Shown here: positions 1-64,000 of the stretch, one piece after another
How positions within the stretch are numbered: the stretch's first letter is position 1
Layout of the letters: each line of letters begins with the position of its first letter
Notes under the pieces: generated by a model
Told to the model about the DNA's origin: nothing
The model's input: only the letters and a program-made list of their open reading frames with translations
Database searches by the model: none
NCBI GenBank assembly: GCA_014654035.1
Contig: JACWDQ010000002.1
Location: 49,776-113,775, forward strand
Reading direction: 5' to 3'
Length of the DNA: 64,000 nt
Source of the DNA: Pelagibacterales bacterium SAG-MED19
GTDB taxonomy: Bacteria > Pseudomonadota > Alphaproteobacteria > Pelagibacterales > Pelagibacteraceae
Position numbers and translations under genes: made by a program

Positions 1-39
1 AGTTCTTCTTTGAAAATAATTTTGCTTGAAATCTGCCAC

Positions 40-1956
40 TTAATTTGATGGTGCTTTGTTTAAAGCAGAAAATGTTTTTAAAAATAAATTTAGTTCCATA
101 TTTTCTTGTTTATTAGAATCCAATCTTCTAATGGTTACTGAGTTACTGTCAACTTCTTTTTTACCACAAATTAATAAAAGGGGTATTTTAGCTAAAGAAT
201 GATCCCTTATTTTATAATTTAAATTATGGTTTTTTAAATCAACCATTGAGCTAATACCATTTTTTGAAATTTTATTTGCAACTTTAATAGCATAATCATT
301 AAAATCTTCTGAAATAGGTATAACAACTGTTTGAATAGGTGAAATCCAAAATGGAAACTTTCCAGCATAATGTTCAATTAAGATTCCGATAAATCTTTCA
401 AGAGAACCAAATAGTGCTCTATGTAACATAACGGGTACTTTTTTTGTTCCATCCTTATCAACATAGGAGGCATCTAATCTTCCAGGTAAATTTAAATCAA
501 CCTGTAAAGTTCCACACTGCCAATCTCTTCCAATTGCATCTCTTAAAACAAATTCAATTTTTGGACCATAAAATGCACCTTCACCCTTGTTAATACTATA
601 TTCAAGCTTAGATGCTTTAACTGCTTCAAGTAAAGAGGCTTCTGCTTTATCCCAAACTTCATCTTCCCCAACTCTTACTTCGGGTCTATCTGCATATTTA
701 AGAATTACATTTTCAAAACCTAAATCTTTATAAATATCCAAAATTAAATTGGTTACCTCTAAACACTCGCTTGTAATTTGATCTTCAGAACAAAATATGT
801 GAGCATCATCTTGAGTGAACGCTCTTACTCTTAATAAGCCATGCAATGCTCCAGATGGTTCATAACGATGCACTTTTCCAAATTCTGTGATACGCAAAGG
901 TAAATCTCGATAACTTTTTAAACCTTGATTAAATACCTGAATATGTCCAGGACAATTCATTGGTTTGATTGCAAATACTTTTTCGTCTGGCGTTTCTGAA
1001 GTATACATATTTTCTCCATATTTTTCCCAATGACCAGATTTTTCCCATAATTGTCTATCTAATATCTCTGGAGTGTTTACCTCTTTGTAACCAGCTGCAT
1101 CTTGCCTACTCCTCATGTAATTTATTAATTTTTGAAATAGAGCCCAGCCTTTCTCATGCCAAAAAACAGATCCTGGACTTTCCTCCCTAAAATGAAATAA
1201 ATCCATTTCTTTACCGAGTTTTCTATGATCCCTTTTTTCTGCTTCTTCAATTCTTTTTAAATAATTATCTAAATCCTTTTGCGAAGCCCACCCAGTACCA
1301 TATATTCTTTGAAGCATCTCATTTTTTGAATCTCCACGCCAGTAAGCTCCGGCTACTTTTGTTAATTTAAAATATTTACCAATTCTTCCCGTTGATAATA
1401 AATGAGGGCCTCTGCAAAGGTCATACCAATCACCGTGATAATAAATAGAAACTTCATTGTCTTCGGGGATCATGTCAACAAGTTCAACTTTATATTTTTC
1501 ACCAAGTTTAGAATAATGTTTTTTTGTTTCTTCTCGCTCCCAAACTTCTCTTCTAGTTTTTTCATCTTTTTCAATTATTTCTTTCATTTTAATCTCAATT
1601 TTTTCAAGATCTTTTGGAGTAAAAGGTTCTTCTCGATAAAAATCATAATAGAATCCATCTTTTATCGCTGGGCCAATGGCTAATTTTGTTCCTGGAAATA
1701 ATTCTTGAACAGCCATCGCCATTATATGAGTTGTATCGTGTCTAATTGCGTCAAGTCCTTCTGGATCTTTCGCAGTAAAAATTTTTACAGAGCTGTCTTT
1801 ATCGATAGGAAAATACAAATCTTTTAATTCTTCATTAACACTCATTATTAATGCTTGTTTAGCTAGAGATTTGCTTATTTTTTCAGCAACTTCTAATCCT
1901 GTAACCTTTTTTGAAAAATTTAATTTATTTCCATCTGGTAAAGTAATTATAGGCAT
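40..1956 (-). CDS. thrS: Threonyl-tRNA synthetase
   Basis: 638-aa ORF with TGS domain N-terminus, class II aaRS motifs (YGPKIEF, HRALFGSLERFIGILIEHYAGKFPFW). Confidence 0.98.
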   Translation of the reverse strand: MPIITLPDGNKLNFSKKVTGLEVAEKISKSLAKQALIMSVNEELKDLYFPIDKDSSVKIFTAKDPEGLDAIRHDTTHIMAMAVQELFPGTKLAIGPAIKDGFYYDFYREEPFTPKDLEKIEIKMKEIIEKDEKTRREVWEREETKKHYSKLGEKYKVELVDMIPEDNEVSIYYHGDWYDLCRGPHLLSTGRIGKYFKLTKVAGAYWRGDSKNEMLQRIYGTGWASQKDLDNYLKRIEEAEKRDHRKLGKEMDLFHFREESPGSVFWHEKGWALFQKLINYMRSRQDAAGYKEVNTPEILDRQLWEKSGHWEKYGENMYTSETPDEKVFAIKPMNCPGHIQVFNQGLKSYRDLPLRITEFGKVHRYEPSGALHGLLRVRAFTQDDAHIFCSEDQITSECLEVTNLILDIYKDLGFENVILKYADRPEVRVGEDEVWDKAEASLLEAVKASKLEYSINKGEGAFYGPKIEFVLRDAIGRDWQCGTLQVDLNLPGRLDASYVDKDGTKKVPVMLHRALFGSLERFIGILIEHYAGKFPFWISPIQTVVIPISEDFNDYAIKVANKISKNGISSMVDLKNHNLNYKIRDHSLAKIPLLLICGKKEVDSNSVTIRRLDSNKQENMELNLFLKTFSALNKAPSN

Positions 1957-3111
1957 TTAATTTAGTAATCTTTTATACTCTGAATAAGTAGAAAAACACA
2001 TTTTTTCAACATTAAATTTTTTTATTACGTTTTTTCTTCCTTCTTTTCCTATTAATTGAATAGACATTTCATCCATAGTTATTGTTTTTATAATCATTTT
2101 ACTCAAAGCAATTGGATCACCAGCTTCAAATAAAAAACCCGTCTTTTCATTGACAATTGTTTCATTTGATCCACCTATATTACTTGCAATTATCAATTTT
2201 TCCATAGACTGTGCTTCTACTGCAACCCTTCCAAATGCTTCGGGCTCTATTGAAGGAGAGATCACGATATCTGAAACTTTATATGCTAAAGCCATATCTT
2301 TACAATGATCTACAAATTTAATTTGATTTGTTAAACGATATTGCTCAGTTAGTCGTATTAATTTTTTTTTATATAAATCTCTACCTTGATCACTTCCTAA
2401 TATGACAACATGAAAAGCTTCGTAGCCTAACTCAATTTTTACCAAATTTATTGCCTCGATAAGTAATTGTTGTCCTTTCCAAGAGGTTAATCTTCCAGGC
2501 ATTAAAATAATTTTTTTTTCCTTATTAATTTCCCATTTTTTTAAAAGTTGTATCTCATCTGAGTCTAATTTTGTCGAAGGGTCGAAATAATCTACATTTA
2601 TTCCTCTAAAAATTACTAAAAATTTTTTTTTTAATCCTAAGAATTCAGAATAATTATCCTTTATGTGAGAAAAAATAAAATTTGATCCTGCTATAATTAA
2701 ATCTGATCTTACCATAACAGAATTATAAAATTTTTTTAACTTACCGCTAAAATTGTATGTACCATGGAAGGTGGTAACGAATTTTCTTCTAGTAAGTTTT
2801 GTAGCAAATAAACATGACCAAGCTGGTGCTCGACTCCTAGCATGAACTATTGAAATATTATAGAATAAAATAATTCCTATCAAAATTATTGTGTTTATAA
2901 ATATTAAAAGAGGGTTTTTACTATGAACTGGTAAACGGATTAATGTAACTTTTTCTTTATTAACATACTTTGTTAAATCCCCTCCACTAGTAACTATAAA
3001 AGATTTGCAATTATTTTCTGATAAATAATGGGCTATATCATAACACCCTGTTTCAGCTCCTCCATAACCTAATTTTGGGATGACTTGTAAAACTTTTATA
3101 TTAGACGACAT
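1957..3111 (-). CDS. Glycosyltransferase family 4 (GT-B) protein
   Basis: VIPKLGYGGAETGCYDIA N-terminus and MPGRLTSWKGQ / SPSIEPEAFGRVAVEAQ C-terminal GT4 motifs. Confidence 0.9.
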   Translation of the reverse strand: MSSNIKVLQVIPKLGYGGAETGCYDIAHYLSENNCKSFIVTSGGDLTKYVNKEKVTLIRLPVHSKNPLLIFINTIILIGIILFYNISIVHARSRAPAWSCLFATKLTRRKFVTTFHGTYNFSGKLKKFYNSVMVRSDLIIAGSNFIFSHIKDNYSEFLGLKKKFLVIFRGINVDYFDPSTKLDSDEIQLLKKWEINKEKKIILMPGRLTSWKGQQLLIEAINLVKIELGYEAFHVVILGSDQGRDLYKKKLIRLTEQYRLTNQIKFVDHCKDMALAYKVSDIVISPSIEPEAFGRVAVEAQSMEKLIIASNIGGSNETIVNEKTGFLFEAGDPIALSKMIIKTITMDEMSIQLIGKEGRKNVIKKFNVEKMCFSTYSEYKRLLN

Positions 3112-3153
3112 TAAATAAGATTATATAATAATAGATGAAACTAATAAACTTTA

Positions 3154-3901
3154 ATGAATAATTTCAATTATTTAAAAATAACAAAATTCAAAAAAATCAG
3201 ATATTTAAAATTTAATCAGAAAAACAGTATCTATATTGTTTTTTTGCATGGGTTTATGTCAGATTTGGAAGGAAAAAAACCTAAAACTTTTTTAAATTTT
3301 GCAAAAAAAAAACAAACTTGGCTTTCTTGCTTTAGAGTATTCTGGTCACGGTAAATCGTCTGGAAAATTTACAAATGGCAATATATCCATATGGACTAAG
3401 GAAACGAAAATATTAATTAAGAAAATAGTTAAAGATAATAAAATTATTCTAGTTGGCTCAAGTATGGGGGCGTGGATTTCTTTAAATCAATTTAAATTTT
3501 TTAAAAAAAAAATTATTGGTTTTTTAGGAATTGGTTCAGCTCCTGAATTTTTAGAAAATTTGATGTGGAATAAATTTTCCAAAAAAATGAAAAATGAGAT
3601 TAAAAAGAATGGAATAATTAATTTAAAACACGGTGATTATGAATATCCAATTACTTTACAATTGATTAAAGATGGAAGAGTTAACAAAGTTCTTAATAAA
3701 AAAATATATAATAATTTAAATGTAACCATGGTACATGGAAGTAAAGATAAATCTGTACCTGTAAGTTATTCAAAAAAAGTCTTAAAAGTATTTAAAAATT
3801 CTAAAAAAAAATTAGTAATAGTGAAAAATGGTGATCATAGTTTATCTTCACCAAAATGGCTAAAATTATTAAAAAAAGAATTGAAATTAATTATTAACTA
3901 A
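3154..3901 (+). pseudogene. Alpha/beta hydrolase, split by an apparent frameshift at an A10 run (3303-3312)
   Basis: ORFs 3154..3354 (HGFMSDLEGKK) and 3299..3901 (LEYSGHGKSSG, GSSMGAWISL, GDHSL) join into one hydrolase if the A-run is 9 instead of 10. Confidence 0.8.
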
Positions 3902-6900
3902 CTTTTTTTTCTCTAGGCTTGAGTGTTATTGGATTTTTAAGTTTATCTATCATTTCTTTTGGACAAACTTGAATAAAATTTTTAATCTCCTGATCAAAAT
4001 TTAAAATTATATTTTTTGATAATAACGAATTTGTTTCTTTAGAATGTTCTAAAACTAATTTTTTCAAACAATTTATCCAATATTCTGTTTCTATGGTCTG
4101 CCAAACAACTGATTCATTATTTACTTTTTTTTCAAATTCTTTTGATTTATCGTAAATAAATGCCATGCCTCCAGTCATACCAGCTGCAAAATTATCTCCT
4201 ACCTCTCCAAGAATTACAACTATCCCACCAGTCATATACTCACAACCATTTGAATCACATCCTTCAACTACTGTTGTTGCTCCAGAATTTCTTACTGCAA
4301 ACCTATCTCCTGCTTGACCTGCAGCAAAAAGTTTTCCAGAAGTTGCTCCATAAAGGACTGTATTTCCAATGATTGTATTTTCATTAGAAATTAAATTACT
4401 TTCATCAGAAAGTTTGATTGCGATAGTGGCACCTGATAATCCCTTTCCAACATAATCATTTGCATCTCCTTTTAGGCATAATTTTAAACCTTTGGCAGAA
4501 AAAGCACCAAAGGACTGTCCTGCAGAACCCTTGAAATTTAATGTAAGAAAATTTTCATCTAACTTTTCATAGCCATACTTTTTATAGAGATGATGTGAGA
4601 TTCTTGTACCAACTGCTCTATTAGTATTTTTAATAATAAATTCTTTTTCAATTTTTTCAGAATTGTCTAAAGATTTCTCTATTTCTGGCCAAATTTCTTG
4701 ATCCAATGTTTCTGGTACTTTGGTTATTTCCTGAGATTCACAATATCTTTTATTATTACCTGGATCTGCCTGAACAAACAAAGGATTTAAGTCTAAGTCA
4801 TCTAGATTTGGTGAAGCTTTATTAACTTGCATCATTAAATCTGTTCTTCCAATAATATCGTTTAATGATTTAAATCCTAATTCAGCTAAAATCTCTCTTA
4901 CTTCTGTTGCTATAAAAGTAAATAAATTAACAACTTTATCTGGAGTACCAGTGAATTTTTCTCTTAATTTTTCATCTTGAGTACAAACGCCAACTGGACA
5001 AGTATTTGAATGACATTGTCTCACCATTATACATCCCATTGCCACTAAAGCAGTTGTGGCAACTCCATATTCTTCTGCACCCATCATTGCAGCAATAACA
5101 ACATCTCTGCCAGTTTTAATGCCACCATCAGTTCTCAAGGTAACTTTGTGTCTTAAATTGTTTAACGTTAAGACTTGATTGGACTCTGTCAAACCCATCT
5201 CCCAAGGTATTCCAACATATTTCACACTAGTTTGCGGTGTTGCCCCTGTTCCTCCATTATGTCCTGAAATCAAAATAATATCTGCTTTCGCTTTAGCTAC
5301 ACCTGCTGCAATTGTTCCAATACCAGATGAAGCAACTAATTTAACACCAACTCTTGCCTTTGGGTTTATTTGTTTTAAGTCATAAATTAGCTGTGCAAGA
5401 TCTTCTATTGAATAAATATCATGATGCGGTGGTGGAGAAATTAATGTTACTCCTGGAGTAGAATGTCTTAATCTTGCTATTTCTTTTGTCACTTTAAAAC
5501 CTGGTAACTGACCACCTTCTCCTGGTTTTGCACCTTGAGCCATTTTGATTTCAATTTCGTTACAATTATTTAAATAATTAACAGTCACACCAAACCTGGC
5601 TGATGCAATTTGTTTCACTCTAGAATTTGCACTATCACCGCTATCCATTATTCTAAATCTTCTTTCATCTTCACCACCTTCACCACTGCAAGAAGCTCCT
5701 TTAATTCTATTCATTCCAACTGCTAGCGTTTCATGTGCTTCTTTAGATAGAGCGCCGTGAGACATGCTTCCACTGCCAAATCTTTTTAATATTTTTTCTA
5801 TTGGCTCAACCTCAGAAAGTTTTATCGATGGACCTAGTTTCTTTCTTCTAAAATCAATCAAATCTCTTAAATTAATTGGTGGTAAATTATATATACCCTC
5901 GGCGTATTTCTTATATGAATCATATGAATTTGAACCTACTGCACTCTGTAATAAATGAATGAGCCTTCCTTGGTATTGATGTGTCTCTCCATTTTTTCTA
6001 TATCTATAAATACCCCCAATTGGCAATATAGTTTCTGTACTTTCAAATGCTTCTTTATGAATTTCTCTTATTTTTTTTTCAATTCCAACCAAACCAATAC
6101 CTGAAATCTTTGATGTAACTCCAGGAAAATAGTCATCTACAATTGTTCTGCTTAATCCAACAGTTTCAAAATTACATCCACCTCTATAAGAACTTAATAC
6201 TGAAATTCCCATTTTAGACATAATCTTTAATAAACCAGCATTAACTGAATTTATATAGCGTTGTATACACTCGTCAAAACTAAATTGACCAAAAAGTTTT
6301 TTTTCATGTCGTTGATATAAACTGTCGAAAGCCAGATATGGATTTACAGTTGTTGCTCCTACTCCAATTAATGTAGCAAACGAGTGCGTATCTAGAGCTT
6401 CACCAGATTGAACATTAATAGAAACATATCCTCTTAATTTTTTTTGTATTAAAAATGTGTTTATAGCTCCAACACATAATGTCATTGGCATTGGTAATCT
6501 TTCAGAAGAAAGATTTTTGTCACTCAAAATTAATTGGGTAACTCCTTGTCTAACAGCAATTTCTGACTCTTTTTGAATTCTATTAATAGACTCTGCTAAA
6601 TTATCATTTTGTGAAAAAGAGCAATCAATTGTTATTGAATTTTTACCAAAAAAATTAATAAATTTATTAAATTGGGAATTTGATAGAACGGGACTATTTA
6701 AAACATAAATGTTCTCTTTTGTAAGAGTATCAAAATCAAGAATGTTACCCAAATTCCCGAATCTGGTTTTTAAACTCATGACTTTATTTTCCCTCAGTGA
6801 GTCAATTGGAGGATTTGTAACTTGACTAAAATTTTGTCTAAAAAAATGGTAAAGTGGTCTGTACTTATCCGATAACACCGCCAAGGGAGTATCATCACCC

Positions 6901-8399
6901 ATTGAACCTGTTGCTTCTTTTGCATCTTCTGCCATTGGGTGTAAAATAAGCTCTAAATCCTCCAAACTTATTCCGAAAGTATATTGTCTTCTTCTTAAAC
7001 TTTCTCCATCAAAACTATGTTTTTCATTGGCGATTGTTAATTTTTCATCTAAATCAATTATTTGAGAATTAAAATGTTTAAATTCTTTAGCCAGATAATC
7101 TTTTATTTGGCTATTTGAAAAAACTTTCCCTTTTTCGATTCTAACTCCAATTATTTCACCAGGACCTAATCTACCTTTAGTTAAGATTTTTTTTTCATTT
7201 AATTCTATCATACCTGTCTCTGAACCCGCAAAAAGCATCTTGTCTTTTGTTATGGCATATCTTAAAGGTCTTAGACCATTTCTATCATTTGCAGCTATAA
7301 CCCATTCATTGTCTGTGGCGGCAATAGCAGCAGGCCCGTCCCACGGTTCCATTGTGCTATTTAAAAAATTGAATAATTGTTGATGACTTTTTGATAATGT
7401 CTTATTTTTTTTGGACCATGCGTCAGGTACAAGCATCAATTTTGCTAAAGGTGCCGATTGACCTGATTTATTTAATAACTCAAATACGTTATCTAAGGCT
7501 GCTGAGTCAGAAACTCCTTTTTGTATTACTGGTTTTAAGTTTTTCACATCATCAAAAAGCGGGCTACTCATTTCTTGCTCGTGTACTTTCATCCAATTTT
7601 TGTTTCCTTTATAAGTATTTATTTCACCATTGTGTGCTATAGCTCTAAACGGTTGAGCTAAACTCCAGCTTGGTGCAGTATTGGTTGAAAATCTTTGATG
7701 AAAAATTGCATATCTTGAGACGAATCTCGTGTCTTTAAGATCTAAATAAAAGTCAGATATTGCCTCTGCCAAGTATAGTCCTTTATAAATTATAGATTTT
7801 GAGCTTATTGAGCAAATATAGAAATTGTTCAATGATGCATCAAAAGCTTTATTTTCAATTCTTTTTCTTGTTTCATAAATTTTTCTTTCCAAATTTTTAT
7901 CTAATAAATTTGGATTATTTGATTTAAATAGAACCTGTATAATTTCTGGCATTGTTTGAAGGGCTTTTTCACCCAAAACTTTTGGATTTACTGGCACTTG
8001 CCGCCAACCATATATACTAAAATTATTTTTGGTGAGTTCACTTTCAACAATTGTTTTGCAATTCTCTTGAGCTGAATAGTCGTTTCTAGGTAAAAAAATC
8101 ATTCCTACACAGATTTCAGAGCTATCATAATCGTGTCCTGTAACTTGTATCTTTTCGATAAAAAAATCTTTTGGAATTTCAACATGAATTCCAGCTCCAT
8201 CTCCTGTTTTACCGTCCGCATCAACAGCTCCTCTGTGCCAAACTGCCTTTAAAGCCTCAATTCCGTGTTCGACGATAGCTCTAGATTTTTTTCCTTCTGT
8301 TGATGCAATTAAACCAACTCCACAAGCATCATGCTCCATTTCTTTTGAGTAAACAAAATTTTTAGTTAATAATTCTAAGTTTTTTTTATAATTTTTCAT
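3894..8399 (-). CDS. gltB: Glutamate synthase (NADPH) large subunit
   Basis: 1501-aa ORF; N-terminal class II amidotransferase (CGVGLIAS), FMN-binding and GXGXG domains. Confidence 0.98.
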   Translation of the reverse strand: MKNYKKNLELLTKNFVYSKEMEHDACGVGLIASTEGKKSRAIVEHGIEALKAVWHRGAVDADGKTGDGAGIHVEIPKDFFIEKIQVTGHDYDSSEICVGMIFLPRNDYSAQENCKTIVESELTKNNFSIYGWRQVPVNPKVLGEKALQTMPEIIQVLFKSNNPNLLDKNLERKIYETRKRIENKAFDASLNNFYICSISSKSIIYKGLYLAEAISDFYLDLKDTRFVSRYAIFHQRFSTNTAPSWSLAQPFRAIAHNGEINTYKGNKNWMKVHEQEMSSPLFDDVKNLKPVIQKGVSDSAALDNVFELLNKSGQSAPLAKLMLVPDAWSKKNKTLSKSHQQLFNFLNSTMEPWDGPAAIAATDNEWVIAANDRNGLRPLRYAITKDKMLFAGSETGMIELNEKKILTKGRLGPGEIIGVRIEKGKVFSNSQIKDYLAKEFKHFNSQIIDLDEKLTIANEKHSFDGESLRRRQYTFGISLEDLELILHPMAEDAKEATGSMGDDTPLAVLSDKYRPLYHFFRQNFSQVTNPPIDSLRENKVMSLKTRFGNLGNILDFDTLTKENIYVLNSPVLSNSQFNKFINFFGKNSITIDCSFSQNDNLAESINRIQKESEIAVRQGVTQLILSDKNLSSERLPMPMTLCVGAINTFLIQKKLRGYVSINVQSGEALDTHSFATLIGVGATTVNPYLAFDSLYQRHEKKLFGQFSFDECIQRYINSVNAGLLKIMSKMGISVLSSYRGGCNFETVGLSRTIVDDYFPGVTSKISGIGLVGIEKKIREIHKEAFESTETILPIGGIYRYRKNGETHQYQGRLIHLLQSAVGSNSYDSYKKYAEGIYNLPPINLRDLIDFRRKKLGPSIKLSEVEPIEKILKRFGSGSMSHGALSKEAHETLAVGMNRIKGASCSGEGGEDERRFRIMDSGDSANSRVKQIASARFGVTVNYLNNCNEIEIKMAQGAKPGEGGQLPGFKVTKEIARLRHSTPGVTLISPPPHHDIYSIEDLAQLIYDLKQINPKARVGVKLVASSGIGTIAAGVAKAKADIILISGHNGGTGATPQTSVKYVGIPWEMGLTESNQVLTLNNLRHKVTLRTDGGIKTGRDVVIAAMMGAEEYGVATTALVAMGCIMVRQCHSNTCPVGVCTQDEKLREKFTGTPDKVVNLFTFIATEVREILAELGFKSLNDIIGRTDLMMQVNKASPNLDDLDLNPLFVQADPGNNKRYCESQEITKVPETLDQEIWPEIEKSLDNSEKIEKEFIIKNTNRAVGTRISHHLYKKYGYEKLDENFLTLNFKGSAGQSFGAFSAKGLKLCLKGDANDYVGKGLSGATIAIKLSDESNLISNENTIIGNTVLYGATSGKLFAAGQAGDRFAVRNSGATTVVEGCDSNGCEYMTGGIVVILGEVGDNFAAGMTGGMAFIYDKSKEFEKKVNNESVVWQTIETEYWINCLKKLVLEHSKETNSLLSKNIILNFDQEIKNFIQVCPKEMIDKLKNPITLKPREKKVS

Positions 8400-9838
8400 T
8401 ATGCTACTTTTGATTTTTTTGATTCAATGTTTTCTAAGTAAGCTTTCATAGCTGCAGCCGCATCTCTTCCATCTTTGATTGCCCATACTACCAATGAGGC
8501 ACCTCTAACAATATCTCCTGCAGCAAAAACTCCTTTTAAATTTGTTTCCATCGTGTCAAAATCAGTTTTTACTGTTCCCCATTTCGTGACTTGTAATTCT
8601 TTTGTATCAAATAAATGTGGAAGATTTTCTGGATCAAAACCAAGAGCCTTGATTACCATGTCAGCTTTAATTTCAAACTCTGATCCCTCTTTAATTTGAG
8701 GCCTTCTTCTACCTGAATCATCAGCTTCGCCCAGTTGAATTTGATCTACAATTAAATTTTCAATTTTATTTGTACCTTTAAGCTCTTTAGGGCTTGACAG
8801 CCATACGAATTCAACACCTTCCTCTTCCGCGTTAGCTACTTCTCGAGCTGATCCAGGCATATTTTCTTTATCTCTTCTGTAAAGACATTTAACTGATTTT
8901 GCTTTTTGCCTTACTGAAGTTCTAACACAATCCATAGCAGTATCACCACCACCAATGACAACAATATCTTTTCCTTCAGCATTTAATATACCTTTATCAA
9001 ATAACTTAACCTTGTCTCCTAAGCCTTTTCTGTTTGAAGCTGTCAAAAATTCCATAGCTGGAAAAATATTTTCCAAATCATTTCCAGGTAATTCTATTTC
9101 TCTAGGTTTATAAACTCCTGTAGCAATCAAAATTGCATCATGTTTTTTTCTCAACTGATCTAAAGTTGCATCTTTACCAACTTCGAAATTTTGAACAAAT
9201 TCTATCCCTCCGTCTTTTAAAAGCTTTGTTCTTCTTTGAACAACGTGTTTTTCTAATTTAAAATTTGGAATACCATAAATTAACAAACCACCTGCACGGT
9301 CGTAACGATCATAAACTGTAATTTTGTATCCATTTTTTCTTAATTGTTCTGCTGCTGCTAATCCTGCTGGTCCAGCTCCAATTATTCCAACACTTTGGTC
9401 TTTTTCAAATTTTACGTCAATTGGTTTTACCCACCCTTTTTCCCAAGCATTATCTGTTATATATTTTTCTACAGAACCAATAGTTACCGTTCCATAACCC
9501 GATTGTTCAATAACACAATTTCCTTCACAAAGGCGGTCTTGTGGACATATTCTTCCACATACCTCAGGCATATTGTTTGTACTCTGAGATAATTCATAAG
9601 CTTCTTTAAGCCTGCCTTCTGCAGTTAATTTTAGCCAATCTGGAATATTATTACTTAAAGGACAATGGACTTGGCAGAAAGGCACTCCACATTGAGAGCA
9701 TCTGCTAGATTGGTCCTGTGCACCTTGTTTAATAAAATCATCGTAAATTTCATTAAAATCTTCTTTTCTATTCCCAACATTTCTTTTAGGTGGAGTCTGT
9801 TGACCTATTTTTACAAATTTAAGCATTTTATCAGTCAT
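8399..9838 (-). CDS. gltD: Glutamate synthase small subunit
   Basis: Cys-rich N-terminus (CSQCGVPFCQVHCPLSNNIPDW), GAGPAGLAAAEQL; directly downstream partner of the gltB pair. Confidence 0.97.
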   Translation of the reverse strand: MTDKMLKFVKIGQQTPPKRNVGNRKEDFNEIYDDFIKQGAQDQSSRCSQCGVPFCQVHCPLSNNIPDWLKLTAEGRLKEAYELSQSTNNMPEVCGRICPQDRLCEGNCVIEQSGYGTVTIGSVEKYITDNAWEKGWVKPIDVKFEKDQSVGIIGAGPAGLAAAEQLRKNGYKITVYDRYDRAGGLLIYGIPNFKLEKHVVQRRTKLLKDGGIEFVQNFEVGKDATLDQLRKKHDAILIATGVYKPREIELPGNDLENIFPAMEFLTASNRKGLGDKVKLFDKGILNAEGKDIVVIGGGDTAMDCVRTSVRQKAKSVKCLYRRDKENMPGSAREVANAEEEGVEFVWLSSPKELKGTNKIENLIVDQIQLGEADDSGRRRPQIKEGSEFEIKADMVIKALGFDPENLPHLFDTKELQVTKWGTVKTDFDTMETNLKGVFAAGDIVRGASLVVWAIKDGRDAAAAMKAYLENIESKKSKVA

Positions 9839-10020
9839 TTTTTTTTTGAATCAGGATAAAATATACATTGTTTTTATTAGTAAAAGAATTATTTAGGTCA
9901 ATACTTATTACCTATATTTTAATAAAATTACCTTAAAATATAGTAATTTTGATTTTTGCATATCTATTATGATTAAATGGAATTGTTTTAAAAGGATATT
10001 TTTTAAGTTACGACACTTAT

Positions 10021-10788
10021 ATGTTTCAAGATTTTATAGAAATCCTTATTTTATCTGCGATTCAAGGAATATCAGAGTTTTTACCTATAAGTTCATCTGC
10101 ACATTTAATTTTAGTCTCTAATTTATATGATTTAAAAACAAGCTCATTATTAATAGATATAAGCTTACATTTAGGCTCTTTGTTAGCAATAATATTTTTT
10201 TTTAGAAAAGATTTATTTAATCTAAAAAATAATCAAAAATTATTGAACTTAATTATAGTCGGCTCAATACCACTTGTTATTTTCGGTTACATATTACATA
10301 CAACTGAATTTATACATCTTTTAAGAAATATAAAAGTTATAGCTTGGACAACGTTATTTTTTGGTATCATTTTATATTTTTCTGATCAAAGAAAAGCTGA
10401 TCAAAATATTTCCACCAATTTAAATATAAAATCAATTATATTCATTGGATTATTTCAAATTCTTGCTTTGATACCTGGTGTAAGTAGGGCAGGAATTACA
10501 ATGACAGCAGCTAGATTTTTAAATTTTAACAGAGTGGATTCAGGAAAAATTTCATTTTTACTTTCCATACCTGCATTAGCAGGTGCAAGTTTTCTAGGAC
10601 TTAAAGATGCATTTAATGAACCAATAGAACTAAATTATTTAATTATAATTGCTGTAATATTATCCTTTTTATTTTCATATGTTACAGTTAAATTTTTCTT
10701 AAATTATCTAAATAAATTTTCTTTAAATATTTTTGTTACTTATAGAATAGTTATATCTTTAATCTTATTTGCAATAATTTATTTTTAG
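10021..10788 (+). CDS. uppP: Undecaprenyl-diphosphatase (BacA family)
   Basis: Membrane protein with SAIQGISEFLPISSSAHLIL and PGVSRAGITMTAAR motifs. Confidence 0.96.
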   Translation: MFQDFIEILILSAIQGISEFLPISSSAHLILVSNLYDLKTSSLLIDISLHLGSLLAIIFFFRKDLFNLKNNQKLLNLIIVGSIPLVIFGYILHTTEFIHLLRNIKVIAWTTLFFGIILYFSDQRKADQNISTNLNIKSIIFIGLFQILALIPGVSRAGITMTAARFLNFNRVDSGKISFLLSIPALAGASFLGLKDAFNEPIELNYLIIIAVILSFLFSYVTVKFFLNYLNKFSLNIFVTYRIVISLILFAIIYF

Positions 10789-11675
10789 ATAGTTTTTTTA
10801 ATTAAAGGTAATAATTGTGATAACAAGACACCACACAAAATAAAAAAGCAGCCTAATAAATTATTTATACCAAGAATTTGATCAAGTAAAAACCAAGCAG
10901 CAATAGTTGCAAATACACCCTCTAAGGAAAAAATAATAGCAGCCGGAGCAGGAGATATATTCTTTTGAGCATAAATTTGTAATACAAAAGCAAAACCACC
11001 TGAAAAAATACCTGCATACAAAATTGAGTCAATCTCCTTCAAAATATTTTCAAAGATAAACTCCTCGTAAATAAAACCTACAAAAAAAGAGGATACGGCC
11101 ACGATTAATGTTTGGACTGCTCCTAGTGTAAGCGGCAAATTATATTTAGTAACAATAATGCCGGTAAAGATTATATGAGTGCTCCAAAATAAAGCTCCAA
11201 ACACTACAAGAGTATCGCCAAGTCTTACCGTTGCATCATAAAAATTTGTTAATAAATAACCACCTATTAAACATAATATTACTGATGGCCATACACTCCA
11301 ATGAATAGATTTTCTTTTAAATAAAAAAATAATAATTGGGACCATAGGAACATAAAAAATAGTAAAGAACGCTGCATTAGCTACATCTGTGTATAATAAA
11401 GCAACTTGTTGTAAGGCAGATCCTAAAAAGAGAGATAGACCAATTAAAAGTGAGAGTATGACAAATGTTTTAAAATCTAATCTAAATTCTGATTTAAATT
11501 TCTTTATCTCAAACAAAATAACTAAAGGTGCTATTGCCAAAAATCCTACAAAAAATCTCACTGCATTGAACGTAAAGGGTCCAATTTCATCCATTCCAGT
11601 ATCTTGGGCAATAAAGGTAGTTCCCCAAATAAAAGTGCATAATAAAGCACTTAATAATGAAATGGTTTTTGACAT
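10785..11675 (-). CDS. DMT-superfamily (EamA) transporter
   Basis: About 10 TM, IWGTTFIAQ and EamA repeats. Confidence 0.9.
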   Translation of the reverse strand: MSKTISLLSALLCTFIWGTTFIAQDTGMDEIGPFTFNAVRFFVGFLAIAPLVILFEIKKFKSEFRLDFKTFVILSLLIGLSLFLGSALQQVALLYTDVANAAFFTIFYVPMVPIIIFLFKRKSIHWSVWPSVILCLIGGYLLTNFYDATVRLGDTLVVFGALFWSTHIIFTGIIVTKYNLPLTLGAVQTLIVAVSSFFVGFIYEEFIFENILKEIDSILYAGIFSGGFAFVLQIYAQKNISPAPAAIIFSLEGVFATIAAWFLLDQILGINNLLGCFFILCGVLLSQLLPLIKKTI

Positions 11676-11680
11676 AATTT

Positions 11681-12940
11681 TTAGATAGCTAACTTATAGG
11701 CAAAGTTTTTACCTAAATTTTTTTTTAATTCATTATTAAAACGTGCTGCTTCTGCTCCGTCAATTATTCTATGATCATAAGACAAAGAGAGTGGTAACAT
11801 TATTCGTGTTACAAATTTACCATCAATATGAACTTGTTTTTTTTCAGACTTACCAACACCCAAGATGGCAACTTCAGGATAATTAATAATTGGTGTAAAA
11901 AATGAACCTCCAATTCCACCAAGGCTTGTGATTGTCATTGAACCACCAAATAATTCTTTTTTATCAATTTTTAAATTTCTACATTCATTACTTAATTTTT
12001 TTAGCTCTTCCCCTATTAAAGAAATATTTTTATTATCTGCATTTCTTAATTTTGGTACCATCAAGCCATGAGGTGTGTCGACTGCAATGCCTATGTGATA
12101 ATATTTTTTAACAGTCATTTTCCCATCTTCTATTTCATCAATGGAGCTATTAAAATTTGGAAACTTTTTTAATGATGCGGTTAGAGCCTTAACAATAAAA
12201 GCTAAAGGTGTAATTTTTTTCTTTTCTCCAGTATATATGTCAGTTAGCGATGTTCTAAATTCCTCTAGCTCTGTAATGTCTGCTTCATCATGATTAGTAA
12301 CATGAGGAATATTAGTCCAAGAATTCATCAAATATTTTGATGATAATTTTTTTACTCTCGGTAAGTCTTTAGTTTCTACTTCTCCAAATTCAGAGTGCAA
12401 ATATTCTTGTTTTATTTTTTCATTATTTTTATTTTCATTAATTGATATATTTTTTGATTTTGATGCTACAAATAACTTTATATCACTTTCAATAACTCTA
12501 CCTTTTCGTTCACTGCCCCTAACTTGATTAATATCTACACCAAGCTCTCGTGCGAATTTTCGGACTTTCGGGCTTGCAGATGAGGTATCACTGGTTTTAT
12601 TTTGATCGGTTGCAGTTAGCTGGACTTCCGGTGTTATTACCTTAATTTTTTTAAACTCCTTTTCAATTATTGGTTCTTTTTGAACTTTTTCTTGTGCTAT
12701 TGAAGTGTTTTCTAAAATTAATATTAAGTCACCCTCAGAAACTTTATCGCCAACTTTGATTTTTAATGTTTTAATTTTACCATCAAAATTTGATGGGATT
12801 TCTACACTAGATTTATCACTCTCTATTGTTATTAGAGGATCATTTTTTTTTAACGTTTGACCTTCCGAAACCAAAACCTCTATCACCTCAACATCTTTAA
12901 AATCTCCAATATTAGGTACTTTTATTTCAGTTACAGACAT
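11681..12940 (-). CDS. aceF: Pyruvate dehydrogenase E2, dihydrolipoamide acetyltransferase (one lipoyl domain)
   Basis: N-terminal lipoyl domain (ESDKSSVEIPS), E3-binding domain, C-terminal catalytic LSYDHRIIDGAEAARF. Confidence 0.95.
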   Translation of the reverse strand: MSVTEIKVPNIGDFKDVEVIEVLVSEGQTLKKNDPLITIESDKSSVEIPSNFDGKIKTLKIKVGDKVSEGDLILILENTSIAQEKVQKEPIIEKEFKKIKVITPEVQLTATDQNKTSDTSSASPKVRKFARELGVDINQVRGSERKGRVIESDIKLFVASKSKNISINENKNNEKIKQEYLHSEFGEVETKDLPRVKKLSSKYLMNSWTNIPHVTNHDEADITELEEFRTSLTDIYTGEKKKITPLAFIVKALTASLKKFPNFNSSIDEIEDGKMTVKKYYHIGIAVDTPHGLMVPKLRNADNKNISLIGEELKKLSNECRNLKIDKKELFGGSMTITSLGGIGGSFFTPIINYPEVAILGVGKSEKKQVHIDGKFVTRIMLPLSLSYDHRIIDGAEAARFNNELKKNLGKNFAYKLAI

Positions 12941-15900
12941 TATAACTTTGTTGGCATTGGTTTATTTGTGTCAATTTTGTACTTTTTGATAGCGTCTTTT
13001 GCATATTTAGAAGCTACAAGTTGTTCTTTAGCCAGAACACTCAACCCATATGCAACAATATGTTCTTTATCAACTTCAAAAAATTTTCTTAAATTCTTTC
13101 TCGTATCACTTCTCCCAAAACCATCCGTTCCTAGAGAATAAAAACTTTTGTTTATATATGGTCTAATTTGATCTGAATTCATTCTCATATAATCAGAGGC
13201 CGCTAATATTGGTCCTTCGGTTTTACCTAAACATTTTTCAACATAAGATTTTTTGGGTTCTTTATCTGGATTTAAAAGATTAAATCTTTCAACCTCTAAA
13301 CCATCCCTTCTAAGTTCGTTAAAACTAGTTACACTCCAAACTTCACTATCTATTTGGTACTCATTTTGTAAAATCTCCGCTCCTGCTATCATTTCTCTTA
13401 GAATTGTTCCTGAGCCTAAAAATTGAATTTTAGTTTTTTTATTTTTATTAAATTCTCTTATCTTGTACATGCCTTTTAAAATACCTTCTTCACATGATTT
13501 ATCTTTTAGAATTGCAGGATGTGGGTAATTTTCGTTCATAGTTGTAATATAATAAAAAATATTTTCTTTTTTTTCATGCATTCGTCTTAATCCTTCTCTA
13601 AAAATAACTGCAAGTTCATAATGAAACGTTGGGTCATAGGAAACACAATTCGGTATTGTAGACGCTAAAAGATGACTATGACCATCCTGATGCTGTAAAC
13701 CTTCACCTGCAAGTGTTGTTCTTCCAGCTGTAGCACCTATTAAAAATCCCCTAGATTGACTATCTGCACCTGCCCAAGCAAAATCACCTACCCTTTGAAA
13801 ACCAAACATAGAATAAAAAAGATAAATTGGTATCATTTCAATATCATGATTTGTGTATGAAGTTCCTGCAGCTATCCAAGAAGACATTGCTCCTGCTTCG
13901 TTTATTCCTTCTTCTAAAACTTGCCCACTTTTATCTTCTCTGTAAGAACTCAATTGTTCAGAGTCTTCAGGTTCATATTTTTGTCCTTCATGAGCGTATA
14001 TACCAATCTTTTGAAAAAAACCTTCCATACCAAACGTTCTAGCTTCGTCTGGAATAATAGGAACTAATCTGGGCGCAACGTTTTTATCTCTTAATAAATT
14101 TGTCAGCATCCTAACCAGTGCCATTGTTGTAGACATTTCTTTAGAGCCAGTTGAGACTTTCATATTATCAAAAATATCTTTGGGTGGAGCTTTTATAGGT
14201 TTTGCATAAGTAGTTCTTTCTGGAATATAGCCCCCAAGTTTAAGTCTTTTTTCTTTAATATATTTAATCTCTGGAGAATTTTGATCAGGTTTGTAATACT
14301 CAATGTTTTTTACCTGTTTATCAGTTAAGGGAACATCAAACCTATCCCTATAATACATTAAATCATCTATATCTAATTTTTTAGTTTGATGTGTGGTGTT
14401 AACGCTTTCGCCACTTTTACCCATGCCATAGCCTTTTATAGTTTTTGCAATTACAACTGTCGGACTACCAGTTTTTTTTGTAGCTTTATCATAAGCTGCA
14501 AAAACTTTATGAGGATCATGACCACCTCTATTCAGTCTCCAAATATCTTTATCGGATAGGCTTGAAACTAAATCTTTTGTTTCTGGATATTTTCCAAAAA
14601 ATTTTTCCCTAACATAAGCACCATCTCTCGCTTTCATCGCTTGATATTCGCCATCTACCGTTTCATTCATAGTTTTGATAAGATGGCCTGTTTTATCATT
14701 GGCTAACAAGGAGTCCCAATAAGATCCCCAAATTACTTTAATTACATTCCATCCAGCACCTCTAAATATTCCTTCTAACTCTTGTATGATTTTACCATTA
14801 CCACGAACAGGTCCATCTAATCTTTGAAGATTACAATTAACTACGAAAATTAAATTATCGAGATTCTCTCTAGCAGCTAAACCTATTGCACCTAAGGACT
14901 CAGGCTCATCCATCTCTCCATCTCCTAAAAAAGCCCAAACTTTTCTACCTTCATCCTTGATTAAACCTCTGTTAATTAAATATTTCATATATCTTGCTTG
15001 ATATATTGCTAACATTGGTCCTAATCCCATAGATACAGTTGGGAATTGCCAAAAGTTTGGCATCAACCACGGGTGCGGATAAGAAGATAAACCACCTGGA
15101 TTTACTTCTTGTCTAAAACTATCTAACTGTTTTTCGTTAAGCCTTCCCTCAAGAAACGCCCTTGCATACATTCCAGGAGCACTGTGTCCTTGAAAATAAA
15201 TCAAATCCCCTCCGAACTTATTGTTCTTAGCTCTCCAAAAATGATTCATTCCTACATCATATAGTGTTGCTGCAGATGCAAATGTTCCAATGTGGCCTCC
15301 AAGTTCAGGGAATTTTTTGTTAGCTCTTACAACCATTGCAGCAGCATTCCATCTAATTAATGATCTAATTCTTCTCTCTATATTCTGATCTCCACTTGAT
15401 TTTTTTTCTTCATTTACTGGAATTGTATTTATATAAGGAGTGCTTTGAGTGTAAGGAATATTAGCACCCTCCATATAGGCTTTATTAATCAACTCTTTTA
15501 TTAAATAATGAGCTCTTTGATTGCCATCTTTTTCAATCACTGCTGACAAAGACTCAATCCATTCACTGGTCTCTAAAGGATCTAAATCTCCCTCTTTTAC
15601 AACTTGAATTGTAGAAATTTCCTTTTTTTTTATTTGTGGTTTTTGTTCTTGATTTTTTTTCAATGCATTTTCTGCTTCCTGTATTAAATTCTCAGTATCT
15701 TTTGGAATTACTTTAGAAACAGAGGGTGGATGATTAGAATTTGATATATTAAGTATTAAGTCTCCCTTTGAAACTTTGTCTCCGACTTTTACTTTTATAG
15801 ATTCTATTTTGCCTGAAAAAGTTGATGGTATTTCTACGCTAGACTTATCGCTTTCTATTGTAACAACTGGATCATTTTTTTTAATTTCCTGTCCTTCTTT

Positions 15901-15969
15901 AACTAGAAGTTCAATTACTTCTACATTTTCAAAATCTCCAATGTCAGGAACTAATAATTTTTCTGTCAT
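12940..15969 (-). CDS. aceE: Pyruvate dehydrogenase E1 (homodimeric AceE type) with N-terminal lipoyl domain
   Basis: Lipoyl domain at aa ~1-80 (VTIESDKSSVEIPSTF), then AceE core (GGHIGTFASAATLYDVGMNHFWR, FLGDGEMDEPES). Confidence 0.95.
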   Translation of the reverse strand: MTEKLLVPDIGDFENVEVIELLVKEGQEIKKNDPVVTIESDKSSVEIPSTFSGKIESIKVKVGDKVSKGDLILNISNSNHPPSVSKVIPKDTENLIQEAENALKKNQEQKPQIKKKEISTIQVVKEGDLDPLETSEWIESLSAVIEKDGNQRAHYLIKELINKAYMEGANIPYTQSTPYINTIPVNEEKKSSGDQNIERRIRSLIRWNAAAMVVRANKKFPELGGHIGTFASAATLYDVGMNHFWRAKNNKFGGDLIYFQGHSAPGMYARAFLEGRLNEKQLDSFRQEVNPGGLSSYPHPWLMPNFWQFPTVSMGLGPMLAIYQARYMKYLINRGLIKDEGRKVWAFLGDGEMDEPESLGAIGLAARENLDNLIFVVNCNLQRLDGPVRGNGKIIQELEGIFRGAGWNVIKVIWGSYWDSLLANDKTGHLIKTMNETVDGEYQAMKARDGAYVREKFFGKYPETKDLVSSLSDKDIWRLNRGGHDPHKVFAAYDKATKKTGSPTVVIAKTIKGYGMGKSGESVNTTHQTKKLDIDDLMYYRDRFDVPLTDKQVKNIEYYKPDQNSPEIKYIKEKRLKLGGYIPERTTYAKPIKAPPKDIFDNMKVSTGSKEMSTTMALVRMLTNLLRDKNVAPRLVPIIPDEARTFGMEGFFQKIGIYAHEGQKYEPEDSEQLSSYREDKSGQVLEEGINEAGAMSSWIAAGTSYTNHDIEMIPIYLFYSMFGFQRVGDFAWAGADSQSRGFLIGATAGRTTLAGEGLQHQDGHSHLLASTIPNCVSYDPTFHYELAVIFREGLRRMHEKKENIFYYITTMNENYPHPAILKDKSCEEGILKGMYKIREFNKNKKTKIQFLGSGTILREMIAGAEILQNEYQIDSEVWSVTSFNELRRDGLEVERFNLLNPDKEPKKSYVEKCLGKTEGPILAASDYMRMNSDQIRPYINKSFYSLGTDGFGRSDTRKNLRKFFEVDKEHIVAYGLSVLAKEQLVASKYAKDAIKKYKIDTNKPMPTKL

Positions 15970-16066
15970 TATTTTTAAGTCTTATACACTATAAAATTTC
16001 ACTTATTTTCAAATTCTAACACATTCTGTCCAATTTTTAGACACTCTTTGAGGGCATGCTTCAAAA

Positions 16067-16183
16067 ATGATTAAAAAGTTATTAAATGCACTAATTCAAC
16101 CAAAGGTTAGCTCATATATAGACGCCAAAACGTGGATACAAAAAATTTTACTAGAAGAGAAATACGGAAAAATTAATTCCTAA
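16067..16183 (+). CDS. Small hypothetical protein, 38 aa (MIKKLLNALIQPKVSSYIDAKTWIQKILLEEKYGKINS)
   Basis: ATG..TAA read by eye; stop overlaps the thiolase stop by 4 nt (CTAA), the geometry seen at other convergent pairs here. Confidence 0.4.
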   Translation: MIKKLLNALIQPKVSSYIDAKTWIQKILLEEKYGKINS

Positions 16184-17355
16184 ACTCTCTCAACACATAA
16201 AGCTATACCCATACCACCACCAATACAAAGTGTTGCACAGCCTTTATTTTTATTTTGTCTTTTCATTTCATGAATCAAGGTAACTAATATCCTTGCTCCA
16301 GAAGCCCCAATTGGATGACCAAGAGCAATAGCTCCACCGTTGACATTTACTTTATTTTGATCAACACCAAGTTCACGAATTACTGCAATACTTTGAGCTG
16401 CAAAAGCTTCATTTATTTCAAATAAATCAATTTCCTCTAAATTCCATTTTGCTTTTTTAATTGCTTCACGTACAGCCTCTATGGGTCCCAATCCCATTAA
16501 AGCAGGATCTATTCCAACTGAAGCCCAAGACACTATTTTTACTAATGGTTTGATGGATTTTTTTTTAGCCTCTTCTAAAGTGGTTAATAATAAAGCTGCT
16601 GCCCCATCATTTATTCCTGAAGAATTTCCTGGTGTAACTGTTCCATTTTCTCTGAAAACCGCTTTTAATTTTTTTAAATCTGCTAACTGTAGACCTGCTC
16701 TTGGATGTTCATCTTTGTCTAAGATATTACCATCTTGATCTATTTTTATTAACTCATCATAAAATTTATTCTGTAAAGAAGCTACTTCTGCTTTTTTTTG
16801 AGAATTTAGAGCAAATTCATCTTGATCTTTTCTGGAAATGTCAAATTTTTTAGCAACATTTTCTGCTGTTACACCCATGTGATAATTATTGAATGCATCT
16901 ATTAATCCGTCATTAATCATTGTATCTGATAATTTGTCTTCTGAAATTTTTTTCCCATCACGATAAAAAATTGAGTGTGGAGATATAGACATATTTTCTT
17001 GGCCCCCAGAAATTATATTTACCGACTCCCCTAATTTAATTGATTGATAGCCAGATATTACTGCTCTAAGTCCAGATCCACAAACTTGATTAACTATATG
17101 AGCTGGTTTTGAAATTGGTATACCAGCATTTACAGCAGCTTGTCTTGCTGGATTTTGACCTGCGCCAGCAGTTAATACCTGACCCATAATAACCTCATCA
17201 ATTTCATCTTTGCTAAATTTTGATTTTTTCAAAACTTCTTTTATAACTATTGATCCAAGCTGATCAGCTTTCAACTGTTTGAGAGAGCCTTCATAGCTAC
17301 CTATAGGTGTTCTTACTGCTCCTACAATGACTACTTCTTTCGATTTATTGGTCAT
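16180..17355 (-). CDS. Acetyl-CoA C-acetyltransferase (thiolase)
   Basis: 391-aa thiolase; VNQVCGSGLRAV, NVNGGAIALGHPIGASGARI, CIGGGMGIA. Confidence 0.96.
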   Translation of the reverse strand: MTNKSKEVVIVGAVRTPIGSYEGSLKQLKADQLGSIVIKEVLKKSKFSKDEIDEVIMGQVLTAGAGQNPARQAAVNAGIPISKPAHIVNQVCGSGLRAVISGYQSIKLGESVNIISGGQENMSISPHSIFYRDGKKISEDKLSDTMINDGLIDAFNNYHMGVTAENVAKKFDISRKDQDEFALNSQKKAEVASLQNKFYDELIKIDQDGNILDKDEHPRAGLQLADLKKLKAVFRENGTVTPGNSSGINDGAAALLLTTLEEAKKKSIKPLVKIVSWASVGIDPALMGLGPIEAVREAIKKAKWNLEEIDLFEINEAFAAQSIAVIRELGVDQNKVNVNGGAIALGHPIGASGARILVTLIHEMKRQNKNKGCATLCIGGGMGIALCVERV

Positions 17356-17425
17356 AAATTTTACATTTGTCTTATAGTAAAAATATACTAAAAATTAATA
17401 TATTATAATTAAATAAAATTAAAAT

Positions 17426-17502
17426 GCGTCTGTAGCTCAATTGGATAGAGCGCTTGGCTACGGACCAGGAGGTTCTGGGTTCGACTCCTAGCAGGCGCAC
17501 CA
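17426..17502 (+). tRNA. tRNA-Arg (anticodon ACG), CCA encoded
   Basis: GCGTCTG/CAGGCGC acceptor stem, CTTGG-CTACGGA-CCAGG anticodon arm, GGTTCGACTCC T-arm, ACCA end. Confidence 0.96.
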
Positions 17503-17515
17503 TAATAGGAATTTT

Positions 17516-17614
17516 ATGTTTAAATGGCTATTAAAATCATCTTTACAAATGTCTGTGATATATTTTTTTATTATAATTTTTATAATTTTGCTAATTTTGA
17601 CTTTTATATTATAA
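17516..17614 (+). CDS. Small hydrophobic protein, 32 aa (MFKWLLKSSLQMSVIYFFIIIFIILLILTFIL)
   Basis: ATG..TAA between tRNA-Arg and the thioesterase gene; one predicted TM segment. Confidence 0.4.
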   Translation: MFKWLLKSSLQMSVIYFFIIIFIILLILTFIL

Positions 17615-17620
17615 AAAAAT

Positions 17621-18046
17621 ATGACTAAAGAATTTGAACAAATAAGTTTAAAACCAGGTTTCATGAAACACAATGGTGGTGTTTTTTTTAGAAATATTTC
17701 AGAAAATGAGTATGAATTTAAATCGAAAATTAATGAAAATCATTTAAATGCTGCTGGAATTACACATGGTGGATATTTATCAGCTCTAATAGATGCTGGA
17801 GCTGGCACAGCTGCACATAGATCAGCAGAAAATGCTCCTTGTGTCACTATTTCTTTAGACCTTAAATTCATAGGTGCATCGAAAGTTAATGATGAAATTA
17901 TTGGAAATGTAAAAATTTTAAAAAAAACTAAAACACTTGTATTTTTATTTTGTGAATTAAGATGTAATGATAAAATTATTACTTCTGCATCAGGAGTTTG
18001 GAAAATTTTAAAAGTTAAACCTTCCGATTTAGGTCCAGGTGGTTAA
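17621..18046 (+). CDS. PaaI-family hotdog thioesterase
   Basis: GITHGGYLSALIDAGAGTAA hotdog motif. Confidence 0.88.
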   Translation: MTKEFEQISLKPGFMKHNGGVFFRNISENEYEFKSKINENHLNAAGITHGGYLSALIDAGAGTAAHRSAENAPCVTISLDLKFIGASKVNDEIIGNVKILKKTKTLVFLFCELRCNDKIITSASGVWKILKVKPSDLGPGG

Positions 18047-18220
18047 TACTATTCATTATAATTAAAGTTATAGAAATTATTCTTATTATGCTAATGTAAA
18101 TTTAATAACTAGTAAAATGAGAACTTTTTATCCTCCGATTCGGTCATGTTTTAGTCTATTTTTGTTCTTTAGCACTAACTACATCTGGTAGATAAAAATA
18201 AAAGTATACCAAAGATAGAA

Positions 18221-20698
18221 ATGACTAAAAATAAAATTACAGCAGTTCTCGGGCCAACAAACACCGGTAAAACGCATTTAGCTATAGAAACAATGTTGTC
18301 ATTTGATAGTGGCATGATTGGCTTTCCTCTCAGATTATTAGCACGTGAAGTTTATGATAAAGTAATAAAAGAAACTAGTGTTGATAAAGTTGCCTTAATT
18401 ACTGGAGAGGAAAAAATCATACCTACCAATGCAAAGTATTATCTTTGTACTGTTGAGTCTATGCCAATTGACAAAAACTTGGAATTTGTTGGTGTTGATG
18501 AAATACAAATGTGTGCAGATCACGAACGTGGTCATATATTTACTGACAGGTTGTTAAATATGAGAGGTTCCAGATTAACTATGCTAATGGGATCTAACAC
18601 AATTAAAAATATCATATTAAAATTAGATGAAGATTTGGAATTTATAAACAGAAATAGATTATCAAAATTGACTTATGCTGGGCATAAAAAAATTTCAAGA
18701 ATTAACAGAAAAACTGCAATTATAGCATTTTCTGCAGAGGAAGTTTATGCAATCGCAGAATTAATTAGGAGACAAAAAGGAGGTGCTGCGATTGTAATGG
18801 GATCACTAAGTCCAAAAACAAGAAATGCACAAGTTGAATTATATCAATCAGGTGATGTTGATTTTTTAGTTGCTACTGATGCTATTGGGATGGGTATAAA
18901 TATGGATCTTGATCATGTCTATTTTTCTAATTTAAAAAAGTTTGATGGAAAAAAATTAAGAAAATTGAATTTATCTGAAATAGGGCAAATTGCAGGGAGA
19001 GCAGGTAGATATCTAAATGATGGTAGTTTTGGAGTTACCGGAGAGTGTAAAGATATTAATGCAGAAGAAGTGGAACTTTTAGAAGGTCATAAATTTGAAG
19101 AAATTCAATCTTTATTTTGGAGAAATTCCAATTTAAATTTTAATAATCCGCCTGCACTTTTAAAGTCATTGGATGAAAAGCCTGATAGAAAATGGCTTAG
19201 AAAAATACACGAATGTGAGGATGAAAAAGCTTTAAAATTTTTTTTACGAGATAAGAATTTAGAAAATATTGAATTTGATAAAAACAAATTAAGTCTTTTA
19301 TGGGAGTGTTGTCAGATACCAGATTTTGTAAAAAAAACTTATGGAAATCATTATGATGTAATTGCAAATGTTTTTAAATATTTAAACAGTGAAAAAGGTA
19401 AAATTACTGATGATTATATGCGGCTGCAACTTATGAAACTTGACAAATTAGATGGAAATGTAGATTCTTTGTCAAATAGAATTGCAAATGTAAGAACTTG
19501 GTCTTATGTTTCTAATAAAAATAATTGGATAGAAAATCAGAATTATTGGATTGAAAAAACAAAATTATTAGAGGATAAACTTTCAGACCGACTCCATGAA
19601 GAACTTACTAAAACTTTTATTGATAAACGAGCAAGTGTTCTCGCTAGGGGTTTGAAACAAGACATGGATTTTGACACAAAAATTTTAGAAAATAACGAAG
19701 TAATGATTGATAATCAGTTTATTGGTAAAATTAATGGTTTAAAATTAGAACTTGATTTAAAAAAAGGAGCATTAGAAACTGATATAAAATCTCTTAAAAA
19801 AGCTGCTAGACAAACAGTTGGTCCAGAACTTGAAAAAAGAACACAAACAATAATTGAGACTGGTTTAATTGAACTACAAGATGATTTCAAAATTTATTGG
19901 AATAAATCATCAATAGCTAAATTAAACTCAGGTAAGGACTATTTAAACCCTAATATAGAATTATTAGTCGACGATATTTTAGAACAAACTCATAGAAAAA
20001 AATTAATTAACTTTCTGGGAGAATGGTTAAAAAATAAAATAAATACAGTTCTTGAAAGTCTAGTAGAATTAAAAAATTTAAAAGATAAAAACTCATCAAT
20101 TAAAGCACTTGCGTATCAACTCTATGAAAATAATGGTGTTTTAAAAAGAATAAATGTTTTTGAATACCTAAAAAATTTAGGACAAAATGAAAGAAAAATT
20201 CTTAGAGATCTTGGAGTGAAATTTGGTAGATATCACATATTCTTACACAGATTGATCAAACCCGAAGCTGTTTCACTTAGAACATTACTTTGGAAAAATT
20301 ACAATCAAAAATACTTTGATTTAAAACCACCAACTTTTGGTTTAAATTTTATAGATAGTAAAGATCATAAAAATAAAAACTTTATGTTACTTTGTGGATT
20401 TGAAAAATTTAATAACTTATATGTAAGGATTGATATTTTAGAAAGATTATTTATGCAAATAATTAATTCAAATACAGAAAAAGATAAAGAAATTAAAATG
20501 ATCCCAGAAATGTTAAATTTATTAGGTTGTAGTAAAGATAACTTTAAAGAACTTCTCAAAAATATGGATTATAAAGTAATAGAAAAAAATACTGAGGTAT
20601 TTTTTAAATATGTACCAAAAAGAAATATTAAAAAAGATAATAAAAAAACAGTGAAAGAAAGTCCTTTTGGTGTTTTAAAAAACATAAATTTTGATTAA
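18221..20698 (+). CDS. Suv3-like ATP-dependent RNA helicase
   Basis: GPTNTGKTHLAIE, FPLRLLAREVYDK, VDEIQM, IGQIAGRAGRY; resembles mitochondrial SUV3 family. Confidence 0.92.
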   Translation: MTKNKITAVLGPTNTGKTHLAIETMLSFDSGMIGFPLRLLAREVYDKVIKETSVDKVALITGEEKIIPTNAKYYLCTVESMPIDKNLEFVGVDEIQMCADHERGHIFTDRLLNMRGSRLTMLMGSNTIKNIILKLDEDLEFINRNRLSKLTYAGHKKISRINRKTAIIAFSAEEVYAIAELIRRQKGGAAIVMGSLSPKTRNAQVELYQSGDVDFLVATDAIGMGINMDLDHVYFSNLKKFDGKKLRKLNLSEIGQIAGRAGRYLNDGSFGVTGECKDINAEEVELLEGHKFEEIQSLFWRNSNLNFNNPPALLKSLDEKPDRKWLRKIHECEDEKALKFFLRDKNLENIEFDKNKLSLLWECCQIPDFVKKTYGNHYDVIANVFKYLNSEKGKITDDYMRLQLMKLDKLDGNVDSLSNRIANVRTWSYVSNKNNWIENQNYWIEKTKLLEDKLSDRLHEELTKTFIDKRASVLARGLKQDMDFDTKILENNEVMIDNQFIGKINGLKLELDLKKGALETDIKSLKKAARQTVGPELEKRTQTIIETGLIELQDDFKIYWNKSSIAKLNSGKDYLNPNIELLVDDILEQTHRKKLINFLGEWLKNKINTVLESLVELKNLKDKNSSIKALAYQLYENNGVLKRINVFEYLKNLGQNERKILRDLGVKFGRYHIFLHRLIKPEAVSLRTLLWKNYNQKYFDLKPPTFGLNFIDSKDHKNKNFMLLCGFEKFNNLYVRIDILERLFMQIINSNTEKDKEIKMIPEMLNLLGCSKDNFKELLKNMDYKVIEKNTEVFFKYVPKRNIKKDNKKTVKESPFGVLKNINFD

Positions 20699-20701
20699 AT
20701 C

Positions 20702-21115
20702 ATGTTTTTTAAAGAAAATAAAAATAAAAATGAAATAGATGATTTATCTAAAGTTGCGGCTTTGCTAATACATGCAGCAAAAATTGATCAAAATTTTACT
20801 GAAAAAGAAGAAAAAATAATTGAACTAGCTATTCTCAAAATTGGAGCAAATAATCAAAACATAAAGATTATAATTGAAAAAGGTAAAACAATCGAAAACG
20901 ATAGTAATCAAATTTTAGAGTTTACGAGAGAAGTAAAAAAAATGAGTGAAAAAAAAAAAATTTTAGTAGTCGAAACACTGTGGCAAATAATCTACTCAAA
21001 TAATGAGGCAGACATGTATGAAACAAGTTTAATGCGAAGACTTGCAGGATTGTTATACATTGACAATAAAATAATGGGTAATATTAAAGAAAAAATTAAA
21101 AATCAAAATTTATAA
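20702..21115 (+). CDS. TerB-like (tellurite resistance TerB domain) protein
   Basis: [22 protein letters not shown] ... [28 protein letters not shown]. Confidence 0.8.
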
Positions 21116-21441
21116 TGACTTATATAGTTAATGAAAAATGTATTAAGTGCAAACTTATGGATTGCGTTGAAGTTTGCCCCGTTGATTGTTTTTATGAGGG
21201 AAAAAATATGCTTGTAATTAAACCGGATGAGTGTATAGATTGTGGCGTTTGTGAACCAGAATGTCCAGTTGACGCCATCGTTGCTGATACTGAAACTGGT
21301 AGCGAAAAATGGTTAGAAATAAATAAACAATATTCAGAAATCTGGCCTAACATAAGTGAAAAAAAAGATCCTCCTTCGGATCAAGAAAAATATAGAGATG
21401 AGAAAGATAAATTTAAAAAATATTTTAAAGAAAACCTTTAA
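21115..21441 (+). CDS. fdxA: Seven-iron type ferredoxin
   Basis: [21 protein letters not shown] ... [16 protein letters not shown]. Confidence 0.95.
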
Positions 21442-22258
21442 AAAAAAAGTATCTCCAAAAAAAACAAAAAAACAAAAAACTACCAAAATTAAAAAAAAGA
21501 AAAAAATAAAGTCAAAAAATGAAGTTAAGAAAGTAAAAAAAACTTCCCTTAAATTATCTAAAAAAAAAGATAGTAAAGTAGAAATTAAATCAAATGACAA
21601 TTTAAGAATTCCAAAAAGCAATGAATCAAAACCAGAAATTAAAAAAGTAAAAAAACAAGAAACTGAAAAGAGAGAATATAAAATAAAGGATTATGTAAAT
21701 TACCCAAAACATGGGGTAGGACAAATCACAGAATTCAAGAAAATTAATATTGGTGGCATTGATGTAGAGACTTATATTATCAAGTTTGAAAAAGATAAAG
21801 CAAATGGTATGGTCCCAGTAAACAAACAATCCCATCTACGACCTTTAGCTACAATAAATCAAATCAATAAATGTGTTTCAATTTTAAAAAGCAAACCTAA
21901 AATTAAAAAATCTATGTGGAGCAGAAGAGCCCAAGAATACGAAGCAAAAATATCATCTGGAAAAATTTATGAACTAGCTGAAGTAGTGCGAGATTTGAAT
22001 AAAGGAGATGACCTAATGGTTGACCAATCTTACAGTGAAAGACAACTTTTTGAAAAAGCCTATGAAAGAATTCTGTCAGAATTTCAAATTGTTCTAAATC
22101 TTTCTTTAGAAGATACCCAAAAAAAGTTAGATAAAGCTCTTAAAAGAAATATTGCAGTACAACCTGATAAACCATCTACTACACCGGATAAAGCCTCAAC
22201 AACTCAATCGGAAATTTCTGATGAAGAATCTGTTTCTGAAAATGAAGAAGCTTTATAA
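21398..22258 (+). CDS. CarD-family transcriptional regulator with Lys-rich N-terminal extension
   Basis: CarD domain [20 protein letters not shown]...; about 90 aa of poly-basic N-terminus; probable start at 21398 (internal Met of the listed ORF at 21356). Confidence 0.88.
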
Positions 22259-22260
22259 AA

Positions 22261-22302
22261 AAAAACGCCTCTCACACGAAAATCGTTATGAGAAGCGTTT
22301 TT
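22261..22302. terminator. Bidirectional intrinsic terminator
   Basis: AAAAACGC-c-TCTCA ... TGAGA-a-GCGTTTTT hairpin with T/A tracts on both sides, between carD (+) and the 22322..22399 ORF (-). Confidence 0.85.
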
Positions 22303-22321
22303 AATAAAGAATACTAAGTTA

Positions 22322-22399
22322 TTATCTTCTTCTTCTTTTTTTAGCTTTTTTCTTAGCTTTTTTCTTAGCCTTCTTTGCTTTTTTTCTTCTCTTAGGCAT
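22322..22399 (-). CDS. 25-aa Lys/Arg-rich microprotein (MPKRRKKAKKAKKKAKKKAKKRRRR)
   Basis: ATG preceded by SD-like AGGGAGCTAAAG; own downstream terminator. Confidence 0.65.
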   Translation of the reverse strand: MPKRRKKAKKAKKKAKKKAKKRRRR

Positions 22400-22422
22400 C
22401 TTTAGCTCCCTTTTTAGTTAAA

Positions 22423-22439
22423 CGAATCAAAATGATTCG
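22423..22439. promoter_or_regulatory. Perfect 7-3-7 dyad CGAATCA-AAA-TGATTCG upstream of the Lys/Arg microprotein
   Basis: Direct reading of both arms. Confidence 0.5.
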
Positions 22440-22596
22440 CTATTAACTTATTTTTATTTTTTTATACAAGTAATGTCAATTCTTTAATTAAAGTTAAAAT
22501 TTTTAAAAAAAAATTAAAAATAAAATAAAGTTTTTTTAATTTGTAAGTGTAAAAAAGTTAATGTTTATGCGCTTTATAACCAAATATTTTACTAAA

Positions 22597-24297
22597 TTAA
22601 TAAAGTTTTTCTAAATCTTCTTTATATTTTTCTAAAATTTTTTTTCTTTTTAGTTTTAATGTTGGTGTTAACATTCCATTTTCAATTGTAAATTCTTCTT
22701 TAATTAATTTAAATTTTTTAACTTTTTCAACTAATGATAAGTTTTTATTTAAATTTTCCAAATAAAATTCAATTTCTTTTTTATTTTCTTCATTTTCACT
22801 AACAATTAATGCAACTAAATAAGTTTTTTTGTCTCCATAAACAAAACTTTGCTTAATTTTTTCATTAAGACATAATAAATTTTCAATTTTTGATGGTGAA
22901 ATGTTATCACCACCTAAATTAACTATTATTTCTTTTTTTCTATCAGTTATTTTAAGATTTCCATCACTGGTAAATTCACCAATGTCTCCAGTATGTAACC
23001 AACCATCTTTAATAATATCATCAGTTTCTTTTTTCATATTCCAATATCCAAGCATAACATTTTCACCCTTAACCAAAATTTCACCATCCTCAGCAATTTT
23101 TACTTTATTGGTTTTAAAAGGTGGGCCAACAGTCTCGATTTTAATTTTCCCTGGAATATTGCAACTCACAACGGGGGAGGTTTCAGTTAATCCATAACCT
23201 TGTAATGTTGGCAGTCCTATAGAGTTCAAAAATTCACCTATTTTTTGATCTAAGGCACCTCCTCCTGATACAAATGCTTTTAGTTTACCTCCAAACTGAT
23301 TTTTAATTTTTTTTCTTACTAATTTTTCACATAAAAAATCGATTATATTTTCCTTAAAATTTAGATCTTTACCATCCAAGTTTTTGGTCCCAAGATAAAT
23401 AGTATTTTCTATAAGTTTCTTTTTTAAACCTTTTTGTTTTGAGAAATTAAGAGAAATTTTGCTAAATAAATTTTGATAAAATCTTGGCACGGCTGTCATA
23501 ATAGTTGGTTTAGCTACGGCCATATTTGGTAATAATTTTTCTAAACTTTCAGCATAGTAAATTTTTGCTCCAAGCGATATTTGTACGTATTGAACAGTAT
23601 GTTCATATGAATGAGATAACGGAAGCCAAGTTAAAAAAACTGGTCTTTCATTTTTAACTAAGGAGTCCAAAATTTCTTGTGCTCCTTCACAATTTGATAA
23701 GATACCTCCGTGACTGAGCATTACTCCTTTGGGATTACCTGTAGTCCCTGATGTATAAATAATACAAGCCAAATCTTTTCTTAATATTTTGTCATTGAAA
23801 TTCTCAGAGATATTGATTGTTTCTTTTTTAGGATTTTTTTCTAAAATAGTTTCTATACTCTTAATTTTTTGATTAAAATTTTCAATTGAAATTACTTTTG
23901 TTTCACTAGAAATAAATTTTTCTATTTTTTTAAATTGAATATCATTTGAAATTATACATATCTTCGGTCTGCAATCATTAATTATATACTCGTAATCTTT
24001 CTCAGAATATGTAGTGAATAATGGAACTGTTACTCCACCTGCATTCATAATTGCTATGTCTGCTATAAGCCACTCTGGTCGATTTTCAGATAATAAAACA
24101 CATCTATCCCCTTTAGATAAACTTTTACTTAAATATTCAGAAAATAAAAAAATGTTATTTCTAACTTGTTCCCATGTTAAAAAATCATTTTCACCAGTTT
24201 TTAACCACTTTAAAAATGGCTGATTTGTCAGTTCTTTTTTTTCTTTATATTTTTCAAAAAAAAGCTCAACTAAACTGTTTATCTCTTTTAATTCCAT
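22597..24297 (-). CDS. Long-chain acyl-CoA synthetase / AMP-dependent ligase
   Basis: IIYTSGTTGNPKGVMLSHGG, GYGLTETSPVVS, GWLHTGDIGEF. Confidence 0.94.
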   Translation of the reverse strand: MELKEINSLVELFFEKYKEKKELTNQPFLKWLKTGENDFLTWEQVRNNIFLFSEYLSKSLSKGDRCVLLSENRPEWLIADIAIMNAGGVTVPLFTTYSEKDYEYIINDCRPKICIISNDIQFKKIEKFISSETKVISIENFNQKIKSIETILEKNPKKETINISENFNDKILRKDLACIIYTSGTTGNPKGVMLSHGGILSNCEGAQEILDSLVKNERPVFLTWLPLSHSYEHTVQYVQISLGAKIYYAESLEKLLPNMAVAKPTIMTAVPRFYQNLFSKISLNFSKQKGLKKKLIENTIYLGTKNLDGKDLNFKENIIDFLCEKLVRKKIKNQFGGKLKAFVSGGGALDQKIGEFLNSIGLPTLQGYGLTETSPVVSCNIPGKIKIETVGPPFKTNKVKIAEDGEILVKGENVMLGYWNMKKETDDIIKDGWLHTGDIGEFTSDGNLKITDRKKEIIVNLGGDNISPSKIENLLCLNEKIKQSFVYGDKKTYLVALIVSENEENKKEIEFYLENLNKNLSLVEKVKKFKLIKEEFTIENGMLTPTLKLKRKKILEKYKEDLEKLY

Positions 24298-24301
24298 AAT
24301 T

Positions 24302-24386
24302 TGGTGGGCGAAGAGAGAATCGAACTCTCACTTCTTGCGAAACACGATTTTGAGTCGTGCGCGTCTACCAGTTCCGCCATTCGCCC
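24302..24386 (-). tRNA. tRNA-Leu (anticodon CAA), CCA encoded
   Basis: GGGCGAA/TTCGCCC acceptor, CACGA-CTCAAAA-TCGTG anticodon arm, long variable arm, ACCA end. Confidence 0.95.
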
Positions 24387-24445
24387 TTAATAGTTTAATA
24401 ATTTATTAAATAGTATAAGAACTAAAATTATATTAAAACCAAAAA

Positions 24446-25051
24446 ATGTTTAATACTCTATATAAAAAATGTTTAATTTTAGCTGCACATAAAAGTTCTA
24501 AATATTATTTAGCATTAGTTTCCTTTATTGAAAGTTCCTTTTTTCCTATTCCACCAGATGTAATGGTAATACCGATGGTAATCTCTAAAAAGACTGATTT
24601 TATAAAAATATTTTTTATCACAACAATTTTTTCAGTTTTAGGTGGTGTATTGGGTTATTTTCTTGGAGCCTTCTTTTTTGATATTGGGATGCAAATAATG
24701 AGTTTTTATGGCTATGAGGATAAATTATCAAATCTTAAAAATGATTTGATTAATAGTGAGAGCTTTTATGCTTGGCTTGGAATTCTTTTTCTAGCAGGCT
24801 TTACTCCTCTACCTTATAAAGTTTTTACTATAGCCAGTGGTTTAATTAGCTTTAATTTTTTAGTTTTCATTTTTATAAGCCTAATTTCTAGAGGATTGCG
24901 TTTTTTTTTAGTTTCTTATTTTGCATACAAGTTTGGAGATTTCTTTTCAAAATTCATGGATAAACACGGTTCTAAATGGTTTACAATTGTAGGAATAATA
25001 ATTGTTATACTTGGATTTATGATTTATTTATTATTAAGATCTCATGCCTAA
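24446..25051 (+). CDS. YqaA/DedA-like membrane protein
   Basis: SFIESSFFPIPPDVMVIPMVIS and AGFTPLPYKVFTIASG. Confidence 0.88.
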   Translation: MFNTLYKKCLILAAHKSSKYYLALVSFIESSFFPIPPDVMVIPMVISKKTDFIKIFFITTIFSVLGGVLGYFLGAFFFDIGMQIMSFYGYEDKLSNLKNDLINSESFYAWLGILFLAGFTPLPYKVFTIASGLISFNFLVFIFISLISRGLRFFLVSYFAYKFGDFFSKFMDKHGSKWFTIVGIIIVILGFMIYLLLRSHA

Positions 25052-25532
25052 CCTGAAAATAAATTTTTATTTAAAGATAATTTTCTTAATTAGTTTAATT
25101 TCATTTTTTTCAGCTTTTTTTATAGAATATGCTCTTGGTTACCAGCCTTGTAATTTATGCTTAATAGAAAGAATTCCTTACGGATTAAGCATAATTCTGA
25201 TTATTTTAAATTATTTACTAAGAAAAAATGAACAATTTATAATAATGTTATTAATCTTAATATTTTCCTTCTCTTTTATATTATCTTTTTATCACTTCGG
25301 AATAGAGCAAGGATTTTTTGAAGAATCAGCAGTTTGTGGACTTAAAAAAACATCTGAAATTCTTTCAAAAGAGGAATTACTTAATCAATTAAAAATTAGG
25401 ACTGTGAGCTGTAAAGATGTGACATTTAGAATTTTTGGATTTTCATTAACTACATTTAATATATTTATAAGTTTAATTTTAGTTATTTTTTTAATCAAAA
25501 TTTTTAACAATTATGAAAAGTTCAAAAAATAA
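25044..25532 (+). CDS. Disulfide bond formation protein DsbB family
   Basis: Four-TM protein with YQPCNLCLIERIPY (CxxC). Confidence 0.88.
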   Translation: MPNLKINFYLKIIFLISLISFFSAFFIEYALGYQPCNLCLIERIPYGLSIILIILNYLLRKNEQFIIMLLILIFSFSFILSFYHFGIEQGFFEESAVCGLKKTSEILSKEELLNQLKIRTVSCKDVTFRIFGFSLTTFNIFISLILVIFLIKIFNNYEKFKK

Positions 25533-26043
25533 AATTGAAGAATTTATAAGAGTAGATCATGCTGGCGAAAGAGGTGCAGTCAAAATCTACGAGGGTCAAT
25601 TATTGGCTCTTAACACTTTTGTTAAAGATGAAAATTTGAAAAAAGTTATTGAAGAAATGAAAGTTCATGAGAAAGAACATTGTGAATTTTTTGAAACAGA
25701 GATTAAAAAGAGAAAAATTAAACCAACATTATTTTTACCCTTGTGGGATTTGTTGGGTGTCGGGCTAGGTTTTGGTTCAACTCTTCTAGGTAAAAAAGCA
25801 GCAATGTTATGTACCGCCTCGGTAGAAGAAGTAATAGATGAACACTATCAAAATCAAATTAATCAACTAGGCTCTGACGAAAAAAATTTAAAAAAAAAAA
25901 TAATTAAATTTAGAGAAGATGAACTCCATCATAAAGATATTGCTTATGAGAAGGGTGCATCTAAGAAAGGAATTTACTCAATAATGGATAAAATAATTAA
26001 AACTGGTTCAAAGATAGCAATTAATATATCTGAAAAGGTTTAA
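25513..26043 (+). CDS. coq7: Demethoxyubiquinone hydroxylase (Coq7)
   Basis: RVDHAGERGAVKIYEGQL, CTASVEEVIDEHYQNQI, EDELHHKDIAYEKGA. Confidence 0.95.
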   Translation: MKSSKNKIEEFIRVDHAGERGAVKIYEGQLLALNTFVKDENLKKVIEEMKVHEKEHCEFFETEIKKRKIKPTLFLPLWDLLGVGLGFGSTLLGKKAAMLCTASVEEVIDEHYQNQINQLGSDEKNLKKKIIKFREDELHHKDIAYEKGASKKGIYSIMDKIIKTGSKIAINISEKV

Positions 26044-26046
26044 CAT

Positions 26047-26617
26047 TTAAGCTTCTAGCTCAACATCCCAATATAAATAATCCATCCAACTTTTATGTAA
26101 AAAGTTTGGAGGAAAATTTTTACCATTACGATGAAGATCTTCAGTTGAAGGTTGAAAAGGAAATTGTGAAAGTTTCATTCCAGATAATTTAAGCAACTTT
26201 CCTCCTTTTCTTACATTACAAGCTGAACAAGCAGTAACCACATTGTCCCAATTAGTTTCTCCACCTTTTGACCTTGGAAGTAAATGATCAAATGTAAGCT
26301 CCTCACCACTTCCACAATATTGACATGAAAATTTGTCTCTAAGGAAAACATTAAATCTTGTAAAACTTGGTTTTGATTGTGGAACTATGTAATCCTTTAA
26401 CGCAATAACACTTGGTAATTGCATATTAAAGGATGGACTTCTTACAATTCTATCGTAAGTGCTAACAATTATTACCCTGTCTAAAAAAAACTGATTTTAC
26501 AGTATCTTGCCAAGACCATAACGATAAAGGATAGTAGCTTAATGGTCTGTAGTCAGCATTTAAAACTAATGCTGGGCATTTTTCTAATGATACATCTTGT
26601 TCAAGAAAGTTATTCAT
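26047..26617 (-). pseudogene. HNH endonuclease, split by an apparent frameshift at an A8/T8 run (26483-26490)
   Basis: N-terminal piece MNNFLEQDVSLEKCPALVLNADYRPLSYYPLSLWSWQDTVKSVFF and downstream piece LDRVIIVSTYDRIVRSPSFNMQLPSVIALKDYI join if the run is 7. Confidence 0.85.
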
Positions 26618-26664
26618 ATTCAAATTTTAACAAGAATAAAAAATAATTCAATAATAAGCAATTA

Positions 26665-27315
26665 CTAAATTTTTTTTAAAATATAATTTAATGCAATACT
26701 TGATGCTTCAATGGGAATGTGATGGTCACAATTTTTAATTAAATGTGTCTCAATTTCTACATTATTCCGAATAAGAAAATCTTTTGCCTCTAACAAAAAA
26801 TTAGGTGAGACAACTTGGTCAGCGTCACCATGAATTAGGATGGTTTTTGTCGAAATTTTTTTTCTTTTTTTTAGATTTTCTTGGTTAATAATTTTACCTG
26901 AAAAACCAACAATACAATTATATTCTTTACTAGAGGTGAGACCTAAATTGATAGACATCATGCAGCCTTGACTAAACCCAGACAAACAAATCCTATCATT
27001 TTCTAAATTGTAATGACTCTTTATTTCCTCAATAAATTTTATTAGTTTATTTTCAGCCTTAGTCGATTGATCCAAAATATACATGGGATCATCGTTTGTT
27101 AAATCAAACCATTGAAAACCGGATGAATTGATTGAGCATTTTTCGTGTCCATTCGGACATATAAATACTGTATTTGGCAAATGTCTTTTCCAATTGATTG
27201 ATAACATGCTTATGTCTTTTCCATCACCTCCATAACCATGAAGTAAAATAATAGCACTATTGATTTGCTTATTGTCCTCTGGTTCTATTATGATTGAGTC
27301 TAGACAAAATGTCAT
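26665..27315 (-). CDS. Phospholipase/carboxylesterase family hydrolase
   Basis: ILLHGYGGDG, LSGFSQGCMMSINLG, HGDADQVVSP. Confidence 0.92.
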   Translation of the reverse strand: MTFCLDSIIIEPEDNKQINSAIILLHGYGGDGKDISMLSINWKRHLPNTVFICPNGHEKCSINSSGFQWFDLTNDDPMYILDQSTKAENKLIKFIEEIKSHYNLENDRICLSGFSQGCMMSINLGLTSSKEYNCIVGFSGKIINQENLKKRKKISTKTILIHGDADQVVSPNFLLEAKDFLIRNNVEIETHLIKNCDHHIPIEASSIALNYILKKI

Positions 27316-27364
27316 ACTGAATAATTTTTGTTTTTTATTTTTTAAAACACCCTACAATACAATA

Positions 27365-27568
27365 ATGATTTCTGGAATATTTGTAAAAATAATATCAATT
27401 ATATTATTAATAAGTGTTGGTCTTGTTCTTATACTTGGTATTGGTACACTGTTCAAAGGTGGGGAAACAAGTAAAAAATATTCGAATAAACTAATGCAAT
27501 TAAGAGTTTTATTACAATTTATAGCAATTATTGCACTTGTAATTTTTGCGTATTATTTCAAAGATTAA
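27365..27568 (+). CDS. Twin-TM HIG1-domain-like protein
   Basis: MISGIFVKIISIILLISVGLVLILGIGTLFKGGETSKKYSNKLMQLRVLLQFIAIIALVIF; start assigned to an internal ATG of the listed ORF. Confidence 0.8.
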   Translation: MISGIFVKIISIILLISVGLVLILGIGTLFKGGETSKKYSNKLMQLRVLLQFIAIIALVIFAYYFKD

Positions 27569-28074
27569 TTATAGTTACTTAACCAATTTATAAATTTTTC
27601 ATTTTCAAAATCAGTTGAACCAATTATTCTAGCAAATTCTAATCCATCTTTATTAAATAAAATTGAAGTTGGTATTCCTCTTAATCTAAATTTTTTTGCC
27701 AAAGTGGACGGTGAGTCGTAATATATCTTTAAATTTTTAATGCCTAACTCTTTAAAAAATATAAATGATTTTTCAATGTCATCTTGACCAACATTAATTG
27801 GAAATATTTTCAAATTATCTAATTTCTCATGAGTATTTAATAGATCTAAAGAAGGCATTTCCTTTTTACATGGGGTACACCAAGTTGCCCAAAAATTTAA
27901 CAAAATCAAATTTCCTTGATAATTATTTAAATCTAATTGATCATTATTAACGTCTAGAAACGTTATACTGTCATACTTTTTCAACTCTTTATTAATAACT
28001 AAATTTTTAATATTAATAGTTTCATCAGCAACTGAATTAGACAACAAAAAAATAAATATAATTAAAAATCTCAT
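27565..28074 (-). CDS. TlpA-like thioredoxin-fold protein
   Basis: Signal peptide, LLNFWATWCTPCKKEMPSL. Confidence 0.92.
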   Translation of the reverse strand: MRFLIIFIFLLSNSVADETINIKNLVINKELKKYDSITFLDVNNDQLDLNNYQGNLILLNFWATWCTPCKKEMPSLDLLNTHEKLDNLKIFPINVGQDDIEKSFIFFKELGIKNLKIYYDSPSTLAKKFRLRGIPTSILFNKDGLEFARIIGSTDFENEKFINWLSNYN

Positions 28075-28097
28075 GTTAAAAGGTATAATTAATTATC

Positions 28098-29489
28098 ATG
28101 ACAAAAAATAAAAACAACCAGACAATATGGGGCACTAGAATTAAAAATAGTACTTCTAGTCAATTTCAAAAGGTTGGTGGGTCAATTGATATTGATAAAA
28201 GGCTTTATAAAGAAGATATAGCTGGATCGATAGCTCATGTTGAGATGTTGTTTAAACAAAAAATAATTTCATTTAAAATTAAAAATAAAATTATTTTTGG
28301 ACTTAATAAAATAGAAAAAGAGATATCAAACAAAAAATTTGAGTTTAATAAAAAATATGAAGATATTCATATGAACATAGAAAATAGACTTTTTCAAATA
28401 ATTGGTGAAGAAGCAGGATATGTTCATACAGCTAGATCGAGAAATGATCAAGTAATCACAGACTTTAAAATATGGATAAGATCTACTAACAAAGAAATAC
28501 ATAATCTTATCGATAAAATTATAAAAAATTCATTAAAATTAGCAGAAAAAAATATTGATACTATTATGCCTGGTTTTACACATATGAAGAACGCACAACC
28601 AATTTCATTTGCTCATTACTTGATGGCTTATGTTGAAATGTTTAATAGAGATAAAAAAAGATTTTCAAATAATTTAGATAGTTTAAATGAAAATCCTTTA
28701 GGTGTAGCAGCCTTATCAGGAACTTCTTTTAATATTGATAGGAATTACACAACCAAAAAACTTGGATTCAAAATGCCAACAAATAATTCTATAGATACAG
28801 TTTCTGATCGAGATTTCGTTATTGATTTTTTATATAGTGTTTCGGTATGTTCAATGCATATTTCTAGAATAGCTGAAGAACTTATAATTTGGAACTCTGA
28901 TGGCTTTAATTTGATAAATTTATCAAATAAAATTGTAACAGGCTCTTCAATAATGCCTCAAAAGAAAAATCCAGACCTACTTGAATATTTAAGAGGAAAA
29001 TCAGGTATTGCTTATGGAAATTTATTTTCAATGCTTACAATCTTGAAAGGATTGCCATTATCATATTTTAAAGATCTTCAGGATGATAAAGAAATAATTT
29101 TTAAATCAAGTGATGTATTTATAAATTGTTTAAAAATATTTGATGAGGTTCTCAAAAATATTTCGCCAAATAAAAAACGAATGATTGAGCTTGCTAATTC
29201 TGGTTATATTACTGCAACTGATTTAGCAGATTATTTTGTGAGAAATCATTCAATGTCATTTAGAAAAGCATATCAAAAAACAGCCGCTATCGTCAATTTA
29301 GCAGAAAAGAAAAAGAAAAATCTTAATGAATTAACGATAGATGAATTTAAAAAAATTGATCCTAAAATTTCAAATGATGTATTAAAAGTGTTTGATTTAA
29401 AGAATTCTGTCAATTCAAAAAAGTCGTATGGCGGAACATCTTTTGATAATATTAAAAAGATGATAATGAAATATAAAAAACAAATATGA
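28098..29489 (+). CDS. argH: Argininosuccinate lyase
   Basis: HTARSRNDQV, GSSIMPQKKNPDLLE. Confidence 0.97.
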   Translation: MTKNKNNQTIWGTRIKNSTSSQFQKVGGSIDIDKRLYKEDIAGSIAHVEMLFKQKIISFKIKNKIIFGLNKIEKEISNKKFEFNKKYEDIHMNIENRLFQIIGEEAGYVHTARSRNDQVITDFKIWIRSTNKEIHNLIDKIIKNSLKLAEKNIDTIMPGFTHMKNAQPISFAHYLMAYVEMFNRDKKRFSNNLDSLNENPLGVAALSGTSFNIDRNYTTKKLGFKMPTNNSIDTVSDRDFVIDFLYSVSVCSMHISRIAEELIIWNSDGFNLINLSNKIVTGSSIMPQKKNPDLLEYLRGKSGIAYGNLFSMLTILKGLPLSYFKDLQDDKEIIFKSSDVFINCLKIFDEVLKNISPNKKRMIELANSGYITATDLADYFVRNHSMSFRKAYQKTAAIVNLAEKKKKNLNELTIDEFKKIDPKISNDVLKVFDLKNSVNSKKSYGGTSFDNIKKMIMKYKKQI

Positions 29490-29617
29490 TGAAAAATATT
29501 ATCTTAGCTTTAATCTTGTGTTGCATGATAATTTCGTGTGGAAAAAAAGGGGATCCTAAATATCAAGACCCTGAAAAAAAAGTTTCAATACAAGCAAATT
29601 CTATTAATCAAGTTTAA
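29486..29617 (+). CDS. 43-aa LptM/YifL-like lipoprotein (MMKNIILALILCCMIISCGKKGDPKYQDPEKKVSIQANSINQV)
   Basis: Lipobox-like IISC, CGKKGDP, located exactly between argH and lysA with 4-nt and 1-nt overlaps. Confidence 0.8.
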   Translation: MMKNIILALILCCMIISCGKKGDPKYQDPEKKVSIQANSINQV

Positions 29618-30831
29618 TGAAATACATTAATAATAAACTTAAAATTGAAAATGTTAGTGTGCAGGCTATTGCTAATAAATTTGGCACACCAGCATATTGT
29701 TATTCTCACAATCAATTAAAGAACAATATTCATAATTTCAAAAAAAATTTCAGTACTTTTTCTCCACTAATATGCTTCGCAATCAAATCAAACACAAATA
29801 TTAATATTATAAGAGAAATTAAGAAATTTGGTTTGGGAGCAGATGTTGTTTCTATCGGTGAATTAATGTTAGCTTTAAAAGCTGGTATTAATCCAAAAAA
29901 AATTGTTTTTTCTGGAGTTGGCAAAACTTCAAATGAAATAAGTTACGCAATTGATAAAAAAATATTATTAATAAATGCAGAATCTAAAAGTGAAATAATT
30001 GAGATTAATAGAATTGCAAAATTAAAAAAAAAGAAGGTTGAAATTGGTATTAGATTAAACCCCAATACAGATGCTAAAACTTTAAGTCAAATTTCTACTG
30101 GAAAAGAAGAAAACAAATTTGGTGTGGATAGTAAATTATTTTTAGACCTTGTAAATTATTGTAAAAATTCAAATAATATTAAACTCAAATGCCTTAGCGT
30201 ACATATTGGAAGTCAAATTTTAAATCATAAACCGTATGAAAAAATGCTTGGAATAATTAGTAAGATTATTAAAAAAACTAATATTGAATTTGAGTTTATT
30301 GATCTAGGAGGGGGGATGGGCATACCTTACAATAAAGATCAAACAAAACTTAATTATAAAAAATATAATCTAGCTATTAAAAGATTTCTTAAATCTCATA
30401 AATCTAAAATAATATTTGAACCAGGAAGATCAATAATTGGGAACACTGGAATTTTAGTTTCGAAAATAACTTATATTAAAGAAACTAAAAAAAAAAATTT
30501 TATAATTTTAGATGCAGCAATGAATGATTTGATGAGACCAGCTTTATACGGAGCTTATCATAAAACTTTACCATCTATTAAAAATAATAAAAAATCAAAA
30601 AAAACACTTGAATTTGTGGGACCTATTTGTGAAAGTACTGATAAATTTATAACACTAAAAAAATTCCAAAAACTTAATGAAAAAGAAATTATTGTTATCT
30701 GTGACGTTGGTGCCTACGGCATGTCCTTAAGCTCAAACTATAATCTTAGAACTAAGCCCATAGAATTATTAGTAAAAGGATCAAAAATTAAGATTATAAA
30801 AAAAAGACAAAAGCATAAAGAATTATTATAG
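29617..30831 (+). CDS. lysA: Diaminopimelate decarboxylase
   Basis: PLP-binding CFAIKSN, GGGMGIPY, EPGRSIIGNTG, ICESTDKF. Confidence 0.97.
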   Translation: MKYINNKLKIENVSVQAIANKFGTPAYCYSHNQLKNNIHNFKKNFSTFSPLICFAIKSNTNINIIREIKKFGLGADVVSIGELMLALKAGINPKKIVFSGVGKTSNEISYAIDKKILLINAESKSEIIEINRIAKLKKKKVEIGIRLNPNTDAKTLSQISTGKEENKFGVDSKLFLDLVNYCKNSNNIKLKCLSVHIGSQILNHKPYEKMLGIISKIIKKTNIEFEFIDLGGGMGIPYNKDQTKLNYKKYNLAIKRFLKSHKSKIIFEPGRSIIGNTGILVSKITYIKETKKKNFIILDAAMNDLMRPALYGAYHKTLPSIKNNKKSKKTLEFVGPICESTDKFITLKKFQKLNEKEIIVICDVGAYGMSLSSNYNLRTKPIELLVKGSKIKIIKKRQKHKELL

Positions 30832-30834
30832 CTT

Positions 30835-31545
30835 TTGATTATAATGATTAAAAACTTAATATTTTCAATTTTTTTTTTTATTGGAATAATAATTATTTCA
30901 TTAATTTTTATACCAGCATTTTTATTGCCTAAGGGAGTAGTTTTGTTTGGAGGTAAATTAATGGGGTATTGGACTGTATTCTGTTTAAAGTTTTTCTTAT
31001 CAACAAAAATTATTGTTAAAGGTAAAGAAAATATTTTGAATAAACAAAAATTCTTTATAGCTGCGTCACATCAATCTATGTTTGAAACTTTCTTCATGCA
31101 AACTATATTTAATTCACCAGTATTTATATTAAAAAAAGAATTACTTTTTATACCCATTTTTGGATGGTATTTAAAAAAAATTGGATCAATTTCAATCCAA
31201 AGAAGTAAAACTACAAAAAATAATTTAGGCTTTTTTGAGGAAATATCTTACGTTATTAATAAATCAAATCGTCCTCTTATAATTTTTCCACAAGGGACAA
31301 GAGTTTTACCAAACGAGAGACCTCCGTTCAAAAAAGGTGTTGCAAGAATTTATGAAGAATTAAAAATTGCATGTCAACCAGTTGCAATTAACTCTGGGTA
31401 CGTTTGGCCAAAAAAAGGTAATAAAACTAGTCATAAAACCATAACCATTTCAATCTTAAAACCAATACCAATTGGTCTTTCAAAAGATGAATTTCTAAAA
31501 ATTTTAGAAAATAATATTTACTCTGAGCTTAATTTATTAAATTAG
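30835..31545 (+). CDS. 1-acyl-sn-glycerol-3-phosphate acyltransferase (PlsC family)
   Basis: SHQSMFETFF (HX4D-like variant) and FPQGTRV. Confidence 0.9.
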   Translation: MIIMIKNLIFSIFFFIGIIIISLIFIPAFLLPKGVVLFGGKLMGYWTVFCLKFFLSTKIIVKGKENILNKQKFFIAASHQSMFETFFMQTIFNSPVFILKKELLFIPIFGWYLKKIGSISIQRSKTTKNNLGFFEEISYVINKSNRPLIIFPQGTRVLPNERPPFKKGVARIYEELKIACQPVAINSGYVWPKKGNKTSHKTITISILKPIPIGLSKDEFLKILENNIYSELNLLN

Positions 31546-32654
31546 CCTTTCATCGGCATTACTACAAAAATACTATCAAAATCGCCTGGGTCTTTTATTA
31601 AAGCAGGGGAACCTGTGTCATTAAAAAAAATTATAATTTTCTCACCATTTAATTGTGAAGCGACATCAATTAAATATCTTGAATTGAAACTTATTTCTAA
31701 ATCATGATCAAATTTTACGCTAAGAGTCTCTTTACCATCCCCACTATTTGTATTATTTACAGACAAATTCAATATATCTTTTTGTAAATTAAATTTAACA
31801 CCATCTTTTTTATCCAAAGAAACAGATGCAACTCTGTCAACAGAGTTCAAAAACATTTTTAAATCAATTTCCAATTTTTTTTCATTATTTTTTGGTATAA
31901 CTTGAATATAATTTGGAAATTTTCCATCAATTAATTTTGAAATCAAAACACTATTGTTTAATTCAAATTTAATTTTTGATTTAATATTAGAAATTTTTAC
32001 TTCTCCATCATAATTATCAAGTAAAGAGCAAAGTTGAAATATAGTTTTTTTGGGCAAAATAATTGGCTCAAAATCTATTTTTTTTTCAAGTCTAATTTTT
32101 GAAATTGACATTCTATGGCTATCAGTAGCCACAGCTGTCAAATAATTTTTATCATCAATTTCTGTTTGATGAAAATAAATACCACTCAAATAATGTCTAG
32201 TTTCATCATTCGATACAGAAAATTTACATTTATTTAAAAGTTTTAAAAGTTCTTTTGATTTAAGTGAAAATTCATTTTTGTTAAAATTTTCCTCTGTTAA
32301 AGGAAATTCTGATGGATCAATAGAATTTAAATTAAAAATTGATTTTTCAGATTCAACCTGCAATTTACTAGTCTCTGTTAAGTTAAGATTAATTTTTTTT
32401 CCAGACGAAAATTTTCTTATAATATCGTACATAATCGATAATTGAGTTGTTGTTTTACCTTCTTCTAATACTTCAATATTATTTATTTTATGAATAAAAA
32501 TTAAATCTAAATCAGTCGCTGTAAGAATAATTTTTGAGTCTTTAACATCCATTAAAATATTGGATAAAATCGGTAAAGTACTTCTTTTTTCAACGACACC
32601 TTGACAATAATTTAAGGCTTCTTGGAGATCCTGTTGATTTACGTTAAATTTCAT
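31542..32654 (-). CDS. dnaN: DNA polymerase III beta subunit
   Basis: MKFNVNQQDLQEALNYCQGVVEKRSTLPILSNI ... VVMPMKG; start assigned to internal ATG. Confidence 0.95.
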   Translation of the reverse strand: MKFNVNQQDLQEALNYCQGVVEKRSTLPILSNILMDVKDSKIILTATDLDLIFIHKINNIEVLEEGKTTTQLSIMYDIIRKFSSGKKINLNLTETSKLQVESEKSIFNLNSIDPSEFPLTEENFNKNEFSLKSKELLKLLNKCKFSVSNDETRHYLSGIYFHQTEIDDKNYLTAVATDSHRMSISKIRLEKKIDFEPIILPKKTIFQLCSLLDNYDGEVKISNIKSKIKFELNNSVLISKLIDGKFPNYIQVIPKNNEKKLEIDLKMFLNSVDRVASVSLDKKDGVKFNLQKDILNLSVNNTNSGDGKETLSVKFDHDLEISFNSRYLIDVASQLNGEKIIIFFNDTGSPALIKDPGDFDSIFVVMPMKG

Positions 32655-34056
32655 TTTCTTTATTACCAAACAATATCTGATTTTTAAGTTTATTAATGTT
32701 GTCAATCATTTCTTGGTCTTTTTCTTTTAGTTTTTCAATAGTTTTAACTGAATGAATTATAGTAGTATGATCCCTATTAGAAAATTCTCGTCCAATCTCA
32801 GGTAATGATTTAGACGTAAGTATTTTTGTTAAATAAATTGCTGTTTGTCTCGGTCTAACTAGATATCTAGATCTTCTTGAAGATAGCATTTCGTTTTTAC
32901 TTATTTTAAAAAATTTACAAACTAAAGTTTGAATTAAGTCAATTGTTACCTTGTTTTCTGAAATATTTAATAAATCTTTTAATACAACTTTTACCTCTGT
33001 TAAATTAGGCATTTTATTATAAATTCTCGAAAACGATATTATTCTGTTAAGTGCACCAACTAATTCTCTTACACTAGTTTTGATTTCCATACTTATAAAA
33101 TTTTGTATTTCTTTAGATATTTTAATTTGATCAGAATAAAATTTATTTAACTCCTCAGTTTTTTTTTCTACGATTTTTTTTCTTAATTCAAAGTCCGGTT
33201 TTTGTATATCTACAACTAATCCACCAGAAAATCTTGATTTAATCCTTTCCTGAATTCTTGAAAGTTTATTAGGAGCCCTATCTGCTGAAACAATTATTTG
33301 TGAGCCCTTATCAAGTAAAGCATTAAAAGTATGAAAGAACTCTTCTTGCATTGCCTCTTTGCCATTCATAAATTGTATATCATCTATTAAAAGGATATCT
33401 GTGTTTCTAAAATATTCCTTAAATTTAACCATATTATTTGACTTAATTGATTTTACAAATTGATACATAAAACGTTCTGCAGATATGAACATTACTTTAT
33501 TACTTTTTTTTAATTCCATACCAATAGAATTAAGCAAATGTGTTTTTCCCATTCCGACACCACCATAAATATAAAGAGGATTATAATGTGAAATATTTTC
33601 CGAAACTTTTAACGAAGCTTCGTAAGCTAATTTATTACTTGATCCAGTGATAAAATTTTCAAATTTTTTATTCGGATCAATCCTATTATATTGTAAGTAA
33701 GAGTCTTTTATGAAAGAAATATTCTCACTTGTCTCTAATTGTTGAATATCATCTTCTTTATTTTTTAAACTTTGTTCAATTATTTTAAATTCTATTCTAA
33801 CTATCTCTTTTCTATAATTTTTTATGACACTTAAAATCTGGTCTAAATATCTTGATGTTATCCAGTCTCTAATAAATCTTGTTGGCACTGATAATAAAAG
33901 ATAATTATTAAATTCCTCTACAAAATCAATTTTTTTAAGCCAACTTTCATAAATTTCTGCACCCAATTTATTTTTTAAATCAGACTGAATTAAATTCCAA
34001 TCTAAGTTTTCAGACTTTAAATCGTTAATTTTTTTATTTGAAAAAGAATTATTCAT
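32644..34056 (-). CDS. dnaA: Chromosomal replication initiator DnaA
   Basis: NPLYIYGGVGMGKTHLLNSIG, LLIDDIQF, REFSNRDHTTIIHSVKTIE. Confidence 0.97.
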   Translation of the reverse strand: MNNSFSNKKINDLKSENLDWNLIQSDLKNKLGAEIYESWLKKIDFVEEFNNYLLLSVPTRFIRDWITSRYLDQILSVIKNYRKEIVRIEFKIIEQSLKNKEDDIQQLETSENISFIKDSYLQYNRIDPNKKFENFITGSSNKLAYEASLKVSENISHYNPLYIYGGVGMGKTHLLNSIGMELKKSNKVMFISAERFMYQFVKSIKSNNMVKFKEYFRNTDILLIDDIQFMNGKEAMQEEFFHTFNALLDKGSQIIVSADRAPNKLSRIQERIKSRFSGGLVVDIQKPDFELRKKIVEKKTEELNKFYSDQIKISKEIQNFISMEIKTSVRELVGALNRIISFSRIYNKMPNLTEVKVVLKDLLNISENKVTIDLIQTLVCKFFKISKNEMLSSRRSRYLVRPRQTAIYLTKILTSKSLPEIGREFSNRDHTTIIHSVKTIEKLKEKDQEMIDNINKLKNQILFGNKENEI

Positions 34057-34327
34057 ATTTACGGGGAAAGTTCAGTTAGAACCATAATAAAATTATTGCA
34101 ACAAATAATTTTAAATAATTAAAAAAAAATAAAATCTAGGATTGTGTTTATTTTTATTTTTATAAAAAAACATTTGACATATAATTAATAATAAATTTTT
34201 TGTATTAAAATTTATAATTGAATTAAATATATTTATTTATTTACTAAATCTAAATATTGTGAGTAAGTAAAATTAAATCATACATAGAGCGTATGCTTTA
34301 AGTTGAATCAACTAAGAGTATAAGATA

Positions 34328-34588
34328 TTAGATTGATGCTATTTTTTTTGTAATTCTTGAAACGTTTCTTGAAGCATTTTGCTTTTTAATTATACCCGTC
34401 TTTGCAATTTTCATTAATTCTGAATTCAACTTGGGTAAGAATTTTAAAGCTTCTGTTTTCTTTTTGCCTTCGATAAGCAAATTCATCTTTTTCAGACTAT
34501 TCTTGTATCTGCTTTTTCTAGCCTTATTCACAGCAGTTTGTTTAGTTATTCTTCTAATTCTTTTAATTGCGGATTTTGTATTAGCCAT
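34328..34588 (-). CDS. rpsT: 30S ribosomal protein S20
   Basis: MANTKSAIKRIRRITKQTAVNKARKSRYKNSLKK; start assigned to internal ATG. Confidence 0.95.
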   Translation of the reverse strand: MANTKSAIKRIRRITKQTAVNKARKSRYKNSLKKMNLLIEGKKKTEALKFLPKLNSELMKIAKTGIIKKQNASRNVSRITKKIASI

Positions 34589-34638
34589 ATTCGCAGGGGT
34601 ATAACTTGAGAATTTATTTCGGTCAATGAAATAATCAA

Positions 34639-35502
34639 TTATTTTTGGCACAAATCGCAAAAAAAAGTCGATCTATTAGAAATAATTTTTTTTTTTATTA
34701 TTCCATTACACTTATATCTTTTACAAAGATTTCCTTCTCTACCATAAACTTTGAAATCGGTTTGAAAGCTTCCAACTTTACCAGAGGTATCTTTAAAATC
34801 TCTTATGCTGGAACCTCCTTTCTTTATTGATCTTAAAAGTATCTTTTTTGAATTTAATATAATTTGTAAACATTCTTTTTTTTGCAATAAACAGGCTTTT
34901 TTAGCAGGTTTAATTTTACTCAAAAATAATATTTCACTAGCATAGATATTGCCTATACCCGAAACGAAATTTTGATCTAATAAAAAATTTTTTATATTTT
35001 TTTCTTTTTTTTTGAAGAAAGATAAAACGTAACTTAAGTTAAAATCTGAATGAAATGGTTCAGGACCTAAATAAGCTAATCTTTTTTTTAACAAGACAGG
35101 ATTTTTAAATATTTGAAAAAATCCAAACCTTCTTGGATCATTATAAATCATTTTTAAATTATCAAAAAATATTTCTACATGATTATGTTTTTTAGGCAAA
35201 ATTGGCGAGTTATAAAAACTAGTATTCGTTATTATATCTTTTTTATTATTTGATACTAAGTGTACAGTACCTGACATTCCTAAATGTAACAGACAACAAC
35301 TGTTGTTTGACAGATAAAATATTAAATATTTTGAGAATCTATCGACATTAATAATTGTTTTGTTTTTAAAAAAGCTGGAAAAATTCAAAGGAATTTGAAA
35401 TCGTAAGTTTCTATTTCTGATTATTACTTTTTTTACCTTTTTTTTATTAATTTTTTTATGCAATGACTGTCTAACAACTTCTACTTCTGGTAATTCTGGC
35501 AT
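34639..35502 (-). CDS. mutM: Formamidopyrimidine-DNA glycosylase
   Basis: MPELPEVEVVRQSL, LGPEPF, C-terminal zinc-finger Cys residues. Confidence 0.96.
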   Translation of the reverse strand: MPELPEVEVVRQSLHKKINKKKVKKVIIRNRNLRFQIPLNFSSFFKNKTIINVDRFSKYLIFYLSNNSCCLLHLGMSGTVHLVSNNKKDIITNTSFYNSPILPKKHNHVEIFFDNLKMIYNDPRRFGFFQIFKNPVLLKKRLAYLGPEPFHSDFNLSYVLSFFKKKEKNIKNFLLDQNFVSGIGNIYASEILFLSKIKPAKKACLLQKKECLQIILNSKKILLRSIKKGGSSIRDFKDTSGKVGSFQTDFKVYGREGNLCKRYKCNGIIKKKIISNRSTFFCDLCQK

Positions 35503-35533
35503 TTGATACTATATTCAATATATATTTATTTTT

Positions 35534-36238
35534 ATGCAACAATATCTACAAAATAAAAAAGGGCTAGTGAAAAACGTTTTTAATCAAGTCTTTGATCAGT
35601 ATGATTTAATGAACGATTTAATGTCGTTGGGTGTTCATCGTCTATGGAAAAAAAATCTTTTAAATATGATGAATCCTTCATCAAACAAGAAGTTAATTGA
35701 TGTTGCTTGTGGCACAGGAGATATTGCAAAACTTTATTTAAATCATGTTCATAATAATTCAAAAATAACATGCGTTGATCCAAATAAAGGTATGATAAAT
35801 AAAGGTAAAGAAAAATTAAAAAAATTTAAAAACCTAGATTGGATAATTGCACCAGCAGAAAAAATTCCAGTGGCAAAAAATTTATACGATTTTTATTCTA
35901 TAAGTTTTGGGCTTAGAAATACTAAAAATTTGAATAAAGCTTTAAGTGAAGCATATCGTGTTCTAAAACCAGGTGGTCGTTATTTATGTCTTGAATTTTC
36001 AAAAATACAAAACCCTGGTCTTGATATTATTTACAAAAATTATTCAAAAATTATTCCATCAATTGGCAAATTGATTGTTGGTGAAAGAGCACCTTACGAA
36101 TATCTGACCAAAAGCATTGAAAACTTCATAAATCAAGATGAATTAATTGATTTAATGAAAAAGAATGGTTTTGAAAATTGTGCTTATAGAAATTTATCTG
36201 GTGGAATAGTTTCTATTCATAGTGGATGGAAAGTTTGA
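35534..36238 (+). CDS. ubiE: Ubiquinone/menaquinone methyltransferase
   Basis: VFNQVFDQYDLMNDLMSLGVHRLWK, DVACGTGDIA. Confidence 0.95.
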   Translation: MQQYLQNKKGLVKNVFNQVFDQYDLMNDLMSLGVHRLWKKNLLNMMNPSSNKKLIDVACGTGDIAKLYLNHVHNNSKITCVDPNKGMINKGKEKLKKFKNLDWIIAPAEKIPVAKNLYDFYSISFGLRNTKNLNKALSEAYRVLKPGGRYLCLEFSKIQNPGLDIIYKNYSKIIPSIGKLIVGERAPYEYLTKSIENFINQDELIDLMKKNGFENCAYRNLSGGIVSIHSGWKV

Positions 36239-37806
36239 TGTTAAAAAAAATTATTACTTTATTCAAGCTTGGTCGAAAAGTTGCAAAATCAGATGTTTTA
36301 AATATTATTTCTAAATTTCAAGAACCCCCATTATCAGTCAAAATCTTATTTCAAATTTTATCATTTTCTTTTTCTCCTAAAAAAATAGAGGATAAAAACA
36401 AGGATGAAGGAGAAAGATTATCGAGCTCATTAGAGTCTATGGGTACAACTTTTATAAAACTTGGACAATTTTTGGCTACTAGACCAGATATAATTGGTGA
36501 GGACCTATCAAAAAAACTTGAAAATCTTCAAGATAAACTTCCACCATTTCCATTAATTCACGCAAAAGAAATAATTAAAAATGATTTAGGCGAAGAGGTT
36601 TATAATTCTATAATTGATCTAAGTGAACCAGTCGCGGCTGCATCTATTGCACAAGTTCATAAAGCACAAATTAATGATAATGGCACAATAAAAGACGTGG
36701 CTATAAAAATTTTAAGACCCAACATAAAAAAAATATTTAATGATGAAATTGATGCAATGATGCTATTTGCTTTTTTAGTAGAATCTTTTATTAAAAAAAC
36801 AAAAAGATTAAAATTAGTTGAAGTGGTTTTTTTGTTAAAAGAAATTACAAATCTTGAAATGGATTTAAGATTTGAAGCAGCTGCTGCAAATGAATATGCA
36901 GAAAACACAAAAAATGATATTGGATTTAGGGTTCCACAAATTTATTGGAATTTTACAAGTGAAAATGTAATGACTCTAGATTGGGTAGATGGAGTTTCAA
37001 TAAGAGAAACTGAGGAACTTAAAAAAAGAAACTTAGATACAATTAAAATTGCAGAAGATATTATCCAAAATTTTTTAAGGCATGCAGTAAGAGATGGTTT
37101 TTTTCATGCAGATATGCATCAAGGTAATATATTTATAGATCATAACGGTCATATTGTGCCAATTGATTTTGGAATAATGGGAAGGCTTGATAAAGTAAGT
37201 AAAAGATTTTTAGCTGAAATTCTTTTTGGTTTTATTCAAAGAGATTATCGTAAAGTTGCTGAAGTTCACTTAGTTGCTGGTCTTGTACCTAAAGAGGTGC
37301 CTATAGATGATTTGGCCCAAGCACTAAGGTCAATTGGAGAACCCATTTTTGGGCAAAAAGTGAAAGATATTTCTGGTGGAAAATTATTAAAACAATTGTT
37401 TGATGTTACTGAAAAATTTAATATGCAAACCCAACCTCAATTACTTATGTTACAAAAAACAATGGTTGTTGTTGAAGGTGTAGCTAGAAAATTAAATCCA
37501 AATACAAATATTTGGACTACATCTAAACCTGTTTTAGAAAATTGGTTAAAAGAAACAAAAGATCCAATCGTAACAATAAATGAGACACTCCAAAATACAT
37601 CCGAAGTAATAAAGCGATTGCCTGAGTTTCCTGAAATAATGGATAAAGCAAATCAAGCACTTACTTTTTTAGCTAGTGGTCAAATACCTCAGAACTCAAA
37701 TTCCTATACTGCTTTAAATACAAAAAAAACAGAAATGACAGCCTTTAGAAACCAATCAATTATTGGGATATTAGTTCTTGTAATTTTTGGTCTATTGGTA
37801 TTTTAA
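36238..37806 (+). CDS. ubiB: Ubiquinone biosynthesis kinase-like protein
   Basis: ABC1/UbiB: LGQFLATRPDIIGEDL, PVAAASIAQVHKA, GFFHADMHQGN; start overlaps ubiE stop (TGATG). Confidence 0.95.
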   Translation: MLKKIITLFKLGRKVAKSDVLNIISKFQEPPLSVKILFQILSFSFSPKKIEDKNKDEGERLSSSLESMGTTFIKLGQFLATRPDIIGEDLSKKLENLQDKLPPFPLIHAKEIIKNDLGEEVYNSIIDLSEPVAAASIAQVHKAQINDNGTIKDVAIKILRPNIKKIFNDEIDAMMLFAFLVESFIKKTKRLKLVEVVFLLKEITNLEMDLRFEAAAANEYAENTKNDIGFRVPQIYWNFTSENVMTLDWVDGVSIRETEELKKRNLDTIKIAEDIIQNFLRHAVRDGFFHADMHQGNIFIDHNGHIVPIDFGIMGRLDKVSKRFLAEILFGFIQRDYRKVAEVHLVAGLVPKEVPIDDLAQALRSIGEPIFGQKVKDISGGKLLKQLFDVTEKFNMQTQPQLLMLQKTMVVVEGVARKLNPNTNIWTTSKPVLENWLKETKDPIVTINETLQNTSEVIKRLPEFPEIMDKANQALTFLASGQIPQNSNSYTALNTKKTEMTAFRNQSIIGILVLVIFGLLVF

Positions 37807-37814
37807 TTCAGACA

Positions 37815-39020
37815 ATGAAGGATTTATCAAACAAAAAAATTTTGTTTATTATTTGTGGTGGAATATCTGCTTATAAGAGTCTTGAAACAATCAGATTATT
37901 TAGAAAAAATAATGCTGAAATCAAAACTATAGTAACTCAAAACGCAAAGAAATTTATCACACCTTTGACAGTTGCTTCATTATCTCAAGGTAAAGTCTAT
38001 GAAGATCTTTTTAATATAGAAAATGAGTCAGAGATGGATCATATTGCTTTGTCCAGATGGGCAGATGTAATTGTGGTTGCACCTATTACTGCAAATACTA
38101 TTACAAAGCTGAGCCATGGCTCATCAGAGGATCTGGCTTCTACTGTAATCCTTGCATCTAACAAACAAATATTTTTAGTTCCTGCAATGAATGTTAGAAT
38201 GTGGGAACACCAATCAACTAAAATAAATTTAAAAACTCTAAAAAAATATGGCTATAAATTTATTGGTCCAGTAATTGGTGATATGGCATGTGGTGAATAT
38301 GGTGAAGGAAAAATGTCAGAGCCTTTAGATATTTACAATGAAATCTTCAACTTTTTATCTAATCAATTTAAAAATGAAAAAATTAAAGCATTAGTTACTG
38401 CAGGACCAACAAATGAATATATTGACCCTGTAAGATTTATAACTAACAAATCAAGTGGAAAACAAGGTTATGAAATTGCTAAATCTTTATCTAAAAGAGG
38501 GTTTGACACTACTTTAATATCTGGACCAACAAGTTTGAATGTAGATAAAAACATAAAACTTATTGAAGTAGAGACTGCTGAAGAAATGTTCAATGCTACT
38601 CAAAAAAATTTACCTGTTGATATAGCAATATTTTCTGCTGCAGTTGCTGATTTTAAAGTAAATAAAAAAAATGATAATAAAATTAAAAAACAAGAAAATT
38701 TGACCATCAGTTTAGAAAAAAATATAGATATATTAAGCTATGTTTCTAATCATAATTCTATGAGACCAAAATTAGTTATAGGTTTTGCCGCAGAAACAAA
38801 TAATTTAGATTTCAATGCAATCTCTAAATTAAATGATAAAAATTGTGATTGGATAATAGCTAACGATGTATCCAAAAAAGATAGGGGATTTAATTCTGAT
38901 TTTAACGAAGTGACTATTTATTATAAAAACTCTCAAGATAAAAAAGAAAAACTTTTTCTAAAAAGAAAATCAGAGATATCAGAAGAAATTGTAGACAGAA
39001 TTGTTTCTAAAACTAATTAA
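37815..39020 (+). CDS. coaBC: Bifunctional phosphopantothenoylcysteine decarboxylase/synthase
   Basis: VAPITANTITKLSHG, PAMNVRMW, TAGPTNEYIDPVRFITNKSSGKQGY. Confidence 0.97.
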   Translation: MKDLSNKKILFIICGGISAYKSLETIRLFRKNNAEIKTIVTQNAKKFITPLTVASLSQGKVYEDLFNIENESEMDHIALSRWADVIVVAPITANTITKLSHGSSEDLASTVILASNKQIFLVPAMNVRMWEHQSTKINLKTLKKYGYKFIGPVIGDMACGEYGEGKMSEPLDIYNEIFNFLSNQFKNEKIKALVTAGPTNEYIDPVRFITNKSSGKQGYEIAKSLSKRGFDTTLISGPTSLNVDKNIKLIEVETAEEMFNATQKNLPVDIAIFSAAVADFKVNKKNDNKIKKQENLTISLEKNIDILSYVSNHNSMRPKLVIGFAAETNNLDFNAISKLNDKNCDWIIANDVSKKDRGFNSDFNEVTIYYKNSQDKKEKLFLKRKSEISEEIVDRIVSKTN

Positions 39021-39457
39021 TGGTTAAGGTATTAATAAAAAAGTTAAATTCAGATGTAAAACTACCAGCGTACAAAACAAGTGGTGCTTCAGGGATGGAT
39101 CTGATGGCTTTTTTAAAAAAACCTATGATTATAGAGCCCAAAAGATCATATCTCATTCCAACAGGGTTATCTGTAGCTTTTTCCGAAAATTATGAAATTC
39201 AAATTAGGCCTAGATCTGGTTTAGCAGCAAAAAACAGTATAAGCGTTTTAAATACGCCAGGGACAATAGATAGTGATTACAGAGGAGAAATTAAAGTAAT
39301 TATTTATAATCATGGAAATAATATTTTTACTATTAATAACGGAGATAGAATTGCTCAAATGATATTAGCTCCTATTGTAAAAATGGAATTTGAGGAGACC
39401 AATAATTTACCTGAAACAATTAGAGGAAAAGATGGTTTTGGTTCAACGGGTAAATGA
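39020..39457 (+). CDS. dut: dUTP diphosphatase
   Basis: GASGMDLMA, IRPRSGLAAKNSISVLNTPGTIDSDYRGE, RGKDGFGSTGK. Confidence 0.97.
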   Translation: MVKVLIKKLNSDVKLPAYKTSGASGMDLMAFLKKPMIIEPKRSYLIPTGLSVAFSENYEIQIRPRSGLAAKNSISVLNTPGTIDSDYRGEIKVIIYNHGNNIFTINNGDRIAQMILAPIVKMEFEETNNLPETIRGKDGFGSTGK

Positions 39458-40209
39458 ATTTAAAATTGAATAGAAATCAAATTGAAAGATTTTCGCGCCA
39501 AATTATCCTTAAAAATATTGGTATACTGGGACAAAAAAAAATTATCCAGGCCAAAGTACTTATTGTTGGTATGGGTGGTTTAGGATGTCCAGTAGCAGAA
39601 TTTTTAACAAGGGCAGGTGTTGGCAATTTAGGTATAGTAGACTCAGATAACGTTGATTTATCAAACATTCATCGTCAAAGTCTTTATGACAATACCGATC
39701 TAAAGAAACCGAAAGTTATTTCTGCCTCAAAAAAACTTAAAAAAATTAATCCAAAAACTAAAATAAATATTCATAAGGTTAGATTAAATAGAAATAATTT
39801 ACGAAAAATAATAAAAAATTACGATTTTGTAGTTGATGGATCAGATAATTTTGAGACTAAATTTTTAATAAATGACTTTTGTATACAATATAAAAAATTT
39901 TTAGTGACTGGAGCAATAAGTAAATTTGATGGACACATTTTTACTTTTAACTTTAAGAATATCAAAAGCCCTTGTTTAAAATGTTTTTTTCAAGAGGATA
40001 CAATCTCTGATGATATTTTAAGTTGTGAATATGAAGGTATATTGGGGACAGTGGCCGGTATTATTGGAACCATTCAAGCTAATGAAATTTTAAAACAAAT
40101 TTTAAATATAGGAAAAAATTTGAATGGTTTTATTTTGATTATCGATTTACTAAATTTAGAATTTAGAAAAGTTAAATTACACAAAAGAAAAAAATGTCTA
40201 TGCAAATAA
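39454..40209 (+). CDS. HesA/MoeB/ThiF family adenylyltransferase
   Basis: VLIVGMGGLGCPVAEFLTRAGVGNLGIVDSDNVDLSNIHRQSLY. Confidence 0.93.
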   Translation: MNLKLNRNQIERFSRQIILKNIGILGQKKIIQAKVLIVGMGGLGCPVAEFLTRAGVGNLGIVDSDNVDLSNIHRQSLYDNTDLKKPKVISASKKLKKINPKTKINIHKVRLNRNNLRKIIKNYDFVVDGSDNFETKFLINDFCIQYKKFLVTGAISKFDGHIFTFNFKNIKSPCLKCFFQEDTISDDILSCEYEGILGTVAGIIGTIQANEILKQILNIGKNLNGFILIIDLLNLEFRKVKLHKRKKCLCK

Positions 40210-40652
40210 TATTAAAGACAATTTTGACTTTTTTTTTTATTCTATTGGTTAGCTCTATTACTAGTGCTGATGAAATTTTTTTATCGCTAAAAAAAGATAA
40301 AGTTAATGTAAGATATGGCCCAAGTTTTGAGTCTCCTGTAAAATTTATTTACAAAAAAATTAATTTACCAATTAAGCAAATTGATAAAAAAGAAAATTGG
40401 AGAAGAATCATTGATTTTAAAAATAACAGTGGCTGGATACATTGGTCACAGTTAAAACCAATAAATTCTGTAATTCCCCTTGAAGACAAAATTTTATTTA
40501 AAAAACCATCAATTTTTTCAAAACCTTTAGCAAAAATTAAAAAAGGAAGAGTTCTAGTTCTTCAAAAATGTAAAATAGATTGGTGTAAAATTAAATCTGG
40601 AAAATTTAAAGGTTGGATTAAAATAGACAATATTTGGGGTTCAATTAATTAA
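40194..40652 (+). CDS. Secreted SH3-domain protein
   Basis: Signal peptide; VNVRYGPSFESPVKFIYKKINLPIKQIDKKENWRRI. Confidence 0.85.
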   Translation: MSMQIILKTILTFFFILLVSSITSADEIFLSLKKDKVNVRYGPSFESPVKFIYKKINLPIKQIDKKENWRRIIDFKNNSGWIHWSQLKPINSVIPLEDKILFKKPSIFSKPLAKIKKGRVLVLQKCKIDWCKIKSGKFKGWIKIDNIWGSIN

Positions 40653-41244
40653 AATCTTCTAACAAAGATTTCAGATTATCGTCTGTTAACTTTGTTATAT
40701 GTGAATATTCATCATGATCTATACCAAGTTCAACTACCTTTGAGCACGATTTAAAATTTTCTATTTGATTTTCTGTAAATTGAAAATGAATAAATTGAAC
40801 AGATGAGGCTTTTCCCTCAGAGGAGGTTCTGTCAACATCACCTTCTGGTGTAGCTTTTACTTTTTCCCCGTCTATTTTCATGAAAACTCTTTCTTCTATC
40901 CCGCCAACCTTACTTAAAAAAGTAGCTCTTGATACTGGATTATCAATTTCAAACATTAAAGTAGCTACTAATTCTTTTCCATTTGGTATTAATGGATTAT
41001 ATGCCACCAATTCATCCTTTAATTGTTCATCACCACCTTTTTCTATATAAAGCATCTCTTGAACTTGTGCTAACATCGTTTCATAGCTTTCAAAATAAAA
41101 AGTTGCATATGGGCCAAGTTGAACTCTTCTATTTTTTTTGAATTCAACTATACTTTTTCTCAATTCTTTCCTTTGTTTAATATAAATATCTAGAGACATG
41201 ACATCATTTTTTTGAATTTCTCTTTTTTCTTTTGGCATAATCAT
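40645..41244 (-). CDS. DUF3501 family protein
   Basis: RVQLGPYATFYFESYETMLAQVQEMLYIEKG; adjacency to Fe-S/rubrerythrin genes. Confidence 0.8.
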   Translation of the reverse strand: MIMPKEKREIQKNDVMSLDIYIKQRKELRKSIVEFKKNRRVQLGPYATFYFESYETMLAQVQEMLYIEKGGDEQLKDELVAYNPLIPNGKELVATLMFEIDNPVSRATFLSKVGGIEERVFMKIDGEKVKATPEGDVDRTSSEGKASSVQFIHFQFTENQIENFKSCSKVVELGIDHDEYSHITKLTDDNLKSLLEDFN

Positions 41245-42572
41245 AGTCTATAACTTTTTGCAATTAATTCGATGGGATGTACTGCCTCATCATTTTTAAT
41301 ATTTGTATCAATCTCCAACTGTTTTAAGTGCTTACCTGCGAGAGGGCAGTCAGACGCCATATACTTATTATTTTTAATTTTTATTTGTCTTGCAGTTGGT
41401 CTCCCAACTTTAATCGCTAAATCGTGTGTATCTTTCATCACACCAAAAGTTCCTCCATGGCCAGCGCATCTTTCAACAACATCTATTTTAGCATTTGGTA
41501 TCAATTTTAACATGTCTCTTGCTTTAATACCCATATTTTGAGCTCTAGCATGGCAAGCATGATGAACGGTAACACCACCATCAATTTCATGAAGACCTTC
41601 TGCTAGTCCTTCATTCTTAGATATATCAACTACATATTCGTCAATATCCATCACATTTTTTGATAATTTTTCAATATTGCTGTCATCTGGTAATAATAAA
41701 GGCCATTCAAATTTTAACATTAATCCACAGCTAGCTGTAAGAGTGATTACTTTATACCCCTTATTTACCCACTCCACTAAATCATTTGAAACTTTTTTTG
41801 CTTGCTGAACTACTTTTGGTAAATCTGCTTGTTCTAAAAATGGCATTCCACAACAACCTGGATATGCTTCTTGAACCTCGACACCATTTTTTTTTAAAAC
41901 TTTCAGAGCTGCAACACCTGTGTTTTTTTTATTAAAATTAACAAAACAAGTTGTGTAAATAACTACTTTTCTAGAATTTGTTTTTGTCTCAAATTTTATT
42001 AAATCTTTATTTCTTTTAAAAAAATTTGAAAAAGTTTCTGTGTTATATTTTGGCAATTGAACCCTTTTATCTATTCCAGCAACTAATTCTAAAATTTTTC
42101 TTAATAATTTATTTTTTATATTTGATACCCAATTAATTATTTTTGAAAACATTATTCCAATTTTGGAATTTCTATCAATTTCTGCTAATTGACGGGGTAT
42201 AACTGGTAATTTTCCTAATTTTTTTTGTGCGGTCCTATATCTTAACATTAAATGTGGAAAATCTAAATCAAAGTCATGAGGAGGTACATATGGACATTTT
42301 GTCATAAAACACATGTCACATAATGTACATGCATCTACTACAGGTGTGAATTGATCGCTTGATAAACTTTCTACATCCTCATTTTTCGACTCATCTATCA
42401 TATCAAAAAGTTTGGGAAATGAGTCACAAAGATTAAAACATCTTCTACATCCATGGCAAATGTCAAAAACTCTTCTCATTTCCGAGTCTAATTTTTCTGG
42501 ATTTATAAAATCGGGATGTTCAAAATTAATTGGATGACGAATGGGTGCTTCTGTACTACCTTCTTTACTCAT
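41241..42572 (-). CDS. Heterodisulfide-reductase-like (GlpC/CCG-domain) Fe-S protein
   Basis: Two 4Fe-4S motifs (CHGCRRCFNLC, CTLCDMCFMTKCP) and CCG domains (YPGCCGMPFLEQ, CAGHGG). Confidence 0.9.
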   Translation of the reverse strand: MSKEGSTEAPIRHPINFEHPDFINPEKLDSEMRRVFDICHGCRRCFNLCDSFPKLFDMIDESKNEDVESLSSDQFTPVVDACTLCDMCFMTKCPYVPPHDFDLDFPHLMLRYRTAQKKLGKLPVIPRQLAEIDRNSKIGIMFSKIINWVSNIKNKLLRKILELVAGIDKRVQLPKYNTETFSNFFKRNKDLIKFETKTNSRKVVIYTTCFVNFNKKNTGVAALKVLKKNGVEVQEAYPGCCGMPFLEQADLPKVVQQAKKVSNDLVEWVNKGYKVITLTASCGLMLKFEWPLLLPDDSNIEKLSKNVMDIDEYVVDISKNEGLAEGLHEIDGGVTVHHACHARAQNMGIKARDMLKLIPNAKIDVVERCAGHGGTFGVMKDTHDLAIKVGRPTARQIKIKNNKYMASDCPLAGKHLKQLEIDTNIKNDEAVHPIELIAKSYRL

Positions 42573-42595
42573 ATTTAATCTTAAAAATTTAGGGT

Positions 42596-42622
42596 TTTAG
42601 TGGGTGGCTTCCACCCACTAAA
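42596..42622. promoter_or_regulatory. GC-rich perfect hairpin between rubrerythrin and Fe-S protein genes
   Basis: TTTAGTGGGTGG-CTT-CCACCCACTAAA; no U-tract on the - strand side. Confidence 0.7.
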
Positions 42623-42631
42623 TAATATTGA

Positions 42632-43048
42632 TTAACTAATAGACTCTAGAGTTTTTTGGAATTTTCCAGCGTGAGATTTTTCAGCTTTTGCTAAAGTTTC
42701 AAACCAATCAGCAATTTCTTCAAAACCTTCTTCTCTAGCAGTTTTTGCCATTCCCGGGTACATGTCTGTATATTCATGTGTTTCACCTTGAACAGCAGAT
42801 GCTAAATTAGCTTTAGTTTCACCAATTGGTAAACCTGTAGCAGGATCTCCAACTTCCTCTAAGTACTCAAGATGTCCATGCGCGTGGCCTGTCTCTCCCT
42901 CTGCGGTTGATCTAAATACCGATGCAACATCATTATATCCCTCAATGTCTGCTTTTTGAGCAAAGTAGAGATATCTTCTATTCGCTTGGCTTTCTCCTGC
43001 AAATGCAGCTTCTAGATTTTCTTTAGTTTTTGTTCCTTTTAATGACAT
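42632..43048 (-). CDS. Rubrerythrin (diiron domain only)
   Basis: MSLKGTKTKENLEAAFAGESQANRRYLYFAQKA...; no C-terminal rubredoxin domain; start at internal ATG with AAGGAG SD. Confidence 0.94.
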   Translation of the reverse strand: MSLKGTKTKENLEAAFAGESQANRRYLYFAQKADIEGYNDVASVFRSTAEGETGHAHGHLEYLEEVGDPATGLPIGETKANLASAVQGETHEYTDMYPGMAKTAREEGFEEIADWFETLAKAEKSHAGKFQKTLESIS

Positions 43049-43073
43049 ATTAATCTCCTTAATTATCATTAAA

Positions 43074-43120
43074 ATATAATCATTCTAAAGTGCTTGTCAA
43101 CAGTTTAGAATAATTATAAT
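43074..43120 (-). promoter_or_regulatory. Rubrerythrin promoter with two operator-like motifs
   Basis: - strand TTGACA-16-TATATT; motif copies at 43074-43089 (ATATAATCATTCTAAA, + strand) and 43104-43120 (ATTATAATTATTCTAAA on - strand). Confidence 0.6.
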
Positions 43121-43149
43121 GTAGTTTTTAAGTTATTGAAATTATTATA

Positions 43150-43578
43150 TTAATTTTGATTTTGATTATCACTCGCAACTTTAATCAAAACTTCGATGGA
43201 ATTAATTTTTTTTCTTGGAATATTATTTTTTATATTTATTTTTCCAATATCATCATTTCCACAATCAATTAATTGATTTGTATCCTCATCAAAAAAATGA
43301 TGGTGATCTGATATATTTGTGTCGAAATAACTTTTATCACTATTTATTGAAATTTCTTTTAGATAACCTTTATCCTTAAAAGCATGAACTGTATTATACA
43401 CTGTTGCTAAAGATATTTTTTCATTGAGCTGGTCTGAAATGCTTTTGGCGAGATCGTTGATAGTAAAGTGAAAAGTTTTTTCTCTATTAAATAAAACTTC
43501 ACAAATTTTGAGTCTTTGTTTTGTCGGTCTAAGTCCTGATGACCTCAATTTATCAATAAATTCAGCGTTTTTTATCAT
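43150..43578 (-). CDS. irr: Fur-superfamily regulator, Irr-like
   Basis: Fur fold, HHHFFDEDTNQLIDC (HHH motif), neighbour of fabA-fabB-fabI. Confidence 0.8.
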   Translation of the reverse strand: MIKNAEFIDKLRSSGLRPTKQRLKICEVLFNREKTFHFTINDLAKSISDQLNEKISLATVYNTVHAFKDKGYLKEISINSDKSYFDTNISDHHHFFDEDTNQLIDCGNDDIGKINIKNNIPRKKINSIEVLIKVASDNQNQN

Positions 43579-43583
43579 CGTTT

Positions 43584-43600
43584 TTTATAATAATTCTAAA
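43584..43600. promoter_or_regulatory. Operator-like motif TTTATAATAATTCTAAA in irr-fabA intergenic region
   Basis: One mismatch from a perfect TTTAGAAT-N-ATTCTAAA dyad; same motif as at the rubrerythrin promoter. Confidence 0.55.
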
Positions 43601-43652
43601 CTATATGTATATTATAATTTAATAAAATCAAGTATTAAGGGTGTTCTATTTT

Positions 43653-44153
43653 ATGAAAAAAAACTCCTATTCATACGATGAGCTTATAAATTGCGGAAAT
43701 GGTGGTCTTTTTGGCCCTGGTAATGCAAAATTACCACTTCCACCAATGCTCATGTTTGATAGAATTACAGAGATTAATGATACCAAAGGCACTTTTAAAA
43801 AGGGCTCAGTAATAGCTGAATTGGATATTAAAAAAGACCTATGGTTTTTTGATTGCCACTTCAAAGGAGATCCTGTGATGCCTGGGTGCCTTGGTCTTGA
43901 TGCTATGTGGCAACTAGTGGGTTTCTATTTAGGTTGGATTGGAAACCCCGGAAAAGGAAGAGCTTTAGGCGTTGGAACTGTAAAATTTACTGGAGAAGTT
44001 TTACAAAATATAAAATTAGTTAGATATGAAATTGATATGAAAAAAATTATGTCCCCTGGAGGAACAACAGTAGGCCTTGCTAATGGTATAGTTTTAGCAG
44101 ATGATCAAAAAATATATTCAGCCGATAGTTTAAAAGTAGGATTATTTAAATAA
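43653..44153 (+). CDS. fabA: 3-hydroxydecanoyl-ACP dehydratase/isomerase
   Basis: [33 protein letters not shown]; start at internal ATG. Confidence 0.95.
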
Positions 44154-45364
44154 TGAGAAGAGTAGTAGTTACAGGGTTGGGAATTGTTTCTTGTTTAGGT
44201 AACAACCAAGAAGAAGTTTATCAGTCTCTATTAAACTCAAAATCAGGAATTTCATTTTCTGAAGAATATAAAGAACACAATCTTAAAAGTCATGTTCATG
44301 GTAAACCTAACATAAAACTTGAAGATCATGTTGATAGAAAAACAATTAGATTTATGGGTTCAGGCTCAGCTTATAATTATATAGCTATGAAAGAAGCTGT
44401 TAAAGATTCTGGTTTAGAAGATAAAGAAGTAAGTAATTTTAAAACAGGAATAGTTATGGGTTCTGGTGGACCCTCTATTGAAAATGTAATTTTGGCTGCA
44501 GATAAGACCAGAGCTAAAACCCCAAAATTAATGGGACCTTTCATTGTTCCAAGAACAATGGCAAGTACTGCCTCAGCAACACTTGCGGTTCCTTTTAAGA
44601 TTAAAGGTACTAATTACACAATGAGTTCAGCTTGTGCAACAAGTGGTCACTGTATTGGAAATTCTATGGAATTAATTCAAATGGGAAAACAAGATGTAGT
44701 ATTTGCCGGTGGTAGTGAAGAAATTCATTGGGCAATGACTGCGATGTTTGATGCAATGACTGCTTTATCATCAAAATATAATAGTACACCAGGGACAGCT
44801 TCAAGAGCTTATGACAAAACTAGAGATGGATTTGTAATTGCAGGTGGAGGTGGAGTTTTAGTGCTTGAAGAATATGAACACGCTAAGGCAAGAGGAGCTA
44901 AAATATATGCTGAATTAACTGGTTATGGAGCAACCTCGGATGGATATGACATGGTAGCGCCATCAGGTGAAGGAGCTGTTAGATGTATGCAAATGGCAAT
45001 GGCTACAGCAAAAAATAAAATTGATTATATCAATACTCATGGAACTTCCACTCCGGTTGGAGATATTACTGAACTGAAAGCTGTTAAGAGTACTTTTGGA
45101 GATGATATTCCAAAAATTAGTTCTACTAAATCACTTTCAGGACATCCATTAGGTGCTGCATCAGTTCATGAGGCAATCTATTGTTTAATAATGATGAAGA
45201 ATAATTTTATCACTGGCTCAGCAAATATTAGTGAAATAGATGAAGAGGCTAAAAAATTCCCAATAATTGAAAAAACAGAAACTGGTGCAACTTTAAATAC
45301 TGTAATGTCAAATAGTTTTGGTTTCGGTGGAACTAACGCTGCTTTAATTTTTGAAAAGGTTTAA
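44153..45364 (+). CDS. fabB: Beta-ketoacyl-ACP synthase I
   Basis: [36 protein letters not shown]. Confidence 0.97.
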
Positions 45365-45367
45365 ATT

Positions 45368-46153
45368 ATGAGTTTGATGAAAGGTAAAAAAGGATTAATC
45401 ATGGGTGTTGCCAATGAAAGATCTATCGCTTGGGGTATTTCGCAAAAACTTGCCGAAGCTGGAGCAGAACTTGCTTTTACTTATCTTGGTGATGCTCTTA
45501 AGAAAAGAGTAATACCATTGGCTGAAAAATTAAATTCAAAAGTCACTTTCAGTTGTGATGTTGAAAAAAAAGAAGAAGTGATCAAATTATTTGAAGACAT
45601 TAAATCTCAATGGGGTGAAATAGATTTTGTAGTTCATGCTGTAGCATTTTCAGATAAATCAGAATTATCAGGTGAATACTTAAACACAACACGAGAAAAC
45701 TTTTTAAGAAGCATGTTAATCTCGTGTTTTTCATTTACTGAAGTTGCAAAAGAAGCCTCTAAAGTAATGAAAGAAGGTGGGAGTATGTTAACTTTGACTT
45801 ACGAGTCTACTAAAGCCATTCCAAATTATAACGTAATGGGTGTTTGTAAATCAGCTCTTGAAGCAAGTGTTAAATATTTAGCTAGAGATTTAGGTGCTAA
45901 AGGTATGAGAGTAAATGCAATAAGTGCAGGTCCTATCAAAACTCTTGCGGCCTCTGCTATTGGAGATGCAAAATTCTTATATAAATGGAATGAAGACCAT
46001 TCATTCTTAAAGAGAAATGTAGATATCCATGATGTTGGAAATTCAGCATTATATCTACTAAGTGACCTTGCAAACGGTGTTACAGGTGAAATTCACTATG
46101 TAGATGCTGGATATAATAAAGTTGGGATGCCAGATCCAAAAAATATTACTTAA
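45368..46153 (+). CDS. fabI: Enoyl-ACP reductase
   Basis: GVANERSIAWGISQKLAEAGAELAFTYLG, YLARDLGAKGMRVNAISAGPIKTLAA. Confidence 0.97.
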   Translation: MSLMKGKKGLIMGVANERSIAWGISQKLAEAGAELAFTYLGDALKKRVIPLAEKLNSKVTFSCDVEKKEEVIKLFEDIKSQWGEIDFVVHAVAFSDKSELSGEYLNTTRENFLRSMLISCFSFTEVAKEASKVMKEGGSMLTLTYESTKAIPNYNVMGVCKSALEASVKYLARDLGAKGMRVNAISAGPIKTLAASAIGDAKFLYKWNEDHSFLKRNVDIHDVGNSALYLLSDLANGVTGEIHYVDAGYNKVGMPDPKNIT

Positions 46154-46165
46154 ATAATTTAGCTT

Positions 46166-46285
46166 ATGGAAATATTAATTATTTCAGTTTGTATAGTATT
46201 TGTTATTTATTATTTATTAAGACCCACCTCTAAAAAAGAAAAAGACCAATTTGATGATAAAAACAATTGGAGAGGTGGGTTTTAA
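46166..46285 (+). CDS. 39-aa single-TM small protein (MEILIISVCIVFVIYYLLRPTSKKEKDQFDDKNNWRGGF)
   Basis: ATG..TAA downstream of fabI; hydrophobic N-terminus and charged tail. Confidence 0.6.
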   Translation: MEILIISVCIVFVIYYLLRPTSKKEKDQFDDKNNWRGGF

Positions 46286-46290
46286 TTTTT
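46222..46290 (+). terminator. Bipartite hairpin terminator embedded in the 3' end of the 39-aa ORF
   Basis: ACCCACCTCT (46222-46231) / AGAGGTGGGT (46271-46280), nested CCAATT (46246-46251) / AATTGG (46265-46270), followed by TTTAATTTTT. Confidence 0.65.
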
Positions 46291-48361
46291 ATTCTGCAGC
46301 TTGTTTCATAGAAAGTTTAACTTTACCTCTATCGAAACCAATCACTTTAACTTTTACTTCGTCACCTTCTTTGACAACGTCAGTTACTTTAGCCACTCTT
46401 TTGTCTGCTAGTTCTGAGATATGAACTAGTCCATCTTGTTTTCCTAAGAAATTAACAAATGCACCAAATTCCATAATCTTCATTACTTTACCTGAATAAA
46501 TTTTATTTAATTCAGCTTTCGCAGTGATATCTTTAATCATTTGCATAGCAATGTTTCTTGCTTCTTCATCTGGAGCGGCAACTGTTACAACTCCTTCATC
46601 ATTTACATCAACTTTAGCACCTGATTTTTCAACAATCTCTCTAATCGTTGCACCACCTTTTCCAATTACAGCAGCAATATCTTTTTTATCAACAGTTACT
46701 TGCTCCATTTTTGGAGTGTGTTTACCAACATCATCTCTTGAAGCGGATAATGCTTTATTCATTTCTCCTAAAATATGAACTCTTCCATCTTTTGCTTGGC
46801 TTAATGCTTGTTCCATAATTTCAAATGTAATACCAGTAATTTTGATATCCATTTGAAGTGAAGTAATCCCATCTTTAGTTCCAGCAACTTTAAAGTCCAT
46901 GTCTCCCAGGTGATCTTCATCACCTAAAATATCTGATAAGACACTAAAATCATCTCCTTCTTTAATTAAACCCATTGCAATACCTGCAACCGGTTCTTTA
47001 ATTGGCACACCAGCATCCATTAATGCTAAAGATGTTCCACAAACAGTTGCCATTGAAGACGAGCCATTAGACTCTGTGATTTCTGACACTATTCTAAAAG
47101 TATATGGAAATGCTTCTTTTGACGGCAATGACGAATTAATTGCTCTCCATGCTAGTTTACCATGACCAATTTCTCTTCTTCCAGTTCCAATTCTTCCAGT
47201 TTCACCCACTGAAAAAGGAGGGAAATTGTAATGAAGCATAAATCGTTCTCTTTGTTGACCATCTAAACTTTCAAGTCTTTGTTCATCATCAGAGGTACCA
47301 AGGGTAGCAACAACAATAGCTTGGGTTTCTCCTCTAGTGAATAAAGCTGATCCATGAGTTCTTGGTAAAACACCAACTTCGCATGAAATTGGCCTCACAT
47401 CAGATAAGCCTCTCCCATCAATTCTATTTTTGTTTTTAAGTATATCTGTTCTAACAATTGATTTTTCAAGATTTTTTAATTGACTGTTTACATCAAGATC
47501 AGTGTAATTTTCATCTTCTTCATAAAGTTTTTTAGCTTTATCAGTTATTTCTGAAATTTGATTCGATCTATCTTGCTTGTCTCTTGTTGCAAAAGCTTTC
47601 TTAAGATCTTCAGTGAACGTTCCTTCAAGTTTTTTCTTAATTTCAGATAAATCTTTTTTCTCAACAGTCCATTCAGGTTTTCGACATTCGTTAGCAAGTT
47701 CCTCTATCATTTTAATAACTGGAACAAATCCCTCGTGACCAAATTTAACTGCATTTAACATTTCCTCTTCAGTCAAACCGTTTGCTTCAGACTCAACCAT
47801 TAGAACAGCATCTTTTGTGCCTGCTACAACTAAGTCTAAACTTGAATTTTCTAATTCAGCTTTTGACGGGTTAAGAATGTACTTGCCATCAACGAAACCG
47901 ACTCTTGAAGCTCCTACAGGACCCATAAACGGCATTCCTGAGATTGCTAGCGCTGCGGATGAGGCCGTTATAGCTAAAATATCTGGTTGATTTTCTTTGT
48001 CATATGAAATTACAGTTGGTAACAACTGTACTTCATTTTTAAATTCATCAGGGAACAAAGGTCTGATTGGTCTATCAATTAATCTTGAGATTAATGTTTC
48101 ACTTTCAGTTGGCCTTGCTTCTCTTTTAAAATATCCACCTGGAATTTTTCCACCAGCATAATATTTCTCTTGGTAGTTTACTGATAATGGAAAATAATCC
48201 ATATCAGGATTTACTTTCTTTGCTCCTACTACTGTTGCTAAAATAACTGTTTCACCACATGAAGCGATGATTGCTCCGTCTGCCTGTCTTGCTACTTTAC
48301 CTGTTTCTAAACTTATTTTTTTTCCTGCTACTTCTATTTCCTTTTTATATACTTTAAACAT
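46289..48361 (-). CDS. pnp: Polyribonucleotide nucleotidyltransferase
   Basis: [18 protein letters not shown] domain ([25 protein letters not shown]), S1 domain. Confidence 0.98.
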
Positions 48362-48405
48362 TTCATTTCCATTTCGTTTCGTTCGTTTCGTTCCATTCCA
48401 TTCCG
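48362..48405 (-). repeat. Purine-rich degenerate pentamer repeat in pnp leader
   Basis: - strand GGAAT GGAAT GGAAC GAAAC GAAC GAAAC GAAAT GGAA directly before pnp ATG. Confidence 0.75.
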
Positions 48406-48423
48406 CTCTATCTATCTTGATTT

Positions 48424-48672
48424 CTATTTTCTTAAATTCAATTTCGACAGTACATTTTTATAAGAATCCATTTTATTTTTCTTAAGGTATTCCAACAATT
48501 TCTTTCTTCTATTTACCGCTCTTAATAATCCAACTGAAGAATGTTTATCTTTCTTAAACTTCTTTATGTGGCTTGAAAGAGTTTCAATTTTATCAGTTAA
48601 CAAAGCGATCTGAATTTCTGAAGATCCAGTATCTTTGTCATGTATTGCTAATTCATTTGACTTTTTGATCAT
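48424..48672 (-). CDS. rpsO: 30S ribosomal protein S15
   Basis: [50 protein letters not shown]. Confidence 0.97.
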
Positions 48673-48684
48673 TTTTTTTCCTAT

Positions 48685-49053
48685 TTATTTATTTGTTTGT
48701 TTTATTAAGTTTTCTATTTTTTCTGCATACTCAAAAGATTCATCTTTTCTAAAAAGTAATTTTGGTAAAAATTTCATAGTTACCTTTTGTGATAAAATTT
48801 TTCTTATTAAAAAAGAATAATCTTTTAAAATTTGTATTATTTCCTCAGCATTTTTTCCACCTAATGGAAGAACATATGCCTTTGCAATTTTTAAATCTTG
48901 GCTCATTCTCACTTCAGTTACCGTGATTGTATTAGTTTCTAATTTTGGAACCTTAGCCTCATTTCTAATGAAAATCATGCTTAAAGACTGTTTAATCATC
49001 TCTCCAACTCTTAGCTGTCTCTGCGATATTGGTTTTCCTATTCTATCAGCCAT
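48685..49053 (-). CDS. rbfA: Ribosome-binding factor A
   Basis: RQLRVGEMIKQSLSMIF, operon context. Confidence 0.93.
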   Translation of the reverse strand: MADRIGKPISQRQLRVGEMIKQSLSMIFIRNEAKVPKLETNTITVTEVRMSQDLKIAKAYVLPLGGKNAEEIIQILKDYSFLIRKILSQKVTMKFLPKLLFRKDESFEYAEKIENLIKQTNK

Positions 49054-51269
49054 TATATAGACCTCTCAGTAGATGTAACATTAAAGGCCTCTATTGTATC
49101 ATCTTTTTGAAAATCAATATAATCTTTCACTGTAATTCCACATTCCTGACCATTACTTACCTGTTTTACCTGATTTTTTTCTCTAAATAATGTCCCTACT
49201 TTCCCAGTATAAATTACCGCACCATCTCTAATGATACGTACCTCAGAAACGCTTGTTATTTCACCTTCAGTCACTTTAGAACCAGCAATTTTTCCTGCAC
49301 CAGAAACTTTAAAAATTTCTAAAATTTGTGCAGTTCCAGTAATAGTCTCTTTTATATCTGGTGTTAATAATCCTGACATTCTTTTTTTAACATAATCTAA
49401 AACTTCATAAATAATATTATAAGACGAAATTTTAATATTCTCATTTTCAGCAAATTTTTTGGCTTCCTTACTTGGTTTGACATTAAAAGCTATTAGTACT
49501 GCATTTGATGCCTTGGCTAAAGAAACATCTGTTTCAGTCACCATACCAATATCAGCAAGAATTATTTTTGGTTTTACTTCGCTGTGTTTAATTTGGCTTA
49601 TTGCACTCTTTATCGCTTCAGAAGATCCATGAACATCTGATTTTATAATTAAATTCAATTCTTCAATAGATTTATCTGAAAATGCAGAGTCCTGTGTTGC
49701 AAAAGTTAGAGGATTTTTACCTTCTTTAGTTTCTTGAGCTCTATTTTCACTTAAAGTCTTTGCCTCTTTCTCATTATCAAGAACAATAAAATCATCACCA
49801 GATTTTGCAGCTCCATTAATTCCTAAAATCTCCACCGGTGTTGAGGGTAAAGCTTCATTAATATTTTTTCCTTTATCATTAATAATCGCTCTTACTTTTC
49901 CCCATCTCAAACCACTCACAAAGAAGTCTCCTTTCTTAAGAGTTCCAGTTGTAACAATTATTGTTGCAACCGGACCTCTTCCAATATCTATTTTTGACTC
50001 TAATACAATTCCTGTAGCTTTTGACTCAAAATCAGTTTTTAAGTCTAAAATTTCAGCTTGAAGAATTATAGCTTCAACTAATTTATCTAAATTAAGTTTT
50101 GTTTTAGCTGATATTTCTACCATTAAAGTTTCACCTGATAAATCTTCTGCAATTAATTCATGTTCTAATAATTGATTTTTAATCTTTTGAGGATCGGCTT
50201 CTGGTAAATCACATTTGTTTATTGCCACAACGATAGGTACATTTGCTGCTTTTGCATGTTTAATTGATTCTACTGTTTGTGGCTTAACCCCATCATCAGC
50301 GGCAACAACTAATACAACCACATCGGTTAATTTTGATCCCCTAGCTCTCATTTCTGTAAAAGCTGCATGACCGGGAGTATCAATAAAAGTTAACTTATTA
50401 GAATTATTTTCAATTTGATAAGCACCAATATGTTGGGTAATCCCTCCAAATTCTCCTGATACAACATTTGCACTTCTTAATACATCTAAAACAGAAGTTT
50501 TACCGTGATCAACATGGCCCATAACTGTAACTATTGGTGGTCTATTCTTTAAATTTTCTGACCTTAAAGCTTTAATTTTTTGAATGATTTCTTCAGCTTT
50601 TTCCTCACGAATTGGATTATGACCAAATTCTTTCACTAAATATTCAGCTGTATCTGCCGCTAGCGTTTGATTTATTGTAACTGTAACTCCCATGCCAAAT
50701 AAAAACTTTATAACATTACTTGATTGTTCGGCCATTCTATTTGCTAGCTCTCTAACAGTTATGGCCTCAGGGATATTAATATCTCTTTTTATAGGTTTTA
50801 AACTTTCATTATTTTCATCTTTATTGGAATTTTTAAGCTCTTTTTGTCTAGCTCTTTTCACAGATGCTAAACTTCTTTCTCTAGTTTCAATTTCGTCACT
50901 GAGTGCTCTTGAGACTGTGAGTTTTAATTCTCTTTTTTTTGTCCCTAATTTAGTCTTTTTATCTTTATTATCTGAGTCACCTTTTAATCTTTTAGTTGCT
51001 CTTTGCTCAGCTAACTTTCTCCTTTCAAAATCACTTGTAGTAGACAATATTTTTGGAGTAAAGCCGGGTTTTAGAGGCTTATCTCTCTTAAAATTTGAAG
51101 ATAACGGTCTAGTCCCTGAAGGTTTATTAAAGTTTCCTTTATTGTAAGGTTTACTGCTTTGTTTCCCAATAACTACAGTTTTTTTCCCTAGGCTTTTTGA
51201 TGAGTCAAAATTTTTAAATGTCTTTTTGGGACTTCCAGAAATAGTTAATTTTGTTTTTTTGTTGTCCAT
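49053..51269 (-). CDS. infB: Translation initiation factor IF-2
   Basis: RPPIVTVMGHVDHGKTSVLDVLR, FIDTPGHAAFTEMRARG. Confidence 0.98.
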   Translation of the reverse strand: MDNKKTKLTISGSPKKTFKNFDSSKSLGKKTVVIGKQSSKPYNKGNFNKPSGTRPLSSNFKRDKPLKPGFTPKILSTTSDFERRKLAEQRATKRLKGDSDNKDKKTKLGTKKRELKLTVSRALSDEIETRERSLASVKRARQKELKNSNKDENNESLKPIKRDINIPEAITVRELANRMAEQSSNVIKFLFGMGVTVTINQTLAADTAEYLVKEFGHNPIREEKAEEIIQKIKALRSENLKNRPPIVTVMGHVDHGKTSVLDVLRSANVVSGEFGGITQHIGAYQIENNSNKLTFIDTPGHAAFTEMRARGSKLTDVVVLVVAADDGVKPQTVESIKHAKAANVPIVVAINKCDLPEADPQKIKNQLLEHELIAEDLSGETLMVEISAKTKLNLDKLVEAIILQAEILDLKTDFESKATGIVLESKIDIGRGPVATIIVTTGTLKKGDFFVSGLRWGKVRAIINDKGKNINEALPSTPVEILGINGAAKSGDDFIVLDNEKEAKTLSENRAQETKEGKNPLTFATQDSAFSDKSIEELNLIIKSDVHGSSEAIKSAISQIKHSEVKPKIILADIGMVTETDVSLAKASNAVLIAFNVKPSKEAKKFAENENIKISSYNIIYEVLDYVKKRMSGLLTPDIKETITGTAQILEIFKVSGAGKIAGSKVTEGEITSVSEVRIIRDGAVIYTGKVGTLFREKNQVKQVSNGQECGITVKDYIDFQKDDTIEAFNVTSTERSI

Positions 51270-51279
51270 TTCTCATCTC

Positions 51280-52833
51280 TCAATCTTTATAAATAATATT
51301 TCTAGCAGCCATAATTAGTTCATCGGCCTCATTTTTTGATAAAGCAAAATCCTCTAGGTATCCTTGAATTTTAACTCTTTCACCTTTAACTATATCATAA
51401 CTACCTGTAAGTTCATCTGAAGCTAAATCTGCAAAATCAGTCAAAGTTAATATTTTTTGTTCTCCTAAAGTTACTAACATTCCTGGAGTAAGACCTGTAA
51501 GACTTATTAAATCATCAGCTAATCCTAATTCCTTTATTCTTTCGGATATATCTTCTTGATCTTTTTGATGAAATTCTTTAGCTCTTTCAATTAAAGCTTT
51601 GGCAGTATCTTCCTCTATACCTTCAATTTTGGATAAAATTTCTGGCGAACTATCTTTAATATCATCAATTGTTGAAAATCCTTCAGCCACCAAAAGCTGG
51701 CCTAAAGTTTCGTCAAGCTCAAGATTTTTTACAAAATTGTCTGTTTTTTCTTTAAATTCTAATTGTCGTCTTTCAGAGTCTTCTTGATCTGTCATAATAT
51801 TTATTTCATAGTTTAAAAGTTTTGTTGCCAATCTAACGTTTTGACCTCTTCTTCCTATGGCTTTACTTAAATTTTCTTCTGTAAGTATAACATCAAGTTT
51901 TTTTCTTTCTGAATCTACGTTTACACGTTGTACTTCTGCTGGCGATAATGCATTCGAAACTAATATAGCTGGATCTTCGGACCAATTTACAATGTCAATT
52001 TTTTCTCCCTGTAATTCATTTACTACTGCTTGAACTCTTGATCCTCTCATTCCTACACACGCACCAACGGGATCAAGAGATGTATCTACAGCCTTTACGC
52101 AAATTTTTGCTCTGCTCCCAGGATCTCTTGAGGATGATTTAATTTCAATTAATCCATCATAAATTTCTGGTACTTCCTGGACAAATAATTTTTCCATAAA
52201 CTTAGGATGCGCTCTTGATAAAAAAATTTGTTGACCTCTTGGTTCCCTTCTTACATCACTGCAATATGCTTTTATTCTATCCCCAGCTTTGATATTTTCT
52301 CTTGGTATAAGTTCGTTTTTTTGAATTATTGCTTCTGTTCTACCCAAATCAACTATAACATTTCCAAATTCTAATCTTTTTACTATTCCACTTAAAATAG
52401 TATCCTTTTTATCAATAAAATCATTAAACTGTCTTTCTCTTTCAGCTTCTCTAACATTAAAACTAATTACTTGTTTTGCTGTTTGAGCGGCGATTCTACC
52501 AAAATCAAAGGAAGGTAATGGTTGTAAAACCTCATCTCCAATAGATTTATCTTTATTTAATTCATTTAAATTTACAGCATCAACTAATTTAATTTCTGTA
52601 TTAGCATTCTCAGGGTTTTCAACAATTATAAGTTTCCTAAAAATTTCAATATCTCCATTGTCCCTATTAATGATTACTTTAATCTCATTATCTTGACCAA
52701 ACTTTGATTTAGCTGCTTTTGCTATTCCTGTTTCCATTGAATTGATAATCAATTCTTTATCTATAGATTTTTCCAAAGCTACAGCTTCTGCAATACGAAG
52801 TAACTCAAGTTTATCTGCTCTTTTATTTAACAT
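51280..52833 (-). CDS. nusA: Transcription termination/antitermination protein NusA
   Basis: S1/KH domains, DPVGACVGMRGSRVQAVVNELQGEKIDIV; ATG start at 52833 with GGAACAAAG upstream. Confidence 0.97.
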   Translation of the reverse strand: MLNKRADKLELLRIAEAVALEKSIDKELIINSMETGIAKAAKSKFGQDNEIKVIINRDNGDIEIFRKLIIVENPENANTEIKLVDAVNLNELNKDKSIGDEVLQPLPSFDFGRIAAQTAKQVISFNVREAERERQFNDFIDKKDTILSGIVKRLEFGNVIVDLGRTEAIIQKNELIPRENIKAGDRIKAYCSDVRREPRGQQIFLSRAHPKFMEKLFVQEVPEIYDGLIEIKSSSRDPGSRAKICVKAVDTSLDPVGACVGMRGSRVQAVVNELQGEKIDIVNWSEDPAILVSNALSPAEVQRVNVDSERKKLDVILTEENLSKAIGRRGQNVRLATKLLNYEINIMTDQEDSERRQLEFKEKTDNFVKNLELDETLGQLLVAEGFSTIDDIKDSSPEILSKIEGIEEDTAKALIERAKEFHQKDQEDISERIKELGLADDLISLTGLTPGMLVTLGEQKILTLTDFADLASDELTGSYDIVKGERVKIQGYLEDFALSKNEADELIMAARNIIYKD

Positions 52834-52846
52834 TTTACTTTGTTCC

Positions 52847-52873
52847 AAAAAAAAATGGGCTAATGCCCATTTT
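52847..52873 (-). terminator. Intrinsic terminator downstream of metK, immediately upstream of nusA
   Basis: - strand AAAATGGGC-ATTA-GCCCATTTTTTTTT (9 bp stem, 9 T). Confidence 0.92.
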
Positions 52874-52929
52874 GTAAATTCAATAATGTAGGTGCAATAT
52901 AGTAAAGTTTTTTTCTAATTCAACAGAAA

Positions 52930-54099
52930 CTATTTAGAAAAAACTCCTATTTTATCAGTTTTTTCCCATGAAAATGAGCCATTGTCTTCAGGACTCCTTC
53001 CGAAGTGACCATAAGCTGCTGTTTTTTCATATATTGGTTTGTTTAAATTTAACATTTCTCTAATTCCTCTAGGACTTAGATCAAAGTTGTTATTTATTTT
53101 TTCTACAACAAATTTATTTTTTTCTAGATCATTATCAAATAAATCAACGTAAATTGATAAGGGTTTAGAAACACCAATCGCATAAGCTAATTGAATTAAA
53201 CATTTATCTGCTATTTTTGATGCAACAACATTTTTTGCAATATATCTCGCTGCATATGCGGCTGATCTGTCAACTTTAGTTGGGTCTTTACCAGAAAAAG
53301 CTCCACCTCCATGAGGGGCAGCTCCACCATAAGTATCAACTATAATTTTTCTACCTGTTAATCCACAATCACCATCTGGTCCGCCTATAACGAAATTTCC
53401 AGTCGGATTTACGTAAAATTCCTCTTCTTTGAAACCTTGTAAAAATTTTTCTGGAATAGATTTTAACATATAAGGTCTTAATAATTCTTTTACTTGTGAT
53501 TGATTAACATCCGCAGAGTGTTGGGATGATATAACAACAGATTTAACTTTAGTTGGTTTACCATCAATGTATTCAAAAGTAACTTGGCTCTTAGAATCTG
53601 GTTCAATATTATCTAATTTTCCCGACTTTCTATCTTCTGCAATTAATCTTAAAATTTTATGGGAGAAATGAATGGGTGCGGGCATTAAAACATCCGTTTC
53701 ATTGCATGCATAACCAAACATGATACCTTGATCTCCTGCTCCTTCGTCCTTATTCCCTGAGGAGTCTACACCCATTGCAATATCAGCAGATTGAGAATGT
53801 AAATGGCTTTCAATTTTTGTTGCTTCTTTCCAAGTGAAGCCCTCTTGATCGTAACCAATATCTTTTATACAATTTCTTACCTTTTCAATCAAAATTTCTT
53901 TTTTAATCTCTGGGCCTCTAACCTCACCAGCCAAAACGACTTTGTTAGTTGTAGTAAGTGTTTCACATGCCACTCTCGAAAACGGATCATTTGAAAGATA
54001 ACTATCAACAACCATATCTGAAATTCTATCTGAAACTTTATCAGGGTGCCCTTCTGAAACAGACTCACTTGTGAAAAGATAATTTTTTAGATTACTCAT
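52930..54099 (-). CDS. metK: S-adenosylmethionine synthetase
   Basis: [54 protein letters not shown]. Confidence 0.98.
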
Positions 54100-55635
54100 T
54101 TTTAATTCTATTAAATGAAAATATTAAAAAAATATACAATAAAATTAATATTCCAAAAATTTTATTTCCATACTCAGAAAATAGTGTTGGTTGTATATCC
54201 TTATAACTATTAAGATCTATATATCCTGATTGACCAAAATTGACCCTTTGTTCTATGACACCTATGGGATTTATAATGGCTGCTGTACCATTATTTGCTG
54301 ACCTAAGCACGTATTTACCACTTTCAATTGCTCTAAAAACACTGTGAACAAAATGCTGCTTAGGACCAATTGACTGACCAAACCACCCATCCTCAGAAAT
54401 ATTTATGATTAAATCAAAATTAGAGTTTTTAAATAACTTGCCAGAATAAATAATCTCATAACAAATTAATGGTAAAATTTTTAATGAAAAGGATTGTTGT
54501 GTTAATTTTATTATATTTCTCTGGTCTCCACTTGAAAAAGATTGATAATTATTTGTTAAAGATCTTAAGCCAATTTTACCTAAGACATTTTCAAATGGTA
54601 GAAATTCACCAAAAGGTACCAACTTAATTTTATTATAAGAGTTTAAAATGTTTAATTGACTATCATAAATTGAAAAAGAATTATAATATTTTTTTATTCC
54701 ATTATTTTCAAAGTGGCTATTCATTCCAATTATTAATAAATGATTGTTGCTAAATTTTTTATCAAATAACGATTTATAATTTACAAGCTCATCTTCTGGA
54801 ATATCTGGAATAATCCCCTCCGGCCATACAAAAATTGTTTTTTCATTAATCTTTGGATCACTTATCTTAATTAAATCTTTGATAACTGAAATTGAATCTA
54901 TATTTTTATAGAACCTATCAAGACTTATGTTTGAGTTAATAACTCTTATTTTAAAATCATATTTTTTATTAGTTATTTTGTTAAAATTTTCTTTGTGCAA
55001 AGATCCATAAATATTAAATATTATTGTGGAGATTAAAAAGATAATACAAACCCCTATACCAATTTTTTTACGTCTTAATATGAGTAATGCGGGACTTGTA
55101 AATAATGAAATACAAAATAAGTTAAATCCATAAGTTCCTATAAGAGAGATTATACTTAAAATTTCTAATTGATTTGAAAAACTGTACACTATCAAATTCC
55201 ATGGAAAACCAGTTAAAATTGAACCTCTAACAAACTCTAAAATTCCAAAAATCAATGAAAATAAAAAAAATGAACTAGTAATTTTTTTTGATTTAAAGAT
55301 TATAAATAAACAAGAAACCAGTCCATAAAAGATAGCTAAAAAAGATGGTATAAATATTATAGTTAATGGAATTAAAGTTTTGAAATTTTGATCAAATGTC
55401 AATGAAATAGATATCCAATATAAATTAGTTACAAAATATCCAAAACCGAATAACCACCCATAAAAGAAATAAAACTTAACATTTTTATGTTGCTCTGTTT
55501 TTTTTATTAAAAAACAAATAACAAACTAAAAGTAAAAAAATTAACAATTAGATAATTAAATGGAGGTAAACTCAAGGATGTTACCATTCCCAAAATAATT
55601 AAGAATATAAATTCAATATAATTTTTTTTATTCAA
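54092..55635 (-). pseudogene. lnt: Apolipoprotein N-acyltransferase, split by an apparent frameshift at an A6/T6 run (55509-55514)
   Basis: ORF 54092..55402 has nitrilase/Lnt core; upstream frame reads NKKNYIEFIFLIILGMVTSLSLPPFNYLIVNFFTFSLLFVF then, after frame change, LIKKTEQHKNVKFYFFYGWLFGFGYFVTNLYWISISLTFD. Confidence 0.85.
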
Positions 55636-55636
55636 T

Positions 55637-56098
55637 TTAATTTATTTTTGAAATTACAGATTGATATATTTGTTCTTCTTCCTTAAGCATCTTTTTGTAA
55701 TCTTTATTTTTTATATGATCAAAACCTAATAAATGAAGAAAACCGTGAATAAAAATCCTAATCAATTTTTCTTTAAAAAATTTTAAATTTTGTGTTTTAG
55801 GTTTGTTTATATAGTCATAACTAATTATAATATCCCCAATATAAGTCTGTTTTGATATTTTAATCTCTTCATTAAATGGAAATGATAAAATATCAGTAGA
55901 TTTATTCTTATTTCTGAAACTTTTATTTAACTTTTTAATATTTTTATTGTTAGAAAGCAGCAAAGTTAAGCTTATTTTTTTATCTGAGAACTTATATTTT
56001 TTTGGAAAAGCGTCACAAACTTTTTTGAAAAATATTTCTTTCCTCTTAAGTCTATGAGCCCAAGCCTTCTCATTAGAGAAGACATTTACTTTAATCAT
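55637..56098 (-). CDS. ybeY: Endoribonuclease YbeY
   Basis: RNKNKSTDILSFPF, IFIHGFLHLLGFDH zinc-binding motif. Confidence 0.95.
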   Translation of the reverse strand: MIKVNVFSNEKAWAHRLKRKEIFFKKVCDAFPKKYKFSDKKISLTLLLSNNKNIKKLNKSFRNKNKSTDILSFPFNEEIKISKQTYIGDIIISYDYINKPKTQNLKFFKEKLIRIFIHGFLHLLGFDHIKNKDYKKMLKEEEQIYQSVISKIN

Positions 56099-57086
56099 TT
56101 TTTGAATAAGCTTTTACTATTTTAGAGACCAGTGGATGTCGAACAACATCTGAATGATCAAAATCAACTACTGCAATTTCATTCAAATGGCCTAATAATT
56201 CTTTTGATCTTACTAAACCGGACATATTCTTATTGGGCAAATCTATTTGGGTTGGATCTCCGTTGACTACAATTTTTGAGTTTTCTCCAATACGAGTTAA
56301 AAACATCTTTATTTGTGTATCTGTAGCATTTTGAGCTTCATCTAAAATAGCAAATGAATTTTTTAATGTTCTTCCTCTCATAAAAGCTAATGGTGCGATT
56401 TCTATATCTCCTATCTCAATCATCCGCTGGATTTTTTCAAAATCAAAAAGGTCATAAAGAGAATCATATAAAGGCCTCAGATAAGGATCAACCTTTTCCT
56501 TCATATCTCCAGGTAAAAAACCTAAACGTTCACCAGCCTCGACAGCTGGCCTTGATAAAATTATTCTCTCAATTTTTTTTTCAAGTAACATGGTGAGACC
56601 TACAGCAACAGCTAAAAAAGTTTTACCAGTTCCCGCAGGGCCTGCGGAAATAATGATATCACTTTGCCTTAAAGCTCTAACATAACTTTTTTGTTTCTCA
56701 GATCTAGGTATAATGGATTTTTTTGGCGTTTTTATAATATCAGTAACATTATTATTTTTAACTTTCTCATTGATCATAAATTTATCTACAGATGAAACTA
56801 TATCCTTATTTTCTATACTACCATTATTTATAAATTGATTAGCTAAAAATTTAATAGCATTTTTTACGATTTCATTAGTTTCAGAATTTGATTTAATCAA
56901 TATTGAGTTGCCCCTTGAATACAGATTAGACTGAGTAATTTTTTCTAATTCTTTTAAATTTTTATTAAATTCTCCAACTACCCCCATCAAAAGATCGTTA
57001 TCATGAAAAATCACACTTAAAGAATTGTTATCTGAATAAACAAATTTAAGAGATGGATCTATGTTCTTTTTTGTTACGCTGCTCAA
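56091..57086 (-). CDS. PhoH-like ATPase (YbeZ)
   Basis: SAGPAGTGKTFLAVAVG, RPAVEAGERLGFLPGDMKEKVDPYLRPLYD. Confidence 0.96.
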   Translation of the reverse strand: MSSVTKKNIDPSLKFVYSDNNSLSVIFHDNDLLMGVVGEFNKNLKELEKITQSNLYSRGNSILIKSNSETNEIVKNAIKFLANQFINNGSIENKDIVSSVDKFMINEKVKNNNVTDIIKTPKKSIIPRSEKQKSYVRALRQSDIIISAGPAGTGKTFLAVAVGLTMLLEKKIERIILSRPAVEAGERLGFLPGDMKEKVDPYLRPLYDSLYDLFDFEKIQRMIEIGDIEIAPLAFMRGRTLKNSFAILDEAQNATDTQIKMFLTRIGENSKIVVNGDPTQIDLPNKNMSGLVRSKELLGHLNEIAVVDFDHSDVVRHPLVSKIVKAYSKND

Positions 57087-57089
57087 TTG

Positions 57090-58418
57090 CTATGCTACCT
57101 TTTTATTTGAGTTTACTATTTTTTCTCCAAATAAAGTGCTTCTATTGCTTGTTTTAATCTTAATTGGCATAATTTTTCCAACGTCACTCTGATTACCATT
57201 AAATATTACAGATGTCATATGTTCTGAGCGCCCAAAAACTTGTTTATTATCTTCAGTTAAATTTTCAACTAAAACATTTAAAGTCTTCTCTTCTAAGGAT
57301 TTATTTTTCATTAATTGATTCTCAAATAATTGATTTTGTAATTTTTCAAGTCTTTCCATTGAAACTTTTTTATCAATTAATTTTAAATCTGCTGCTTTTG
57401 TTCCTGGTCTAGGGCTAAAAATAAATGAATATGAATTTATAAATTTTATTCTTGAAATTAAATTGAATGTGTCTTTAAAGTCCTCTTCTTCTTCTCCTGG
57501 ATAACCAATAATAAAGTCACTTGAAAATTCTATATTTGTATTAATTCCTTTTAATTTATCAAATATCTCTAAATATTCTTCTATTGTATGTTTACGATTC
57601 ATTCGATTTAAAATTTTATTAGATCCACTTTGAACTGGCAAATGAATTAAAGGCATTAATTTTTTTGAGTGTCTATAAACATCAATTAAATCTTCTGTCA
57701 TATCTCTTGGGTGAGATGTGGTATATCTAATTCTTTCTATACCTGAAAGTTTTTCAATTTCTAATATTAAATTAGACAACTTGTAATTTTCATTGTTATA
57801 TGCATTAACATTTTGTCCAAGTAAAATTATTTCTTTTGTACCATTATCAATTAAATATTTAGCTTCATCTATAATTTGACAAAATGGTCTTGAATATTCT
57901 GGGCCTCTTGTGTATGGAACTACACAAAAGTGACAAAACTTATCACAACCTTCTTGAATTGTTAAAAATGAAGAAACTTTTCCGGAATTATTTTTAATTT
58001 TGTTAAAATAAGAAAACTTAGAAGCTGGATCAAACTGAGTTTCTTCAACTCTTTGTTTTTTATTAATGTGTTCTAAAATTTTATCATTAATTTTATGATA
58101 TGATTGAGGACCTATAATTAAATCTATATAAGGCTCCCTATTAAGCATTTCATAATTTTCAGCCTGAGCCACACATCCTGCAACAATTACTAATGGTTTT
58201 TTTTTTGACCTAAAAATTTTTTTGACTCTTCCTATCTCATGATATACTTTTTCTTTTGCCTTATCTCTGATGTGACAAGTATTTAAAAGATAACAATTAG
58301 CATCTTCATAATTAATTGTTTTTTTAAATCCAATTTTTTTTACTGAGTCAAATATTCGATTTGAGTCATATTCATTCATTTGACAACCGAATGTTTTGAT
58401 AAATATTTTTTGACTCAT
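57090..58418 (-). CDS. miaB: tRNA-2-methylthio-N6-isopentenyladenosine synthase
   Basis: FIKTFGCQMNEYDS, EGCDKFCHFCVVPYTRG, TRAM domain; start at internal ATG. Confidence 0.96.
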   Translation of the reverse strand: MSQKIFIKTFGCQMNEYDSNRIFDSVKKIGFKKTINYEDANCYLLNTCHIRDKAKEKVYHEIGRVKKIFRSKKKPLVIVAGCVAQAENYEMLNREPYIDLIIGPQSYHKINDKILEHINKKQRVEETQFDPASKFSYFNKIKNNSGKVSSFLTIQEGCDKFCHFCVVPYTRGPEYSRPFCQIIDEAKYLIDNGTKEIILLGQNVNAYNNENYKLSNLILEIEKLSGIERIRYTTSHPRDMTEDLIDVYRHSKKLMPLIHLPVQSGSNKILNRMNRKHTIEEYLEIFDKLKGINTNIEFSSDFIIGYPGEEEEDFKDTFNLISRIKFINSYSFIFSPRPGTKAADLKLIDKKVSMERLEKLQNQLFENQLMKNKSLEEKTLNVLVENLTEDNKQVFGRSEHMTSVIFNGNQSDVGKIMPIKIKTSNRSTLFGEKIVNSNKKVA

Positions 58419-58419
58419 A

Positions 58420-58833
58420 TTACTGGGATTTTTTTTTAACCCCATATAATTCTAATTTATGGTCAACTAAAGTATAACCATATTTCTCTGCAACTTTTTT
58501 TTGAAGCATCTCTATTTCCTCATCAATGAATTCTATGATTTCTCCAGATTTAACATCTATCAAATGATCATGATGTCCTTCATTTAATTCTTCGTATCTG
58601 GCCTTACCACCTTTAAATTCATGTTTTGTGAGTATTCCAGACTCTTCGAAAAGTTTGACAGTTCTATAAACAGTTGCAATACTTATCTTAGCGTCAATTT
58701 TTGTAACTCTATTATAAAGCTCATCAACATCTGGGTGATCATTCGAATCTGACATTACTTTTGCAATGATCCTTCTTTGATCTGTAAGTTTAACACCCTT
58801 TGTTATACATTTTTGTTCAATAGTATCTGGCAT
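58420..58833 (-). CDS. fur: Fur-family transcriptional regulator
   Basis: TDQRRIIAKVMSDSNDHPDVDELY, ISIATVYRTVKLFEE, GHHDHLIDVKSGEIIEF. Confidence 0.9.
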   Translation of the reverse strand: MPDTIEQKCITKGVKLTDQRRIIAKVMSDSNDHPDVDELYNRVTKIDAKISIATVYRTVKLFEESGILTKHEFKGGKARYEELNEGHHDHLIDVKSGEIIEFIDEEIEMLQKKVAEKYGYTLVDHKLELYGVKKKSQ

Positions 58834-58841
58834 AATTAATT

Positions 58842-59228
58842 TTAACTTATATAAATAGGTTTAATCAAATTTTTTTTAACATTAAATTTATTGCACAGAT
58901 TGGGAATATTTTCATTTTTAATATTATTTTCATTTTTAAAATCTTGAAAACTGAAGCAATAATAATCAATTTTTTGAGATAAATGTAGAGCTTTTGCCAC
59001 AGAAATTGAATTCCTTATTCCTGCAAAACTGCCTGGGCCTCTATTTACATAGATAGAAGAAATATCATTCAAATTTAGACTTTTTGAGCATAAAAAATCC
59101 TTAACTAAAATTATCAATTTTTCATAATTGTTTTTACTATTTTCATGACTAACATTATAAGTATTTTTATTACCAATGATTGTAAAAAAAATATTTTCAC
59201 TCACTGCATCAATAATTAGTTTAATCAT
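58842..59228 (-). CDS. tsaB: Short TsaB-like protein (tRNA t6A biosynthesis)
   Basis: VNRGPGSFAGIRNSISVAKAL; 128 aa from internal ATG; C-terminal KPIYI. Confidence 0.82.
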   Translation of the reverse strand: MIKLIIDAVSENIFFTIIGNKNTYNVSHENSKNNYEKLIILVKDFLCSKSLNLNDISSIYVNRGPGSFAGIRNSISVAKALHLSQKIDYYCFSFQDFKNENNIKNENIPNLCNKFNVKKNLIKPIYIS

Positions 59229-60236
59229 TTTATTTTTCTTTTTTTCAATAAATTCTAATGCAGAAGATAAAAATAGCAAACAATTTTTAAATGATGAGGG
59301 AGTTCTGACTATAATGTATCATCGTTTTAATGAGTCAAAATATCCATCAACAAATATTATGATGGATGTTTTTAGTCAACATATGGATTTAATAAAAAAA
59401 TCAAAATTTGATTTTTATCACCCAAAAAAATTTGAAAATCAATTTGACAAACCAAAAAAACAAAAAAAAATTTTACTCACCGTGGATGATGCATTCGAAT
59501 CTTTTTATAAAGAAGCTTGGCCATATTTAAAAAAAATGAAATACCATTTATATTGTTTACATCAACAGAACCTGTTGGCAAAAATGGTTACATGACTTGG
59601 GATCAAATTAAAGAAATAGAAAAATCAAAGATTGGAGTGATTGGTCATCATTCTCATAGTCATGAATATTTAATCGATACACCCTTAAATGTGTTTATTG
59701 ATGATATTGAAAAAGCTAATAAAATATTTTTAAAAAATCTAGGTTATATACCCTCAATATTTTCTTATCCTTTTGGAGAATATTCAAAACCAATGAAAGA
59801 ATATATATCTCAAAATTTTAAATTTTCATTTGGACAACACTCTGGTGTAATAGATGCAAACAAAGAAAAATTTGAATTACCCAGATTTCCTATTAATGAA
59901 AAATATGGTGAAATTAAAAGATTTAAATCAATTATAAATTATTTTCCACTTGAATATAAAAAATTATTACCAGAAGAAAAAAAAATAAATATTAACAATA
60001 ACCCTCCTATTTTCAATGTTGAATTTTTTCCAGAACAAAAAAATATAGATAATATTAATTGTTACTCAAATGAAGGTGGAAAATGGGAAAAATCAAAAAT
60101 AAGTATTAATGGAAATAATTTATCCATAGACTTTAGAGAGTCTTTTTTACCTAGAAGAGGTAGAATCAATTGTTCATTAAACGACAATGGAAAATGGCGA
60201 TGGTTTGGGGTTCAGTTTGTCGTAAAAAAAAATTAA
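59176..60236 (+). pseudogene. Secreted polysaccharide deacetylase, split by an apparent frameshift at an A8 run (59529-59536)
   Basis: Signal peptide, LTIMYHRFNES, LLTVDDAFESFYKEAWPYLKK in one frame; NEIPFILFTSTEPVGKNGYMTWDQIK, GHHSHSHEYL, SIFSYPFGEYS in the next frame. Confidence 0.85.
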
Positions 60237-61309
60237 ATCAAACTTTCAAATTCTTTACTTGAGGGTAGCAACTTTGCATCATCAAAATCTTTAAGTCCAT
60301 TTTGCTTAATTATTTTTTGAAGAACTTCAACATATTGGTTTCCCGTTTCAGCATATTCATTTAAATATTCTGCAAGAATTATACTGTCTAAAGGTTTTCC
60401 CATATCTCTCAGTTTAGCTCTTGCTTCTCTGAAATTTTTATATGTTGAGTGTGTATTAATATTTCTTTGATATGCTCTGACAGAGGCTTGTAAAACGTTA
60501 AACTTCATAACTTTATGACCCTCATTCTTATCAGCATCTTTAGGTTTTAACCCTTCACCTGACCATGTCCATTGACCAAAAAGTGCATTGCCTTCCTGAG
60601 CAAATCTTGATGTTCCCCATCCTGTTTCTTTTGCAGCTTGTGCAATAGCTAAAGAGACTGGTATTTCATCCATTCTTTTCTTTAAAATTGATAAATCTTT
60701 TGAGGGAATACCATATTGTTTATATTTTCTATCAAGCCATTTTTTTTCTAATTTAGAATTACTGTTTTTATTAATAATTGTGAAAAGTCTCTTTCGATCT
60801 ACTTTTATATTATTATTTTCCTTGAGAATTAGAGGTAAAACTATTTGAATAAAGAACTCTTTTCTTTTTTTGGTGTTCTCAATCATTTTAATTTCATTAG
60901 GTAGCAGGGTAAGTGCAACAGGTTTAACTAGTTTTTTTTCTCTTACATCTTTTAAAGTGTAGTTTGTATCGTCAAATAATTGTTTAATTGTTGATGCATT
61001 TAATCTTACAGTGTCGGTCTCTAAATCATTTAAACTAAAAATATCTACCAATAAATCATTTTCATCTAATGTTTCATTGTTGCCACTAATTCCATTTTTT
61101 TTATTATTTAAAGTATATGCTAAAACAGCTTTTGAATTATTTTGAAACTCTATATTTTTCATTTTTGAAAAATTAACCAATATTGGTGTCATGTAAAAAA
61201 ATAAAATAACTAATAGTGAACTCAAAAAAATTCGTGGAATTGAGCCTAAATTTTTTTGGTCAAAAAATCTAAAAAATTTAAAATTATTTGATAAAAAATT
61301 TCTCTTCAT
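60233..61309 (-). CDS. Bax-like glucosaminidase-domain protein
   Basis: VSLAIAQAAKETGWGTSRFAQEGNALFGQWTW, N-terminal TM anchor. Confidence 0.9.
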   Translation of the reverse strand: MKRNFLSNNFKFFRFFDQKNLGSIPRIFLSSLLVILFFYMTPILVNFSKMKNIEFQNNSKAVLAYTLNNKKNGISGNNETLDENDLLVDIFSLNDLETDTVRLNASTIKQLFDDTNYTLKDVREKKLVKPVALTLLPNEIKMIENTKKRKEFFIQIVLPLILKENNNIKVDRKRLFTIINKNSNSKLEKKWLDRKYKQYGIPSKDLSILKKRMDEIPVSLAIAQAAKETGWGTSRFAQEGNALFGQWTWSGEGLKPKDADKNEGHKVMKFNVLQASVRAYQRNINTHSTYKNFREARAKLRDMGKPLDSIILAEYLNEYAETGNQYVEVLQKIIKQNGLKDFDDAKLLPSSKEFESLI

Positions 61310-61849
61310 TTAAATAGCCTCGACTCCTTTTACTTCTGGAATATAATGACATAAAAGATTTTGTACACCTTGCTTAAGTGTCATAGTAGAACTTGGACAT
61401 CCTGAACAACTTCCTTGTAATTGAACTTTAACAACACCATTTTCAAAATTCTTAAATTTAATGTCACCTCCATCTTTAGCTACAGCAGGACGAATTTTTT
61501 CATCCAAAAGTTTGACAATTTTTTTTTCTATTTCTTTTAAGTTTTTTGTTTCTTCATTAAGATCTTTTTCAATAACAAATTCTTTTCCACTAGCATAAAA
61601 ATCATTTATTAATGAAATAATTATATGCTTTATTTCATCCCAAGACGTATCGTCATATTTATTAATTGAAATAAAATCTTTTCCCAAAAAAATTCCTTCA
61701 ACTCCATTAATTGACAAAATATTTCTAATTAATTCATTATTTGTCTCATCTTTTCTCGTCACTTCAAAAGATCCATTGTTAGAAACAATTTTCCCTGGTA
61801 AAAATTTTAATGAGTTCGGATTTGGAGTATTTTCAGTTTGAACAAACAT
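61310..61849 (-). CDS. NifU-family Fe-S scaffold protein (Nfu)
   Basis: MFVQTENTPNPNSLKFLPG and LQGSCSGCPSSTMTLKQGV. Confidence 0.95.
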   Translation of the reverse strand: MFVQTENTPNPNSLKFLPGKIVSNNGSFEVTRKDETNNELIRNILSINGVEGIFLGKDFISINKYDDTSWDEIKHIIISLINDFYASGKEFVIEKDLNEETKNLKEIEKKIVKLLDEKIRPAVAKDGGDIKFKNFENGVVKVQLQGSCSGCPSSTMTLKQGVQNLLCHYIPEVKGVEAI

Positions 61850-61902
61850 AATTAATATATAGTCAATAATTCTGAAAAAGGAACTTGTTAAAAAAAAATA
61901 TC

Positions 61903-62904
61903 TTAAAAACCCACTAATTCATGAATTTTTTTGATCTTTTTTGATGCAATATCATTTGCTTTTTTGGACCCTTCTAAAAGAATCTTATCCAAATAATCTT
62001 TTTCATTAAGTAATTTTTTTATTTCAACTGATATTGGAGCAATTTTATCAACTACAACTTGAGATAGATTATCCTTAAATTCAGAAAAATTTTTACCAGA
62101 AAATTCTTGAATTATTTTTTCTAAAGTTAAACCAGATAAACTTGAATAAATTCCTATCAAATTTCTTGCTTCCGCTCTTTTATTCAATTCTTCAAGATTT
62201 GATGGCATTGGTAATGGGTCTGTTTTCGCTTTTTTAATCTTATTAATAATTTGATCCTTATCATCTGTTAAATTTATTCTACTAAGATCAGACAATTCTG
62301 ATTTGCTCATTTTTCTTGAACCGTCCTTAAGACTCATTATTCTTGAAAATTGTTTTTGTATTAATGGTTCTGGTATCTTAAAAAAATCTTTAACTTCAAA
62401 ATCATTATTGAATTTTTGAGCAATGTCTCTACACAGTTCTAGATGTTGTTTTTGATCATCACCAACTGGTACATGAGTTGTGTCATACAACAAAATATCT
62501 GCTGCCATCAACACTGGGTAAGAGTATAATCCAATACTTGCTTTTTCTTTATCTTTTCCAGCTTTTTCTTTGAACTGAGTCATCCTATTTAACCAGCCCA
62601 TTCTTGCGATGCAGCTTAGTATCCATGCTGCCTCTGAATGTGCACTAACTTTAGATTGATTAAAGATAATACTTTTTTTTGCATCAATTCCACTAGCTAA
62701 AAATGTTGCCACTGTTTCTCTTATATTATTTCTAAGATCTTTTGGATCTTGATTTACAGTTATTGCATGTAAATCCACTACACAAAAAACACAGCTATTT
62801 TCATTATTATTATTTAAATCTACAAAATTTTTAATCGCACCAAGGTAATTACCCAAATGAAGATTGCCCGTAGGTTGAACGCCTGAAAAAATTTTTTTTC
62901 CCAT
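61903..62904 (-). CDS. trpS: Tryptophanyl-tRNA synthetase
   Basis: FSGVQPTGNLHLGNYLGAIKNF, SRKMSKSELSD. Confidence 0.97.
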   Translation of the reverse strand: MGKKIFSGVQPTGNLHLGNYLGAIKNFVDLNNNNENSCVFCVVDLHAITVNQDPKDLRNNIRETVATFLASGIDAKKSIIFNQSKVSAHSEAAWILSCIARMGWLNRMTQFKEKAGKDKEKASIGLYSYPVLMAADILLYDTTHVPVGDDQKQHLELCRDIAQKFNNDFEVKDFFKIPEPLIQKQFSRIMSLKDGSRKMSKSELSDLSRINLTDDKDQIINKIKKAKTDPLPMPSNLEELNKRAEARNLIGIYSSLSGLTLEKIIQEFSGKNFSEFKDNLSQVVVDKIAPISVEIKKLLNEKDYLDKILLEGSKKANDIASKKIKKIHELVGF

Positions 62905-62906
62905 AA

Positions 62907-64000
62907 TTAATACTTTAGTTGAAGATCTTTATAATTAAAAGCTTTGATAAAAAATGATACTAATAAATAGAAAGTTAAACCTAATAAAACCGATAAAATT
63001 AAATAAAATGATTTAAAATTGTAATCATACACAAGTTGTTTTTCTAAAAATAAGATTAGAAAATTAAAAAATATACCCATCAAAATTGAAGCAAAAATAA
63101 TCTTAAGGAAATTTATAAAAAAAATTTTATTAAATTTGAACAGATCTCTTTTTTTTAAATAAATAAATAATATAATTGAATTAAACCATGATGAAATTGT
63201 TGTTGCTACAGGAATAATTATAAAACCTATACTTTTAAAGTAACATAGACTTATAAAGATATTTAAAATAACAGAAATCAAAGAAATATAAAATGGGGTT
63301 TTGGTATCATTGTTTGCAAAAAAGAATGTCGAAAAAACTTTTATTAATGCAAATGCCGGTAATCCTAAACCAAAATAAAAAAGAGCTTTTGCAGAATTAG
63401 ATACCGCTTCTTCATTAAAGGAACCATACCCAAATAATGCTGAGATAATTTCTTCAGAACCTATAAATAATGCTATAGATGCCGGCAAACTTAAAAACAT
63501 ACTCAATTCCAGTGCTTTGTTTTGAATTAGTAAGATTTTGTTTTTTTTTTTTAAATACACATGTTTTGAAAGTTGAGGTAAAACCACCACCCCAATTGCA
63601 ATTCCGGCAATGGCTAGATTTATTTGATAAATCCTATCAGCATAATATAAATATGACACTGCACTTGCTTGAAAAGATGCAATTATAGTACCAACTAAAA
63701 TATTAATCTGGGTAACACCCGAAGAAAAAATACTTGGTAAAAGTTTTTTAAAAAAAATCTTTGATTTATTATTAATTTTGAATCTAAAATTAAACTTTAT
63801 ATGATAAATATTTTTTACGTATCTATACAAAAAAAGTAACTGAATAAAACCTGATATTGAAACCCCATATGAAAGGTAATAAATAATTTCATCACCTAAA
63901 TAATTTCCTAGTAAAAGGATTCCAATTAATATTAAATTCAAAATTATAGGTGCTGCTGATGCTGCAGCAAATTTATTGTGAGAATTTAATACTGCTGCAA
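62907..64000 (-). CDS. murJ: Lipid II flippase MurJ, 5' end beyond window
   Basis: MurJ/MviN polytopic protein; reading frame stays open to the window edge (AAVLNSHNKFAAASAAPIILN...). Confidence 0.92.
   Translation of the reverse strand, partial: AAVLNSHNKFAAASAAPIILNLILIGILLLGNYLGDEIIYYLSYGVSISGFIQLLFLYRYVKNIYHIKFNFRFKINNKSKIFFKKLLPSIFSSGVTQINILVGTIIASFQASAVSYLYYADRIYQINLAIAGIAIGVVVLPQLSKHVYLKKKNKILLIQNKALELSMFLSLPASIALFIGSEEIISALFGYGSFNEEAVSNSAKALFYFGLGLPAFALIKVFSTFFFANNDTKTPFYISLISVILNIFISLCYFKSIGFIIIPVATTISSWFNSIILFIYLKKRDLFKFNKIFFINFLKIIFASILMGIFFNFLILFLEKQLVYDYNFKSFYLILSVLLGLTFYLLVSFFIKAFNYKDLQLKY

Follow-up and report, generated by a model that had tools for sequence, protein, structure and literature searches.

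A conserved basic microprotein gene of SAR11 bacteria and its predicted pairing with the RF01814 hairpin

The stretch of DNA analyzed here (the window: 64,000 nt from the 1.01-Mb draft genome of Pelagibacterales bacterium SAG-MED19) contains an open reading frame for a peptide of 25 residues, nearly all of them Lys, Arg, or Ala. Is so short and so biased a frame a gene, what might its product do, and how might it be controlled? An initial annotation, made from the letters of the window, took it for a real gene with a good Shine-Dalgarno (SD) sequence, its own 5′ dyad, and a bidirectional terminator, and likened its composition to that of histone H1 tails. The frame, here called KRA, is present exactly as described, and the signals around it can all be recognized (Table 1). 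The reading favored here, to which we give a probability of about 0.72, is that KRA encodes a conserved SAR11 basic microprotein, most likely binding nucleic acid, and that, within the main genus, the RF01814 RNA exerts antisense control in trans on the KRA mRNA.

Table 1. Features of the KRA locus, in window coordinates
Feature	Position	Strand	Basis or remark
K/R/A peptide gene KRA, 25 aa, MPKRRKKAKKAKKKAKKKAKKRRRR	22322..22399	-	Open reading frame, syntenic orthologues, synonymous bias
SD sequence and spacer, GGGAGCTAAAG	22400..22410	-	Abuts ATG; near-invariant within genus
Predicted antisense target, KRA mRNA -11 to +6	22394..22410	-	Complementarity to RF01814 hairpin loop
5′ UTR hairpin CGAATCATTTTGATTCG, dyad CGAATCA-AAA-TGATTCG	22423..22439	-	Sequence, fold, genus conservation
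Promoter-like site: -35 TTGACA (22479-22474), 18 nt, -10-like AAAAAT	22450..22479	-	Sequence, relatives
Bidirectional intrinsic terminator common to KRA and carD; hairpin with U-run	22258..22304	.	Sequence, fold, relatives
carD-like gene, convergent to KRA, synteny anchor	21356..22258	+	True start likely downstream of listed GTG
Long-chain acyl-CoA synthetase-like gene, upstream same-strand neighbor of KRA	22597..24297	-	Open reading frame list, sequence

The KRA gene and its conservation

Neighborhoods of relatives were collected with the convergent carD-like gene as anchor. Conservation of the frame, start, and SD, which the initial annotation had named as the check on its proposal, is found in most same-genus loci that reach far enough, at the same place beside carD. 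Across 105 copies from the genus the SD and spacer read GGGAGCTAAAG in 88 and GGGAGCTAAAA in 15; the 5′ dyad is kept in 103/103 copies, a TTGACA lies ~80 nt upstream in 99/99 relatives, and the terminator hairpin shared with carD is the same in relatives. These copies encode 38 distinct proteins of 20–35 aa. Within the window the SD 11-mer and the dyad occur once each, against 0.03 and 0.00 expected, which is far beyond chance. With a promoter of its own, KRA does not simply continue the acyl-CoA synthetase-like gene. The dyad could be an mRNA-stabilizing hairpin or an operator; outside the genus it is degraded in two genera (CGAATCA...GATTTG in g8 and g9) and absent in three (g5–g7).

The gene itself reaches further. 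Its synteny with carD holds for each genus of the Pelagibacteraceae that could be read, with products of 20–58 aa (21–24 in g8, 23 in g9, 31 in g6, 36–38 in g5, and 34–58 in g7), and in the sister family its position is taken by an H1-like protein of 85–89 aa (MEELKVIFAKARKKAKKKAAPKKKRKAAKRK...; 40 aa in one genome). The carD loci of 29 other Alphaproteobacteria have no KRA-like frame.

Between near-identical KRA copies, 57% of the changed codons are synonymous where 19% would be expected, a threefold excess. This bias bears on the possibility that the frame is untranslated, the locus being a small RNA whose purine-rich stretch reads K/R/A by chance. Such an accident is easier to imagine in an A-rich genome, and proteomics would hardly reveal the peptide, since trypsin would presumably destroy it, leaving single residues or very short pieces. 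It would not account for the synonymous bias, however, nor for length changes that keep the frame, the invariance of start and SD, or the far longer H1-like homologues in synteny, and can hardly be credited. By these comparisons KRA is a genuine protein gene, conserved SAR11-wide (Pelagibacterales); its syntenic orthologues and codon bias bear out what had been proposed from one locus. At 78 nt, the frame is probably one that annotation pipelines overlook, as the initial annotation supposed.

Two minor features of the neighborhood may be recorded. In the carD-like protein an N-terminal extension of ~90 residues, rich in Lys and of low complexity (window 21420-21700), precedes the conserved domain, and most matches to the protein from outside the order start near residue 95-105. 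Small frames overlapping the tRNA-Leu gene (24302-24386) on both strands (window 24288-24390) are spurious.

Composition and possible relatives of the peptide

Searches with the KRA peptide at E ≤ 1 gave no match in Pfam, NCBIfam, or PHROG, where composition bias may hide one, and the peptide matches no PDB chain, short low-complexity sequences being hard for profile tools. Its character therefore has to be read from composition and from its homologues. KRA and its longer homologues are rich in Lys and Ala (and Pro), variable in repeat length, and have a tail without acidic residues, as H1-like proteins do, and the AAPKK/KPAA-like repeats in the longer syntenic homologues of other SAR11 genera strengthen the comparison with histone H1 tails that the initial annotation had made. 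As far as sequence comparison goes, KRA is H1-like by composition only and not a member of a known H1 family. It is most likely a minimal H1-tail-like polycation that binds nucleic acid (the nucleoid); the protein would be expected to bind DNA.

The tails of AlgP, PhaF, and Hc2 offer a comparison: like the SAR11 proteins, they are Lys/Ala/Pro-rich, repeat-length-variable, and presumably disordered polycations (PMC9239181, PMC2848022), and SAR11 homologues of 50–89 aa contain AAPKKK/KPA units. The Pelagibacter KRA differs in being a mere tail of 20–35 aa, richer in Lys/Arg, with no further domain and no profile match. The homologues of the sister genera and family (loci L199–L207 and L020–L030), which extend from 20 to 89 aa via K/A/P-rich repeat units, amount to a natural length series of H1-like tails.

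Size and charge, single copy number, and conservation across the order would also suit a ribosome-associated basic peptide (bTHX-like or bS22/AURKAIP1-like) in place of a nucleoid protein. Against this, neither a profile nor a PDB sequence match to bTHX or to small basic ribosomal proteins was obtained, the NCBIfam, Pfam, and PDB searches all ending without a match, and a length that ranges between 20 and 89 aa through repeat-like expansion of K/A/P is a habit of H1-like tails, not of ribosomal proteins. A ribosomal role for KRA is accordingly considered unlikely.

Complementarity to the RF01814 loop

The 14-mer GGGAGCTAAAGATG comprises the SD and start codon of the KRA mRNA. Its second genomic site, in reverse complement, is the loop of RF01814, the ‘rhtB’ RNA of Rfam. 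A survey of the order (197 genomes) found the 14-mer in 115/117 genomes of the genus, usually in exactly two copies, and in 0/80 outside it, with the caveat that conservation of the start region could also come from mRNA-only selection, which can freeze sequence near SDs; a reversed-pattern control gave 0. In the same genomes RF01814 was detected in 110/117 and 0/80, respectively, and the several genus genomes without it are mostly incomplete. Its scores are 64–90 bits across the genus and 79.3 in the window's own genome (gathering threshold 55), while the KRA locus, with 26 bits on the opposite strand, falls outside the family.

In the window's genome the hairpin lies away from KRA (G000:C10:5783-5865); loop complementarity and co-evolution fall outside the window, and were hence beyond the initial annotation. 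In reverse complement the loop, 5′-UUAGCCAUCUUUAGCUCCC-3′, reads 5′-GGGAGCUAAAGAUGGCUAA-3′, the stretch of the KRA mRNA that runs from the SD through the spacer and start codon to codons 2-3. Within KRA -11 to +6 the window's genome has a single mismatch to it, at +4. This reflects a CCT (Pro) codon 2 throughout the MPK clade (39 of 91 genomes, the window's included), uncompensated in a loop built for GCT; the clade's duplex consists of 14 contiguous pairs, the mismatch, and more pairs. In seven genomes (the window's and six that are 99–100% complete), no site other than the KRA mRNA and the hairpin comes within one mismatch of the 16-mer, and of 12,788 window segments it is the KRA start with which the loop forms the best duplex (-34 kcal/mol, z -6.2). 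Complementarity to the translation start of a target encoded elsewhere is what would be expected of a trans antisense small RNA.

RF01814 was described by Meyer 2009 (PMC2704228) from more than 1000 metagenomic copies, as an orphan element. The single stem, the conserved loop, and the position upstream of rhtB are all as described there, and the hairpin coordinates, in the genome taken as HTCC1062, are those of the published element (PMC2704228). The available parts of that paper propose cis regulation or termination, leave the function open, and link the element to no target, promoter, or second gene (PMC2704228); our literature search found no further paper naming it.

The hairpin set was gathered with a stem-and-loop pattern, which biases the stem statistics: 99.6% of cells in the 9-bp stem are paired, against 24–49% in slid controls, and covariation is modest, with double changes in 2 of 9 pairs. 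The Rfam search and a loop-only pattern are free of this bias, and the latter found the full hairpin at 120/120 loci. An extended -10 (TGnTAnnnT) stands 6–8 nt before the stem in 130/137 cases (shuffled mean 4; other strand 0/137), with a TGCA box farther upstream in 126/137. This promoter and the orientation of the hairpin imply that it would be transcribed with its loop antisense to the KRA mRNA.

The rhtB ATG follows 4–14 nt past the stem in 95/126 hairpins, and a T-run (≥5 T) follows the hairpin in 42/126. In the 31/126 with no rhtB behind them, promoter, stem, and loop are kept, and in two such cases examined (L051, L119) the next gene is convergent to the hairpin. That rhtB can be missing, or the gene behind convergent, suggests that the element is kept for something besides rhtB, and points to action in trans. 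RhtB itself is a LysE-family exporter (PF01810), whose best models, homoserine/threonine efflux, score below cut-off. The rhtB orthologues of other genera (g5–g9) have neither hairpin nor complement, and the KRA ribosome-binding sites there differ among themselves and from the genus form; in the sister family, where a cognate hairpin may still exist, a 3-mismatch search for another occurrence of the family's ribosome-binding site found no consistent second site, with matches at noise level only. The rhtB-less hairpins (L051, L119, L053, L095, L117, L343, L340) lie beside proC-like, dehydrogenase-like (convergent), glutaredoxin-like, or outer-membrane-like genes, apparently through gene loss around a retained small RNA.

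The mRNA and the loop have also changed together. Two genomes with RF01814 but without the exact 14-mer gave the first variants, in which the mRNA reads GGGAGCTAAAAATGGC and the loop GCCATTTTTAGCTCCC. A screen of 399 genus genomes for this G>A change at mRNA position -1 found the variant form in 17. In G304 and G375 the match is one unrelated site, two canonical copies being present in each genome, and both were rejected; in G333 the variant was seen in the mRNA only, and G269 has the variant 15-mer twice, its second locus not being among those read. In all 13 variant genomes read at both loci, the -1 G>A of the mRNA is paired with C>U in the loop, and over the 91 genomes with both loci the position is G:C in 78, A:U in 13, and mixed in none. 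On a carD tree one genome (G283) is separate from the other variants, and an AU test rejects a single origin for all 15 (p = 0.001), though not for the 14. Tree and test together indicate at least two joint changes of the mRNA and the unlinked hairpin, so that compensatory co-variation, a mark of trans antisense pairing, is seen at one clean position, in two lineages. Two further single changes in mRNA or loop would be tolerable as G-U pairs (G187 at -4, G147 at -10).

Direction of control and known antisense systems

In the proposed mechanism, a promoter of its own would drive a hairpin of ~47 nt, in most cases as the rhtB leader, its loop presenting the exact complement of the KRA SD, spacer, and start codon. 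With or without rhtB attached, this RNA would use the loop to pair with the start region of the KRA mRNA, which is open and A-rich, and the pairing would block ribosome loading or initiation. As a prediction, the pairing is well supported, because complementarity, uniqueness, and co-change agree; it would be expected to occur in cells, and a loop that covers both SD and AUG suggests that the hairpin represses translation of KRA.

The same pairing could also work in the other direction or in both, with the KRA mRNA as effector, through its abundant start region, and the rhtB leader as target, the leader stem being opened or locked by the encounter. The 3′ strand of the leader stem, AAGGACTATC, may hold the rhtB SD, 95/126 hairpins are within 4-14 nt of the rhtB ATG, a third of genomes (42/126, ≥5 T) have a U-run after the stem just before ATG, and cis regulation or termination is what Meyer 2009 proposed, as far as the available parts show (PMC2704228). 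But control of rhtB cannot be the sole selected role where 31/126 hairpins keep promoter, stem, and loop without it, some facing a convergent gene, and the KRA SD and AUG are a classic repressive target for a covering loop; reverse or mutual control is rather doubtful. A very improbable alternative is that the common 14-16-mer is a DNA or protein binding site, or that the two loci are homogenized by gene conversion. Both do hold the same word in double-stranded DNA, and conversion could copy a change from one to the other. The word lies exactly over SD and AUG at one locus, however, and in a conserved hairpin loop at the other, the directions of transcription make the two RNAs complementary, and the flanks are unconverted (CC vs AA at -12/-13, C vs G at +4), so that tracts shorter than ~16 bp would be needed.

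Other candidates were tried and rejected. The SAM-II/SAM-V-like look of GAGCTAAAG suggested a riboswitch in the KRA leader, for which Rfam gave only sub-threshold noise (SAM_alpha, 10.7 bits). A decoy role, with the hairpin mimicking the KRA mRNA, is ruled out by promoter, orientation, and the sense of rhtB. Two viral-contig matches are chance occurrences in phage genes of 53-54% GC, and no viral copies of the KRA mRNA start were found. A Lys/Arg-starvation leader peptide was also considered, but nothing apart from the exporter family speaks for it.

A parallel to the predicted antisense repression of KRA is known from Chlamydia, where the regulated protein, HctA, is much larger than the KRA peptide. 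There the loop of the trans small RNA IhtA occludes the initiation codon of the mRNA for HctA (Hc1), a small, highly basic, H1-like DNA-binding protein (PMC4355289), as the SAR11 loop is predicted to cover the start codon of the H1-like KRA. IhtA has three stem-loops and a contact of ~7 nt (PMC4355289), while the SAR11 RNA is one hairpin, with 14-20 contiguous pairs extending from the SD to codon 2. By analogy, the SAR11 system is read as working like IhtA/HctA without being a member of it, the resemblance being convergent, and would be an independent case of antisense control of an H1-like protein at its start codon.

The small RNAs with C-rich anti-SD loops, such as S. aureus RNAIII and the CCUCC-loop RNAs of rhizobia and Rhodobacter, have loops that match generic SDs, and many targets. 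The SAR11 loop is likewise complementary to an SD, but fits the SD, spacer, AUG, and codon 2 of one gene. The orphan RF01814 RNA would thus gain a specific, single, and co-evolving target, a conserved gene of ~25 codons whose polycation product would escape tryptic proteomics. The cells concerned are among the most numerous on Earth, with few transcription factors and hardly any small-RNA circuits mapped.

More tentatively, the hairpin might be a dual-output switch, at once the leader or expression platform of an amino-acid-exporter gene and the trans antisense repressor of a Lys/Arg-rich mini-histone. If so, transcription of the exporter would turn the polycation off, the polycation mRNA could act back on the exporter leader, and direct pairing between the two mRNAs would tie export to Lys/Arg economy or to nucleoid compaction.

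The Pelagibacter arrangement of promoter, hairpin, and rhtB also occurs in a contig labelled as a Cytophagales MAG (L422, JAPYTU010000121.1), with 28% GC, which is probably binning contamination.
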